In this document: positions 1-54,657 of the stretch, one piece after another | How positions within the stretch are numbered: the first letter of the stretch is position 1 | Layout of the letters: the number at the start of each line of letters is the position of its first letter | Source: Pseudomonadota bacterium | GTDB lineage: Bacteria; Pseudomonadota; Gammaproteobacteria; Steroidobacterales; Steroidobacteraceae | Direction: 5' to 3' | NCBI GenBank assembly: GCA_021790795.1 | Contig: JAJYFU010000006.1 | Location: 1 to 54,657, forward strand | DNA length: 54,657 nucleotides | The notes under the pieces: model-generated | What the model saw: only the letters and a program-made list of their open reading frames with translations | Database searches by the model: none | What the model was told of the DNA's origin: nothing | Translations under genes and position numbers: made by a program

Positions 1-488
1 GGATCACGACCATCTACGAAGGCACCACGGGCATTCAGTCGAATGATCTGATCGGCCGCAAACTCGGACGCGATCAGGGCGCGGCGATGCGCGCGCTGGT
101 GACCGACATGCGCCGCGAGCTGCAGGCGCTCGAGGCCTCGGTGGCGGCGGTGGGACAAGTGCGCGATGCGGCCCTGCAGGCCGTCGAGCGGCTCGAGCGT
201 GCGACGCACGCCCTGCTGACGGGAATGTCCGAAAATCCGGCGCACGGATTCGCGGTGTCGGTCCCCTACCTGAAGCTATGCGGGCTGGTCGCCGGCGGCT
301 GGCTATTGGCCAAATCCGCGGCCATCGCGGCCCGTGGACTCGGCGGCGAGGACCGCACGTTCTATCACGCGAAGATCCGCACCGCGCATTTCTATGCGAC
401 GCACGTGCTGCCGGCCACGGCGGGGCTCGCGCAGGTGGTCGAGGCGGGCGCGTCCAGCGTGCTCGAAACGGACGCGGAATGCATCTGA
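1..488 (+). CDS. Acyl-CoA dehydrogenase, C-terminal part (5' truncated by window)
   Basis: Open reading frame entering from the left edge in frame 3 and stopping at 486-488. The first visible residues read ITTIYEGTTGIQ followed by NDLIGRK. This is the hallmark of the flavin acyl-CoA dehydrogenase C-terminal domain, where the Glu-Gly-Thr segment sits near the active site. About 160 residues are visible; the rest form the helical C-terminal extension of the long (about 600-residue) acyl-CoA dehydrogenases used in fatty-acid beta-oxidation. The start and the catalytic base lie outside the window, so substrate chain length cannot be judged. It converges on the next gene, which runs leftward. Confidence 0.85.
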   Translation, partial: ITTIYEGTTGIQSNDLIGRKLGRDQGAAMRALVTDMRRELQALEASVAAVGQVRDAALQAVERLERATHALLTGMSENPAHGFAVSVPYLKLCGLVAGGWLLAKSAAIAARGLGGEDRTFYHAKIRTAHFYATHVLPATAGLAQVVEAGASSVLETDAECI

Positions 489-495
489 CTCGGAT

Positions 496-514
496 CTTGC
501 GCGAGTCGCGCAAA
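496..514. terminator. Short hairpin between convergent genes
   Basis: The sequence TTGCGCG-agt-CGCGCAA forms a perfect 7-bp stem with a 3-base loop between the two convergent stop codons (488 and 547). No T-run follows on either strand, so it is at best a weak or Rho-assisted end. Confidence 0.3.
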
Positions 515-546
515 CGGCGGGACGAGTCTCGGCAGCGGGCGCGGGC

Positions 547-1830
547 TCATGCGATCCGCAGGCGCAGCCGCAACGGCTCGTTGAGCTGATCGAGGAAAGC
601 CTGCCGCTGTGCGGGCTCGAGGCGCGCCCAATCGAGCTTCCCGGAGTTCAGGGCCAGCAGTTGCGCATCTGTGACCGTCGCGCACGCGCGCGCACGGCTC
701 CGCCAACGCTGCGGAAGACGCTTGGTTTCGCCTTGTTTGCACAAATCGATGACGGCGGCCGCGACCCGCGCGTCGAGTGTCAGCTCGCTGTGGGCCGCCC
801 GCGTGTAATACGCCCGCATGCCCTCGGGCGCCGCGCTGACGGCGGGTACGGTGCCGTCACCGCCGCGGGTCACCGTATACACGAATCCGTCCTCTCGCCG
901 CTGCGCCGCGGTTACGGTCGCACGGGCAACGCCCGCGATGGCCGTGAAGCGCTCGTCGGGCTCCGGCAGCGTGCCGTGCAACCGGCTGGCGCGCTCGAGC
1001 AGCGCCAGCCGCGGCGCCGGCGCGGTCAACGGCCACTGCATCGGGTTGGTGAGATCGGGACCGTCCCCCTGCGCGCCGGGGAGCATCTGATAGAGGCTCG
1101 GGAAGCCAGTCCACACGCGCTCGGCCAGCTCCAGAGGCGAATGGCCGAGGTCGAGTCGTGCGATGTTTCGTACCACCGAGTAAGTACCCCGCAAGGCCTG
1201 CAACGGTGCGAAGGCCCCGCGATTGGGGGTACCGAGAAGCACCACGCGCTCGACATGGCGCGTGCCCGGCAGCGCCAACGCCGCACGGCTGACCAACCCG
1301 CCCATGCTGTGGGCGACGATGGCGACGGCATGCCCCGCATGCTCGCGCAACCGGGTCGCCAGACCCTGCCCGAGCGCCTCGATGTCCAGCCGCCAGTCGT
1401 AGTCATACAGCGTGGCCGCGAAACCCGCGGCCCGCAGACGCAGTTTGAGCTTCAGATGCGAGTAGAGCACGGCGCCGAGCGGCACGATCGGCGCGCCCTG
1501 GGCGGGATCCAGCCAGAGCAGACGGCCGCCCTGGATATCGAGCGGATCGAGCCACAGCACGTCATCGGGCAGCGGCTCGCGCCGACGCAGGCCGAGCTGC
1601 GATCCAAGGATGCCGGGCACGACGAACACGTGCGGGAGTGACGCATCGCAGGACCGCCGCGCCGCCGCGGCGGCCAGCTCGCGCAGTTCACGGTATTCGC
1701 GCGCGCCGAAGTACGCCTCCAGCGCCTGCGCCTGCTGGCCCTCCAACAGGAGGCGCTCGACGGCGATGTCACTGCGACAGAAGCGATCGTACGGGGTGAC
1801 GTGATCGGTGAGTACGTTGAATCGGCCCAC
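547..1830 (-). CDS. LCAT-like alpha/beta hydrolase
   Basis: 427-residue alpha/beta hydrolase resembling the lecithin:cholesterol acyltransferase family. Visible elements are the PGILGSQL oxyanion-type segment (about residues 72-79), the nucleophile elbow AHSMGG with Ser175, a GGDGTVP segment that should carry the acid Asp, and an AHSEL segment that should carry the catalytic His. A GTPNRG motif follows the elbow, as in this family. No signal peptide is evident, so it is probably cytoplasmic. The start is GTG at 1830. A -10-like CATAAT (1840-1845) lies only 9 bases upstream, so the message may be nearly leaderless. Only 30 bases separate it from oxyR upstream on the same strand. Lipase, acyltransferase or depolymerase activity are all possible. 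Confidence 0.72.
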   Translation of the reverse strand: MGRFNVLTDHVTPYDRFCRSDIAVERLLLEGQQAQALEAYFGAREYRELRELAAAAARRSCDASLPHVFVVPGILGSQLGLRRREPLPDDVLWLDPLDIQGGRLLWLDPAQGAPIVPLGAVLYSHLKLKLRLRAAGFAATLYDYDWRLDIEALGQGLATRLREHAGHAVAIVAHSMGGLVSRAALALPGTRHVERVVLLGTPNRGAFAPLQALRGTYSVVRNIARLDLGHSPLELAERVWTGFPSLYQMLPGAQGDGPDLTNPMQWPLTAPAPRLALLERASRLHGTLPEPDERFTAIAGVARATVTAAQRREDGFVYTVTRGGDGTVPAVSAAPEGMRAYYTRAAHSELTLDARVAAAVIDLCKQGETKRLPQRWRSRARACATVTDAQLLALNSGKLDWARLEPAQRQAFLDQLNEPLRLRLRIA

Positions 1831-1860
1831 AACCTAAGGATTATGCCATGGCGGCGCCGA

Positions 1861-2781
1861 TCAGCGGCTCCTGGCGCGCGCAGTCTGCGCGCCGCGCTGC
1901 GCGACGACCGCACAGAGCGCATCGATTGCCGCTCGGCGCGCGGTTGTCTTGCGCCAGACGGCGCCCACCCGGCGAGTGGGCGCAGGTCTTGCGAACGGCA
2001 CGACCGCTACGCCGCGCGCGCTGCCGTATGTTCCCTCGGTGGCCAGCTGCGGAAGCAGAGTGATGCCCGCGCCGGCGGCCACCATCTGCCGCAGCGTCTC
2101 GAGGCTGGTGGCGCGAAAGTCCTGTTGCTCACGCGCGCCGGCCTGGCTGCACACCGCAAGCGCCTGATCCCGTAAACAATGCCCTTCCTCGAGCAGCAGC
2201 AGCGGCTCTCCCGCCAAGTCGCTTGCGTTGATACGCCCGCGCCGGGCGAGCCGGTGCCGCTCCGGCAGCGCCGCCACGAACGGCTCGCTGTACAGCTCCA
2301 ACGCCTCGAGACCCTCCAGCTCGACCGGCAGGGCGAGAATGCCCAGATCCAACTCGCCGGCTCTGAGCTTTGCGAGCATCGGCGCGGTCTGATACTCGTG
2401 CAGATACAGCCGCAGCCGCGGCAGCTCGCACTGGATCGGGCGCGTCACGTACGGCAGCAGATACGGACCGATGGTCGGCAGCAGCGCCACGCGCAGCGTC
2501 CCTGCGAGCGGATCGCGGTGCGAGCGCGCAAGCGCACCGACCTCGTCGCACGCCTCGATGATGCGCCGGGCGCGCTCGACGATCTGCCGGCCCGCGTCGG
2601 TCAGCGCCACATTGCTCGGTTGGCGCTCGATAAGCTGTACCCCGAGCGAGGCTTCCAGCTTCTTCAGCTGCGCCGACAGCGTCGGCTGGCTGACGAAGCA
2701 GCGCTGCGCGGCCCGCCCGAAGTGCCGGGTATCGGCGACCGCCACCAGGTAGCGCAGGTCCTTCAGCTTGATGTCGGACAC
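1861..2781 (-). CDS. oxyR: Hydrogen-peroxide-sensing LysR regulator OxyR
   Basis: 306-residue LysR-type regulator that activates peroxide-defence genes when oxidised. The N-terminal winged helix-turn-helix (KLKDLRYLVAVADTRHFGRAA) is typical. The regulatory domain contains GHCLRDQAL with Cys202 and a second Cys211. These have the same nine-residue spacing as the redox pair Cys199/Cys208 of E. coli OxyR, and RATSLETLRQMVAAG and GITLLPQLA follow. I chose GTG at 2781 because it gives the family length and the usual MSDIKLKDL start; an in-frame extension upstream looks non-coding. No catalase or ahpC gene is adjacent here. Confidence 0.93.
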   Translation of the reverse strand: MSDIKLKDLRYLVAVADTRHFGRAAQRCFVSQPTLSAQLKKLEASLGVQLIERQPSNVALTDAGRQIVERARRIIEACDEVGALARSHRDPLAGTLRVALLPTIGPYLLPYVTRPIQCELPRLRLYLHEYQTAPMLAKLRAGELDLGILALPVELEGLEALELYSEPFVAALPERHRLARRGRINASDLAGEPLLLLEEGHCLRDQALAVCSQAGAREQQDFRATSLETLRQMVAAGAGITLLPQLATEGTYGSARGVAVVPFARPAPTRRVGAVWRKTTARRAAIDALCAVVAQRGAQTARARSR

Positions 2782-2925
2782 GGCTGAAGTCCGATGAATT
2801 CTCGCGCCACGGGCACGGCGGGTCCGCGCATCGCAGTGACGCGAAGCTCCCGCAACACCCGAACGGTGCACCGACCCGTCCCCGAATCCCGGAACTCGCG
2901 CAACCCCGTCACGGCCGATCCGGCT

Positions 2926-3510
2926 TCAATACAGAAACGGAATCAACATCCGGGTACGCGCCTTGTAGAGCGGATACGCCTCGGGAAAGTGCACCGCGAG
3001 CATCCGCTCCTCGGTGTGCGCGCTGATCACGAAGAACAGGCCGATCAGCACGACCGCCGGCAGCCACATGACACCGAGCGCCAGCACTGTGCCCAGCCCC
3101 GCGAGCACCAGGCCCGAGTAAATGGGATGGCGCACGCGGGCGTAGGGTCCCGACGTCACCAGCTCATGCCCCTGGCGCATCGACATGGGGATTCCCCAAT
3201 TGCCACCGAGATACGCCCGCGCCCAGATCGCGAACGCGAAACCCGCCACGCACAGCGCCACTCCGATCCCTTGCCAGGACGGCGCCGGGCGCAGCAGCGC
3301 GGGCCCGTGAGCCGCGAGCCATGCGGCGATTGCTGAGCGGCGCACGAACCGCGACACGAGAACGACCACGACGATCATGCCTAGCCGAAATCCCCACGAA
3401 CGACCTCGCCAGCTGGCGCCGCGGTCGGCCTTCTTGTTGAACAGCGCCCACGTCCACCACAAGACCAGGAAGCCGGCCCAGAGACCCCCGATCAGTCTTG
3501 CGATCGTCAT
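2926..3510 (-). CDS. Isoprenylcysteine carboxyl methyltransferase-like membrane protein
   Basis: 194-residue integral membrane protein with about four to five hydrophobic segments. The motif GPYARVRHPIYSGL is the signature of the ICMT/phospholipid methyltransferase (PEMT-like) family, which uses S-adenosylmethionine at the membrane. The C-terminal EERMLAVHFPEAYPLY stretch also fits the family. The ATG at 3510 is preceded by GAGGG at a good distance, so I prefer it to the in-frame GTG at 3519. The substrate is not predictable. It lies 11 bases downstream of yajQ and may be co-transcribed with it. Confidence 0.8.
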   Translation of the reverse strand: MTIARLIGGLWAGFLVLWWTWALFNKKADRGASWRGRSWGFRLGMIVVVVLVSRFVRRSAIAAWLAAHGPALLRPAPSWQGIGVALCVAGFAFAIWARAYLGGNWGIPMSMRQGHELVTSGPYARVRHPIYSGLVLAGLGTVLALGVMWLPAVVLIGLFFVISAHTEERMLAVHFPEAYPLYKARTRMLIPFLY

Positions 3511-3521
3511 GTCGACCACCC

Positions 3522-4004
3522 TCAGTCGCGAAAGTTGTTGAATTGCAGCGGCAAATCGAGCTTCGCACCGCGCAGCAGCTGGATCGCGGCCTGCAGATCG
3601 TCACGCTGCTTGCCGCTGACACGCACCTTCTCGCCCTGAATGCTGCCCTGCACCTTCAGCTTCGAATCCTTCAGCAGCCGCGTGATCTTCTTGCCCGTTT
3701 CGGCGTCGATACCCTGGTGCAGCAGCACCGCCTGGCGCGCCGCCGACAAGGTGATCTGCGGCTCCTTCGCCTCGAGACAGGCGAGGTCTATACCCCGCTT
3801 GCCGAGACGGAGCTTGAGGATCTCCAGCATCTGCTTGAGCTGGAAATCCACCTGCGCATGCAGCGTGACGGTGTCACCCTCGAGCTCGAAGCGCGCGCCG
3901 GTGTCCTTGAAATCGAACCGCTGCGCGATCTCGCGGTTGGCCTGATCGACGGCGTTGGCGACCTCGTGCGCATTGAGCTCGGAGACCACATCGAAGGACG
4001 GCAT
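3522..4004 (-). CDS. yajQ: YajQ family (DUF520) nucleotide-binding protein
   Basis: 160 residues, the normal length of the YajQ/DUF520 family. These small cytoplasmic proteins have two ferredoxin-like folds, and some bind cyclic di-GMP (the Xanthomonas homologue is a c-di-GMP effector). Typical segments are MPSFDVVSE at the N-terminus, QRFDFKDT, and KVRVSGKQRDDLQAAI near the C-terminus. The start at 4004 gives the conserved MPSFD beginning; upstream in-frame sequence runs through the trpL region on the other strand. It is divergent from trpL with only 69 bases between the two starts. Confidence 0.93.
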   Translation of the reverse strand: MPSFDVVSELNAHEVANAVDQANREIAQRFDFKDTGARFELEGDTVTLHAQVDFQLKQMLEILKLRLGKRGIDLACLEAKEPQITLSAARQAVLLHQGIDAETGKKITRLLKDSKLKVQGSIQGEKVRVSGKQRDDLQAAIQLLRGAKLDLPLQFNNFRD

Positions 4005-4036
4005 GGCGGCGAACCTGGAGGCTGGACCGGCGGGTA

Positions 4037-4064
4037 TTGTATCCCGCGAGCCGGTGATGATAGG
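4037..4064 (+). promoter_or_regulatory. Possible trp promoter
   Basis: A -35-like TTGTAT (4037-4042) and a -10-like GATAGG (4059-4064) with 16 bases between them lie just upstream of trpL in the 69-base gap to yajQ. A small palindrome, GCGGG-N8-CCCGC (4030-4034 and 4043-4047), straddles the -35 box and could be an operator. Hexamer matches are mediocre; the assignment rests mainly on position. Confidence 0.35.
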
Positions 4065-4073
4065 CTCGTGGCC

Positions 4074-4154
4074 ATGCTTCAGCCGCATCCAGCCAATCTG
4101 CAGGGGTGGTGGCGCACTCCCCATCCGGAGTGGGCCGCGGGCTGCTCGTTGTAA
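4074..4154 (+). CDS. trpL: trp operon leader peptide TrpL
   Basis: 26-codon ORF, beginning MLQPHPANLQGWW, with tandem Trp codons at 4107-4112 and a third Trp codon at 4131-4133; it stops with TAA at 4152-4154. It lies directly between yajQ and trpE and ends 24 bases before a textbook terminator. Trp is the rarest amino acid, so three in 26 codons at this place marks a ribosome-sensing attenuation leader. A ribosome starved for charged tRNA-Trp would stall on the tandem codons and mask 4115-4120. The peptide itself is not expected to have a function. Confidence 0.9.
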   Translation: MLQPHPANLQGWWRTPHPEWAAGCSL

Positions 4155-4192
4155 CCTCGCGACAGCGGTAGAACTGCCAAAACCCATTCCGG
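4115..4192 (+). promoter_or_regulatory. Alternative RNA structures of the trp attenuator
   Basis: Three mutually exclusive pairings are visible. Segment 1, CACTCC (4115-4120), pairs with GGAGTG (4127-4132). Segment 2, CCGGAGTGGG (4125-4134), pairs over 10 positions with segment 3, CCCATTCCGG (4183-4192), with one G-U pair; this is the antiterminator. Segment 3 also pairs with segment 4 in the terminator hairpin at 4179-4214. Stalling at the tandem Trp codons would free segment 2 and allow 2:3 pairing and read-through. Completing the peptide would cover segment 2 and allow termination. Confidence 0.82.
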
Positions 4193-4216
4193 AAGAACCG
4201 CCGGGATGGGTTTTTT
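4179..4216 (+). terminator. trp attenuator (intrinsic terminator)
   Basis: AAAACCCATTCCGG (4179-4192) pairs with CCGGGATGGGTTTT (4201-4214) over 14 positions with a single G-U wobble and an 8-base loop. It runs into six T residues (4211-4216). It lies 26 bases before the trpE start, downstream of trpL. Confidence 0.9.
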
Positions 4217-4242
4217 ATTGCCTGACTGATTCGGAGAATGCG

Positions 4243-5628
4243 TTGAAGCCACCTTTCGACATACCCGGGGATCTCGACACGCCGGTCTCGGCGTTCATGA
4301 AGCTCGGAGCGTTCGCGCCTCACTTCCTGCTCGAGAGCGTCGAGGGCGGCGAGCGGCTCGGCCGCTATTCGTTCATCGGCTTCGGCGACGCCCTCACCGT
4401 GCGTCTGGATGGCGACGGCTTCATGATCGGCGCCGAGCGCCGCCCCGTCCCGCGCTCGGCCACGGAACTGCTCGACGGACTGCGCGCCGCGCTGGCGCGC
4501 ACGCCGGCGCCCGAGCCGGACATTCCGGGCGTGCCGCTCGCCGGCGGATTGGTCGGCTACGCCGCCTACGACATGGTGCGCTTCTTCGAGAAACTTCCCG
4601 CCGCGGCCGGCAAGGCGCCCGACGTGCCGGCGCTGCACTATGTGGCGCCTCGCTCGTTGCTGGTGTTCGATCACCTGACACGCGGCATCGCGCTGCTGCA
4701 TGCCGGTTCGCAGGCCGAACGGTCGCGGCTGCGCGCCGAGATCATTCGGGCGCTGCGTGGCCCGCTGCCGGCCGCGCCCCGGCACGGCCGCTACTCCACG
4801 GCAATCCCCTCGACCGGCCGCGCGGACTACGTGCGGGGTGTCGAGCGCGTCAAGGAGCATATCGCCGCCGGCGATGTATACCAACTGGTGTTGTCGACGC
4901 GTTTCGCGGGCCAGCACGAGCTCACGCCGTTCCAGGCGTATCGCGCGCTGCGCCTGATCAACCCATCGCCCTACATGTATTTCTGCGCGCTCGGGGATCT
5001 GACCGTGGTCGGCTCCTCGCCCGAAGCGCTGGTGCGGCTGCAGGACGGCACGGCGCAGCTGCGGCCGATCGCCGGTACGCGGCCGCGCGCCGACGACCCC
5101 GTGCTCGACCGCGCCCGCGAGACGGAGCTGCGCGCCGACCCGAAGGAAAACGCCGAGCACGTCATGCTCGTCGATCTCGCCCGCAACGATCTCGGCCGAG
5201 TGGCCCGCGCCGGCAGCGTGACGGTCGATCCATACCGCTCCATCGAGCGCTACAGCCACGTGATGCACATGGTGAGCGGCGTCAAGGGCACACTGGCCGA
5301 GGGCCGCGACGCGTTCGACCTGTTCGGCGCGGCGTTTCCGGCCGGTACCCTGGTGGGCGCGCCGAAAGTGCGGGCCATGCAGATCATCGATGAGCTCGAG
5401 CCGGTGAGCCGCGGCCTCTACGGCGGCACGGTCGGTTACTTCGGCGCCCGCGGCGACATGGATCACGCCATCACCATCCGTACGCTGGTGTTTCGCGGCG
5501 ACGAGTACAGCTATCAGGCCGGCGCCGGCATCGTCGCCGACAGCGATCCGCACACCGAGCACGAGGAGGTGCTCGCCAAGAGCGGCGCGATGGCGCGCGC
5601 GCTCGAGATGGCTCAGGAGGGCTTCTGA
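4243..5628 (+). CDS. trpE: Anthranilate synthase component I
   Basis: 461-residue chorismate-binding subunit that makes anthranilate from chorismate, with ammonia supplied by TrpG. The LLES motif about 30 residues in is the classical tryptophan feedback-binding element. The C-terminal chorismate-binding domain shows [27 protein letters not shown], and [16 protein letters not shown]. The best start is TTG at 4243, preceded by GGAG at a good spacing. The nearby ATG at 4238 is out of frame and stops after two codons. This start gives a short N-terminus for TrpE but keeps LLES. It is controlled by the attenuator immediately upstream, and its stop overlaps the trpG start. Confidence 0.95.
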
Positions 5629-6215
5629 TGGCTCGCCTGCTGCTGATCGACAATTACGACTCCTTCACCTACAACCTGGTGCAGGCCTTTCTGGTCCTGG
5701 GCGCGGATGTGCGCGTCTACCGCAACGATGCGATCGACGTGTCGCAGGCCACGGCGCTCGCTCCGACGCACCTGTGCATCTCGCCGGGTCCGGGCACCCC
5801 GGACGATGCCGGGATATCCATGGACATGATCCGCGCCTTCGCCGGACGCATTCCGGTGCTCGGCGTGTGCCTGGGACATCAGTCGATCGTCGAGGTGTTC
5901 GGCGGCAAAGTGGTGCGCGCCGGACGGATGATGCACGGCAAGACGTCCATGATCCAACATGACGGCCTCGGGGTCTTCGCCGGGCTGCCTCGGCCGTGCG
6001 AGGTCGGACGCTACCATTCGCTGATCGCCGCGCCGGCCTCGCTCCCCGAGGCGCTCGCCGTCAGCGCCTGGACCGAGGCGAAGGAGATCATGGGGGTACG
6101 CCACACGGCGCTCGCGGTCGAGGGCGTACAGTTTCATCCCGAGAGCATCCTCACGCCCCTCGGGGCACGGCTGCTCGGGAACTTCCTGGAACAAAGAGCC
6201 GGGGGCGCGGCATGA
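5628..6215 (+). CDS. trpG: Anthranilate synthase component II (glutamine amidotransferase)
   Basis: 195-residue class I glutamine amidotransferase that supplies ammonia to TrpE. The catalytic triad is visible: Cys in GVCLGHQS and His/Glu in VQFHPES. The N-terminal [13 protein letters not shown] is the usual TrpG/PabA start. The A of the trpE stop TGA is the A of this ATG, so translation is coupled. It is not fused to TrpD, unlike in enteric bacteria. PabA-type use for folate cannot be excluded but the context is tryptophan. Confidence 0.95.
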
Positions 6216-7237
6216 CCGAGGCGCGTGAGCTGCTCGAGCGGCTGCTCGAGGGCGCGGATCTGACTCAACCGCAGGCCGAGCGCCTGCTGGGCCTGCTCAC
6301 GCAAGCCGACACCTCTGCGGCGCTGATCGGCGCGGTGCTCGCGGCCCTGCGCGCCAAAGGGGCGGTTGCCGACGAGGTGCGCGGGTTCGCCGAGGCGATG
6401 CGCCGCCTGGCGCGCCAGCCGGACCTGCCCGAATCGGTCCGCGCCATCGACATCGTCGGCACGGGCGGGGACCGCTCCGGCAGCCTGAACATTTCCACCG
6501 GCACGGCGCTACTGACCGCGGCCTGCGGCCTGCCGGTCGTCAAACATGGCAACCGCTCGGTCTCGAGCCGCGCCGGCAGCGCCGACGTGCTCGAGGCGTT
6601 GGGACTGCCGATGCCGCTCGGGGAGCGGGCGGTGGGCGAGTGCCTGGCGCGATGCGGCTTTACGTTTCTGTTCGCCCCGCACTACCACCCGGCGACCCAG
6701 GCAGTGGCCGCGGCGCGGCGCGCACTCGGGGTGAGGACGGTATTCAACATCCTCGGGCCGCTGACCAACCCGGCCCATCCGCCGCTGCGCCTGATCGGCG
6801 CGTTCAGCCTCGAGGTGGCGGCGCTCATGGCGGACACCCTCGCGGGCATGCGGATCGAGCGGGGATTCGTGATCCACGGCGCGGAGGGCTGGGACGAGCC
6901 GACGCCGGTGGGCCCCTTCACGGTCTTCGACGTAAGGCCGGGCCGAGTCACACGCGAGACGCGCGCGCCGGAGGATTACGGGCTGCGCCGCTGCCCGCCG
7001 GCCGCCCTGATCGGCGGCGATGCCCGCCACAACGCCGAGGCGCTGCGTGCGGTGCTTTCGGGACGGTCACACGGCGCGCAGCGGGACTGTCTGCTGCTGG
7101 GCACCGCACTGGCGCTGGAGGTTGCCGGCGAGTCGGCCGACCCGCGCGCCGCGATGGATCGGGCCCGTGAAGCCATCGACGGCGGAGCAGCGGGCCGCAT
7201 ACTGGACACGCTGACCCGGACGGGGAGCGAGGCATGA
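6212..7237 (+). CDS. trpD: Anthranilate phosphoribosyltransferase
   Basis: 341-residue enzyme that joins anthranilate to PRPP. The PRPP-binding motif [14 protein letters not shown] and the conserved [21 protein letters not shown] segment are both present. An N-terminal helical domain of about 70 residues precedes them, as in the family. The ATG at 6212 overlaps the trpG stop by four bases (ATGA), and the length is normal. An upstream in-frame extension inside trpG was rejected. Confidence 0.96.
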
Positions 7238-8115
7238 GTCGCGCATTTCTCGCGCAGATGGCCGCCTCGAGCCGCACGAGGGCCCAAGCCGCCCGGGGCG
7301 CCTGTCCACCGGAGCAGATGCTGCGCCGGGCCCGCGCGCAATCGCCCGCACCGCCGCTGCGATTCACACCCGGCGAGTTCGGTCTCATCGCCGAGGTGAA
7401 GCTGCGCTCGCCGGCCGCAGGATCCCTGGCGGAATCGGCGGGCGACCTCGGGGCGCGCGTCGGTACCTATGCCACCGCCGGCGCAGCGGCCGTCTCCGTC
7501 CTGACCGAACCGGAGCGCTTCGACGGTTCCCTGGAGCATCTGCGGACCACCGCGGCTCAGCTCACCCCGCTCGGCGTCCCGGCGATGCGCAAGGATTTCC
7601 TCGTAGACCCCTATCAGATCGCCGAGGCACGCGCTGCCGGGGCCGGCGGCGTGCTGCTCATCGTGCGCATGCTCGAGGACACTGCGCTCGAGGCCATGAT
7701 CGAGTGTGCCCGTGAGCTGGGCCTGTTCGCTCTGCTCGAAGCGTTCGACGAGGCCGACATCGAGCGCCTGCACGCGCTGACCGCGCGGTTCGGTGGCGAG
7801 GGACTGCTCGCCGGCATCAATTGCCGCGATCTGAGCACGCTGGCGGTGGTTCCGGAGCGCCTCGAGTCGCTGGCCCCTCTGCTGCCGCGCATGCTGCCGC
7901 GCGTGGCCGAGAGCGGCGTCACGAGCGCCGAGGACGCCCGCCGCATGGGCCAGGCAGGCTACGATCTGGTGCTGGTCGGCAGCGCACTCATGCGCGCCCC
8001 CAACCCGCTGGCGCTGGCCGCTGATCTTTTGAGCGCCGGGCGCGAGGGCCGGCGGCACGCGGGCGGACAGGGTGTCCCGGTCGACGCGGCGGCTCGTCCA
8101 AACGGCTTCAAATGA
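7234..8115 (+). CDS. trpC: Indole-3-glycerol phosphate synthase
   Basis: 293-residue TIM-barrel enzyme that closes the indole ring. Active-site strands are recognisable: IAEVKLRSPAAG (Glu, Lys, Ser-Pro), MRKDFLVDPYQI with the catalytic Lys, LLEAFDEADI with the second Glu, GINCRDLSTL, and AESGVTS. INCRD is unusual, since INNRD is more common. The start shares ATGA with the trpD stop. About 20 residues at the C-terminus extend past the usual barrel end and overlap the start of trpF. Confidence 0.95.
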   Translation: MSRAFLAQMAASSRTRAQAARGACPPEQMLRRARAQSPAPPLRFTPGEFGLIAEVKLRSPAAGSLAESAGDLGARVGTYATAGAAAVSVLTEPERFDGSLEHLRTTAAQLTPLGVPAMRKDFLVDPYQIAEARAAGAGGVLLIVRMLEDTALEAMIECARELGLFALLEAFDEADIERLHALTARFGGEGLLAGINCRDLSTLAVVPERLESLAPLLPRMLPRVAESGVTSAEDARRMGQAGYDLVLVGSALMRAPNPLALAADLLSAGREGRRHAGGQGVPVDAAARPNGFK

Positions 8116-8728
8116 ACGCCACGTCCGGCACCTTGTGGATCAAGATCTGCGGACTCACCACGCCGGAAGCCGTCGAGGCCGCACTGGCCGCGGGAGCCGA
8201 CGCGATCGGCTTCGTGTTCGCCGAGTCGGTACGGTGTGTGGACACCTCGGCAGCCTGCCGACTGGCAGGGCCGGCGCGGGGCAAGGTGCCCTGTGTGGCG
8301 GTCACGCGCCATCCCGAGCAGCCGCAGGTCGATGAGATCATCATGGAATTCCGTCCCGATATCCTGCAGAGCGATGCGCAGGACCTGGAGCGGCTGGCGC
8401 TGCCGCGCGAACTCGAGCGGCTGCCGGTACTGCGCGCGTGGCAAGCGGGCGAGACACTGCCCCGGCGACTGCTGTTCGAGGGCGCGGTAAGCGGCGCCGG
8501 TCGTGCCTGCGATTGGCAGGCGGCGGCGGCGGCGGCGCAGCATGCGCAATTGGTGCTGGCCGGTGGGCTCGACCCGGATAATGTGGCTGACGCGATCGCC
8601 GCGGTCCGGCCGTTCGGGGTCGACGTCTCGAGCGGTGTGGAGTCGGGTCCCGGGATCAAGGATCCCGAGGCAGTCATGCGGTTCGTGGCCGCGGCACGCA
8701 CCGCGCGCCCGGCATCCCTGGAGCAACG

Positions 8729-8732
<4 letters not shown>
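8112..8732 (+). CDS. trpF: Phosphoribosylanthranilate isomerase, divergent
   Basis: 206-residue TrpF-type barrel placed exactly where trpF belongs. The catalytic Cys is present in KICG (Cys13), and the C-terminal VDVSSGVESGPGIKD phosphate-binding segment is well conserved. Three usual motifs are altered. The general-acid Asp (LLFD in Xanthomonas TrpF) is Glu123 in LLFEG. The following glycine loop (GGTGKTFDW) is shortened to GAGRACDW. The QxHG motif reads ILQSDAQ. It is therefore either a divergent working isomerase or an altered one; operon position and overlap with trpC and trpB argue that it works. Confidence 0.88.
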
Positions 8733-9951
<1,219 letters not shown>

Positions 9952-9955
<4 letters not shown>

Positions 9956-10734
9956 GCGCCCACGAACGGATCAGCGCGGCGATCCGGGCGGCGAACGCGC
10001 GCGGCGATCCGGCCCTCGTGGCCTACCTGACGGCGGGCTTTCCGGGCCGCGAGCGCTTCCAAACGGACCTGCGGCGCATCGCCGGGGCAGCCGATGTCGT
10101 GGAGATCGGCGTGCCGTTCACCGATCCGATGGCCGACGGCGTGACGATCCAGCGCTCGAGCCGCGCCGCGCTGGAACAGGGTGTGAGCCTGCGCTGGATT
10201 CTGACGGAGCTGGACGCGATACGGCCCCGGCTGGCGACACCGCTGCTGTTGATGAGTTATCTGAACCCGCTGCTCGCCTTCGGCATCGACTCACTGGCTT
10301 CGGCGGCCGAGCGCGCCGGCGTCACGGGATTCATCGTGCCGGATCTGCCCTTCGACGAAGGCGATGCGGTGCATTCGGCGCTCACGGCGCGCGGACTGGC
10401 GCTGGTGCAGATGGTCACTCCCGTCACCTCGGAGGAGCGGCTCGCGCGGATTTGCGCGCGCGGCCAGGGCTTCCTGTACGCCGTCACGGTCACGGGAACC
10501 ACGGGCCGCAACACCGGCATGCCGACCGATGTCACCGGCTATCTCGACACTGTGCGCCGGCACGCCACTGTACCGGTGTGCGCCGGGTTCGGCATTCGCG
10601 GCCGGGAACAGCTCACGCAGCTGCGCGGACACGTCGACGGCGTGGTGATTGGCTCGGCGCTGGTGGAGCTTCTGGAGCAGGGAGGCGATCCGGCCGAGTG
10701 GTTGCGGTCGCTGCGAAGCGCGCCACGGCCCTGA
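9952..10734 (+). CDS. trpA: Tryptophan synthase alpha chain
   Basis: 260-residue TIM barrel that cleaves indole-3-glycerol phosphate and channels indole to TrpB. The catalytic Glu is in VVEIGVPFTDPMADG and the catalytic Asp in the same segment; VTVTGTTG and GFGIR phosphate-binding loops follow. The start shares ATGA with the trpB stop. This is the last gene of the trp operon. Confidence 0.97.
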
Positions 10735-10757
10735 GCGGCGCTCCCAGGGGCGCCGCT
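10734..10757 (+). terminator. Strong hairpin after trpA, no T-run
   Basis: AGCGGCGC (10734-10741) pairs perfectly with GCGCCGCT (10750-10757), with additional CCC/GGG pairing inside. It starts at the last base of the trpA stop. No T-run follows, so it may act as an mRNA 3' stabiliser or a partial terminator before the next gene. Confidence 0.4.
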
Positions 10758-10801
10758 TGCGCCGACCGCAACGTGTTCCTGATCCTGAGGGAGGACCCGA
10801 C

Positions 10802-11503
10802 ATGCCGACGATCATGATTGCCAAGCGTTTCCGCGGACCGGCGGAATCCGCCAACGGCGGCTACTTCGCCGGATGTGTCGCCGCACAGGTCACGTATCCG
10901 GTCACGGTACGGCTGTTGCGTCCACCGCCGCTCGATGCGCCCCTCGACGTCCAGCCCCAACCCGACGATACGCTCGCCATCCTGCTCGGATCGGAGCGGG
11001 TCGGCGTGGCGCAGCCGGCGGACCTGACCCTCACGCCGCGCCCCGGGCCCACGTACTTCGAAGCCGTGGAGGCCTCGCGTCGCTACGCCGGCTTCAAGCG
11101 CCACCGATTCCCGAGCTGCTTCGTGTGCGGCACGCAGCGCGTCCGCGGCGATGGCATGCGAATCTTCGCCGGACCCCTGCCGGAGCGCGATCTGGTGGCC
11201 GCCCCGTGGGTGCCCGATCCCTCGCTCGACGCGGGTGACGACAAGGTGCGGCCCGAATTCATGTCCGCGGCGCTGGATTGCCCGGGCTTCTACGCCGTCA
11301 GCCCCGATGACCGCATGATGCTGTTGGGCGAGATCACGATGCGCATCAGTCGCCGCGTACACGTCGGGGAACGCTGCGTCGTGATCGGCTGGCGCATCGA
11401 GTCCGAGGGCCGCAAACACTCGGCCGGCACGGCGGTCTACGGCGAGGAGGGCGAGCTTTGCGGCAGCGCACGGGCCCTGTGGATCGAGCCGAAGAGCGCC
11501 TGA
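10802..11503 (+). CDS. Hotdog-like hypothetical protein with CxxC motif
   Basis: 233-residue protein not assigned to a characterised family. It has a central SCFVCGTQR motif followed by GDGMRIFAG and later RPEFMSAALDCPG. These resemble two-hotdog, thioesterase-like hypothetical proteins with a CFVCG signature. The C-terminal half (LGEITMRISRRVHVGERCVVIGW) has the beta pattern of a hotdog sheet. The N-terminal FRGPAESANGGYFAG may carry the first hotdog helix. GGAGG stands before the ATG at 10802. It lies 67 bases after trpA on the same strand and may be read through from the trp operon, but nothing in it points to tryptophan metabolism. Confidence 0.6.
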   Translation: MPTIMIAKRFRGPAESANGGYFAGCVAAQVTYPVTVRLLRPPPLDAPLDVQPQPDDTLAILLGSERVGVAQPADLTLTPRPGPTYFEAVEASRRYAGFKRHRFPSCFVCGTQRVRGDGMRIFAGPLPERDLVAAPWVPDPSLDAGDDKVRPEFMSAALDCPGFYAVSPDDRMMLLGEITMRISRRVHVGERCVVIGWRIESEGRKHSAGTAVYGEEGELCGSARALWIEPKSA

Positions 11504-11616
11504 GCGGCACCCGTTGCTGCAACCGAGCTGCCGACCCGCGATTGCGGGGCCAGCGGGAGCTGGGGTAGGCTTGCGACCAGATCGATTCCAAGACCCGCAC
11601 AAGAATCAACAGGCGC

Positions 11617-13539
11617 ATGCGGCATTGGGAAACAGGAGGCGTGGCCGCGACGCTTGCGGCGATCGCGATGTTGCATCTGACGCCGGTGGCGGCGGCGCAA
11701 TGCAGCATCGAGGAATTCCCCGCGGTTGCCGTCACCATGAAGGGCATGCAGCCGCTGGTGTGGGCCAAGATCAACGGCGCTCCCGCACGCTTCATCATCG
11801 ATACCGGGTCGTTCTGGAACATGATCAGCCCGGCGGCCCGCGCCCAGTTTCATCTGCCCGCCGGGCCCTGGCTGCAGGGGGTACGGATCAACGGCGTGAA
11901 TGGTTCCACTGCGGTGCGAATCGCGTCGGTGCGCACTTTCAAGTTCCTCGACGTACCGTTTCGGCACGCGAAATTCCTCGTCGGCGGCAACGCCTACGGT
12001 TCGGGTGCCGTTGGTCTGCTCGGCGGGACGCTGCTGCGTCTGCAAGATCTCGAGCTCGATTTCGCCCGGGGGCGGATGCGCTTCATCAAGAGCAGCCACT
12101 GCAAGGGCGTGCCGCTCGCCTACTGGGCGCAGCGGCTGAAAGAGCCCATCGGCGTGGTCAGGCTGCAGGCCTCGAGCACGCGTCGCCCGTATCTGATCGG
12201 GCATGCCTCGATCAACGGCAAGCGCATCCGCGTCCTGTTCGATACGGGCGCTTCGCGCTCCGTGCTCACCTTGCGAGCAGCCAGACGGGCCGGGATCACG
12301 CCCTCGAGTCCAGGCGTCAAATGGCTGGGCTCGATCGGCGGTGGTATCGGCAGGCGGTGGATCAACACCTGGATCGCGCCGGTCGCGACGTTTCGGATCG
12401 GTGACGAGGAAATCGAGCATACGCACATCGTGGTGAGTGCGATCCACATGCCCGGATTGAGCGTCGGGATGATTCTCGGTGAAGACTTCTTCCTGTCGCA
12501 CCGTGTTCTGGTGGCATACAGCCGGCGCCGGCTCTACTTCACGTACAACGGGGGTCCGATCTTCGACATCGGGCACCGCTACCTCATTCAGCGCGGCGCC
12601 TCGGCACCCGTGGAGATCGGCCCCGGAGAGCACCCCGTGGCGAGCCGGCAGGCTCCGGGCGATTCCCGCGAGGCACGACCGCGACGCTCCGCGGCAGCCC
12701 GGCGTGCGCAGGCCAGCGCGCTCATGCGGCGCGGCATGGCGCTCGCGTCCGATGGGCAGTACGAGCGCGCACTGGCGAAAATGACCCGCGCGAGCCGGCT
12801 CGAGCCCAAGAACGCCGCATATCGTTTGCGCCAGGGCAACCTTGACTGGGCGATGCACCAGCCGGCCAAGGCACTGGCGAACTTCAGCGCCGCCATCAGG
12901 CTGCAGCCTGACCTCTATACGGCACACCTGGCGCGCGCGCAGCTGCTGCTCAACTGGCAGCACGCCCCGCCGGGCAGCGCCGCTCAGGCCAGGACCGACC
13001 TAAACATCGTAGAGCTTTTGGCGCCCAATGAGTCCGACGTGGGACTCACGCTCGGTAGTCTTTACGCCCGTATCGGGCATTACGCGGCCGCCGTACGGGC
13101 CATCAAGCTGTGGATCTACTACCACCGTCACGACGTCATGCTGCCGATCGCGTGGAATTCACTGTGCTGGGCACGAGCCGAAGGTGGCATACAGCTGCGC
13201 CGGGCACTGCGGGACTGCAATCGCGCGCTTGCACGCCTGCCCCGCTCGGCCGCCATTCTCGACAGCCGCGGCTTGGTTTATCTGCGCCTGGAGCGGTTCG
13301 CCCGTGCGATCGCCAGTTACGATGCGGCGCTCGCCATCTCCCCCAGACTCGCCACTTCGCTCTACGGCCGCGGTCTGGCGGAGCTGCGCGAGAAGAACGC
13401 CGCGGCGGGCCGGGCAGACCTCGCGGCTGCCGTCAGATTCTCTCCCGGCGTTGCGCAAATGTTCGCCCGCATGCACCTCGCGCCCGAGGGACCGCGCGCC
13501 GACGGTCAGGCTTCGGGAGCCCCGTACACCTCGCGATAG
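11617..13539 (+). CDS. Exported double retropepsin-like protease with TPR repeats
   Basis: 640-residue protein with an N-terminal hydrophobic signal segment ending near AAAQC (residues 10-29). Two retropepsin-like aspartic-protease units follow in one chain: FIIDTGS with Asp62 and VLFDTGAS with Asp209, each with a following hydrophobic-hydrophobic-Gly segment (VGLLGG; GMILGED). From about residue 365 onward come tetratricopeptide repeats ([19 protein letters not shown] and similar). Two DTG motifs in one chain could form an intramolecular active site of the pepsin kind. The substrate is unknown; periplasmic placement is inferred from the signal. Its end overlaps the convergent pyrophosphatase gene by 34 bases. 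Confidence 0.72.
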
Positions 13540-14126
13540 TCCTCGATGGCCGCGCGGATCACGCGTGCGGCATCCTCGTGGCCGTAACGGCCGGTGAGCC
13601 TGATGCCCGAGGGCTCGCCGACGACCATCTTGTACGTCACGAAATAGTGCTCGAGGCGCTCGATCAGTGTGGCCGGCAGGTCGCTCAGCTCGCGCGCGCC
13701 ACCCCACACGTAATCGCCCTCGAGAACCGCGACGATCTTGTCGTCGGCCTCGCCGCGATCGACGATCTTCAAGCCGCCGAGGATGCGCGCGCGAAGCAGG
13801 ATCTCCGAGTGAGTGATCGGCCGCTCGCTGATGACGCAGATGTCGAGCGGATCGCCGTCGCCGCGCTCGCAGCCCGGCGCGAGTCGCCGGACACGCTCGC
13901 CGCAATAGGTCTGCGGGATGAACCCGTAGAGTGCCGGCGGATGCGAGGATGTGCGCTGCGGTCGGTCCACGCGCAGGTAACCGGTCACCTTGTCGACCTC
14001 GTACTTCATCAGGTCGAAGGGGGTGATCTCGATGTAGGCGGTCACCACCTCCGGGCATTCCGGTCCGGGTGACAGACCGTGCCAAGGATGGGGCCGCCAG
14101 TTGAAGTGGGCGGAAGGAGTAGTCAT
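13506..14126 (-). CDS. ppa: Inorganic pyrophosphatase
   Basis: 206-residue family I soluble pyrophosphatase. The signature [10 protein letters not shown] holds the metal-binding aspartates, and [17 protein letters not shown] and GYGHE-type segments flank it. It hydrolyses pyrophosphate from biosynthetic reactions. The ATG at 14126 gives the expected length; a longer in-frame extension to 14303 runs through the bTHX gene and is rejected. [11 protein letters not shown] near the C-terminus is also typical of the longer gammaproteobacterial/eukaryote-like variants. Confidence 0.9.
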
Positions 14127-14199
14127 GAAGGGTCTCGAACCGTCGGCCTTGCCGGCCGCGGCCATGCCGCGGTCCTGCCGCCGGGAAATCTCACGCCCG

Positions 14200-14313
14200 T
14201 TATTTCCGGACGGTGCGCTTGCCTTTCTTGGCGGCGGGATCTTTCGGCCGGGATTTGCCGAATGAGCCTCGGTAGATCTTGCCGCGGCGGCTCCTGATGT
14301 CACCCTTGCCCAT
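14200..14313 (-). CDS. thx: 30S ribosomal protein bTHX
   Basis: 37-residue, very basic protein, [17 protein letters not shown] at the start and a Lys/Arg-rich tail. It matches the small ribosomal protein Thx (bTHX), which sits in the head of the 30S subunit. AAGGAG stands 8 bases before the ATG at 14313, which fixes this short start over the longer in-frame one. The gene is easily missed because of its size. It lies between ppa and an RRM gene on the same strand. Confidence 0.88.
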
Positions 14314-14400
14314 TGAATCGTCTCCTTGGACGTCTGAGATCGCGGGCGCGAGTCTAGCAGAGCGCTTCACTGAAGCGCCCAAAAACCAGATAAAGCGAAC

Positions 14401-14429
14401 CGGCCCCGGAAGGGACTCTCCCGGGGCCG
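14401..14429 (-). terminator. Hairpin terminator after the RRM gene
   Basis: CGGCCCCGG (14401-14409) and CCGGGGCCG (14421-14429) form a perfect 9-bp stem, with further GGGA/TCCC pairing in the loop. It lies 20 bases past the RRM gene stop. On the minus strand it is followed by a T-rich but interrupted stretch (CTTTATCTGGTTTTT), so termination is likely but not of the ideal form. Confidence 0.55.
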
Positions 14430-14448
14430 ACCGCCTAGGCTCGAAGGA

Positions 14449-14736
14449 TTACCAGCGCCGCGGCGCGCCGCCGCCGCCGCGTCCGCCGCCGGCGCCGCGC
14501 TCCTGGGCCTCATTGACCCGCAGCGGGCGGCCGCCCAGATCCTTGCCATTGAGGTTCTGAATGGCGCGGGTGGCATCCGCGCGCGCCATTTCCACGAACC
14601 CGAAGCCACGCGGCCGGCCGGTCTCCCGGTCGGTGATCAGGCTTACGGATTCGACCGTCCCGTGCTGCGCGAACAGCTCGCGGACTTCGCTCTCAGTGGC
14701 CGAAAACGGGAGGTTTCCGACGTAAATCTTCGTCAT
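14449..14736 (-). CDS. RRM-type RNA-binding protein
   Basis: 95-residue single RNA-recognition-motif protein. RNP2 is IYVGNL at residues 4-9 and RNP1 is RGFGFVEM around residue 43; a short Gly/Arg-rich tail (GAGGGRGGGG) follows. These small proteins bind single-stranded RNA and are often cold-induced. About 245 bases upstream carry no gene and may include a long 5' leader. The following strong hairpin suggests a monocistronic message. Confidence 0.92.
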   Translation of the reverse strand: MTKIYVGNLPFSATESEVRELFAQHGTVESVSLITDRETGRPRGFGFVEMARADATRAIQNLNGKDLGGRPLRVNEAQERGAGGGRGGGGAPRRW

Positions 14737-14981
14737 GCAATCAGACTCCAGAAACGGAACTGGTCATCCCGATGCGCTCTGTTTGTGTTTTGCGGTCGGG
14801 ATGAATTCCGGACAACTACCGGCAGGATTACTGCCACCTGGTCGGGCAACGATTCGGCTTTTCTCCGTACGTCCGCTCGGCACCCGAGCAGGCCGCAGGC
14901 GACAGGAAAGGGAATGGTCACAGACCCATTCCTACGATAACCCAGTCCGGCCATCGCACACAAGCGGTATGCGTCGGACGC

Positions 14982-16058
14982 TCACCGATAGCGGGCGAGG
15001 ACCTTGCGCAGCCCAGGGGATCCGGGCGAGAGCTGCTCGAACGGCAGGCTGTTCAGCGGCGCCTCCGGCGTCGCGTTCACCTGGTGGAACTCCGGGTGCC
15101 TGTCGGCCGCGTCGACGTAGATCAGCCCCGTCAGATATTCCCCCGAGCCCCCCCGGGCCTGCACAGCCGCGCCCGCCGCCGCCCGGTCGGTGGGGTCGTA
15201 TTCGGCACCGATCTTGCGCAGCACGATGCGGCTGCCGTCATGCAAAGCGATCTGGCGGGCCTCACCGGGGGCGTAATCGACGGTGATGGGCTGCTCGCGG
15301 GGCACGAAGTCGGCGCGCACCGCCGGCTCATAGTGCTCCCGCGTATACGCGTAGCTCTTGGTCGAACCCTCGTGGTCGTTGAACGTCACGCAGGGGGAAA
15401 GCACATCGATGAGCGCAAAGCCACGATGCTTCAGGCCCGCCTCGATCAGCGGCACGAGCTGGCGCTTGTCGCCGGAGAAGCTGCGCGCCACGAAGGGAGC
15501 GCCGAGGTCGAGTGCGAGCAACACCGGATCGATGGGCGGCTGACGGTTGGTCTCGCCCCTCTTGGCGCGGCTGCCGATATCGGCCGAAGCGGAGAACTGG
15601 CCCTTGGTGAGACCGTACACCCCGTTGTTCTCGATGATGTACAGCATGTCGAGATTGCGGCGGATGGCATGGCAGAACTGCCCAAGCCCGATCGAGAGCG
15701 TGTCGCCGTCGCCGGAGACGCCGATATAGCTCAAGCGCCGGTTGGCGGCATTCGCGCCGGTCGCGATCGAGGGCATGCGGCCGTGCACCGCGTTGAAGCC
15801 GTGCGCCCCGCTGACGAAATAGGCCGTCGTCTTCGATGAGCAGCCGATACCGGAGAGCTTCACGAGATTCTGCGGCTCCAGCGACAGGCCCCAGCAGGCT
15901 TCCACGATCGCCGCCGTGATCGAATCGTGGCCACAGCCGGCGCACAGTGTCGAGAGCGCCCCTTCGTAGGCGCGGCGCGTGAGGCCGAGCGCGTTCTGCG
16001 GCAGCGACGGGTGGGTGACTTTGGGTTTGGCGATGAACGTCATGGCGGGTTCCGGCAT
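14982..16058 (-). CDS. korB: 2-oxoacid:ferredoxin oxidoreductase, beta subunit
   Basis: 358-residue thiamine-diphosphate-binding subunit. LCAGCGHDS and GIGCSS plus a later SPCVTFND give the cysteines for a [4Fe-4S] cluster. The ThDP/Mg motif is VSGDGDTLSIGLGQ with NNGVYGLTKGQ. It would decarboxylate a 2-oxoacid, probably 2-oxoglutarate, and pass electrons to ferredoxin. The ATG at 16058 shares its A with the stop of the alpha-subunit gene, so I keep this start although MTFIAKP five codons later is possible. Substrate (2-oxoglutarate versus another 2-oxoacid) cannot be fixed from sequence by eye. Confidence 0.88.
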   Translation of the reverse strand: MPEPAMTFIAKPKVTHPSLPQNALGLTRRAYEGALSTLCAGCGHDSITAAIVEACWGLSLEPQNLVKLSGIGCSSKTTAYFVSGAHGFNAVHGRMPSIATGANAANRRLSYIGVSGDGDTLSIGLGQFCHAIRRNLDMLYIIENNGVYGLTKGQFSASADIGSRAKRGETNRQPPIDPVLLALDLGAPFVARSFSGDKRQLVPLIEAGLKHRGFALIDVLSPCVTFNDHEGSTKSYAYTREHYEPAVRADFVPREQPITVDYAPGEARQIALHDGSRIVLRKIGAEYDPTDRAAAGAAVQARGGSGEYLTGLIYVDAADRHPEFHQVNATPEAPLNSLPFEQLSPGSPGLRKVLARYR

Positions 16059-17986
16059 CAGGCGGTGGTCGTGGTTTTTCCCGGCGGCAAAGCTTCCCGC
16101 CCGGACGTCGCGGCAGACTCTCCCGCGGCATCCGATCCAGTCCGCGCCGCCGGGGCCGGGCGTTCGCGGCGGGCGCGAGTCGCCCCCGCCGCGCCGCGCA
16201 CATCGGCGAGGACACCCTCGACGATGAACCGCGAGCTCACAGGCAAGCCGCTGTAGTGCAGCAGGGATCTCATCTTGGCCTTCTCGACCGCAGTCTCCAG
16301 CGTCAACAGGGAGCGCAGTTGCGCATCGCGGTTCTGCTCGGCAACGAACACCCGTTGGTGGTCAGCGAAAAACCGCTCGACCTCCTCGCCGAATGGGAAT
16401 GCCCGCACCCGCAGATAGTCGATCGCGACACCCTGCGCACGCAGCAACGCCAGCGCCTCGCGCACCGCGCTGTCGCCGCTACCGATCGACACGATGCCGA
16501 TCTCGCTCCCCTCGCCGTCGATCAGCGCGCGCGGCACGCGTTGCTTGGCGGTCTGCCATTTATTCATCAGCCGGTCGAGGACCTGTTGGTACTCCGCGGC
16601 GTCCTCGGTGTACGCGCCGAACTGGTTGTGGCCCGAGCCGCGTGTGAAATAGGCCGCCTTGGGGTGCACGCCCGGGAGCGTGCGCCAGGGAATACCGTCG
16701 CCGTCCACATCGAGGTAGCGGTGGAACTTCTCCAGCGACTCGATCTGCTCGCGGGTCATCATCTTGCCGCGATCGGGCCGGTAGGCGTCGTCCCACTGGA
16801 ACTCGCGGACCATCCAATCGTTCATGCCGATATCGAGGTCGGACACGACCAGCACGGGGGTCTGCAGCCTCTCGGCCAGATCGAACGCCTCGACGGCCAT
16901 TTCGAAGCATTCTCCGGGGTCGGCAGGGTAGAGACAGATGTGGCGCGTATCTCCGTGCGAGGCGTAGGCGCAGGACAGCAGATCGCCCTGCTGCGTGCGC
17001 GTCGGCATGCCGGTTGAAGGACCCACACGTTGGATATCGAACACCACCGCGGGCACTTCGGCATAGTAGGCCAGGCCGAGGAACTCGTTCATCAGCGAGA
17101 TACCGGGCCCCGAGGTCGCGGTAAAAGCGCGCGCGCCGTTCCATGCGGCGCCGAGCACCATGCCGATCGCGGCCAGCTCATCCTCCGCCTGAATAAACGC
17201 GAAGCGCTTCGCGCCGGTGTCCGGGTCGATGCGCAGGCGCTCGCAGAAGCTCTTGAAGGCGTCCATCAGCGACGTCGAGGGCGTGATCGGATACCACGCC
17301 GCGACGGTCGCGCCGGCGAATACACACCCGAGCGCGGCGGCCGTGTTGCCGTCGATCATGATGTGCCCGGCGGTGCGGTCCATCCGCTCGACCGACAGCG
17401 GCAGCGGGCAGGGGAAATGCGCGCGCGTGTACTCGAACCCGAGCGTGATGGCCTTCATGTTGCTTTCGAGCAGCTGCGGCTTGCGCCCGTAGGTCTCGCT
17501 GAGCAGATCGCGGATCCGGTCAACGTCGAGGTTCAGCAGCGCTGCGAGCGCGCCCGCGTAGCAGATGTTCTTCATCAGGATGCGGGTGCGCACGCCGGTG
17601 AAGTTCTCGTTGCACAGCTTCGCCAGCGGCACGCCGATGACGGTAATGTCGGCGCGCGACAGCAGCACCGGACGCGGCCAGGTGGAGTCATACAGGAGGA
17701 AGCCGCCCGGCGCGAGCTCGCGAACGTCGCGGGCGTAGGTCTCCGGATTGAGCGCCACCATCAGCTCCACCGTGCCGGAGCGGGCCACGTGCCCGTCCCG
17801 TGAGACTCGAATCTCGTACCAGGTAGGCAGCCCCTGGATGTTCGACGGAAAGAAGTTCTTGCCCATCACGGGCACGCCGCTTCTGAATATCGACTTCATC
17901 AGCAGCATGTTGGCACTCGCCGAGCCGGTGCCGTTGACCGTGGCGATCTTGATGGTGAAATCATTGACGCGGTTGGCGGTTGTCAT
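16058..17986 (-). CDS. korA: 2-oxoacid:ferredoxin oxidoreductase, fused gamma-alpha subunit
   Basis: 642-residue subunit. The N-terminal 190 residues form the gamma domain (IATVNGTGSASANMLL, then FPSNIQGLPTWYEIR). The alpha pyrimidine-binding domain follows (YPITPSTSLMDAF, TATSGPGISLMNEFLGL) and then a C-terminal transketolase-like domain. The last 45 residues are low-complexity Ala/Arg/Gly. I chose ATG at 17986 because the gamma domain begins soon after; an in-frame ATG at 18049 is possible. It is translationally coupled to the beta subunit. A gap of 206 bases separates it from the upstream flavoprotein gene on the same strand. Confidence 0.88.
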   Translation of the reverse strand: MTTANRVNDFTIKIATVNGTGSASANMLLMKSIFRSGVPVMGKNFFPSNIQGLPTWYEIRVSRDGHVARSGTVELMVALNPETYARDVRELAPGGFLLYDSTWPRPVLLSRADITVIGVPLAKLCNENFTGVRTRILMKNICYAGALAALLNLDVDRIRDLLSETYGRKPQLLESNMKAITLGFEYTRAHFPCPLPLSVERMDRTAGHIMIDGNTAAALGCVFAGATVAAWYPITPSTSLMDAFKSFCERLRIDPDTGAKRFAFIQAEDELAAIGMVLGAAWNGARAFTATSGPGISLMNEFLGLAYYAEVPAVVFDIQRVGPSTGMPTRTQQGDLLSCAYASHGDTRHICLYPADPGECFEMAVEAFDLAERLQTPVLVVSDLDIGMNDWMVREFQWDDAYRPDRGKMMTREQIESLEKFHRYLDVDGDGIPWRTLPGVHPKAAYFTRGSGHNQFGAYTEDAAEYQQVLDRLMNKWQTAKQRVPRALIDGEGSEIGIVSIGSGDSAVREALALLRAQGVAIDYLRVRAFPFGEEVERFFADHQRVFVAEQNRDAQLRSLLTLETAVEKAKMRSLLHYSGLPVSSRFIVEGVLADVRGAAGATRARRERPAPAARTGSDAAGESAATSGREALPPGKTTTTA

Positions 17987-18192
17987 GGCGCTTGGCGAGT
18001 CATTGACGAACGGTGCATCTGATTTGAGACGGTCCGCAGGAGATGGCATTCCCCGAGCCGCCGCCGGCGTGAGCCCGCCGCTGCGGCCGGGGCGTCCGTG
18101 TACGGCCCCCCGGGCGGTCAGCGGCGAGGCTCAGGACGGGCAAGCATGCGGGGTCCGTGGCTGTTACCGATGGTGGCTCCACGATGGCGGGA

Positions 18193-20037
18193 TCAGGCGA
18201 TCTTGGGCTTGCGCTGCTCGAGCGCGCGGGCCTCGTCCTCGGCGTGCGGCCAGTGAAGCAGGGATTTCTGCATGTCCCAGGCGGCGGTGGGACAGCGCTC
18301 GGCGCACAATCCGCAGTGCACGCACAGGTCCTCGTCCTTGACCATCACCCGGCCGGTCTGGGGCAGGGCCGCCGACACGTACAGCGGCTGCGCGAGGTTC
18401 TCCGCGGGAGCCTTCAGGCGCGCGCGCAGCTCGGCTTCCGGGCCGTTGTTCGTGATCGTCAGGCAATCGACCGGGCAGATGTCGATGCAGGCGTCGCACT
18501 CGATGCACAGCTTCGCGCCGAATACCGTCTGTACGTCGCAGTTGAGGCAGCGCTGCGCCTCCTCGGCGGCCTGCTCGGCGCTGAAGCCGAGTTCCACCTC
18601 GATATTGAGCTTCTTGAACCGCTCCTTCAGCGACACGTGCGGCATCAGCCGGCGCTCGATCTGCGCATAGTCGTTCGCGTATGCCCACTCGTGCATGCCC
18701 ATCTTGCGGCTCTGCAGGTTGACTCCCGGAGAGAGCCGCTCGGTGAGCGGCTCGCCCTGGCAGTGGCGGTGAATCGAGATCGCCGCCTGATGGCCGTGCT
18801 CCACGGCCCAGATGATGTTCTTCGGTCCGAACGCCGCATCGCCGCCGAAGAAGACGCCTGGACGCGTGGACTGGAACGTTTTCGCGTCGACGACCGGGAC
18901 GTTCCATTTGTCGAACTCGATGCCGATGTCGCGCTCGATCCAAGGGAAGGCGTTCTCCTGGCCGATCGCGAGGATCACATCGTCGGCGGGCAGGAACTGC
19001 TCGCCGACGACCCGCTCCGCCACGATGCGCCCGCGCGCGTCCAGCTCGTATTCCATGCACTCGAAGCGCATGCCGGCGAGGCGGCCGTTCTCGATCATGA
19101 ACGCCTTCGGCGAGCGGTTGACGAGGATCTCGACGTTTTCCTCTTCCGCGTCCTCCAACTCCCAGGGTGAGGCCTTGAAGAAGCCGCGCGGTTTGCGCGC
19201 GATGACCCGGACCGTCCGGGCGCCGAGCCGCAGGCTGGTGCGGCAACAATCCATCGCCGTATTGCCGACGCCGATGATGAGCACCCGCTCGCCGATGCGA
19301 TCGACGTGTCCGAAGGCGACCGACTCGAGCCAGCTGATGCCGATGTGCACGTTGGTCGCGGCCGCATCGCGCCCCGGCAGGCGCAGCTCCTTGCCCTTCG
19401 GCGCGCCCGAGCCGACGAATACCGCATCGAAGCGCCCGGACTCGATCAGGGCGCCGAGGCTGTCGATGCGCTCACCGAGGCGCAGCTCGACCCCCATCCC
19501 GAGAATCAACCCGATCTCCTCATCGATCACCGGCTCGGGCAGGCGGAACGCCGGAATGTTGCTGCGCATCAGCCCGCCGGGCCGGTCGTACTGCTCGAAG
19601 ATCGTCACCTCGTAGCCGAGGGGCAGCAAATCGTTGGCCACCGTGAGCGAGGCGCAGCCGGCGCCGATGCACGCGATGCGCTTGCCGTTCTTCAGGCGCG
19701 GCACGGGCGGCAGCCGCCCGGTGATGTCGCCGCGATTGTCGGCCGCCACGCGCTTGAGCCGGCAGATGGCCACCGGTTTGCTCTCGATCCGGCCGCGCCG
19801 GCAGGCCGGCTCGCACGGCCGGTCGCATACTCGGCCGAGAATGGCGGGAAAGACGTTGGATTGACGGTTGAGAAGATAGGCCTCGGTGAACAGGCCCTGG
19901 GCGATGAGACGGATGTATTCGGGAACGTCCGTGTGCGCCGGACAAGCCCACTGGCAGTCAACCACTCGATGGTAATAATCGGGGTGCGAGGTATCGGTGG
20001 CGTCCACGAGATTCCACGGCTGGCGGCGGATGCACAA
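18193..20037 (-). CDS. GltD-like FAD oxidoreductase with C-terminal ferredoxin domains
   Basis: About 614 residues. The N-terminal part has the GltD-type Fe-S region (CQWACPAHTDVPEYI, CDRPCEPACRR). Then comes an FAD fold whose dinucleotide motif reads GAGCAS instead of GAGPAG, and an NAD(P) fold (LIIGVGNTAMDCC). The C-terminus has two [4Fe-4S] ferredoxin motifs (CIECDACIDICPVDC and CVHCGLCAERCPTAAW). It probably moves electrons between NAD(P)H and ferredoxin for the adjacent KorAB. The start is uncertain: TTG at 20037 places the conserved PWNLVDATDTSHP near the N-terminus, while GTG at 20007 is the alternative. An intrinsic terminator sits 60 bases upstream in the presumed leader. Confidence 0.85.
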   Translation of the reverse strand: MCIRRQPWNLVDATDTSHPDYYHRVVDCQWACPAHTDVPEYIRLIAQGLFTEAYLLNRQSNVFPAILGRVCDRPCEPACRRGRIESKPVAICRLKRVAADNRGDITGRLPPVPRLKNGKRIACIGAGCASLTVANDLLPLGYEVTIFEQYDRPGGLMRSNIPAFRLPEPVIDEEIGLILGMGVELRLGERIDSLGALIESGRFDAVFVGSGAPKGKELRLPGRDAAATNVHIGISWLESVAFGHVDRIGERVLIIGVGNTAMDCCRTSLRLGARTVRVIARKPRGFFKASPWELEDAEEENVEILVNRSPKAFMIENGRLAGMRFECMEYELDARGRIVAERVVGEQFLPADDVILAIGQENAFPWIERDIGIEFDKWNVPVVDAKTFQSTRPGVFFGGDAAFGPKNIIWAVEHGHQAAISIHRHCQGEPLTERLSPGVNLQSRKMGMHEWAYANDYAQIERRLMPHVSLKERFKKLNIEVELGFSAEQAAEEAQRCLNCDVQTVFGAKLCIECDACIDICPVDCLTITNNGPEAELRARLKAPAENLAQPLYVSAALPQTGRVMVKDEDLCVHCGLCAERCPTAAWDMQKSLLHWPHAEDEARALEQRKPKIA

Positions 20038-20098
20038 TGATAGTGCAAGCCGAGCCCGCAGCCCTAGCCGGCCGCGGTCCGAGCGCCGGGGAATCCAA

Positions 20099-20134
20099 TA
20101 AAAAAGGCCGGAGGGGTTTGGACACCGTCCGGCC
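20099..20134 (-). terminator. Intrinsic terminator in the leader of the flavoprotein/KOR genes
   Basis: On the minus strand GGCCGGA and TCCGGCC (20106-20112, 20128-20134) form a 7-bp stem with an inner GGT/ACC pair and are followed by six T residues. No T-run exists on the plus strand. No minus-strand gene lies upstream, so this is either the end of an unannotated small RNA or an attenuator in the 5' leader of the gene starting at 20037. Confidence 0.72.
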
Positions 20135-20297
20135 CCGAAGGTTTCAAGACCCCCGTACGCGGCGCAGATTGTGTGCTCCGCATGCACCAAATTGCAAATA
20201 CTTCCCTCTTCCCGATGGTGCTTGACGCCGCGACCGCGGTCGCGGTAGAGGGCCCTTCGGGGATCCGGCGGGTCGCGCCCGAAGCGCCGCCCGAGGA

Positions 20298-20303
20298 TAC
20301 AAT
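20298..20303 (+). promoter_or_regulatory. Possible -10 box of ubiE
   Basis: TACAAT, five of six matches to the sigma-70 -10 hexamer, lies 28 bases before the chosen ubiE start. No convincing -35 box is visible. Confidence 0.35.
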
Positions 20304-20331
20304 GCCCGGGTCTTTCCAGCCGGCGAGCGAA

Positions 20332-21081
20332 ATGAGCGAGGATCAGGCGACCGATTTCGGCTACCAGCGCGTGGCGTGGGACGAGAAAGCCCGCCGCGTG
20401 CGCGGCGTGTTCGACTCGGTCGCGGGCCGCTACGACCTGATGAATGACCTGATGTCAGGCGGCGCGCACAGGCTGTGGAAGCGATTCGCGCTGGCGCTCA
20501 CCGGGCTGCGCCCGGGTCAGGCCGCGCTGGATGTCGCAGGCGGCACGGGCGACCTCACCGCCGGGCTCGCCCGCCGGGTCGGGGAGCGCGGCCGCGTGGT
20601 TCTAAGCGACATCAACGCGGCGATGCTCGAGCGCGGCCGCGACCGGCTCACCGACTGCGGCGTGGTTGGAAACGTCGAGTACGTGCAGGCCGACGCGCAA
20701 TGCCTGCCGTTCCGGTCCGAGACCTTCGATTGCGTGACCATCGGCTTCGGGCTGCGCAACGTCACGGACAAATCCGCCGCGCTGGCCTCCATGTTCCGCG
20801 TGCTCAGGCCGGGCGGCCAGCTGGTGGTACTGGAGTTCTCCCGCCCGGTGCTGCCGGGACTCAAGCCCCTCTACGACGCGTACTCGTTCGGCATCCTGCC
20901 GAAGATCGGCAAGTGGGTGGCGCATGACGAGCCGAGCTACCGCTACCTGGCCGAATCGATCCGCATGCATCCGCCGCAGGAGAAGCTGCTGGAAATGATG
21001 CGCGCCGCGGGCCTCGAGGGCTGCCGCTATCACAATCTCTCCGGCGGCATCGTCGCCGTCCACCGCGGCTACAAGTACTGA
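20332..21081 (+). CDS. ubiE: Ubiquinone/menaquinone biosynthesis C-methyltransferase
   Basis: 249-residue SAM-dependent methyltransferase. Motif I is [37 protein letters not shown] and the C-terminal [12 protein letters not shown] match UbiE closely. It methylates the C2 position of the benzoquinone ring in ubiquinone synthesis. The ATG at 20332 aligns with the E. coli start (TDFGYQRV versus THFGFQTV). An ATG at 20302 has a better ribosome-binding site but overlaps the putative -10 box. It is first of ubiE-ubiJ-ubiB. Confidence 0.96.
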
Positions 21082-21090
21082 CCCTCGCAC

Positions 21091-21684
21091 ATGCTTCGCT
21101 CGACTCTGGAGAACCTGCTCAATCGCGGCCTGCCCCGCTCGGTGCGCGCGGGGCAACTGTGCACGGAACTCGACGGACGCCGACTGGCCGTCGAGGCGCC
21201 GGGCCTGGGGAGATTGCTGATCGAGTCCACGGGTACGTCGCTGCACCTGCGCCGCGGGTCTGAAACGGCGGACGCATCCATCGTCGGCGGCCCGTTGAGT
21301 CTGCTGCTGACCGGCGCAACCTCGTCCCGCGAGCCGCTGCGGCGCGGAACGGTCGAAATCCGTGGTGACGCGCAGATCGCGGAGAAATTTCAGGCGCTGT
21401 TGCGGCTGCTCACACCCGACCTCGAAGAGGAGCTGGCCTTGCTCGTCGGTGACGTCCCCGCCCACCGCGCCGGGCAATTGGTGCGCGGCACACTGCGGTG
21501 GACCCGATCGGCCCTCGATACGCTGTGGCGGGACATCGGCGAGTACGCGAGCCACGAAAGCCGGGACCTGGTGTCGCGGCCCGAAGGCGAGGCGTTCCTG
21601 CACGACGTCGATGCACTGCGAGAAGATGTCGACCGGCTGACCGCACGCCTGGAGCTGCTAGAGCACCGAGCGGCCGCGCCGTGA
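21091..21684 (+). CDS. ubiJ: Ubiquinone biosynthesis accessory factor UbiJ
   Basis: 197 residues: an N-terminal SCP2-type lipid-binding domain (about 1-110; SIVGGPLSLLLTG, VEIRGDAQIAEKFQALL) and a C-terminal helical/coiled-coil tail (EAFLHDVDALREDVDRLTAR). UbiJ works with UbiK in the soluble multiprotein complex of the late ubiquinone hydroxylation and methylation steps. It starts 9 bases after ubiE and overlaps the start of ubiB, the conserved order in gammaproteobacteria. Confidence 0.92.
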   Translation: MLRSTLENLLNRGLPRSVRAGQLCTELDGRRLAVEAPGLGRLLIESTGTSLHLRRGSETADASIVGGPLSLLLTGATSSREPLRRGTVEIRGDAQIAEKFQALLRLLTPDLEEELALLVGDVPAHRAGQLVRGTLRWTRSALDTLWRDIGEYASHESRDLVSRPEGEAFLHDVDALREDVDRLTARLELLEHRAAAP

Positions 21685-23336
21685 CGCCGGCGCGCCGGAT
21701 GATCAATCTGCGGGTCCTGGCTCGACTCGTGCAGATCCAGCGCGTGCTTTTGAAGCACGGCTTGGACGACTTCGTCCACGCCACCCATCTGTACCGGCCG
21801 CTGCGCTTCCTGTTCTATCTCGCGCCGTGGATGTGGTTCCGGCGCGGCCGCGACGCGCCGCGCGGATTGCGCCTGCGCCTGGCTCTGGAGGAGCTCGGGC
21901 CGCTTTTCGTGAAATTCGGCCAGGCCATCTCCACGCGCCGCGACCTGCTGCCGCCGGACATCGCCGACGAGCTCGCCAAGCTCCAGGACCGCGTGCCGCC
22001 GTTCGAGGCCGCGACCGCGCGCGCGACGATCGAGCGCAGCGTGGGCCGGCCGATCCGGGAGATCTTCGCGACATTCGAGGACGTGCCGCTGGCGGCCGCC
22101 TCGATCGCGCAGGTGCACGCGGCGCGCCTGGAGAACGGCCGCGAGGTCGTGGTCAAGGTCCTGCGGCCGGACATGCGCGCGCGCATCGAGGGGGATCTGG
22201 AGGTGCTCTATACCCTGGCGGGCCTAGCGCAGAGCTACTGGCGCGAGGCGCGCCGGCTGCGCCCGCTCGAGCTGGTGCACGAGTACGAGAAGACCATCCT
22301 GGACGAGCTCGATCTGATGCGCGAGGCGGCCAATGCCGCGCAGCTGCGGCGCAATTTCGCCGGCTCCGATCTGCTGTACGTGCCGGAGGTGTTCTGGGAC
22401 TACTGCCGCACCGACGTGATGGTGATGGAGCGCATCCACGGCATTCCGATCAGCGACATGACGCGGCTGAAGGCCATGGGCACCAATTTCAAGCGCCTGG
22501 CCGAGAACGGCGTGCGGATTTTCTTCACCCAGGTGTTCCGCCACAACTTTTTCCACGCCGACATGCACCCGGGAAACATCTTCGTGCTGGCCGACGACCC
22601 GGCCCGGCCGCGCTACGCGGCCATCGACTTCGGCATCATGGGCACGCTCGACCCGCGCGACCAGCACTATCTGGCCGAGAATTTCCTCGCGGTATTCCAG
22701 CGCGATTACCGGCGCGTGGCGGTGCTGCACGTCGAGTCCGGATGGGTGCCGCCACAGACCCGCGTCGATGAGATGGAGTCGGCCGTGCGCACCGTCTGCG
22801 AGCCGATCTTCGACCGCCCGCTCGCCGACATCTCATTCGCCCACCTGCTGCTGCGGCTGTTCGAGATCTCACGCCGCTTCGACATGCAGATCCAGCCGCA
22901 GCTGATGCTGCTGCAGAAGACGCTGTTCAACATCGAGGGACTGGGACGGGAACTGTACCCGCAACTCGACATCTGGAGCACGGCCACGCCGATCCTGCGC
23001 GAGTGGATGCGCGAGCGCGTCAGCGTGCGCCGCGTGGTGAAGAGCCTGTGGCGCCAACTGCCCGAAGTGCTCGACTCGCTCCAGGGCCTGCCGGTGCTGC
23101 TGCGAGCCTCCCTGCGGCGCGCCCAGGAGCCGGAATCGCACACCGAGGTGACGGAGTTGAGTCCGCTGCGCGAGGAGCTGCGGGCCGCGGCGCGGCGGCG
23201 CGACGCAGTGACCGTGGCCGGAGCAGTACTGCTGGGCGGGCTGGTGTGGACAGCCGTGGGCCACCCGGTATGGCCCGGCTGGGTGCTGACGGCGGGCGGC
23301 GTTGCGGGAGTCCTGGCGGCCTACCGCTGGCTTTGA
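21681..23336 (+). CDS. ubiB: Ubiquinone biosynthesis protein kinase-like UbiB
   Basis: 551-residue atypical (ADCK/ABC1) kinase-like protein. The KxGQ motif is FVKFGQAISTRRDLLP, the Ala-rich loop is AAASIAQVHAA, and HADMHPGNIF plus IDFGIMG correspond to the catalytic and metal-binding loops. The last 40 residues contain two hydrophobic segments that anchor it in the inner membrane. Start chosen: GTG at 21681 (MTP...), overlapping the ubiJ stop in GTGA; the ATG at 21699 is the alternative. UbiB assists extraction or handling of the membrane-bound ubiquinone precursors. Confidence 0.95.
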   Translation: MTPARRMINLRVLARLVQIQRVLLKHGLDDFVHATHLYRPLRFLFYLAPWMWFRRGRDAPRGLRLRLALEELGPLFVKFGQAISTRRDLLPPDIADELAKLQDRVPPFEAATARATIERSVGRPIREIFATFEDVPLAAASIAQVHAARLENGREVVVKVLRPDMRARIEGDLEVLYTLAGLAQSYWREARRLRPLELVHEYEKTILDELDLMREAANAAQLRRNFAGSDLLYVPEVFWDYCRTDVMVMERIHGIPISDMTRLKAMGTNFKRLAENGVRIFFTQVFRHNFFHADMHPGNIFVLADDPARPRYAAIDFGIMGTLDPRDQHYLAENFLAVFQRDYRRVAVLHVESGWVPPQTRVDEMESAVRTVCEPIFDRPLADISFAHLLLRLFEISRRFDMQIQPQLMLLQKTLFNIEGLGRELYPQLDIWSTATPILREWMRERVSVRRVVKSLWRQLPEVLDSLQGLPVLLRASLRRAQEPESHTEVTELSPLREELRAAARRRDAVTVAGAVLLGGLVWTAVGHPVWPGWVLTAGGVAGVLAAYRWL

Positions 23337-23348
23337 CTGGAGCGACTC

Positions 23349-24053
23349 ATGTACACGCTGTACATCGCCAACAGAAATTACTCCTCCTGGTCGCTGCGCC
23401 CCTGGCTGTTGATGCGGACCCTCGGGATCTCGTTCGATGAGCGGCTGGTTCCTTTCGGGAGCGCCGCGCAGCCCCATGACTTTCGCAGATTCTCGCCCAA
23501 CGGCAAGGTGCCTTGCCTGCATGACGGCTCGACCGTCGTCTGGGATTCGCTCGCGATCGTGGAGTATCTGGCCGAGCGCCATGCAGGCGTCTGGCCGGAC
23601 GATCCGGTCGCGCGCGCCTTCGCGCGTTCGGCGGCCGCCGAGATGCATTCGGGCTTTGGCGCCCTGCGTCAGATCTGCGGCATGAACTGCGGTCTGCGCG
23701 TGCGCCTGCATCGCATCGACGACGCGCTGGGCGCCGATCTCGACCGGGTGCAGGCGCTCTGGCAGGAAGGCCTGCGGCGCTTCGGCGGACCCTACCTCGC
23801 CGGCGCGGACTTCGGCGGCGTGGATGCGTTCTTCGCGCCGGTGGCGTTCCGCATCCAGACCTACGAGCTACCGCTCGCCCCGGTGGCGCTGGAGTACGCG
23901 CGCCGGCTGCTGGAGCTGCCGGCGATGCGCCGCTGGTACGAGGCGGCTCTCGCGGAGCCCTGGCGCGACGAAGTCCACGACCAGGAGGCGCGCGCCGCGG
24001 GCGCCGTCACTCAGGATCTGCGCCGCGCCGGGCGGAACGCTCAGAACGCGTAG
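23349..24053 (+). CDS. Glutathione S-transferase family protein
   Basis: 234 residues with an N-terminal thioredoxin-like domain (NYSSWSLRPWLLM, where a Ser probably contacts glutathione; NGKVPCLHDG with the cis-Pro; DSLAIVEYLAE for gamma-glutamyl binding) and an all-helical C-terminal domain. GGAG precedes the ATG. It begins 12 bases after ubiB and may be co-transcribed. The substrate is unknown. The 3' end overlaps the convergent DUF481 gene by 13 bases. Confidence 0.85.
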   Translation: MYTLYIANRNYSSWSLRPWLLMRTLGISFDERLVPFGSAAQPHDFRRFSPNGKVPCLHDGSTVVWDSLAIVEYLAERHAGVWPDDPVARAFARSAAAEMHSGFGALRQICGMNCGLRVRLHRIDDALGADLDRVQALWQEGLRRFGGPYLAGADFGGVDAFFAPVAFRIQTYELPLAPVALEYARRLLELPAMRRWYEAALAEPWRDEVHDQEARAAGAVTQDLRRAGRNAQNA

Positions 24054-24808
24054 ACCAGATTGACCGTCTCCGTCGAGTTGAGGCTCTTGATGCCGGCCGG
24101 CGGGCGGGTGTTGTCCTGAATGTTGTAGCCCAGGCTCATGGCGAGCTTGGTCGAGATCTTCACCACGAAGGCAAGCTGATTGGTGAGGAGCGTGTTTTGC
24201 GATCCCGCGTCCACCAGCAGCTTGTCGGTGATCGTCGTGGTCGAGGTGATTTTCTGATCGTAATCGATGCCCGCGGTGACGATGGCGTAGTTCTGATCGA
24301 GCTGCGGGATGCGCTGGACCACGGCGCCGAGCGCGTTCCGGATGAGCAGTTCCGGCCGTGACATCATGTAGCCGGCGCCGAGCTGTGTGCTCAGCGTGAT
24401 GGACTTGGATTTGAGCACCGTGTAGCCGAGGCCGCCCGATAGGCTGCGCTGGTACTGAAAGCCGTCGAACATGTCGTGCTCGTAGCGCAGCGAGCCGAAC
24501 GCGAACGTGTCGGCGCTGATGCTGCGGTTGGTCTGCCACAGGACCGTCCAGCGCTCTGCGGACACGATGCTCTGGCTCTGTCCGTAGAGACCGGTCAGAT
24601 CCAGCATGTGCTTCCAGGGCCCGATGACATAACTGAGATTGAGCGCGACGTTGGCGGACTTGCCTTGCGCGTTACCCTGAGAGGCGAGGAAGCCGAGCTG
24701 GCCCTTGCCGGTAAACTTGCCCGAAGATGTCGCGCTCGGCGCCGCGGCGGCCATTGCCGCTGCGGGCACGAGGACCAGGGTGAGGATGGCCAGGGATACG
24801 GCTTTCAT
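24041..24808 (-). CDS. DUF481 outer-membrane beta-barrel protein (YdiY-like)
   Basis: 255 residues. A Sec signal peptide is clear (MKAVSLAILTLVLVPAAAMAAAA). The mature part alternates polar and hydrophobic residues in barrel strands (GKGQLGFLASQGNAQGKSANVALNL, then a series of short strands) and ends in Phe, the usual C-terminal residue for outer-membrane assembly. The family (DUF481/YdiY) has no defined function; some members are acid- or salt-induced. GAGGAG stands before the ATG at 24808. Confidence 0.85.
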   Translation of the reverse strand: MKAVSLAILTLVLVPAAAMAAAAPSATSSGKFTGKGQLGFLASQGNAQGKSANVALNLSYVIGPWKHMLDLTGLYGQSQSIVSAERWTVLWQTNRSISADTFAFGSLRYEHDMFDGFQYQRSLSGGLGYTVLKSKSITLSTQLGAGYMMSRPELLIRNALGAVVQRIPQLDQNYAIVTAGIDYDQKITSTTTITDKLLVDAGSQNTLLTNQLAFVVKISTKLAMSLGYNIQDNTRPPAGIKSLNSTETVNLVYAF

Positions 24809-24845
24809 CGCGTCGAGCTCCTCTCAAGTTCGCGTTTCTTGGGAT

Positions 24846-25034
24846 CCGGCCGCTGAGGTCGACCGACCGGATCAAATTGGCGCGCCCGACTGGATTGCGC
24901 CCTACCGTCCCGGGCGGGTGCCCCGTCGGGACCGGTGCTACGCACCGTCCAAACGCGCTCCCGGCGTTTGTCGAACCAGCGACCCGGCCGCTCAGGTCGA
25001 CCGACCGGATCAAATTGGCGCGCCCGACTGGATT
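24846..25034. repeat. 51-bp direct repeat of the tRNA-Arg 3' end and flank
   Basis: Two copies, 24846-24896 and 24984-25034, match at 50 of 51 positions; the only difference is G24855/C24993. Each includes the 3' part of the tRNA (CCA end, acceptor strand and part of the T arm) plus about 30 bases of downstream flank. The outer copy is cut in the T-loop by 74 bases (24897-24970), after which a further 14 bases of tRNA sequence (24971-24984, identical to 25034-25047) resume. The 74-base insert can fold into three consecutive hairpins (GTCCCG/CGGGAC, CGGTGC/GCACCG, AAACGC/GCGTTT). Confidence 0.85.
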
Positions 25035-25092
25035 CGAACCAGCGACCTGCAGCTTCGGAGGCTGCCACTCTATCCAACTGAGCTACGGGCGC
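25016..25092 (-). tRNA. tRNA-Arg (anticodon CCG)
   Basis: 77 bases including an encoded CCA. The acceptor stem is GCGCCCG/CGGGCGC; the anticodon arm GCAGC-CTCCGAA-GCTGC has anticodon CCG reading the Arg codon CGG; the T arm is GCTGG-TTCGAAT-CCAGT. The D arm is GCTC...GAGT. The gene is read leftward, and the structured repeat described separately lies immediately 3' of it. Confidence 0.95.
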
Positions 25093-25282
25093 ACCGCACA
25101 ACGGCGCGCGCCTGGCCACGGATGGCCAAGCTGAGGGCTGTCCAGGGACGCGTCCTGCACGGCCCCTTCCGCCGGGGACGGGAATGATACGCGGCTCTGC
25201 GCGCGCCCGTCCATGGAGACGCCACCGTGACCCCGGGGAGCCCGGCGGCCTGCCCGAGCGCCGCTTCGCGCCCGCGAGCGGT

Positions 25283-25288
25283 TATACT
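25283..25288 (+). promoter_or_regulatory. Possible -10 box of the cytochrome c gene
   Basis: TATACT, five of six matches to the consensus, 37 bases before the start codon at 25326. No good -35 box is seen. The rest of the 233-base gap between the tRNA and this gene holds no ORF that I can support. Confidence 0.35.
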
Positions 25289-25325
25289 GCGGCTTCCGCG
25301 TTCACAGATTCCCCAGAGAGGTATC

Positions 25326-25871
25326 GTGAGCAAGCAGGATTCGCATTTCATCACGGTGTTCAGCCTGGTGATCGGCACCCTGGCGACGGTCGCCATCGTC
25401 ATCTTCGTCATCGCCCGCTACGTCGGCGCCCACACGCAGGAACGGGAAGTCTTGTCGGAGACCGAATACATCCACCAGGTACGAAGGAACGTCGCGCCGT
25501 TCGAAGAGGAAGCGGTCGCCGGGCAGAGCAATGCCGATCTCGCAATCGCGCCCGCGGCCGGCGCCGCAAACGGCGGCGGCCTCAGCATGCCGACCACGGG
25601 TAAGCAGCTGTTCGAGCAGACCTGCAGTGCCTGCCACGGGCCGGGCATCGCCGGGGCGCCCAAGGCCGGCGACAAGGCGGCCTGGGCACCTCACCTGGCC
25701 AAAGGGCTGGCGACGCTGTACGACCACGCGCTGCACGGGTTCCACGGCTCGACCGGCGTGATGCCGGCCAAGGGAGGGCGTCCGAACCTCCCGGATGCGG
25801 TGGTCGAGCGGGCCGTAAACTACATGGTGTCGCTGGTCGATCCGCAGATGGTCAAGGGCAAGCCGAAATGA
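25326..25871 (+). CDS. Membrane-anchored cytochrome c5-type protein
   Basis: 181 residues. One N-terminal membrane segment (VFSLVIGTLATVAIVIFVIARYV, about residues 11-33), a flexible Ala/Gly linker, then one haem c site CSACH followed by GPGIAGAPKAGD, as in the cytochrome c5 family. The axial Met is probably in GVMPAKGG. It should carry electrons at the periplasmic face of the inner membrane. The start is GTG at 25326 behind AGAGAGG. The 3' end overlaps comM by 20 bases in convergent orientation. Confidence 0.87.
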   Translation: MSKQDSHFITVFSLVIGTLATVAIVIFVIARYVGAHTQEREVLSETEYIHQVRRNVAPFEEEAVAGQSNADLAIAPAAGAANGGGLSMPTTGKQLFEQTCSACHGPGIAGAPKAGDKAAWAPHLAKGLATLYDHALHGFHGSTGVMPAKGGRPNLPDAVVERAVNYMVSLVDPQMVKGKPK

Positions 25872-27387
25872 GGCGCTCTCGATCCAAACAGCGCAGCATC
25901 ACCGCCTCGCCGACCTGTGCGGCGGTGATGCCGCCCGTGTCGGACTCGAGATCGGCGATGGTGCGGGCCAATTTCACGATGCGCCGGCGGGCCCGCGGCG
26001 AGAGATGGAAGCGCGCGGCGGCCTGCTCCAGGAGACGCTCGCCCGCCGCATCGGCGGCGCACCAGCGCTCGCAGTGCTCGTCGGTCAGCTCCGCATTGCA
26101 GCAGCCCTGGCGCGCGATCTGACGCGCCCGGGCGCAGGCGGCGCGCTCGGCGAGCGCCGCACTGTCTTCGCCGCGCACCGCGCCGGCGCTGAACGCTCCA
26201 GGTTCGGGCCGATCCACCGGCACATGAAGATCGAAGCGGTCGAGCAGGGGACCGGAGATCCGCGCCCGGTACCGGGCAACCTGCGCCGGGGTGCAACGGC
26301 ATGGGATCTGCTCATCGCCCTCATGGCCGCAGGGACAGGGGTTCATGGCGGCAATGAGCTGAAATCGCGCGGGATAAGTCGCATGCGCCGCCACCCGTGA
26401 CACGTTGACGACGCCGGCCTCGAGCGGCTCGCGCAGCGCCTCGAGCGCCCGGCGGTCGAACTCGGGAAGTTCGTCGAGAAACAACACCCCATGGTGGGCC
26501 AGAGTGACTTCCCCGGGAAGCGCGCGGGCGCCGCCGCCGACCAATGCCGGCACGGAAGCAGTGTGATGCGGCTCGCGAAACGGCCGCTGTCCGTAGCGCT
26601 CCAGCCGAAATCCCGCCTGGCTGACCGAGGCGATGGCCGCGCAATCGAGCGCTTCGGAGTCCGTGAGCGGCGGCAGAAGCGCCGGCAGACGTCGGGCCAA
26701 CAAGGTCTTGCCGCTGCCGGGTGGGCCGATCAGCAGCAGGTTGTGGCCGCCCGCCGCCGCGATCAGGAGCGCCCGTTTGGCGCGCAGCTGGCCGCGCACA
26801 TCGCGCAAGTCCGGCTGATGCGCCGGCCCCGATCCCGAGGGTCGCGACCCGTGGTGCAGCGGCAGGCTGTGGCCTCCGGACCAGTGCGCGCACACTTCGC
26901 GCAGATGCGAGGCCGAGCGCACCGGTGTGCCGGCGACCAGCGCTTCTTCGAGATTGGCCGCGGGCACGATGAGCTCGTGGCCGGCGCGCCCGGCGTGCGC
27001 GGCCGCGAGCAGAATGCCGCGCACCGGTCGTATTTCGGCGTCGAGACCGAGCTCGCCATACACCTCGCACGCGGTCGCGGCGGGCTGCGCCGCCAGTTGC
27101 CCGGATGCCAGCAGGATGCCGATGGCCATCGGCAGCTCGAAGCGGCCGCCGTCCTTGGGAATCTCCGCCGGGGCGAGATTGACGACGATGCGTCCGGCGG
27201 GAAACTCAAACCCGCAGGACAGCAGCGCGGCGCGGACCCGCTCGCGACTCTCCCTCACGACGGGTGCCGGCAGCCCCACGATGTGGAAGACCGGCAGGCC
27301 GCCGGCCAAGGTGACTTCCACGTGCACGAGCGGGGCCGCGAGGCCCACCTGGGCGCGGCAGATCAATCGCGCGAGCGAAAAGGACAT
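25852..27387 (-). CDS. comM: Mg-chelatase-like AAA+ ATPase ComM (YifB)
   Basis: 511 residues: an N-terminal Lon-protease-like (ChlI) domain (HVEVTLAGGLPVFHIVGLP), a central AAA+ module with Walker A GPPGSGKT and Walker B GVLFLDELPEF, a Zn-like CPCG...C...C cluster (NPCPCG, PCRC), and a C-terminal helical domain. ComM homologues are branch-migration helicases that help integrate DNA during natural transformation. No other competence gene is in the window. It lies 35 bases downstream of ubiK on the same strand. Confidence 0.92.
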   Translation of the reverse strand: MSFSLARLICRAQVGLAAPLVHVEVTLAGGLPVFHIVGLPAPVVRESRERVRAALLSCGFEFPAGRIVVNLAPAEIPKDGGRFELPMAIGILLASGQLAAQPAATACEVYGELGLDAEIRPVRGILLAAAHAGRAGHELIVPAANLEEALVAGTPVRSASHLREVCAHWSGGHSLPLHHGSRPSGSGPAHQPDLRDVRGQLRAKRALLIAAAGGHNLLLIGPPGSGKTLLARRLPALLPPLTDSEALDCAAIASVSQAGFRLERYGQRPFREPHHTASVPALVGGGARALPGEVTLAHHGVLFLDELPEFDRRALEALREPLEAGVVNVSRVAAHATYPARFQLIAAMNPCPCGHEGDEQIPCRCTPAQVARYRARISGPLLDRFDLHVPVDRPEPGAFSAGAVRGEDSAALAERAACARARQIARQGCCNAELTDEHCERWCAADAAGERLLEQAAARFHLSPRARRRIVKLARTIADLESDTGGITAAQVGEAVMLRCLDRERLISACP

Positions 27388-27422
27388 CGCGCACGCGAGC
27401 GGCGCGGGTCAGCGCATCCGGG

Positions 27423-27677
27423 TCACTTGCCGGCGGGCGGGGCGCCCTCGAGCGCCGCTAGCCGAGCCTCGAGCTCGGCAAGCCGCTCCCGCGTGCGCTG
27501 CAGCACGCGAGTTTGGGTATCGAATTCCTCGCGGGTCACCAGGTCGAGCTTGCTCAGGCTGGCGCGCAGCACGGCCCGAAAATTGGTCTCCAGATCTCTT
27601 TGCACCGCGCGCACGGCCGGCGGGACGCTCTCGGCAAGCCGGCTTGCGATCGCATCAATACCGAACAAGTCCGTCAT
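27423..27677 (-). CDS. ubiK: Ubiquinone biosynthesis accessory factor UbiK
   Basis: 84 residues of the BMFP/YqiC family. After an N-terminal helix (MTDLFGIDAIASRLAESVP) the C-terminal half is a heptad coiled coil (VLQRTRERLAELEARLAALEG) that trimerises. UbiK pairs with UbiJ, whose gene is 6 kb away in this window. GAGG stands 6 bases before the ATG at 27677, which decides this start over the GTG one codon upstream. The putative NtrC sites of amtB lie just upstream of it. Confidence 0.9.
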   Translation of the reverse strand: MTDLFGIDAIASRLAESVPPAVRAVQRDLETNFRAVLRASLSKLDLVTREEFDTQTRVLQRTRERLAELEARLAALEGAPPAGK

Positions 27678-27690
27678 CACTCACCTCGCA

Positions 27691-27739
27691 TGCCCTGTAT
27701 TGGGGCGAAGTACCTCGGGCCGGGCACCGAAACAGTGCG
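27691..27739 (+). promoter_or_regulatory. Two NtrC-type enhancer sites upstream of amtB
   Basis: Two inverted repeats resemble the NtrC site TGCACC-N5-GGTGCA: 27691-27707 (core GCCC-N7-GGGC) and 27723-27739 (core GCAC-N7-GTGC). Their centres are 32 bp apart, three helical turns, at about -119 and -87 relative to the start predicted from the sigma-54 element. That spacing matches paired NtrC enhancers such as those at glnA. The second site is the stronger match. Confidence 0.6.
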
Positions 27740-27791
27740 CGCATGAGGCGCCAACACGTTCAAGCTTTTGAAACGACAACGAAAACCTCCA

Positions 27792-27807
27792 TGGCACGGT
27801 TTCTGCA
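27792..27807 (+). promoter_or_regulatory. Sigma-54 promoter of amtB
   Basis: TGGCACGGTTTCTGCA has the invariant GG (27793-27794) and GC (27805-27806) exactly 10 bases apart and a perfect TGGCACG -24 box. The -12 box is CTGCA instead of TTGCA. It is 109 bases before the amtB start and downstream of two NtrC-like sites, so nitrogen limitation probably drives amtB. Confidence 0.78.
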
Positions 27808-27915
27808 CCAGCGCCCGAGTCATCAGCTTACGCGTATCCCGGCCGATCGTGCAGCCCGAATTGCGGCGAGATTGGCCAGAAACGCGCGACTCAACCGAAC
27901 CGCTCGGGAGACAAC

Positions 27916-29295
27916 GTGCACAGCACCACAAAGACCCTCAGGTCCTTCGTATCGAAGGCGGCCCTCCTCCTCGCGGCGCTCAGCCCCTCGTTGGCCCACG
28001 CGGGCACCGCTGTACCGAACAAGGGCGACACGGCATGGATGCTGACCTCCACCGCGCTGGTGTTGCTGATGTCGGTTCCCGCGCTCGGTCTGTTCTACGG
28101 TGGCCTGGTCCGCACCAAGAACATGCTCTCGGTGCTGATGGAGGTATTCGTCGGGTTTTCCCTCATCACCGTCCTGTGGTGCGTCTACGGCTACTCTCTG
28201 GCGTTCACCTCCGGCAACGAGTTCATCGGCGGATTGAGCCGCCTGTTCCTATCCGGCACGTTCAATTCAGCGACCGGCGCGTTTTCCACGGTCGGCACCT
28301 TCGACAAGGGCGTCGTGCTCAATGAACTCGTCTACGTTGCGTTCCAGTGCACTTTCGCCGCCATCACCTGCTGCCTGATTGTGGGTGCGCTGGTCGAACG
28401 CGTGAAGTTCTCCGGAATCCTGCTGTTCATGGTGTTCTGGTTCACGTTCTGCTACTGCCCGGTGGCACACATGGTGTGGTACTGGCCGGGACTCGACACG
28501 GCACCTGGCGCGAAGCCGGTGGGCGGCCTCTTGTGGCAGTGGGGCACCTTGGATTTCGCCGGCGGCACGGTGGTGCACATCAACTCCGGGGTCGCCGGGC
28601 TGGTGGGTGCCATATTCCTCGGCAAGCGCATCGGCCTGGGGAAAGAACCGATGCCGCCGCACAGCATCACCATGACCATGATCGGCGCCTCGCTCCTGTG
28701 GTTCGGCTGGTTCGGCTTCAATGCCGGCTCGGCCCTCGAAGCCAATGGCTCGGCCGCGCTCGCCTTCATGAATACCTACCTCGCAACCGCCTGCGCGGTG
28801 CTCGCCTGGCTGGGTACGGAGTGGCTGATCAAAGGCAAGCCATCCATGCTGGGTGCCGCCTCGGGCGCGGTCGCCGGGCTGGTGGCCATCACGCCCGCGG
28901 CCGGTAATGTCGGCATACCCGGAGCCTTCGCGATCGGACTGGCGGTCGGGCCGATCTGCTTCTGGGGGGTCACGGGACTGAAGAAGATCATCCGCGCGGA
29001 TGATGCGCTCGATGTCTTCGGCGTCCACGCCCTCGGGGGCATCTTCGGCGCCCTGGCTACCGGCATCTTCAACGACCCTGCGCTCGGAGGCCCGGGCGGC
29101 TCGGCATACCCGGGCATCTGGGCCCAGCTGCTGATCCAGGCCGAAGCCGTCGGCGTGGTGATCGTCTGGACCGCGGTCGTGGCGGCGATCGGCTTCTACC
29201 TGGTCAAGCACACGGTCGGGCTGCGCGTCTCCGAGGAAGACGAGCGCGAGGGCCTGGACACCACGCTCCACGGCGAGCGGGCCTACGACATGTAG
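27916..29295 (+). CDS. amtB: Ammonium transporter
   Basis: 459-residue Amt/MEP/Rh channel for ammonium with a cleavable signal peptide (ALLLAALSPSLAHAG) and about 11 membrane helices. Family motifs include LGLFYGGLVRTKN, DFAGGTVVHINSGVAGL with the pore His, and FGVHALGGIFGALATG with the second pore His. Start GTG at 27916 with GGGAG before it. Unlike the usual glnK-amtB arrangement, no PII gene adjoins it here. The sigma-54 and NtrC-like elements upstream and a perfect terminator downstream make it a single-gene unit. Confidence 0.95.
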   Translation: MHSTTKTLRSFVSKAALLLAALSPSLAHAGTAVPNKGDTAWMLTSTALVLLMSVPALGLFYGGLVRTKNMLSVLMEVFVGFSLITVLWCVYGYSLAFTSGNEFIGGLSRLFLSGTFNSATGAFSTVGTFDKGVVLNELVYVAFQCTFAAITCCLIVGALVERVKFSGILLFMVFWFTFCYCPVAHMVWYWPGLDTAPGAKPVGGLLWQWGTLDFAGGTVVHINSGVAGLVGAIFLGKRIGLGKEPMPPHSITMTMIGASLLWFGWFGFNAGSALEANGSAALAFMNTYLATACAVLAWLGTEWLIKGKPSMLGAASGAVAGLVAITPAAGNVGIPGAFAIGLAVGPICFWGVTGLKKIIRADDALDVFGVHALGGIFGALATGIFNDPALGGPGGSAYPGIWAQLLIQAEAVGVVIVWTAVVAAIGFYLVKHTVGLRVSEEDEREGLDTTLHGERAYDM

Positions 29296-29302
29296 CGCGG
29301 CG

Positions 29303-29341
29303 GATCCCCGGCCGGCCCTGCCGGCCGGGGATCTCATTTTT
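29303..29341 (+). terminator. Intrinsic terminator of amtB
   Basis: GATCCCCGGCCGGC (29303-29316) and GCCGGCCGGGGATC (29320-29333) pair perfectly over 14 bp with a 3-base loop, followed by TCATTTTT. It begins 7 bases after the amtB stop. Confidence 0.92.
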
Positions 29342-29438
29342 GAGAGCCAGGCCTTGGCCTGCCGGGTCCCGCTGTGCCAGAGTAAAAGAAAGGGTGCCGC
29401 GAGGTCCGGTTCGCGTTCCGCGACGCCAGGAGCCGTCT

Positions 29439-29918
29439 ATGTCACGCACTGCGATCTACATCAGCTCGATTGCCGCCCTGCTGCTGGCCGGGGCCCTCTC
29501 TCTAGCCCACGCCAACGTCTATCGGTGGGTGGGCAAGCACGGTGTGGTCCACTACAGCGATCAGTGGCGCCCCGGGGCCGTACGCATCAGAACGCAGACC
29601 GGGACAGCGGCCACCTCGAGCGGCAACGGGACGCATGTGCACGACACCGTCGCGACCGAGGATCGGGCGGCGAACCGCAGGATCGAGCACAGGAAAGCCG
29701 AACACATCGTCGCAGCGGTGGAAGCAAAGCTGCGCGCCAAGCGCTGCAAGGAGGCCAAAACCGTCTACCAGCATCTGCTGTATGCGCGGCGCCTGTTCGT
29801 CGTCGGCAAGAACGGCCATCGCCATTACATGACCAGTGCGCAGGATGATGCCGCGCGCGTCAAAGCCCGCGAGGAAATGGACCAGCTCTGCGGATCAGGG
29901 TCGAATTCCAGCTCCTGA
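29439..29918 (+). CDS. DUF4124-domain periplasmic protein
   Basis: 159 residues. A Sec signal peptide (MSRTAIYISSIAALLLAGALSLAHA) is followed directly by the DUF4124 motif NVYRWVGKHGVVHYSD, common in gammaproteobacterial envelope proteins of unknown role. The rest is basic and helical with two Cys (KRCKEAK and QLCGS) that could form a disulfide. AGGAG precedes the ATG at 29439. The following 225 bases up to the next gene show no supported feature. Confidence 0.78.
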   Translation: MSRTAIYISSIAALLLAGALSLAHANVYRWVGKHGVVHYSDQWRPGAVRIRTQTGTAATSSGNGTHVHDTVATEDRAANRRIEHRKAEHIVAAVEAKLRAKRCKEAKTVYQHLLYARRLFVVGKNGHRHYMTSAQDDAARVKAREEMDQLCGSGSNSSS

Positions 29919-30143
29919 GCACGGTTCCGCTCTCGTCCCAATAACCCTATAGTCGCACTTGCGGACTAGAATCGCGACCGACGCGTCGTGATGACCGTCC
30001 CGGGCGGTACGGCGCCGCGCGGTTGCGCGCGGACGTTCCTTGCCGCCGCAGTGTGTGCTTCGGCCGCGCGCACATCGGCGTACCAACGCTCCACGTGTCG
30101 CGGCCGAGCATGATGGGCAACGAGCGGAGGGGCAGCGACAGCG

Positions 30144-31034
30144 ATGCGTGTGGGATTCGTCGGACTCGGCGCGATGGGCGCGCACATGGCTCGCAATCTG
30201 CACAAAGCGGGCCTCCTCAGCGGAATCTGGAACCGTACGGCGCAGAAGGCCCAGACGCTCGCAGAAGAGCTCGGGGTCGCCCCCGCCGCATCGCCGGCCG
30301 AGCTGGCAGCGAGCGTCGAGGCGGTGGTGACTTGCGTCTCGGCGGATAGCGATGTGTTGGAAATCGCCGAGGCGCTGGCCATGGGATTTTCGGCCGGCGC
30401 GCTGCTGATCGACTGCTCAACCACGGCCGCGGACACCGCGCGCCGCGCAGCCGACCTGCTCCGCCCCCGGGGCGTGAACTTCCTCGACTGTCCGGTGAGC
30501 GGCGGTGTGGAGGGCGCGCGCGATGGCACGCTCGCCATCATGTGCGGGGGCGATCCCGAGTGCTTCGAGCGGGCTCGTCCCGTGCTCCAGGCCATGGGCC
30601 GCACCGTGACGCTGTTCGGACCGGTCGGCAGCGGCCAGGCCGCCAAAGCCACCAATCAGATCATGTGCGCGGGCATCATCGAGGCGGTCGCCGAGGCGAT
30701 GGCTTTCGCGCACGCGCAGGGCCTGCCGCTCGAGAAGCTCATCGAGACGCTGAGCAAAGGCGCCGGCTCCAGCTGGTACTTCGTGCATCGCGCGCCCAAC
30801 ATGGTACGCGGCAGCTACCCGGCGGGCTTCCGCGTCCGGCTGCACGCCAAGGATCTGACCATCTGCCGCGATATGGCGGCGCGTTTCGGCGTCTCACTGC
30901 CGGTGGTCGAGCGCATGTTGGAAGAATATGCCGAGCTCATCGCGCGTGGCCACGGTGACGAGGACATCTCGGCGACCTTTCGCCTGAAAGCCGAGCTGTT
31001 CGAGCCCGCCAGAAACGGCGATCCGCACGCCTGA
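30144..31034 (+). CDS. 3-hydroxyisobutyrate dehydrogenase-like NAD(P) oxidoreductase
   Basis: 296-residue beta-hydroxyacid dehydrogenase. The Rossmann motif GFVGLGAMG opens the protein; the substrate-binding motif is DCPVSGGVEGA, and the catalytic Lys is in GSGQAAKATNQ. The C-terminal helical domain is of normal length. Family members reduce tartronate semialdehyde or oxidise 3-hydroxyisobutyrate; the substrate here cannot be told. The start codon is ATG at 30144, with GGAGGGG about 11 bases upstream. It converges on a GST-like gene. Confidence 0.87.
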   Translation: MRVGFVGLGAMGAHMARNLHKAGLLSGIWNRTAQKAQTLAEELGVAPAASPAELAASVEAVVTCVSADSDVLEIAEALAMGFSAGALLIDCSTTAADTARRAADLLRPRGVNFLDCPVSGGVEGARDGTLAIMCGGDPECFERARPVLQAMGRTVTLFGPVGSGQAAKATNQIMCAGIIEAVAEAMAFAHAQGLPLEKLIETLSKGAGSSWYFVHRAPNMVRGSYPAGFRVRLHAKDLTICRDMAARFGVSLPVVERMLEEYAELIARGHGDEDISATFRLKAELFEPARNGDPHA

Positions 31035-31042
31035 GAGGCGCG

Positions 31043-31678
31043 TCAGGGCGCATCCGGCTGCGCTGCGGGCGCGGCGCCGGCGAACGCCGGGAGCGTCTCG
31101 AGATACGCGCAGACACTGCGCAGGGTCGGGTAGGGCGCCAGATCGCAGTTGAAGCGACGGGCGTTGAAGACCTGCGGGACCAGACAGACATCGGCCAGCG
31201 TGACATGCCCGCCGTACAGATGGTGGCCATCGCTCGTATGCCGCGCCGACCGCTCCAGGGCGCGAAAGCCTTCGGCGATCCAGTGCCGATACCAGGCATC
31301 GACCGCGCTCTCGTTCTGACCCAGCGGCCCTCGCAAGTATTTCAACACGCGCTGGTTGTTCAGCGGATGCAGATCACAAGCGACGGCGAGCGCCAATGCC
31401 CGCACGCGTGCGCGATCGAGCGCCGTGCCGGGCAGCAACGGCGGCTCGGGATACCGCTCCTCGAGGTACTCGATGATGGCCAACGACTGCCCGAGCGTCG
31501 TGCCGCCGTCCTCCAGGCTCGGCACGAGGCCCTGCGGATTGTGCTCCAGGTACTCGGCCCCGCGCTGCGCGCCCGCCTGCAGATCCACGGGCACCTGCTC
31601 ATAGGCGATGCCCTTGAGGTTCAGCGCGATACGCACGCGGTAGGCGGCGGAGCTGCGGTAATACGTGTAGAGCTTCAC
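31043..31678 (-). CDS. maiA: Maleylacetoacetate isomerase-like zeta-class GST
   Basis: 211-residue zeta-class glutathione transferase. The N-terminal YYRSSAAYRVRIALNLKGI holds the SSxxxxR active-site motif of maleylacetoacetate isomerases, which act in tyrosine breakdown; NPQGLVPSLEDGG has the cis-Pro and CDLHPLNNQRVL follows at the domain junction, as in MaiA. No other tyrosine-degradation gene (hmgA, fahA) is nearby, so the physiological role is less certain than the family. Confidence 0.8.
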   Translation of the reverse strand: MKLYTYYRSSAAYRVRIALNLKGIAYEQVPVDLQAGAQRGAEYLEHNPQGLVPSLEDGGTTLGQSLAIIEYLEERYPEPPLLPGTALDRARVRALALAVACDLHPLNNQRVLKYLRGPLGQNESAVDAWYRHWIAEGFRALERSARHTSDGHHLYGGHVTLADVCLVPQVFNARRFNCDLAPYPTLRSVCAYLETLPAFAGAAPAAQPDAP

Positions 31679-31825
31679 GGCGGCGCGCTCGCTTCCGAGA
31701 CACGAGGGATGGCGCTAAGAGTGCCACGACCCGTGCCCCGACGGAAAGGCGTGGCATCGCGGGATCGTCGGCGAGTCGGAGCGCCTCGGCCATCGAGCGC
31801 CATGCTGACCGTGCGCGTTCCGGGC

Positions 31826-31831
31826 TAGAAT
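31826..31831 (+). promoter_or_regulatory. Possible -10 box at the thioesterase start
   Basis: TAGAAT, five of six matches, ends 8 bases before the ATG at 31840. Transcription would begin within two bases of the start codon, and no ribosome-binding site is present. Confidence 0.4.
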
Positions 31832-31839
31832 CCGATCAC

Positions 31840-32277
31840 ATGAGCATCTGGTTCAGCGACATTTCACGCCAATCCCTGGCGCAGGTCACGCGCGGCGGGT
31901 TCGCCGAGCGCATCGGCATTCGGCTGTCGGACATCGGGGCGGAGTTTCTGTGTGCGACGCTCGAGGTCACGCCTGATTTCCACCAACCCTACGGCGCCCT
32001 GCACGGCGGCGTATCGGCCGCTCTGGCCGAGACCGTCGGCAGCGTAGCGGCCAACCTCTGCGTCGATCCGGAGCGTTTCATGTGCCTCGGCCAGGAGCTC
32101 AACGCCAACCACCTGCGTCCGGTGATCTCCGGCGTGGTGACGGCGACGGCACGGCCCTTCCACATAGGCCATCGCAGCCAGGTCTGGGGCATCGAGATCC
32201 GCGACGAGCGCGAGCGGCTGATCTGCGTCTCGCGCCTGACGATGGCGGTCGTGCCGCGCCGGGCGTCGGCGACGTGA
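31840..32277 (+). CDS. PaaI/MenI-type hotdog thioesterase
   Basis: 145-residue single hotdog domain. GALHGGVSAALAETVGS is the active-site helix of the PaaI/YdiI subfamily, where the Glu is the catalytic residue; LNANHLRPV forms the following strand. Members hydrolyse acyl-CoA esters (aromatic, DHNA-CoA or entH-like). The context gives no specific substrate. It is followed 7 bases later by lptM. Confidence 0.86.
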   Translation: MSIWFSDISRQSLAQVTRGGFAERIGIRLSDIGAEFLCATLEVTPDFHQPYGALHGGVSAALAETVGSVAANLCVDPERFMCLGQELNANHLRPVISGVVTATARPFHIGHRSQVWGIEIRDERERLICVSRLTMAVVPRRASAT

Positions 32278-32284
32278 GGCGCTC

Positions 32285-32500
32285 ATGATCGCGCGCATCA
32301 CTCGTCTCGTCGCCGCCGCCTGTTTGTTCGTGAGCTGTGCGGCCTGCGGGTTCAAGGGACCGCTCTATCTGCCTGCGCACAGGGCCGCCGTGGTCACGCA
32401 TCCGGCGCCCTCGAGCACGGCAAAATCCAAGCTGCGCGATACCACGCGGGCGGCCGGGAAGCACCCGGGCGAGGGGACCGCGAGTCCGCCTGGAGCGTAA
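32285..32500 (+). CDS. lptM: Small lipoprotein LptM (YifL)
   Basis: 71 residues. The signal peptide ends in a lipobox (VSCAAC) and the mature protein begins CGFKGPLYLP, the signature of the LptM/YifL lipoproteins that help the LPS translocon LptD to form its native disulfides. The C-terminal remainder is polar and disordered. In E. coli the gene is near dapF; here it is upstream of polA. Confidence 0.85.
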   Translation: MIARITRLVAAACLFVSCAACGFKGPLYLPAHRAAVVTHPAPSSTAKSKLRDTTRAAGKHPGEGTASPPGA

Positions 32501-32520
32501 GCGCTGCGGCAAGCGTTCGT

Positions 32521-32526
32521 TATACT
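32521..32526 (+). promoter_or_regulatory. Possible -10 box at the polA start
   Basis: TATACT ends 6 bases before the polA ATG, so the first transcribed base would be at or next to the start codon. No Shine-Dalgarno sequence is visible. No convincing -35 box. Confidence 0.45.
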
Positions 32527-32532
32527 GGGCGC

Positions 32533-35316
32533 ATGCCCGATATCCCGGACCTGGTGCTCTTCGACGGCTCGTCGTATCTCTACCGCGCATTCCATGCCCT
32601 GCCGCCGCTGACCAGCTCGCACGGCGAGCCGACCGGAGCCCTGCTCGGCGTGCTCAATATGCTGGCGAAGTTCCTCAAGGAATATCCGGCGCGACGCGTG
32701 GCGGTGGTGTTCGATGCGCCCGGCAAGACGTTCCGCGACGAGCTGTTCACCGCCTACAAGGCGCACCGGCCGTCGATGCCGCGGGAGCTGCGCGCTCAGG
32801 TGGCCCCGCTGCTGGAGATCATCGCCGCGCAGGGCCTGCCGATGCTGCGCGTCGAGGGCGTCGAAGCCGACGACGTGATCGGCACGCTCGCGCGGCGCGC
32901 CGCCGCCGCGGGAAGCCGCGTACTGATTTCCACCGGCGACAAGGACATGGCGCAGCTGGTCGACGGCGCGATCACGCTGATCAACACGATGAGCAATACA
33001 CGGCTCGACCGCGAGGGTGTGAAATCGAAGTTCGATGTCCTGCCCGAGCAAATCATCGACTATCTGGCGCTCGCGGGCGACAGCTCGGACAACATCCCGG
33101 GGATCCAGAAGGTCGGACCGAAGACCGCAGCCAAGCTGCTCGCGCAGTACGGCTCGCTCGACAACCTCGTCGCACACGCGAGCGAGGTCGGCGGCAAAGT
33201 GGGCGAGAACCTGCGCGCCGGTCTCGACACGCTGGAACTCTCGCGCAAGCTGGCGACCATTCGTACCGATGTCGAGCTGCCGATCGGTCCGGATGACCTG
33301 GCTCCGGGCGAAGCCGACGTGCCGCGGCTGCGCGAGCTGTATTCGCGCTTCGAGCTGCGCTCGCTGTTGCGTCAGCTCGACGGCGAGCGCCCGGGCGCGA
33401 CGGGTTCCGATGCCCGGGAAGAAGCTGCGGACACGACAGCCACGCCGGGCGCCGCCGCGGGCCACGACGCCGATGCCGGGCCGCACCAGCCGGCCGGAGC
33501 GCCGACTGCGCGGGATTACGAGACGGTGCTGACACGTGAACACCTGCAGCGCTGGCTGACCCGGTTGGAACAAGCCGAGCTGATCGCCTTCGACACCGAG
33601 ACCACCGGTCTCGATTACATGCGGGCGCAGATCGTCGGCCTCTCGTTCAGCGTCGAGCCGGGCAAGGCGGCCTACGTGCCGCTCGCGCACGACTACGCGG
33701 GCGCCCCGGCCCAGTTGGATCGCGGCGAGACGCTCGAGACCCTGCGGCCGCTGCTCGGGGACCCGCGGCGCGGCAAGCTCGGCCACCATCTGAAATTCGA
33801 TGCCCACGTGCTCGCCAATCACGGCATCGCTCTCGAGGGTATGCGCTACGACAGCATGCTCGAGTCTTACGTGTGGGACAGCGTGGCCACTCGGCACGAC
33901 ATGGACTCCGCCGCGCGCCGGTATCTCGGAGTTCACACCATTGCCTACGAGGCAGTGGCCGGCAAAGGCGCCAAGGCCATTCCCTTCAGTCAGGTGCCGA
34001 TCGCCAAGGCCGCCGAGTACGCCGCCGAGGACGCCGACATCACGTTGCAGCTGCACCGGACGCTGTGGCCCAAGATCACGAGCGTGCCGGCCCTGGAGCG
34101 CCTCTACACGGAAATCGAACAGCCGCTCGTGCCGGTGCTGCTGCGCATGGAACGCCGCGGCGTGCTGGTCGACCGCGGGCGGCTTCACGCCCAAAGCGGC
34201 GAGCTGGCCGCGCGGATGGCGCAGCTCGTCGGGCAGGCGCATGAGGAGGCGGGCACGGCGTTCAACATCGATTCGCCCAAGCAGCTCCGAGAGGTGCTGT
34301 TCGAGAAGCTCGGCCTGCCGGTGCTGCGCAAGACCCCGACCGGACAGCCGTCCACGGCCGAAGACGTGCTGGAGGAGCTCTCGGGCGCGTATCCGCTGCC
34401 GCGCACGGTGCTCGACTACCGAGCGCTCGCCAAACTGAAGTCGACCTATGCCGAGAAGCTCCCCGAGCAGATCAATCCGCGCACCGGGCGCATCCACACC
34501 TCGTACCATCAGGCGGTGGCGCAGACCGGTCGGCTGTCGTCCACCGACCCCAACCTGCAGAACATTCCGATCCGCACGCCCGAGGGGCGGCGCATTCGCC
34601 AGGCATTCCTTGCGCCGCCCGGGCATGTGCTGCTTGCGGCGGACTACTCGCAGATCGAGCTGCGGATCATGGCGCACCTGTCGGGCGATGAGGGCCTGCT
34701 GCGCGCCTTCGCCGAAGAGCGCGACGTCCATCAGGCAACCGCGGCCGAGGTGTTTGCGGCCTCGCCGTCGGAGGTGACGCCCGACCAGCGGCGGCTCGCG
34801 AAAACCATCAACTTTGGACTCATCTACGGCATGTCGGCGTTCGGCCTCGCGCGTCAGCTCGGCATCGATCGCGCGGCGGCGCAGAGCTACGTGGAGCGCT
34901 ACTTTCAGCGCTACCCGGGCGTGCGGCGCTTCATGGACGAGACGCGCCGGCAAGCGCGGGAGCAGGGCTATGTCGAGACCGTGTTCGGCCGCCGGCTCTA
35001 TCTACCGGATATCCGCTCCGGCAATGCGCAGACCCGTCAGTACGCCGAGCGCAGCGCCATCAATGCGCCCATGCAGGGCACCGCCGCGGACATCATCAAG
35101 CGCGCCATGATCTCGGTCGACGCCTGGTGCGCCCGCCACGAGGACCAGGCGCATCTGATCATGCAGGTGCACGACGAGTTGGTGCTCGAGGTCGCGCGCG
35201 AGCATGTCGCGGCCGTCACGGAGGTGGTCCGCACGCGCATGACGGAGGCCGCGGCGCTGCGTGTACCGCTGCGGGTCGAGATCGGCACCGGCGCCAACTG
35301 GGACGAGGCGCATTGA
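32533..35316 (+). CDS. polA: DNA polymerase I
   Basis: 927 residues with all three domains. The 5'-3' nuclease is at 1-290 (LFDGSSYLYRAFHALPPL, STGDKDMAQLV, GDSSDNIPGIQKVGPKTAAKLL). An Ala-rich linker follows. The 3'-5' exonuclease at about 335-510 has its acidic residues intact (FDTETTGLDYM). The polymerase domain follows (ADYSQIELRIMAHLSGD, KTINFGLIYGMSAFGL, MQVHDELVLEV). Both the nick-translation and proofreading activities should therefore be functional. Possibly expressed from a leaderless mRNA. Confidence 0.98.
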   Translation: MPDIPDLVLFDGSSYLYRAFHALPPLTSSHGEPTGALLGVLNMLAKFLKEYPARRVAVVFDAPGKTFRDELFTAYKAHRPSMPRELRAQVAPLLEIIAAQGLPMLRVEGVEADDVIGTLARRAAAAGSRVLISTGDKDMAQLVDGAITLINTMSNTRLDREGVKSKFDVLPEQIIDYLALAGDSSDNIPGIQKVGPKTAAKLLAQYGSLDNLVAHASEVGGKVGENLRAGLDTLELSRKLATIRTDVELPIGPDDLAPGEADVPRLRELYSRFELRSLLRQLDGERPGATGSDAREEAADTTATPGAAAGHDADAGPHQPAGAPTARDYETVLTREHLQRWLTRLEQAELIAFDTETTGLDYMRAQIVGLSFSVEPGKAAYVPLAHDYAGAPAQLDRGETLETLRPLLGDPRRGKLGHHLKFDAHVLANHGIALEGMRYDSMLESYVWDSVATRHDMDSAARRYLGVHTIAYEAVAGKGAKAIPFSQVPIAKAAEYAAEDADITLQLHRTLWPKITSVPALERLYTEIEQPLVPVLLRMERRGVLVDRGRLHAQSGELAARMAQLVGQAHEEAGTAFNIDSPKQLREVLFEKLGLPVLRKTPTGQPSTAEDVLEELSGAYPLPRTVLDYRALAKLKSTYAEKLPEQINPRTGRIHTSYHQAVAQTGRLSSTDPNLQNIPIRTPEGRRIRQAFLAPPGHVLLAADYSQIELRIMAHLSGDEGLLRAFAEERDVHQATAAEVFAASPSEVTPDQRRLAKTINFGLIYGMSAFGLARQLGIDRAAAQSYVERYFQRYPGVRRFMDETRRQAREQGYVETVFGRRLYLPDIRSGNAQTRQYAERSAINAPMQGTAADIIKRAMISVDAWCARHEDQAHLIMQVHDELVLEVAREHVAAVTEVVRTRMTEAAALRVPLRVEIGTGANWDEAH

Positions 35317-35330
35317 GCGCGGGGCGCCGG

Positions 35331-36785
35331 CTACACCCCGACGCACAGATACTTCATCTCCGTGTACTCCAGGATGCCGTGGCGCGAGCCTTCCCGGCCG
35401 ATGCCCGACTCCTTGACCCCGCCGAAGGGCGCGACCGCGGTCGAGATCAGCCCGGTGTTCACACCCACGATGCCGTACTCGAGCGCCTCGGCCACGCGCC
35501 AGCTGCGCGCCAGATCGCGCGTGTAGAAATAGGCGGCCAGCCCGAACTCGGTATCGTTGGCCATTTCGATCGCCTCGGCCTCGGTGGCGAAGCGGAACAG
35601 CGGCGCGACCGGTCCGAAAGTCTCCTCGCGCGCCATCAGCATCTCGGCGGTCGCGCCGGTGACCACGGTCGGCTCGAAGAACGTGCCGCCGAGCGCATGG
35701 CGGCGGCCCCCGAGCAGGATGCGCGCCCCTTTCTCCACGGCATCGGCGAGGTGGCGCTCCACCTTGGCGAGGGCCCGCGCATCGATCAGCGGTCCCTGAT
35801 CGGTGGGCCCTGACAGTCCGTCGCCGACACGAAGCTTGGCGACCGCGTCCCGCAGCTTGTGCGCGAAGGCGTCATACACGCCGCCTTGCACCAGCAGACG
35901 ATTGGCGCACACGCAGGTCTGGCCGGAGTTGCGATACTTGCTGGCGATCGCACCGGCGACCGCGGCGTCGAGATCGGCGTCGTCGAACACGATGAACGGC
36001 GCATTGCCGCCAAGCTCGAGCGAGATCTTCTTCACCGTGCCGGCGCATTGCGCCATCAGGGTCTTGCCCACCGCCGTCGAGCCGGTGAAGGTGAGTTTGC
36101 GCACCCGCGGATGGCCCGTGAGTTCCGCGCCGATCACGGCCGCATCGCTGCCGGTGACGATGTTGAATACGCCGGGTGGGATGCCGGCGCGCTCGGCGAG
36201 CTCGGCCAGCGCGAGCGCGGAGAAGGGCGTCTGGATCGCCGGCTTGCACACGAACGTGCAGCCCGCGGCCAGCGCCGGCCCCGCCTTGCGGGTGATCATC
36301 GCGGCCGGAAAGTTCCACGGCGTGATGGCGCCGACCACGCCTACCGGCTGGCGCAGCACCAGGAGCCGCTTGTCGCGCTGATGCCCGGGAATGATCTCGC
36401 CATAGAGACGCTTAGCCTCCTCGGCGAACCATTGAATGAACGAGGCCGCGTAGGTGATCTCCCCGCGCGCCTCCGTCAGGGGCTTGCCCTGCTCGGCGGT
36501 CATGAGCGTCGCCAGATCATCCTGCTGCTCCATCAACAGCGCGTACCAGCGCTCGAGCAGCGCCGCGCGCTCGCCTGCGGTCTTGGCCGCCCAAGCCGGG
36601 AAGGCCGCGTACGCCGCCTCGATCGCTCGGCGGGTCTCGGCGCCACCGAGTTCCGGTACGGTGCCGAGCGTGGCGCCGGTGGCCGGATTGCGGATCGCGG
36701 CGCGCGCGCCGGAATCCGCATCGATCCAACGGCCGCCGACATAGGCTTGCGTGCGCATCAGACTGGGATCGCGGAGTTTCACCAT
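35331..36785 (-). CDS. gabD: NAD(P)-dependent succinate-semialdehyde dehydrogenase
   Basis: 484-residue aldehyde dehydrogenase. Catalytic Cys (near residue 287) is in NSGQTCVCANR, the general-base Glu is in SLELGGNAPFIVFDDAD, and the cofactor segment is PWNFPAAMITRKAGPALAAGC. NAPFIVFDDADLD and the length fit the GabD group, which oxidises succinic semialdehyde to succinate in GABA breakdown. No gabT is adjacent; ArgD-type transaminases elsewhere in the window are not its partner by position. It interrupts the usual polA-sRNA-engB neighbourhood. Confidence 0.87.
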   Translation of the reverse strand: MVKLRDPSLMRTQAYVGGRWIDADSGARAAIRNPATGATLGTVPELGGAETRRAIEAAYAAFPAWAAKTAGERAALLERWYALLMEQQDDLATLMTAEQGKPLTEARGEITYAASFIQWFAEEAKRLYGEIIPGHQRDKRLLVLRQPVGVVGAITPWNFPAAMITRKAGPALAAGCTFVCKPAIQTPFSALALAELAERAGIPPGVFNIVTGSDAAVIGAELTGHPRVRKLTFTGSTAVGKTLMAQCAGTVKKISLELGGNAPFIVFDDADLDAAVAGAIASKYRNSGQTCVCANRLLVQGGVYDAFAHKLRDAVAKLRVGDGLSGPTDQGPLIDARALAKVERHLADAVEKGARILLGGRRHALGGTFFEPTVVTGATAEMLMAREETFGPVAPLFRFATEAEAIEMANDTEFGLAAYFYTRDLARSWRVAEALEYGIVGVNTGLISTAVAPFGGVKESGIGREGSRHGILEYTEMKYLCVGV

Positions 36786-36949
36786 AATTTCTCCGATGGA
36801 CAGCGGGGCGCCGGCCTCCCGGCCGAGGCATGAGACGTCATTCTGGGGAAGGGGCTTCCCTCCGCGAAACTGTATATAGCACCAGCCGCGAGGACCCCCG
36901 GCGACAGGGAACTTCCCGGTGCGGTCTCAGTCGAATTTGACGAGTGCTA

Positions 36950-37053
36950 CGGCATTCCCCGCTTCCCTCCCTGAGCGGGTCAAAACCCGGTTCACACGAG
37001 ACCTGTGCCGGGTTGGTCTGCCCCGGTGGCCTGCGCGGCCATCGGGGTCTTTT
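36950..37053 (+). ncRNA. Candidate small RNA in the Spot 42/ErsA/sX13 position
   Basis: No ORF occupies this interval, but three stem-loops follow each other on the plus strand. SL1 is CCCGCT/AGCGGG (36958-36963, 36974-36979) with a C-rich loop TCCCTCCCTG. SL2 is AACCCGG/CCGGGTT (36984-36990, 37008-37014) with inner CACA/TGTG. SL3 is a terminator at 37021-37053. The locus lies downstream of polA and beside engB, where enteric Spot 42, Pseudomonas ErsA and, as I recall, Xanthomonas sX13 are encoded. The 5' end is uncertain: a TATATA box at 36873-36878 would give a start near 36885 and a transcript of about 170 bases. Confidence 0.55.
37021..37053 (+). terminator. Intrinsic terminator of the candidate sRNA
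   Basis: CCCCGGTGGCC (37021-37031) and GGCCATCGGGG (37037-37047) pair over 11 positions with one wobble, followed by TCTTTT. The T-run is on the plus strand only, but no plus-strand protein gene lies upstream for 1.7 kb, which is why an sRNA is inferred. Confidence 0.78.
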
Positions 37054-37633
37054 AAGAGTGGATGGCGAGCCAGGCGGCCAGCACCTGCCGAGCCTGCTCG
37101 ACGCCCTCCCCGCCGTGCGCCGAGAACAGCTGTACCGTCGCCCCTTCACCCAGCGCTTCTCGGGTGTCCGCAAGCGTCTTGCGTCCCTCGGCGCGGGAGA
37201 GCTTGTCGCACTTGGCGAGCAGCACGTGAACCGGCCGGCCCACCGCCCACTGCAGCAGCGCCGCATCCCCCTCGCCGAATCCGCGCCGCGCATCCACGAT
37301 CAGAAACACGCCCCGCAGCGAGTCGCGCCGGCGCAGCGCTTCGATCAGCGCCGGCCAGGCACGCCGCTCGCGCTCCGGCGCGCTGGCGTAGCCGTAGCCC
37401 GGCAAGTCCACCAGCCGCGCCTCGGCGGCGAGCGCGAAGAAGTTGATCAAACGGGTGCGTCCAGGAGTCTTGCTGGCGCGCGCGAGCGCCCGCTGCGCCA
37501 CCAGCGCATTGATCGCGCTCGATTTGCCGGCGTTCGACCGGCCCGCGATTGCCACCTCCGTGCCGTGATCGGCGGGAAATTGCGCGGCCGCGGCGGCGCT
37601 CAGCAGAAACTTTGCATGGGGAAATGCGCTCAT
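37052..37633 (-). CDS. engB: Ribosome biogenesis GTPase EngB (YsxC/YihA)
   Basis: 193 residues. G1 is GRSNAGKSS, G3 is DLPGYG, and G4 is AKCDK where TKCDK or TKADK is more common. The GTPase acts in maturation of the 50S subunit and is usually essential. The start at 37633 gives the conserved short N-terminus; a long in-frame extension to 39394 runs antisense to cytochrome c4 and dsbA and is rejected. A TACACT box ends 6 bases before the start and no ribosome-binding site is evident. Confidence 0.95.
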   Translation of the reverse strand: MSAFPHAKFLLSAAAAAQFPADHGTEVAIAGRSNAGKSSAINALVAQRALARASKTPGRTRLINFFALAAEARLVDLPGYGYASAPERERRAWPALIEALRRRDSLRGVFLIVDARRGFGEGDAALLQWAVGRPVHVLLAKCDKLSRAEGRKTLADTREALGEGATVQLFSAHGGEGVEQARQVLAAWLAIHS

Positions 37634-37639
37634 CCGCCT

Positions 37640-37649
37640 AGTGTACAAT
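37640..37649. promoter_or_regulatory. Overlapping divergent -10 boxes of engB and cytochrome c4
   Basis: On the plus strand TACAAT (37644-37649) could serve the cytochrome c4 gene 45 bases downstream. On the minus strand TACACT (37645-37640) lies 6 bases before the engB start. The two hexamers share two base pairs, so the two promoters would compete for RNA polymerase. Confidence 0.4.
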
Positions 37650-37693
37650 TCCTGGCTTTCGCACCATCGGGTCGGAATCAAAGAGAGCGAGCC

Positions 37694-38398
37694 ATGGCGG
37701 AAAAACGCGTTCCCCTCGCCCTTGCAGCCGTCGTCGCGGCATTTTCGGCCGGGCTGGCCGGCGCGGCCTCCCCCGGCGTGCCGGTCGTCAAGGCGGCCGG
37801 CGCGCCGGTGATCACGCCGGATCCGTATACTCAGGGGACGGTGCAGGCCGGAGCGGCCAAGGCCACGATGTGCTTCGCCTGTCATGGACCCAATGGCAAC
37901 AGCACCAGTCCGACGTATCCCCGGCTGGCGGGACAGGGTGCCGTCTACCTCGATGAGCAGCTGCATCTGTTTCGCGACGGCAAGCGCCCGAATCCCATCA
38001 TGTCCGCAATGGCCGCCGGGCTTTCGAACCAGGACATCGACGATCTGGCGGTGTATTTCGCGGCCCAGACTCCGGCCGGCCTCGACGCCGACCCGGCGCT
38101 GTGGAAGGCCGGCCGGGCGCTGTACATCTCCGGTGACCGCGCGCGCGACGTGCCGGCGTGCGCCGCCTGCCACGGACCGACCGGCCAGGGCAATCCCGCG
38201 GCCGGCTACCCGGCGCTGCGTGCGCAGCAGTCGGCCTACGTGGTCGCGCAGCTGCAAAGCTACGCCAACGGCACGCGCTACAGCGGACCCGATCCCGCCA
38301 CGACGACACCCAACGGCGGCATCATGTTCACGATCGCCAAACGCCTGACCTCCGCGCAGATGCAGGCGGTGGCCTCGTACGTGCAAGGTTTGCGTTAG
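37694..38398 (+). CDS. Dihaem cytochrome c4
   Basis: 234 residues with a Sec signal peptide (LALAAVVAAFSAGLAGAAS) and two class I cytochrome c domains, with haem sites CFACHG (60-64) and CAACHG (156-160). Met ligands are likely in PNPIMSAMA and GGIMF segments. Periplasmic cytochrome c4 passes electrons to terminal oxidases. The order engB-cytochrome c4-dsbA is conserved in Pseudomonas-type gammaproteobacteria. It is followed by two dsbA-like genes on the same strand. Confidence 0.93.
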   Translation: MAEKRVPLALAAVVAAFSAGLAGAASPGVPVVKAAGAPVITPDPYTQGTVQAGAAKATMCFACHGPNGNSTSPTYPRLAGQGAVYLDEQLHLFRDGKRPNPIMSAMAAGLSNQDIDDLAVYFAAQTPAGLDADPALWKAGRALYISGDRARDVPACAACHGPTGQGNPAAGYPALRAQQSAYVVAQLQSYANGTRYSGPDPATTTPNGGIMFTIAKRLTSAQMQAVASYVQGLR

Positions 38399-38428
38399 GC
38401 AGCCCAGATTTAAGGAGTAGCCCAGACC

Positions 38429-39259
38429 ATGATCCGCCAGCTCGCTTTGTCCGCCGTGGCCGTCCTTGCGCTGTGCGCCTGCAGCTCCCGCCAGCCGCCG
38501 CCGACCTCGAGCAGCGCCGCGTCGCAAGCCACCGCCGCGAGCGCGAGTGCGTCGGCAAACAATACGGCCGCACAGCCAGGCACCTCGAACGGCGCCTCCT
38601 CCGCCTCGATCCGCTCGGCCGCGGACAGCCCGCTGGCCCTGCCGGCCAGCAGCCAGTGGCAGCCCGGCGTCAACTACGACGTGGTATCCCCAGCGCAGCC
38701 CACCAACGCGCCCCCGGGCAAGGTGCAGGTCATGGAGGTGTTCTGGCTGGCCTGTCCGCACTGCTACGCGCTCGAGCCCTATATCCGCGCCTGGCGCAAG
38801 ACCCTGCCGTCCTACGTGCAGTTCGTGCGCGTGCCGGTGATGTGGGGGCCGGTGCAGCAGGCACATGCCCGGCTCTTCTATACGCTGGAGGCCCTCGGAC
38901 GGAACGATCTGATCGGAAAGGCGTTCCAATACATCCATGCGCTGGAAACCCGAACCGGCTCGGAGTCCATCCTGGTGGGCAGCAGCCCCGGCAACACCTT
39001 GAGGATGCAGGAGGCGTTCGCCGCGAAGAACGGCGTTTCGGCCGCGGCGTTCGCCAGCGCCTACGGCTCGTTCGACGTCAACACGCATCTGCAGCAGGCC
39101 GAGGAGATCCAGCAGACCTACGAGGTGGATTCCACGCCGACCATCATCGTCGATGGACGGTACAAGACCAATCCTGAGATGGCGGGCGGCGAGCAGCAGT
39201 TGATCGAGCTGATCGACTTCCTGGCCAAGTGGGACCACGAACACGTGCAAAGGAGCTAA
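38429..39259 (+). CDS. DsbA-like thiol:disulfide oxidoreductase, predicted lipoprotein
   Basis: 276 residues. The N-terminus ends in a lipobox-like LALCAC, so Cys18 is probably lipid-modified. About 55 residues of Ser/Ala-rich linker follow. The thioredoxin/DsbA domain has the active site CPHC (109-112) and the cis-Pro in STPTIIVDG. It would introduce disulfides in periplasmic proteins from a membrane tether. AAGGAG lies upstream of the ATG. The domain closely resembles that of the next gene, so the two arose by tandem duplication. Confidence 0.88.
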   Translation: MIRQLALSAVAVLALCACSSRQPPPTSSSAASQATAASASASANNTAAQPGTSNGASSASIRSAADSPLALPASSQWQPGVNYDVVSPAQPTNAPPGKVQVMEVFWLACPHCYALEPYIRAWRKTLPSYVQFVRVPVMWGPVQQAHARLFYTLEALGRNDLIGKAFQYIHALETRTGSESILVGSSPGNTLRMQEAFAAKNGVSAAAFASAYGSFDVNTHLQQAEEIQQTYEVDSTPTIIVDGRYKTNPEMAGGEQQLIELIDFLAKWDHEHVQRS

Positions 39260-39263
39260 GTCG

Positions 39264-40010
39264 ATGCGAGTCGTACGCAATTCAGGGGGGCTGGCCGTTT
39301 CCGTTGCGCTGCTGGCGTGTCTCGTCGGCGGACTGGGCGCCCGCGCCGCGGCGGCCAATCTGCCGGTCAGCAGCCGGTGGAAGGCCGGCACCAACTACAA
39401 GGTGCTCGATCCCGCCCAGCCCACGAACGCGCCCCCGGGCAAGGTGCAGGTCATGGAGTTCTTCTACCTCGCCTGTCCGTTCTGCCATGCGCTCGAGCCC
39501 CACATCGTCGCCTGGCGAAAGACCAAACCGGCCTACGTGCACTTCGTGCAAGTGCCGGTCATGTGGGCACCCTTGCAGGTGTCGGATGCGCGGCTGTTCT
39601 ACACGCTTCTGGCGCTGCGACGGGACGACTTGGTCCCGACCGCGTTCCACACCATCCACCGGCTCGAGCAGGCGACGGGCGGTAACGAGAACGTCATGAT
39701 CGGCGGCACGAAGGCGCAAACGATCGCGCTTCAGGAAGCCTTCGCCGAGCGGCATGGCATCTCCGGCAGCGCCTTCGTCAACGCCTACAACTCATTCGAC
39801 GTGCACGTCGAGCTGGAAAGGGCGCGCCAGCTGGGAACGGTGTTTCAGATCACCGCGACGCCGACGATCATCGTCGACGGCCGTTTCAAGACCGGACCGT
39901 CGTTCTTCTCCTATCACGGAAATGAATCGCGCCTGGCCAGCGGCGACCGGCGGACGATCCAGCTCATCAACTTCCTCGCCCAGTGGGCCCACGATCACCC
40001 GCACGCGTGA
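39264..40010 (+). CDS. dsbA: DsbA-like thiol:disulfide oxidoreductase, soluble
   Basis: 248 residues with a cleavable signal peptide (VSVALLACLVGGLGARAAAA), active site CPFC (71-74) and cis-Pro in ATPTIIVDG. The segment PAQPTNAPPGKVQVME is identical to its upstream paralogue, and the two genes are only 4 bases apart with AAAGGAG between the coding regions. CPFC versus CPHC at the active site should make its redox potential different from that of its neighbour. Confidence 0.88.
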   Translation: MRVVRNSGGLAVSVALLACLVGGLGARAAAANLPVSSRWKAGTNYKVLDPAQPTNAPPGKVQVMEFFYLACPFCHALEPHIVAWRKTKPAYVHFVQVPVMWAPLQVSDARLFYTLLALRRDDLVPTAFHTIHRLEQATGGNENVMIGGTKAQTIALQEAFAERHGISGSAFVNAYNSFDVHVELERARQLGTVFQITATPTIIVDGRFKTGPSFFSYHGNESRLASGDRRTIQLINFLAQWAHDHPHA

Positions 40011-40082
40011 ACGGCTCGGCGGCGGTCGACGCCCGGCCACAGACCGGACGGCGGAACCGCCGCCATGCTGACCAAGGTTGAC

Positions 40083-40115
40083 GCCGGGAGGCGGCGCCCC
40101 GCCGCCATGCCCGGC
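40083..40115. terminator. Large hairpin between convergent dsbA and hslU
   Basis: GCCGGG/CCCGGC (40083-40088, 40110-40115) outside and GGCGGC/GCCGCC (40090-40095, 40101-40106) inside form one long stem between the convergent genes. No T-run on either strand, so its role as a two-way terminator is only suggested by position. Confidence 0.4.
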
Positions 40116-40123
40116 GGTTCGGG

Positions 40124-41461
40124 TCAGAGGATGTAGCGGCTGAGATCCTCGTCCTGGGCGAGATTGTCCAGATGCTCGTCGACGTAGCGCGCGTCGATGG
40201 TGATATCGGCGCCTGATTGCTCGGACGCATCGTACGAGACCGCCTCGAGCAGCCGTTCCATGACGGTGTGCAGGCGGCGCGCGCCGATGTTTTCGGTCCG
40301 CTCGTTGACCTGATAGGCGATCTGCGCGACGCGCTGAACACCGTCGGTGGTAAACCGCACCGTGACGCCTTCGGTGCTCATCAGCGCCTGATATTGGGCG
40401 GTGAGTGAGGCATCCGGCTCGGTCAGGATGCGCACGAAGTCTTCGACCTTAAGCGATTCGAGCTCCACGCGGATGGGCAAGCGCCCTTGCAGCTCGGGAA
40501 TCAGATCCGAGGGCTTCGAGAGACTGAAGGCGCCCGAGGCGATGAACAGCACGTGGTCGGTCTTGACCGGGCCGTACTTGGTGGCCACCGTCGAGCCTTC
40601 CACGAGCGGCAGCAGATCGCGCTGCACGCCTTCGCGCGACACGTCGGCGCCCATGGTCTCCTGCCGGCGCGTCACCTTGTCGATTTCGTCGATGAACACG
40701 ATGCCGTTCTGCTCGGCGTTCTCGATCGCCTTGATCTTCAGCTCGTCCTCGTTGATCAGGTTGGCCGCCTCGTCTTCGACCAGGAGCTTCACCGCTTCGC
40801 GCACCTTCAGCTTGCGGCTGCGGGTGCGGCTGCCGCCGAGATTCTGGAACATCGACTGCAGCTGCTGCTGCATCTCTTCCATCCCCGGCGGCGCCATGAT
40901 CTCCACGCCCATCGGCACGGTGCGCAGCTCGATCTCGATCTCGCGCTCGTCGAGCTCGCCGGCCCGCAGCATGCGCCGGAATTTCTCCCGGGTTTCGGCA
41001 TCGCGCGGTTGCGCCGGCTCGTCGGTCGAGAAGCCCATCACGCGCGGCTTGGGCAACAGCGCATCGAGCACGCGCTCCTCGGCGGCCGCAGCGGCGCGTT
41101 GCCGCACCTTCTCCATTTCCTGCTCGCGCGTCATCTTGACCGCGACGTCGGCCAGCTCCTTGACGATGGAGTCGACATCGCGCCCGACGTAACCCACCTC
41201 GGTGAATTTCGTGGCCTCGATTTTCACGAACGGAGCATTCGCCAGCCGCGCGAGGCGGCGCGCGATCTCGGTCTTGCCGACGCCGGTCGGCCCGATCATC
41301 AGGATGTTCTTCGGCGTGATTTCCTGGCGCAACGGCTCGAGCACCTGCATGCGCCGCCAGCGGTTGCGCAGCGCGATGGCGACGGCGCGCTTGGCGGCGG
41401 TCTGGCCGATGATGTGTTTGTCGAGCTCCTGGACGATCTCGCGGGGAGTAAGCGTGGACAT
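40124..41461 (-). CDS. hslU: HslU, ATPase subunit of the HslUV protease
   Basis: 445 residues. Walker A is GPTGVGKT (57-64), Walker B is IVFIDEIDK, and the intermediate domain (about 110-240) separates them. The C-terminal LSRYIL tail fits the HslV-activating peptide. It unfolds substrates and feeds them to HslV. It lies 24 bases downstream of hslV, the usual order. Confidence 0.97.
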
Positions 41462-41485
41462 GATGTGCGGCGTCCGCCGAGTCCC

Positions 41486-42049
41486 TCAGGACGCGTCGTG
41501 CCTCAGTTCCTCGATGGTCAGATTGCGGTTGGTGTAGATGCAGATGTCGGCGGCGATCTCGAGTGAACGCTGGACAATGTCGCGGGCGGGAAGGTCCGAG
41601 ACCGCCAGCAGCGCTCGCGCGGCCGACAGGGCGAATTGTCCACCGGAACCGATTGCGGCCGCCTCGAATTCCGGCTCGATCACGTCTCCGTTGCCGGAGA
41701 TCACGAAGAGCTTATCCGGATCCCCCACCAGCAGCAGCGCCTCGAGGCGACGCAGGTACCGGTCGGCGCGCCAGTCCTTGGCCAACTCGATGGCCGCGCG
41801 GGTCAGATTGCCGTATTTCTCCAGCTTGCCCTCGAAGCGCTCGAACAGGGTGAACGCGTCGGCGGTGCCCCCGGCGAAACCGGCCAGCACCTTGCCGTCG
41901 TACAGGCGGCGCACCTTGCGCGCATTGCCCTTCATCACGGTGTTGCCCAGAGTCACTTGGCCGTCGCCCCCGAGAGCGACGCTGCCGTTGCGTCGAATGC
42001 CGAGAATGGTCGTGCCGTGCGGGTCGAAAAAGGATGTGTGATCAGTCAT
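41486..42049 (-). CDS. hslV: HslV, peptidase subunit of the HslUV protease
   Basis: 187 residues. The propeptide ends before [10 protein letters not shown], where the first exposed Thr is the nucleophile. [26 protein letters not shown] and [15 protein letters not shown] are standard. Start chosen at 42049 (MTDHTSF); an ATG 24 bases upstream is possible. The propeptide of 12-13 residues is longer than in E. coli. Confidence 0.95.
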
Positions 42050-42097
42050 GAATTGCTTGCCGGGTCGAGTCATTGGGTGTCGCGCAGATCCCGCGCA

Positions 42098-43048
42098 TCA
42101 GGACTTGCGCCGCGCCCGCGGATGCGCCGCATCGTAGATGCGGGCGAGATGCTGGAAATCAAGGTGAGTGTATATCTGCGTCGTGGCGATATCGGCATGG
42201 CCGAGCAGCTCCTGTACGCCGCGCAGCTCGGCGCCGGATTCGAGCAGGTGCGAGGCGAAGGAATGACGGAACAAGTGCGGGTACACGTGCTGCGGCAGGC
42301 CCTGACGGCGCGCCCAATACAGGATGCGCTTCTCGATCTGTCTGCGGCCGAGCCGCCGGCCGCCGCGCCCGACGAACAGTGCCCGCTCGGACCCGGCCGC
42401 CCAGGCCACACGCTGCTTCAGCCAGCGCTCGAGCGCCTGGACGGCCTTGCGGCCGACGGGCACGGCGCGCTCCTTGCGGCCTTTGCCGAGCACACGCACG
42501 GTGCGGTCGCGCAGATCGAGATGCTCCAGGTCGAGCCCGGTGAGCTCGGCGAGGCGTAGTCCCGAGGAGTACAGCAGCTCCATGATGGCGCCATCGCGAA
42601 CCGCGATGGGCGTGGTGTCCGTGAGGGCCAGCAGCCGCGCCATCTGGTCCGCGTCGAGCGTACCGGGAAGCCGGCGTGCCGCCTTGGGCGCGCGCACCTC
42701 GATTGCCGGATTACCCCGCAGCGCCCGCAGGTCGCCGCCCGGGCCGGCGGCGCCCCGCTCACGCTGCACCTGGGCTTCCCGCAACAGGAAATCGAAAAAA
42801 CTGCGCACCGCCGAGAGGCGTCGCTGGACGCTGCGCGGGGCCAGTCCGCCGGCATGCGCTTTCGCGGCGAACACGCGCACCCGCGCGGCGTCGAGCCCGC
42901 TCCACTCCGGGATTCCCTCCCGCTCGCAGAATTCGCCGAGCGCACGCAGATCCCGCAGGTAGTTCGAGACGGTGTGCGGCGATGCGCGCCGCTCGTTCGC
43001 CAGATAGCGCCGGAACCGCTCCAGCCAGTCGCTCGCTCCGGGACTCAT
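42098..43048 (-). CDS. xerC: Tyrosine recombinase XerC
   Basis: 316 residues with the N-terminal SAM-like DNA-binding domain and the catalytic domain. The catalytic set is visible: Arg in SGLRLAEL, Lys in GKGRKER, His-x-x-Arg in HLFRHSFASHLL, His in LGHADIATTQ, and the nucleophile Tyr in IYTHLD. With XerD it resolves chromosome dimers at dif. Placement after dapF and DUF484 identifies it as the housekeeping XerC rather than a mobile-element integrase. A 20-residue Gly/Arg-rich insertion (about 100-118) separates the two domains. Confidence 0.94.
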   Translation of the reverse strand: MSPGASDWLERFRRYLANERRASPHTVSNYLRDLRALGEFCEREGIPEWSGLDAARVRVFAAKAHAGGLAPRSVQRRLSAVRSFFDFLLREAQVQRERGAAGPGGDLRALRGNPAIEVRAPKAARRLPGTLDADQMARLLALTDTTPIAVRDGAIMELLYSSGLRLAELTGLDLEHLDLRDRTVRVLGKGRKERAVPVGRKAVQALERWLKQRVAWAAGSERALFVGRGGRRLGRRQIEKRILYWARRQGLPQHVYPHLFRHSFASHLLESGAELRGVQELLGHADIATTQIYTHLDFQHLARIYDAAHPRARRKS

Positions 43049-43073
43049 CGGCGCCGCCGCGGCCGGTTGCCGC

Positions 43074-43784
43074 TCAGGCGCCGCGGCGCAACGTCAGGGC
43101 ATCGACGATCAGGTCCGCCATGCGGGCCAGGAACTCGGTGCTCATGCCCGGATGGAATCGGTCGCGATCGGGACTGCCGAGTGTCAGAACACCGAGCGGC
43201 GCGCCCTTGTCGATCAGCGGCACGAGCGCCACCGAGGCGATCTGTGCCGAATCCGGCCCGAACAGCAGCTCGCGGTGCGAATCGCGTGCCTGACCACAGC
43301 GCGGCTTGCCGCCGCTGAAGAGCGTCTCGAAGGACTTCAGCACCGGGCTTTCCCGGCTCACGGCATGCACGAAGCGCTGCGGCGCCAGATCCGGGTATTC
43401 CCCGATCAGCAGCAGCACACTGTGAAAGGCGTCGAGGTCCTCGCGCAGGCTGGCCTCGATCCGCCCGATCGCATCCGCGCGGCTGCCGGCCAGCAGCAGC
43501 CGCCGAGTGAATCGGTGCAACTTGTCGGCGACGACATCGTTGGCGCGGGCTACGCCGATCAGCTCGGCGAGCTTGCCCTCCAATTGCGCGTGCTTCTCGC
43601 GCATCACCTCGATCTGACGCTCCACGAGCGAAATGGTCGAGCCGCCGCGCGCATGCGGCAGCCGCATGCGCAACAGCAGCGCCTGGTGGCGTTCGAAGAA
43701 ATCCGGGTTGTGTTGCAGGAATGCGGCGATGGACTCCTCGTCCACTTCGCCCGTGGTGATTCCGTGGGCTTCGCGTGTTGTCAT
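43074..43784 (-). CDS. DUF484 family protein
   Basis: 236 residues of the DUF484 family, found next to dapF and xerC in most gammaproteobacteria. An N-terminal helix with AAFLQHNPDFFERH, a coiled coil (about 50-95) and a GAF-like C-terminal domain (SVALVPLIDKGAPLGVLTLGSPD) are recognisable. Function unknown. Located between dapF and xerC with gaps of 16 and 25 bases, so co-transcribed. Confidence 0.88.
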   Translation of the reverse strand: MTTREAHGITTGEVDEESIAAFLQHNPDFFERHQALLLRMRLPHARGGSTISLVERQIEVMREKHAQLEGKLAELIGVARANDVVADKLHRFTRRLLLAGSRADAIGRIEASLREDLDAFHSVLLLIGEYPDLAPQRFVHAVSRESPVLKSFETLFSGGKPRCGQARDSHRELLFGPDSAQIASVALVPLIDKGAPLGVLTLGSPDRDRFHPGMSTEFLARMADLIVDALTLRRGA

Positions 43785-43800
43785 GATGAGTGGAAGCTCC

Positions 43801-44631
43801 TCATAGATCGATGTGACCTTCGAAGGCGACTTGAGCCGGTCCGGTCAGCCAGATGGGCTCGCCGGGGCCACCCCAGCTGACGAGCAGCTCGCCGCCGCGC
43901 GCGCCGACGCTGACCTCGCGATCGAGCAGGCCCCAGCGGCGCCCGACCGCCACCGCCGCGCATGCGCCGGTGCCGCAGGCGAGCGTCTCGCCGGCGCCGC
44001 GCTCGTACACGCGCAGACGGATGTGCGAGCGGTCCAGCACCTGCATGAACCCGGCGTTGACCCGCTTGGGAAAGCGCCGATGATGCTCGATCGCCGGACC
44101 CAGGCGCGCCACCGGCGCCGTGTCGACCGAGTCGACGGCGAGTACGGCATGGGGATTGCCGATCGAGACCGCGCCGATCTCGAGCGCCTCGCCGTCGACC
44201 TCGAGGCGATAGCGGTCGGCTTCCTGTGGCGCATCGAACGGCAGGGCGGCTGGATCGAAGCGCACCGGCCCCATATCCACCGAGACCGGTCCGCCGGGCC
44301 GCACTCGCGCGTGCACCAGCCCGGCCGGACTGTCGAGCGTGACGGCGCCGCCGCGGCCGGCGCCGCGCCCCGCAAGCAATGCGGCAATGCAGCGTGCACC
44401 GTTGCCGCACTGCTCCACTTCGCGCCCGTCGGCGTTGAAGATGCGGTAGAACGCGTCCGTTTCGGCTCGCTGCGGCGGTTGCAGCAGCAGCGCCTGATCG
44501 AATCCGATGCCGGTGTGACGGTCGGCGAGCCGGCGCAGCTGCTCCTGCGCCAGCGGCGAGGGCCCGGCCGGCGCATCGAACACCGCGAAGTCGTTGCCGA
44601 GACCGTGCATCTTGGTGAAGCCGATGCGCAT
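43801..44631 (-). CDS. dapF: Diaminopimelate epimerase
   Basis: 276 residues. The two catalytic cysteines are in QCGNGARC and ACGTGAC, and the N-terminal FTKMHGLGNDFAV is diagnostic. It converts LL- to meso-diaminopimelate for lysine and peptidoglycan. I chose the ATG at 44631 because it gives the family start (MRIGFTKMHG); another ATG 12 bases upstream is possible. First gene of the dapF-DUF484-xerC-hslVU run. Confidence 0.95.
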   Translation of the reverse strand: MRIGFTKMHGLGNDFAVFDAPAGPSPLAQEQLRRLADRHTGIGFDQALLLQPPQRAETDAFYRIFNADGREVEQCGNGARCIAALLAGRGAGRGGAVTLDSPAGLVHARVRPGGPVSVDMGPVRFDPAALPFDAPQEADRYRLEVDGEALEIGAVSIGNPHAVLAVDSVDTAPVARLGPAIEHHRRFPKRVNAGFMQVLDRSHIRLRVYERGAGETLACGTGACAAVAVGRRWGLLDREVSVGARGGELLVSWGGPGEPIWLTGPAQVAFEGHIDL

Positions 44632-44664
44632 CGGCGCGAGCATACCGTAACTGCCAGCCCGCGG

Positions 44665-45396
44665 TCAGACCCTGAACCGCTCGCGCAGCTCGCCGGCGAG
44701 TCGGCGGCTAACCGGTAATGGAGTGGAACACCCGCGCAGCAGGACGCAGTAGCGCCCGTCCGCGTCGCGCACGATGCGCTGCAGGTGGCGGGTATTGACC
44801 AGTGTATTGCGATGGATGCGCACGAATTCCGCCTCGAGATCCTCCTCGAGCGTGCGCAGCGACTCCTCGATCAGGTCTTCGCCCTGGGTGTGCCGGACCG
44901 TGGTGTATTTCTGATCCGCCTGGAAATACAGAATCTCTTCCACGGCGATCAGGCTGACTTGATCGCGGCGCCGTGCCGCGATGTGCGTCCGGCCACGGGC
45001 GCCGGTCGCCGCGGCCAACTGCCGCAGCTGCGGACGCGTCAGCCGTCCCGCATGCGCGAGCGCCGCGGCGAGCTTGTCCTTGCGGATGGGCTTGAGGAGA
45101 TAGCCGGCCGCGTGCGTTTCGAAGGCATGGACCGCATATTGATCGTATGCGGTGGTGAAAATGACCGCGGGTGGTTCCTGCAGAGCGCTCAGGTGACGCG
45201 CCGTCTCGATGCCGTCCAGTCCGGGCATGCGCACATCGAGCAGCACGACATCCGGCGCCAGTCGCACCGCCTGCTCGAGCGCCTCGAGCCCCGTGGACGC
45301 CTCCCCGGCGATCTGCGCGTCGCCGATTTCCGCGAACAGCTGCCCGAGCCGCTCGCGCGCCGGCGGCTCGTCATCGACGATGAGCACCCTGAGCAT
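44665..45396 (-). CDS. algR: LytTR response regulator, AlgR-like
   Basis: 243 residues: receiver domain with phosphorylation Asp in VVLLDVRMPGLDG, Thr in IFTTAYD, Lys in LLKPIRKD, then a LytTR DNA-binding domain (VEEILYFQADQKYTTV, FVRIHRNTLVN). Order argH-fimS-algR matches the Pseudomonas algZ/algR locus, which controls type IV pili and alginate there. It starts 9 bases after the kinase gene. Confidence 0.9.
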   Translation of the reverse strand: MLRVLIVDDEPPARERLGQLFAEIGDAQIAGEASTGLEALEQAVRLAPDVVLLDVRMPGLDGIETARHLSALQEPPAVIFTTAYDQYAVHAFETHAAGYLLKPIRKDKLAAALAHAGRLTRPQLRQLAAATGARGRTHIAARRRDQVSLIAVEEILYFQADQKYTTVRHTQGEDLIEESLRTLEEDLEAEFVRIHRNTLVNTRHLQRIVRDADGRYCVLLRGCSTPLPVSRRLAGELRERFRV

Positions 45397-45405
45397 GATC
45401 TGCCC

Positions 45406-46533
45406 TCAGCCTCCCGCGCCGCTCGCTGGCGCCAGCGCCGGAATGTACGGAAACCGCAGCGTCACGATATATTCCTCGTCGAATCGGCCGGCCTTCAGCA
45501 GCGCCCGCGCGCCGTAGTGCAGCGTCAGACGCTCACGGATGTTCTGCAGCGCGAGCTGATTGCCCTCATGCTCGCGCACCCGCGCACCGAGTGGATTGCG
45601 CACCACCAGCGAGAGCAGTTCGCCGGCGCGCTCACCGTTGATTTCGACGATGCCGCCGGCCGGTCGCGGTTCGATGCCGTGGTAGATCGCGTTCTCGAGC
45701 AGCGGCTGCAGCAGCAGCCCCGGCACACGCGCATCGAGCGGCAGGGTCTCGACACGCCAGACCACGCGCAGCCGCTCGCCGAGACGCAGCTGCTCGATGC
45801 GCTGATAGGTGCGTGCGATCTCGAGCTCATCGGCGAGCGTAATGGTCTCGAGCGGCTCGGCAAGCGAGGCCCGAAACAGGTCGGCCAGATCCTGCACGGC
45901 CTGCTCGGCCTCGCGCGGCGCCGTGCGAGTCAGCGCGGCGATGGTGTTCATGCTGTTGAACAGGAAATGCGGACGGATACGCGCCTGCAGGGCGTGCACC
46001 CGCGCCGCGGCGCGCAGCTCGATGTTGCGCCGCCATTGGTGCGTGACGTAGAAATAGCGCAGCGTCACGGCCGCGATGACGAAGCCGATGGCCGTGTTGC
46101 GCATCACGAACGGCCCGAGGCGCCGCGGGAACAGAGTGTTCGCGCCGGCGGCCCGTACCAGATGCGAGTGGCCGAGCAGAAACACGCCGGCGGATACCGC
46201 CGCGACCACCGCGGTCATCAGCACCAGCGCGACGCTCGAGCCCCGTTGCTCCCCGAGCCGCGCGAGCAGCGGGCGCAGCACGCACAGCAGCGCCGCCGAC
46301 ATCAATCCGACCCACAGGAGAAACAGCGAGCTGAGCGCCAGCTCCGACCAGAAGCCCTGCGCCGCGCTGCGCGCGATCGATACCACGATGGCGGTCAGTT
46401 CCGCCACGACGACGATGGCGAACGCGGCCCGCGAAGCACAGAAATTCGGGAGATAGAAGGCGTCGCCGCCGCGGAAGGCCCGTTCCGAAGGCGCCGGCCG
46501 CGGCAGATTCTGAGAGCGCACCTGGCCGATCAC
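45406..46533 (-). CDS. fimS: AlgZ/FimS-type sensor histidine kinase
   Basis: 375 residues. Several membrane helices in the N-terminal half, then the His-kinase domain of the LytS/AlgZ class: phosphorylation-site motif RPHFLFNSMNTIAAL, N box QPLLENAIYHGIEPR and NIRERL. It partners with the AlgR-like regulator directly downstream. Start uncertain: GTG at 46533 is preceded at 6 bases by CATAAT (46540-46545), suggesting a leaderless start; GTG at 46521 is the alternative. The 270 bases up to argH contain no supported gene. Confidence 0.85.
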   Translation of the reverse strand: MIGQVRSQNLPRPAPSERAFRGGDAFYLPNFCASRAAFAIVVVAELTAIVVSIARSAAQGFWSELALSSLFLLWVGLMSAALLCVLRPLLARLGEQRGSSVALVLMTAVVAAVSAGVFLLGHSHLVRAAGANTLFPRRLGPFVMRNTAIGFVIAAVTLRYFYVTHQWRRNIELRAAARVHALQARIRPHFLFNSMNTIAALTRTAPREAEQAVQDLADLFRASLAEPLETITLADELEIARTYQRIEQLRLGERLRVVWRVETLPLDARVPGLLLQPLLENAIYHGIEPRPAGGIVEINGERAGELLSLVVRNPLGARVREHEGNQLALQNIRERLTLHYGARALLKAGRFDEEYIVTLRFPYIPALAPASGAGG

Positions 46534-46802
46534 AGCGGCATTATGCCTGAACCGTCGGCGCGAAAGCGCGCGGCCTCCGGGTCGCACGGCGCACCGGACA
46601 TGCCTAGACGGCATGCCGCCCGGGTGCGCCGCCGGAACTGGCTCGGGCACCCCGTGGACATTGAACTTCAAGTCCATGAGGCTGCGAATCGAAAAATGCA
46701 CCGCAGTGCTGATCTTGTGGATCCGGCGGCCGGGGCGGAACGTCGCGGTCATGGGGGCCGACAGTGCGCCGGCGGCGAGCCTGCTGCGCTGGGAGGCCTG
46801 GT

Positions 46803-47993
46803 CTATTCCGATCCCTTCAGTTTCGCCGCCACGCGCCGGTAGGCCTCGCGAAAGGGAATGCCCTCGCGCACGACCAGGCGATTGGCTTCCTCGGCGGCGT
46901 GGATGGCCGGGTCCAACCGGATGCGCTCGGTTCGGAACGAGAGCGCGTCGAGCGCACCGGGCAGGATACCGAGCGTCTCCAGCGCCAGATCGATGGCGCG
47001 GAACAGCGGAAACTTCAACAGCTGCAGATCGCGTTGGTAGCCCGACGGAAGCTTGGCACAGATGGCCAAGGCCTCCAGCAGGCATGCCTGGGCGGTGGCC
47101 GAGCGGCCACGGATCAGCTCGAAGACGTCCGGATTGCGCTTCTGCGGCATGATCGAGGAGCCGGTGGTGAACGCCTCCGGCAGCCGCACGAAGCCGAATT
47201 CCTCCGTGTAGAACAGCAGCACGTCGGCGGCCAGGCGTCCGGCGTCCTGCAGCAGGACGGTGACGTGGAAGAGCAGCTCCGCCTCAGCCTTACCGCGGGA
47301 GAGCTGCACGGCGGTCACGGGTTCCTGCACGGACGCGAATCCGAGCTTCTCGCGTGTTGCCTCGCGGTCGAGCGGCAAACCCGGCGTGCCGTAGCCGGCC
47401 GCCGATCCAAGCGGATTGCGGCCCAGGCGGCGATGGACGTGGCGCAAGGCCTCCGCATCGTCGCGGATCTCGGCGGCGAAGCCGTCAGCCCACAACGGCA
47501 CCGAGCTCGGCATCGCCTGCTGCATGTGGGTGTAGCCCGGGAGCGCGGTGGTCTGCTCGCGCGCGCCGAGCCGCTCCAGCGCCTCCGCGACCGATATCGC
47601 GCCGGCGCTCAGTTCCTCGACCGCCTCGCGCAGATAGAGCCGCAGGGCGGTGAGCACCTGATCGTTACGCGAGCGCCCGAGATGGACACGGCCCCCCGCG
47701 GGGCCGATTCGTTCAATCAACCGGCGCTCCAAGGCGGTGTGCCCATCCTCGTCGGCGAGCTCCACGTGCCACTGCGCCTGGGCATGGGCTTCGCCGAGCG
47801 CCGTCAGGCCGCCGCGGATGGCCTCGAGGTCCGCCTGGGCGAGCAATCCCTGGTCGTGCAGCATCTCGGCATGCGCAATCGACGCGCGGATGTCATAGGC
47901 GATGAGCCGCTCGTCGAGGTTGAAATCCTCCCCGGCGGTGAAGCGCAGCACCCGCTCATCGAGCGGCGCGCCTTTGTCCCACAGCCGGCTCAC
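46803..47993 (-). CDS. argH: Argininosuccinate lyase, short form
   Basis: 396 residues, clearly shorter than the usual 455-470. The fumarase/aspartase-superfamily signature SSIMPQKRNPD is intact, as are HLGRSRNDQV and LPGYTHMQQA. The N-terminus reads SRLWDKG instead of the usual LWGGRF, and the C-terminal domain is curtailed; both features recall the ArgH of Bacteroidetes. It releases arginine and fumarate, the last step of the pathway. It starts with GTG 2 bases after the argB stop and is the last gene of the arg operon. Confidence 0.93.
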   Translation of the reverse strand: MSRLWDKGAPLDERVLRFTAGEDFNLDERLIAYDIRASIAHAEMLHDQGLLAQADLEAIRGGLTALGEAHAQAQWHVELADEDGHTALERRLIERIGPAGGRVHLGRSRNDQVLTALRLYLREAVEELSAGAISVAEALERLGAREQTTALPGYTHMQQAMPSSVPLWADGFAAEIRDDAEALRHVHRRLGRNPLGSAAGYGTPGLPLDREATREKLGFASVQEPVTAVQLSRGKAEAELLFHVTVLLQDAGRLAADVLLFYTEEFGFVRLPEAFTTGSSIMPQKRNPDVFELIRGRSATAQACLLEALAICAKLPSGYQRDLQLLKFPLFRAIDLALETLGILPGALDALSFRTERIRLDPAIHAAEEANRLVVREGIPFREAYRRVAAKLKGSE

Positions 47994-47995
47994 GC

Positions 47996-48934
47996 TCAGC
48001 TCCCCGCACCCTGCTGCTCGGCCGGCGTCAGCGCAGTGACGTCCGCGACGATCAGCGTGCCGGTCCCCTCGTTGGTGAACACCTCGCCGAGGATGCCCTC
48101 CGGCGACTGGTACGACACCACGTGGACGCGGCGCACCCCGCCGCGAATGGCTGCTTCGATGGCCCTGGCCTTCGGCAGCATGCCCTCGGCAATGCCCCCC
48201 TGCTCGCGCAGCTCGCGCAGGCCGGCCAGATCGGTGTAAGAGATCAGCGAGCCCGGATCAGCCCGATCCGCGAGAATTCCCGGCGCGCCGGTGCACAGGA
48301 CGAGTTTCTCGGCGCCGAGCGCCGCGGCCAGAGCGGCGGCCACCGTGTCGGCATTGATGTTGAGCAGGGTTCCTTCGTCGTCGGCCGACAGGGGGCTCAC
48401 CACCGGCATCAGATTGCTGTCCAGGAGCTTGCGCAGCACCATCGGATCGACCACGTCGATGTCGCCCACGAACCCGAAGTCGACCAACTCGCCATTCGAC
48501 GCCATCTTGACCGGCGGACGCTTGTGCGCACGCACCAGGCCGGCATCGACACCGCTTACCCCGACGGCCTCGATGTTCAGCTCGCGGCACACGCCCAGGA
48601 TGTGGGTATTGATCGTGCCGTTGAGCACCATCGCGGTAACGTCTATCGAGCGACGGTCGGTGACACGGCGGCCCTCCACCATGCGCGAGTCCACACCGAG
48701 CGCGTTGGCCAGCTCGGTGACCTGCGGACCGCCGCCGTGCACGAACACGACGCGGACGCCGAAATAATGCAACAGGGCGATCTGCTCGATGAGCGCGCGC
48801 GTCGCGGCGGCGTCGACAAACACCCCGCCGCCGACCTTCACCACGAACGTCTTGCCGCGATACATGCGGATGTAGGGTGCCGCGCTCTTCAGCGCGCGTA
48901 TGGCCAGCGTCTGGTCCTCGGGTTGCATGATCAT
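47996..48934 (-). CDS. argB: N-acetylglutamate kinase
   Basis: 312-residue amino-acid kinase fold. VVKVGGGVF is the phosphate loop, FVHGGGPQVTELA the substrate loop, and ADTVAAALAAALGAEKLVL and LPKARAIEAAIRGGVRRVHVV the nucleotide domain. It is not fused to an acetyltransferase, unlike the argAB protein of Xanthomonas. The start at 48934 (MIMQP) keeps an N-terminal helix of about 20 residues typical of arginine-sensitive kinases. Gap of 44 bases from the carbamoyltransferase gene. Confidence 0.94.
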   Translation of the reverse strand: MIMQPEDQTLAIRALKSAAPYIRMYRGKTFVVKVGGGVFVDAAATRALIEQIALLHYFGVRVVFVHGGGPQVTELANALGVDSRMVEGRRVTDRRSIDVTAMVLNGTINTHILGVCRELNIEAVGVSGVDAGLVRAHKRPPVKMASNGELVDFGFVGDIDVVDPMVLRKLLDSNLMPVVSPLSADDEGTLLNINADTVAAALAAALGAEKLVLCTGAPGILADRADPGSLISYTDLAGLRELREQGGIAEGMLPKARAIEAAIRGGVRRVHVVSYQSPEGILGEVFTNEGTGTLIVADVTALTPAEQQGAGS

Positions 48935-48978
48935 GTCAGTTGAAAGCCTTCGTCCAAATATCGATAGCCATGGCTGAA

Positions 48979-49980
48979 TCACAGCCCCTTCAGTAGACGG
49001 TACAACACCGCCATTTGCGCCGTCAGGCGATTGTACGCCTCGCGCAGCACGACGCTGCGCGGGCCGTCGAGGACCTCGTCGGCCACGGCGACGTTGCGCC
49101 GCACGGGCAGGCAATGCATCAGGCGGCAGTCCGGCGCCGCGTGCTCGAACCAATCGCCGCGCACGCACCAGTCGGCGTGCGCGCCGCGCAGACGCGCGTC
49201 CGCCGCCGCATCGCCGTAACTTTCGGTCGCACCCCATTCCTTGGCGTAAATGACATCCGCGCCCGCGAGGGCCTCTCGGCGTACGTCGCTCTCGCGAATC
49301 GAGCCGCCGCTGATCGAAGCGGCGCGGCGCGCCTTGTTCATGATCGCCTGCGGCAGCGCAAAGCCCTCGGGCCGCAGCACCACCACCTCCATTCCGCGCA
49401 GCGCCGCCATGTGCAGCGCCGCGGCCGGGACCGCCAGCGGCAAGGGCCGGGGGTGATAGACCCAGGAAAGCACGAAACGGCCATGCCGCGGCACGCCCAG
49501 ATCGTCCATCGTCTTCCAGTCGGCAAGCGCCTGACAGGGATGATTGACGGCGGACTCGAGGTTGATCAGCGGCTTCGCGGTCAGCGCCGCCATGGCATTG
49601 AAGTTTGTCTCGGCCAGATCGGCGGCCAGATCCCGGCCGTCGGCGAAGGCGCGGATGCCGAGCGCATCGCAATACGAGGCCAGCACCGGGATGCCTTCAC
49701 GCACATGCTCTGCGGCCGCGCCGCTCATCACCGCTCCGAGGCGTGTCTCGAGCTGCCAGGTACCCTGTCCCGGTGTGATCACGAATGAGCCGCCGCCGAG
49801 CCGCGCCATGCCGGCCTGCATCGAGGCCAGCGTGCGCAGCGACGGGTTCATGAACAGCAGGCCCAGGATCTTGCCCTCGAGCGCGCGCGGCTCCGGCTGC
49901 CGCTCCAGCCGTCCGGCCAGATCCAGCAGCGCGAGCACTTCCTCGCGGGCGAGCTCCGCCAGGTCGAGGAAACGCTTCAT
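48979..49980 (-). CDS. argF': N-acylornithine (acetyl/succinyl) carbamoyltransferase
   Basis: 333 residues. The carbamoyl-phosphate loop is FMNPSLRT and the amino-acid end is MHCLPVRRN. The chain follows the N-acylornithine transcarbamylases rather than ArgF: LETRLGAVMSG, IPVLASYCDALGIRAF, HPRPLPLAVP, VIYAKEWGA all align with Bacteroides SOTCase and Xanthomonas AOTCase. At the position that distinguishes them (Pro90 in Bacteroides, Glu92 in Xanthomonas) this protein has Ala90, and the AOTCase carboxylated Lys302 is also Ala. The acyl group is therefore open. The start overlaps the argD stop in ATGA. Confidence 0.88.
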   Translation of the reverse strand: MKRFLDLAELAREEVLALLDLAGRLERQPEPRALEGKILGLLFMNPSLRTLASMQAGMARLGGGSFVITPGQGTWQLETRLGAVMSGAAAEHVREGIPVLASYCDALGIRAFADGRDLAADLAETNFNAMAALTAKPLINLESAVNHPCQALADWKTMDDLGVPRHGRFVLSWVYHPRPLPLAVPAAALHMAALRGMEVVVLRPEGFALPQAIMNKARRAASISGGSIRESDVRREALAGADVIYAKEWGATESYGDAAADARLRGAHADWCVRGDWFEHAAPDCRLMHCLPVRRNVAVADEVLDGPRSVVLREAYNRLTAQMAVLYRLLKGL

Positions 49981-51152
49981 TCTCCGATGTCCGCCAGCGC
50001 CCGGCGCAGCAGGTCGACGTGCTGCGCCTGGAGAATGAAGGGCGGCAGCAACCTTAGGATCTCGGGATCGGTCGCCGTGCCGGCCAGGATGCCGCGGCGC
50101 AGCAGCTCGGCCTGGACCTGCTTGGCCGGGCGGCGCATCCGCAGCCCAAGCAGCAGCCCCTCGCCCTGAATGGCGCTCACCGGCCCGACATGGCAGGTGC
50201 GCCGGATCATCTCCGACATGCGCCGGACGTTCTCCAGCAACTGCTGCGATTCGATCGCCTCGATGCAGGCCAGCAAGGCCGCACAGGCCATCGGACCGCC
50301 GCCGTAGGTCGTGCCGAGCTGACCGATCTTCAATGCGGCCGATACCCGCGCCGACGCCAGGAGCGCCGCGCATGGAAAGCCGTTGCCGAGCGCTTTTGCC
50401 GTCGTCAGCAGGTCCGGCGTGACGCCGTACAGCGTGGCGGCGAATGGTGCGCCCACGCGACCGAGCCCACATTGCACCTCATCGAAGATCAACAGCGCGC
50501 CGACCCGGTCGCAGCGCTCGCGCAATGCGGCGAGGTACGGCGCGCCAAGATCGACGGCGCCGGCCAGTCCCTGCACAGGCTCGACGATGACGGCGGCCGT
50601 GCGCTCGGTCACGTGCTCGGCGATGGCACCGAGGTCGTGCCGCGGCATGAAGCTGACATCGAAGGGCTTGTGGGGAAAGCCGTACCAGGCCTCGGAACCC
50701 CAGGTCACGGCCGCCGCCGCCGCGGTCCGCCCGTGAAAGGCGCCCTCGAGCGCCGCCACGTGCGGCCGGGACGTCATCCGTAGAGCCAGCCGCAGCGCGT
50801 TCTCGTTGGCCTCCGCACCGCTGTTGACCAGGAACACGCTGGCGAGATCGAGTTGGGAAAACGCGAGCAGCCGCTGCGCCGCGCGCGCGCGGATCGCCAT
50901 CGGCAACGCATTGGTCTGGAACTGGCAGGCGCGGGTCTGCGCGGCCAGCGCTTCGGTCCACCCGGGGTGCCCGTAGCCGAGGGCGGCCACCGCGTGCCCG
51001 CCGTACAGATCGAGCAGGCGCTCGCCGCGCGCGTTGATCAGCCAGACCCCCTCGGCGTGATCCACCTCGAACGGATATTGAGCATAGACCGGCGCCAGAC
51101 CGTCGCGGGGTGTCTCGGGCGCGTCGGATTGGACGGGTGTCGTTGCGTTCAT
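49977..51152 (-). CDS. argD: Acetylornithine aminotransferase
   Basis: 391-residue class III PLP transaminase. PLP-binding Lys in TTAKALGNGFP, Asp in IFDEVQCGLGRVG, and NSGAEANENALRLA for the phosphate. It forms N-acylornithine from the semialdehyde with glutamate. AAAGAGAG precedes the ATG, 16 bases after argC. Could also serve succinyl-diaminopimelate in lysine synthesis, as ArgD often does. Confidence 0.93.
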   Translation of the reverse strand: MNATTPVQSDAPETPRDGLAPVYAQYPFEVDHAEGVWLINARGERLLDLYGGHAVAALGYGHPGWTEALAAQTRACQFQTNALPMAIRARAAQRLLAFSQLDLASVFLVNSGAEANENALRLALRMTSRPHVAALEGAFHGRTAAAAAVTWGSEAWYGFPHKPFDVSFMPRHDLGAIAEHVTERTAAVIVEPVQGLAGAVDLGAPYLAALRERCDRVGALLIFDEVQCGLGRVGAPFAATLYGVTPDLLTTAKALGNGFPCAALLASARVSAALKIGQLGTTYGGGPMACAALLACIEAIESQQLLENVRRMSEMIRRTCHVGPVSAIQGEGLLLGLRMRRPAKQVQAELLRRGILAGTATDPEILRLLPPFILQAQHVDLLRRALADIGE

Positions 51153-51168
51153 ATCGCTCTCTTTCGCC

Positions 51169-52230
51169 TCAGGTCCAACCGGGCGCCGGTGTCGTGAGGC
51201 CCTCGGTCTCCGCCAGGCCGAACAGCCGGTTCATCCACTGCACCGCACCGCCGGCGGCGCCTTTCGTGAGATTGTCGAGAGTGCACATCACAGCCACCGT
51301 GCGCCCATCGCTCATCGCGCTCAGGTGCGCGTAATTGCTCGCCACGACGTCTTTCACGCGCGGCGGCGCCTCGAGCACCCGCACGAACCGCGAGCCGGCA
51401 TAGAACTCGCGCAGCGCACCGATCACCTCGGCGGTTTCGAGCGGCCGCACCAGCGGCGCCTGCACCGTCACGTGAATACCTCGCGCGAACGGTCCGGAAT
51501 GCGGAACGAACGCGATGTCCGCCCACACACCGGAGGCGGCGTGGGCACACTCGGCGATCTCGGGCGCATGACGGTGCTCCAGCGGGCTGTAGGCATAGAG
51601 ATCGCTGTGACGCACGGGGTGATGGGTACCGGCCACCGGTTTGCGTCCCGACCCTGTGCTACCGGTCACCCCCGATACGAACAGCTGCGGCGGTGTCAGT
51701 CCCAGGGCGAGCAGCGGCACGCTCGCCAGCAGTGTCGCGCTGGCGAAGCAGCCGGGATGGGCCACGTGCGGCGTGCTCGATTCGGCCAGATGCTCCGGCA
51801 CCGCGCAGGTGAAGTGTGCGAGCCGCTGCGGCGCGCCGTGCGGATGTTTGTAGACCCGCTGATACGCGTCGGCGGACCTGAAGCGGAAGTCGGCGGATAT
51901 GTCCACCACGCGCGGCCGGGTGCCGGCGGTCTCGGCGGCGGTGAGCAGGGAATCGATGAGCTGAGCGGAGACTCCGTGCGGCGCGGCACAGAACACCGCG
52001 CTGTGCGGCACGCGGGTCAGCAGCGACTGGATCTCGTTGTGCGGCTGGAAACATGCCTCGCCGTAGGCCGCCGCAAGATGGGGGAAGGCCGTCCCGAGCG
52101 GCTCGCCCGGCTGGCTGTCCGACATCACCGCGCGCACTTCGAAGCGCGGATGACCGGCGAGCAGCCGCAGCAGCTCTCCGGCCACGTAGCCGGTGCCGCC
52201 GAGCACCACGGCGGGAATCCGCTCGCTCAT
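51169..52230 (-). CDS. argC: N-acetyl-gamma-glutamyl-phosphate reductase
   Basis: 353 residues. NADP-binding GGTGYVAGELLRLL opens the protein, the catalytic Cys is in VAHPGCFASATLL, and SGVTGSTGSGRKP plus HRHAPEI follow as in ArgC. It reduces the acylglutamyl phosphate to the semialdehyde. The start ATG overlaps the stop of the upstream P-loop gene by four bases, implying coupled translation. Confidence 0.95.
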   Translation of the reverse strand: MSERIPAVVLGGTGYVAGELLRLLAGHPRFEVRAVMSDSQPGEPLGTAFPHLAAAYGEACFQPHNEIQSLLTRVPHSAVFCAAPHGVSAQLIDSLLTAAETAGTRPRVVDISADFRFRSADAYQRVYKHPHGAPQRLAHFTCAVPEHLAESSTPHVAHPGCFASATLLASVPLLALGLTPPQLFVSGVTGSTGSGRKPVAGTHHPVRHSDLYAYSPLEHRHAPEIAECAHAASGVWADIAFVPHSGPFARGIHVTVQAPLVRPLETAEVIGALREFYAGSRFVRVLEAPPRVKDVVASNYAHLSAMSDGRTVAVMCTLDNLTKGAAGGAVQWMNRLFGLAETEGLTTPAPGWT

Positions 52231-53303
52231 GACTCGCCCGCGCGCGCCAGGCCCACGGCCTCCATGACACGCTCGCCCAGTTGCGCGCCGCTGCTGATGG
52301 CGTTGAAAGCGGATACCCGCAGCTGATCCGTGATCAGATCGACACCGACCTGGTTGTCGGTGGCCGGTCCGGTCACCACGCACGGCTCGATCTCGAAGCG
52401 CTCGCGCAGCAGTTTCACGCCACCCCAGGCCGCCACCGGATCATTGGCCGAAAGCACCACGCCGGTCAGCGCGGCGCGGATGTCGGGACACTCCAGGATC
52501 GCATCCACACCGTAGGTGCCGAGGATGCCGTCGCCCAGCTCGAAGACGATCACGTCGGGCTTGCCGGCGGCGAGCTCGGTCAGCATCGCCCGGGTCAGAG
52601 CCGGGCCATTGACGCGCGTGGTGGTGACGACGCCGAAATCCGTGAAGATCGCGGAGCGGCGCGCGCCGGCATCCTCCATGGCGAGAATGTCGCGCCGCAG
52701 CGAGACACCGGTGGCCTTGAACGCATCGATGGTCAGGCCGCGATGGCGCATGCGGCTGATCACGGCGCAGGCGGCCGCGGTCTTGCCGGCCTCCATGCAC
52801 GTCCCGGCGAGCGCCACGACCGGTACGTTGAGCGTCTCCAGCCGCGCCGACGGATCGAGCTGGCGGTGACCAACCCGCGCCGGTACACCGATGCGCTCGC
52901 CGAGGTAGGGAAAGCGCAGAACGACGCCGATCACCCGGCAGTCGAACGGCTGACCCTTGTCGGGGTTGATCGAATCGCACACCCCGAGTACCCCACCGAT
53001 GTTGAGCATCTGGATCACGTCGCCCACCTTGACCGTCGGCGGGATGTGCCCCGAGTAGCCGAACAGGGCCTTGCGGTGCCCCAATGCGCCGACCACGATG
53101 TCGCCCTTGCGCACCTTGGCCATGCGGCCGCTGCTGAGCTCCAGCTGATTGTAGGTCGCCTTGTTGGTCAGCACCTCGACCACGATCACCACGCCCTCCT
53201 CGGCGGGGATGTCGGCCGCAATGCGCACCTCGTGCGAGAGCGCACACGCTTGGGCCACCGAGGCGATCTTGTCGACGACGACGCTGCGCATGCCGTTGGC
53301 CAT
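52227..53303 (-). CDS. P-loop protein of unknown function embedded in the arginine operon
   Basis: 358 residues, not a recognised arginine enzyme. Residues 1-150 form a beta-rich domain (VRKGDIVVGALGHRKALFGYSG, VKVGDVIQMLNIGG). Residues 160-345 form a P-loop NTPase-like domain: Walker A GTCMEAGKT (167-175), FKATG (195-199), and a Walker-B-like VFELGDG (253-259). The GT..xxGKT...ATG pattern resembles dethiobiotin-synthetase/MobB-type domains and, more loosely, DUF1611 proteins. It starts 1 base after argG and overlaps argC, so it must be made with the pathway enzymes. It occupies a slot where an acylglutamate-forming or deacylating function is otherwise missing. That role is a hypothesis only. 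Confidence 0.75.
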   Translation of the reverse strand: MANGMRSVVVDKIASVAQACALSHEVRIAADIPAEEGVVIVVEVLTNKATYNQLELSSGRMAKVRKGDIVVGALGHRKALFGYSGHIPPTVKVGDVIQMLNIGGVLGVCDSINPDKGQPFDCRVIGVVLRFPYLGERIGVPARVGHRQLDPSARLETLNVPVVALAGTCMEAGKTAAACAVISRMRHRGLTIDAFKATGVSLRRDILAMEDAGARRSAIFTDFGVVTTTRVNGPALTRAMLTELAAGKPDVIVFELGDGILGTYGVDAILECPDIRAALTGVVLSANDPVAAWGGVKLLRERFEIEPCVVTGPATDNQVGVDLITDQLRVSAFNAISSGAQLGERVMEAVGLARAGES

Positions 53304-53304
53304 C

Positions 53305-54537
53305 TCAGGCGCTCTCGGCCGGCGCGCCGGCCCGCCGGTGAAACACGCCGGTCAAGGCGACGATCTTCGAGAAGCCGAGCGCGTCCTGCGCCGTCCACTC
53401 GCCGGCGGCTTCGCCGTAGACACCCTTGGAGGCGCTCATCAGCGAGTGAGGCGACTCGACGCCCTCGATGAACAGATTGCCGGGACGCAGCGCCACCCGT
53501 ACCGTGCCGGTCACGCGCGCCTGCGAGGACTCGAGCAGCGCCTCGATGTCGCGGCAGACCGGATCGAGCAGTTGCCCTTCGTGCACCAGATCGCCGTAGG
53601 GTTGTGCGAGCAGCTCCTTGATGCGCTGCTGGCGGCCGGTCAGGACAAGCTTTTCGAGCTCGCGATGCGCGGTGAGCAGCACCTCGGCGGCCGGTGCCTC
53701 GAACGCTACCCGGCCCTTGGTGCCGATGATGGTATCGCCGAGGTGGATGCCCCGGCCGATGCCGAAGGGCGCGGCGATCGACTCCAGCGCCTCGATCAGC
53801 GCCACCGGCTCGAGCGAGCGGCCGTCGAGGGCCGTCGGCCGGCCGCGCTCGAAGGCGATGACATGGTGCTCGGGCGGGCGCGGACGTGTGAACGCCTCCC
53901 GCGTCAGAACCCAGGCTTCCTCGGGAATGCCGCCCGAGGAGGTCAGGGTCTCCTGGCCGCCGATGGTCACGCCCCACAGGCCTCGGTTGATTGAGTAGGC
54001 CGCACCGAACGGCGGCACCGGCAGACCGCGCTCCTGCAGGAAGGCCAGCTCTTGCGGCCGCTTGAAGGCGCGATCGCGCACCGGGGCGAGGACCTCGAGC
54101 TCCGGCGCGAGCGTGCGCAGCGCGACCTCGAATCGCACCTGGTCGTTGCCGGCTGCGGTGCAGCCGTGCGCGATCATGGAGGTGCCGAGCTTGCGCGCCA
54201 TGTGGGCGAGCGTCTGCGCCTGCATCACCCGCTCGGCGCCCACGCACAGCGGATATACCTGGCCGCGCCGGACATTGCCCATGATCAGGAACCGCAGCAC
54301 CTGCTCGAAGTACTGGGCGCGCGCATCGATCTGGTGATGCTCGATCGCTCCCAGCGCGCGGGCTCGATCCGCGAGCGTGCGGGCTGCCTCGGCATCGATG
54401 CCGCCGGTGTCGACCGTCAACGTGATGACCGGCCGGCGGTAGGTCTCGGTCAGCCAGGGCACCAGGAACGAGGTGTCGAGGCCGCCGGAATAGGCTAGAA
54501 CGATGGGCTGATTGCCCGGAGTGGGAGCTTTGGGCAT
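53305..54537 (-). CDS. argG: Argininosuccinate synthase
   Basis: 410-residue PP-loop ATPase. ATP-binding AYSGGLDTS, MIAHGCTAAGNDQVRFE, and SSGGIPEEAWVLTRE are recognisable. It condenses citrulline with aspartate. Several segments (VDTGGID, YSINRGLWGVTIGG) are those of the ArgG type seen in Bacteroidetes-like operons. It starts 3 bases after the argR stop. Confidence 0.95.
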   Translation of the reverse strand: MPKAPTPGNQPIVLAYSGGLDTSFLVPWLTETYRRPVITLTVDTGGIDAEAARTLADRARALGAIEHHQIDARAQYFEQVLRFLIMGNVRRGQVYPLCVGAERVMQAQTLAHMARKLGTSMIAHGCTAAGNDQVRFEVALRTLAPELEVLAPVRDRAFKRPQELAFLQERGLPVPPFGAAYSINRGLWGVTIGGQETLTSSGGIPEEAWVLTREAFTRPRPPEHHVIAFERGRPTALDGRSLEPVALIEALESIAAPFGIGRGIHLGDTIIGTKGRVAFEAPAAEVLLTAHRELEKLVLTGRQQRIKELLAQPYGDLVHEGQLLDPVCRDIEALLESSQARVTGTVRVALRPGNLFIEGVESPHSLMSASKGVYGEAAGEWTAQDALGFSKIVALTGVFHRRAGAPAESA

Positions 54538-54540
54538 GGG

Positions 54541-54657
54541 CTAGATCCGAAAGAGCGCCTGCAGCCGCGCGACAAGCTCGTCCTGCGCGCGCGGTGAGGC
54601 GGTGGCTATGAAAATCGTGTCGTCGCCGGAAAGGGTGCCGGCAACCTCCGGCCAATC
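54541..54657 (-). CDS. argR: Arginine repressor ArgR, C-terminal end (5' part outside window)
   Basis: The last 38 codons are visible in frame from the right edge, reading EVAGTLSGDDTIFIATA and ending in QALFRI before TAG at 54541-54543. VAGTxxGDDTIF is the arginine-binding hexamerisation motif of ArgR, including the Asp-Asp pair that contacts arginine. Only 3 bases lie between its stop and the argG start, so the repressor heads or joins the operon it should control. The DNA-binding domain is outside the window. Confidence 0.9.
   Translation of the reverse strand, partial: DWPEVAGTLSGDDTIFIATASPRAQDELVARLQALFRI

Follow-up and report, generated by a model that had tools for sequence, protein, structure and literature searches.

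The P-loop protein encoded between argG and argC in the arginine operon studied here, called X below, is probably the N-acylglutamate synthase of its pathway, with succinyl as the likelier acyl group, as judged from gene context and aligned residues. The observations behind this proposal are the operon itself, the absence of the testable first-step synthases from X-bearing genomes, the mutual exclusion of X and a known synthase domain, the diagnostic residues of the carbamoyltransferase ArgF' and the P-loop fold. In the proposed scheme, X would acylate L-glutamate at its amino group, most likely with succinyl, and so stand in for the ArgA, ArgJ and NAT-type synthases. ArgB, ArgC and ArgD would next act on the product, followed by the succinylornithine-type ArgF', and the succinyl group would be removed before ArgG and ArgH, by ArgE where it is present and otherwise by DapE of lysine synthesis.

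The window, that is, the whole stretch of DNA analysed (54,657 nucleotides), is a complete contig. The assembly comprises 2.81 Mb in 186 contigs and is 95.3% complete; therefore, the absence of any single gene is not proof. The features of the arginine operon and of X are as follows.

54544..54657, minus strand: C-terminal part of argR, the last 38 aa, truncated where the contig stops (matches the end of TIGR01529 at E 3e-6, under the cut-off)
53305..54537, minus strand: argG, argininosuccinate synthase (TIGR00032, 291.9 bits, cut-off 268.2)
52227..53303, minus strand: X, P-loop protein, candidate N-acyl(succinyl)glutamate synthase (open reading frame of 358 aa)
52779..52805, minus strand: Walker A motif GTCMEAGKT, X residues 167-175 (P-loop pattern kept by all 131 X-clade rows)
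52518..52541, minus strand: E-L-G-D-G-I-L-G motif, X residues 255-262, candidate metal/phosphate-handling loop
51169..52230, minus strand: argC, N-acyl-gamma-glutamyl-phosphate reductase (TIGR01850, 282.1 bits, cut-off 233.6)
49977..51152, minus strand: argD, N-acylornithine aminotransferase (best families acetylornithine transaminases, below cut-off)
48979..49980, minus strand: argF', acetyl/succinylornithine-kind carbamoyltransferase (NF003384 over cut-off; A90, P181, A298)
47996..48931, minus strand: argB, single-domain N-acylglutamate kinase with no acetyltransferase domain (TIGR00761, 209.3 bits, cut-off 151.3)
46803..47993, minus strand: argH, argininosuccinate lyase (TIGR00838, 305.1 bits, cut-off 279.5)

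The minus-strand gene order is thus argR (cut by the contig end)-argG-X-argC-argD-argF'-argB-argH, the operon that an earlier note on this DNA had read from the sequence. When gene identities were checked with the curated cut-offs of NCBIfam, argG, argC, argB, argH and argF' exceeded them, and argD and the argR end fell below. ArgB matches TIGR01890 over positions 3-280 only. Beyond argH (43801-46842 of the window), dapF-like, LytTR-type response regulator and sensor-kinase-like genes were recognized by reading the open reading frames.

The position and motifs of X are also as the earlier note had described them. X starts 1 base past argG (TGA-G-ATG at the joint), its stop codon overlaps the argC start (ATGA), and besides the P-loop at residues 167-175 it contains an ATG motif, as KATG, at residues 196-199. 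Among X-clade rows with a minimum length of 300 aa and a minimum identity of 40%, a set that contains duplicates of the same contig, all 131 keep both the P-loop pattern G[T/S]xMxxGKT and the E-x-GDG pattern, and the residues E255, G257, D258 and G259 of X are invariant in an alignment of 18 sequences.

In Pfam and NCBIfam, X gave sub-threshold matches only. The earlier note had likened X to the DUF1611 family member DgcN, a D-glutamate N-acetyltransferase, and had proposed profile comparisons with DUF1611, BioD and MobB. By sequence, the likeness to DgcN did not hold: PF07755 scored 15.8 bits against a cut-off of 25, and hhalign comparison of alignment A2 with the true DgcN profile (A4, from 13 of 24 DUF1611 loci, which matches 7xrj at 593 bits) aligned only 50 P-loop columns at a probability of 9.4%, the aligned DgcN proteins having GKM at the site of GKT in X. 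MobB (13.4 bits, cut-off 26.6) and BioD (TIGR00176, 12.7 bits, cut-off 76.2; dethiobiotin synthetase chains in the profile search at E 0.46) were likewise rejected. No GNAT, NAT or ArgJ match was listed for X in Pfam or NCBIfam (maximum E 10, with filters that drop most matches above 0.1), and a phmmer search of X against the PDB gave no match.

The predicted model of X is fair to good over residues 151-358 (block means averaging approximately 86) and poor over residues 1-150; the N-terminal domain predicted alone reached a pLDDT of 59, and its fold search gave no match at E <= 0.001. In VIA-align comparisons, the C-terminal model matched CTP synthase (Z 16.7, 195 residues, 3.4 Å), TM0796 and dethiobiotin synthetase (Z 16.2 each) and a DUF1611 protein (Z 16.1), four fold matches that tie, and, lower down, DgcN itself (7xrj; Z 14.9, 182 residues, 3.0 Å), which is no closer by fold than CTP synthase or dethiobiotin synthetase. 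As regards the structural part of the suggested DUF1611 relationship, the C-terminal domain scores Z 14.9-16.2 with DUF1611 structures, within the range of other P-loop families. The DUF1611 structures 2g0t and 2obn (Z 16.1-16.2) are the only ones among the 50 matches listed that align from X residue 54, which lends some support to a very distant common origin of X and DUF1611 and weighs against rejecting it outright. The CTP synthase and dethiobiotin synthetase matches listed are 11-19% identical to X, and the N-terminal part of X is unmatched. No GNAT or ArgJ entry occurs among the 50 matches in each fold list, which is not evidence against such a fold.

The distribution of X was surveyed in several genome sets. 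In the named genome collection, relatives of X were found in 314 stretches, of which the best 80 were kept; these named relatives come from metagenome assemblies, several of which bear the label Steroidobacteraceae. Among these best 80 of 314 loci, argG lies at most 330 bases upstream of X in 79 and argC downstream in 78, and in the three loci that lack an argG or argC neighbour, X is at a contig end. The argG-X-argC arrangement is not due to chance. An argR-like open reading frame, identified by motif, precedes argG in 76 of the 78 relatives with room for it. A selection of 17 loci from different families contains argR, argG, X, argC, argD, argF', argB and argH without exception (17/17); the next most common real neighbours, by reading DNA polymerase I-like and ABC-transporter genes, occur in 7 of 17, the other neighbour groups in 8-16 of the 17 are shadow open reading frames (judged from two members per group), and no GNAT or M20 gene is found among the neighbour groups listed. 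One record titled Klebsiella pneumoniae (L081) contains the operon with X at 78% identity and is probably a mislabelled metagenome bin.

Within the order, an X orthologue is present in 47 of 60 genomes (the window's own genome and 59 relatives), and 2 further genomes contain only an X paralogue at 30-37% identity. Some contigs of the named collection are the same as contigs of this set, and the two sets were not summed. Of 370 genomes sampled from the class, 32 gave an X match at E <= 1e-10, 10 of them at 42-100% and 22 at 26-35% identity. The X clade was defined as the P-loop protein between argG and argC, and this is where it was found: homologues at 42-46% identity from three other families show argG-X-argC in 5/5 genomes, with argC approximately 650 bases away in one and a contig too short for argF' in another. 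Among 397 genomes sampled from the phylum, 5 matched at E <= 1e-30, including the window's own genome. One of these five, G626 (L236, C23:6000-23000), lies outside the class and has the order argB-argC-X (argC by reading) with neither argG nor argF' adjoining, and the neighbours of X in this genome are early pathway steps. Viral contigs contained no relative with queries P0001 or A3 and one 54-residue fragment with A2, defence-system models gave no match, and no paper on X was found in the open-access literature searched.

The absence of a first-step enzyme from the window had led the earlier note to propose that X supplies a missing acyl-group step and to ask whether genomes with X lack argA and argJ elsewhere. 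The survey, which extended the search to whole genomes for ArgA, ArgJ, NAT and M20 enzymes, agrees with both: X fits the step, and ArgJ and the NAT domain, as well as ArgA over its cut-off, are absent from X-bearing genomes. ArgJ was found in 0 of 60 order genomes, with control matches in 10 of 14 genomes. The ArgA model exceeded its cut-off in 0 of 60 order genomes and in 0 of 8 further X-bearing genomes, a narrow test that reached the cut-off in just 1 of 14 controls; below the cut-off it matched in 57 of the 60, mostly via the kinase domain of ArgB. The fused N-acetylglutamate synthase-kinase, recognized by its NAT domain, occurs in 9 of the 60 order genomes; the NAT test is limited as well, with matches in 0 of 14 controls. 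X-bearing genomes are thus without every known version of the first-step enzyme that could be tested for. Moreover, X and NAT exclude each other: among the 60 genomes, 47 have X, 9 have NAT, none has both and 4 have neither, which gives a Fisher P of 4.8e-8 per genome (genomes being not independent) and of 0.007 over 16 families. The four with neither are G031 (72% complete), G045, G048 and G058; in the last three, neither ArgF' nor a match to the ArgA/kinase model was found.

The proteins of the X-type and synthase-kinase-type arginine operons are only 27-45% identical, which indicates that the whole operon is the unit exchanged and that X and the single-domain ArgB travel together. Consequently, the exclusion partly reflects the swapping of whole operons; one operon type holds the synthase domain, and the other holds X in its stead. 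As an observation of its own, L175-L184 and L128-L135 represent two different arginine operons distributed by family in one order, a displacement on the scale of the operon. In G044, an M20 match lies between argG and the synthase-kinase gene.

It is conceivable that X acts as an ATP/GTP-dependent regulator, chaperone or complex-forming factor and that an undetected GNAT elsewhere in the genome performs the first step, for example, one of the ArgA2/BT3761 kind; the absence tests covered the ArgA model, ArgJ and NAT. The model of X also matches HypB and SRP GTPases, MobB is among its sub-threshold matches, and weak GNAT stretches detected by the ArgA profile occur in many X-bearing order genomes and in 3 of the 8 further ones. 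However, no GNAT-like stretch is detected with this profile at E <= 0.001 in seven X-bearing genomes that are 94-100% complete (G037, G041, G046, G047, G052, G055 and G056), and the GNAT match of the window's own genome is ArsN2 (152 bits, cut-off 125) rather than ArgA. In addition, X occurs in the order only where the NAT synthase is absent, and a mere regulator would leave the missing step unexplained. This explanation is accordingly regarded as unlikely.

The synthase reading gains an acyl group from ArgF'. According to the review PMC4581275, the succinylornithine enzyme has A/S/P/V/Q, P and V/I/E where the acetylornithine enzyme has Glu92, Asn185 and Lys302, and the GapMind paper (PMC7311316) describes the first of these positions as favouring the succinyl substrate when it is S, P, A or V. 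Residues A90, P181 and A298 of the window ArgF' correspond to positions 92, 185 and 302 of the acetylornithine enzyme (AOTC), so that it reads A/P/A. ArgF' could be read in 40 of the 47 X-bearing order genomes, 31 as A/P/A and 9 as A/P/V; by these residues, two of the three sites are of the succinylornithine type, and the third is not of the acetyl type. Among the best 80 of the 314 named loci, 66 ArgF' read A/P/A, 1 reads A/P/V and 1 reads A/P with the third site cut; 3 are too short to align, and 9 loci have no argF' on the contig. (Alignment A1 contains 40 of the 80 named loci together with X, and A5 contains 46 of the 80 together with the window.) In the distant X-bearing families (42-46%), the 4 readable ArgF' of 5 read P/P/E in 3 and V/P/E in 1. 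Of the 9 synthase-kinase genomes, 7 read E/N/K, 1 reads E/N/Q and 1 reads E/N followed by a truncated third site; where readable, their ArgF' carries acetylornithine-type residues in all 9, apart from the one Gln at the third site. Because of these diagnostic residues, the acyl group is probably succinyl. The Ala of the window ArgF' at position 302 is in neither published list, being neither Lys nor V/I/E, and is a weak point of this reading. The top PDB matches of the window ArgF' tie at 196 bits and are acetylornithine enzyme variants, 3l02 with Ala at 92 and 3m4n with Ala at 302; scores of 193.7 and 176 bits were obtained with the commoner form of that enzyme and with the Bacteroides-type chains, respectively. 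Two NAT-type genomes, G040 (L185) and G051 (L186), have a second carbamoyltransferase that is 49-50% identical to the window ArgF', lies away from the arginine cluster and has other residues at the diagnostic sites.

The removal of the acyl group was approached by a search for the M20 family of deacylases. In the window's own genome, there are two M20 proteins, DapE (over its cut-off) and a dipeptidase-like protein below every cut-off listed, and an M20-type ArgE was not found. Similarly, a single M20 protein, DapE, was detected at E <= 1e-10 in both G050 (99% complete) and G018 (90% complete). The absence of argE that the earlier note stated for the window thus holds, for the M20 type, in the search of the own genome, but ArgE is present in at least two X-bearing genomes, G046 and G052. 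Since X occurs both with and without ArgE, it is unlikely simply to replace ArgE or to act as a deacylase. Where ArgE is missing, DapE may remove succinate from succinylcitrulline.

These data also bear on the idea that X is a synthase of N-acetylglutamate or another acyl product and that the ArgF' residues mislead. In its favour, NCBIfam names the window ArgF' N-acetylornithine carbamoyltransferase (NF003384, over cut-off), its third site is outside the published list, and ArgE accompanies X in some genomes. However, sites 92 and 185 are succinyl-type in every X-bearing order ArgF' read and the distant families show P/P/E or V/P/E, and the only M20 protein of G018 and G050 at the threshold above is a desuccinylase; this idea seems quite improbable. 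That X recycles the acyl group as ArgJ does, from N-acylcitrulline or N-acylornithine to glutamate, and thus covers both the first and the deacylation step, would suit the own genome and G050, which have neither a testable known synthase nor an M20-type ArgE, but X persists alongside ArgE in G046 and G052, and its conserved Walker A motif suggests a nucleotide or CoA, neither of which ArgJ transacylation is known to need, which makes this option highly improbable.

For X as the N-acylglutamate synthase, two donors can be envisaged. By analogy with dethiobiotin and CTP synthases, succinate and ATP might react via an acyl phosphate; alternatively, the P-loop might bind succinyl-CoA. The conserved GKT of X, versus the GKM of DgcN, favours the use of a nucleotide and hence an ATP-dependent ligase, and our guess is that X is somewhat more likely to be such a ligase than a CoA transferase. 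Against the synthase reading, it counts that no homologue of X with a known reaction was found and that the fold matches many P-loop enzymes.

Relatives of X also occur outside arginine operons. A profile comparison of X with 12 of these non-arginine relatives, aligned, shows homology across 306 columns (E 5e-56). In 8 of 17 such loci (L121, L122, L123, L124, L126, L224, L227 and L237), the protein shares 51% identity or more with the one in L122; in this closer group an M20 gene lies directly before the relative of X on the same strand in 8 of 8. No such M20 match was found in the 8 loci with more distant proteins, and L239 gave no match at all. The one M20 protein scanned came closest to a 'hydrolase' family (241.8 bits, cut-off 357) and to glutamate carboxypeptidase (228.2 bits, cut-off 349). 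A flavin-reductase-like gene, by reading, precedes the M20 gene in at least 4 loci. The M20 gene and the relative of X form a conserved cassette. A neighbour that may hydrolyse N-acyl amino acids is in keeping with N-acyl chemistry but proves nothing.

A wider proposal, put forward tentatively, is that X represents the first member of a new family of P-loop ligases or transferases and would make N-succinyl-L-glutamate, that a succinyl arginine pathway would operate in Pseudomonadota with DapE shared where ArgE is missing, and that the M20-paired relatives would likewise catalyse the formation of N-acyl amino acids. PMC7311316 and PMC4490483 describe the first step in the synthesis of arginine as the most variable of the pathway and as a known annotation gap. 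If X fills this step, the arginine pathway that seems incomplete in many genomes of the order could be completed on paper. The succinyl route would then also be represented outside Bacteroidetes, and a reaction could be assigned to a protein that is below every Pfam and NCBIfam cut-off. In addition, whether DapE serves two pathways becomes a testable question.

Several known systems can be compared with the operon described here. The succinyl-arginine pathway of Bacteroides (PMC7311316 and PMC9026213) is similar in its succinylornithine-type carbamoyltransferase and in having no ArgA or ArgJ. In Bacteroidetes, succinylglutamate synthesis is assigned to a GNAT, ArgA2 (PMC9026213); the first step in Bacteroides is thus that of the ArgA2/BT3761 GNAT, whereas the candidate here is an unrelated P-loop protein and the operon is in Pseudomonadota. 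The bifunctional NAGS/K and AOTCase system of Xanthomonas and Maricaulis (PMC4490483) likewise has an arginine operon with an acetyl/succinylornithine-kind carbamoyltransferase, and operons of this type occur in the 9 NAT genomes of the order to which the window belongs; X-bearing operons differ from it in their single-domain ArgB, the absence of a NAT domain and the succinyl-type residues of ArgF'. DgcN and the other DUF1611 proteins (7xrj, 2obn and 2g0t) share the C-terminal P-loop fold with X, and DgcN N-acylates glutamate (PMC11747546), but X is below the Pfam cut-off, aligns with DgcN over 50 columns and has GKT where DgcN has GKM. Dethiobiotin synthetase, which has the GxxxxGKT pattern, and CTP synthase are among the best fold matches of X; they differ in serving other pathways and in their low identity to X. 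Finally, the M20-paired P-loop family is homologous to X but lies outside arginine operons.
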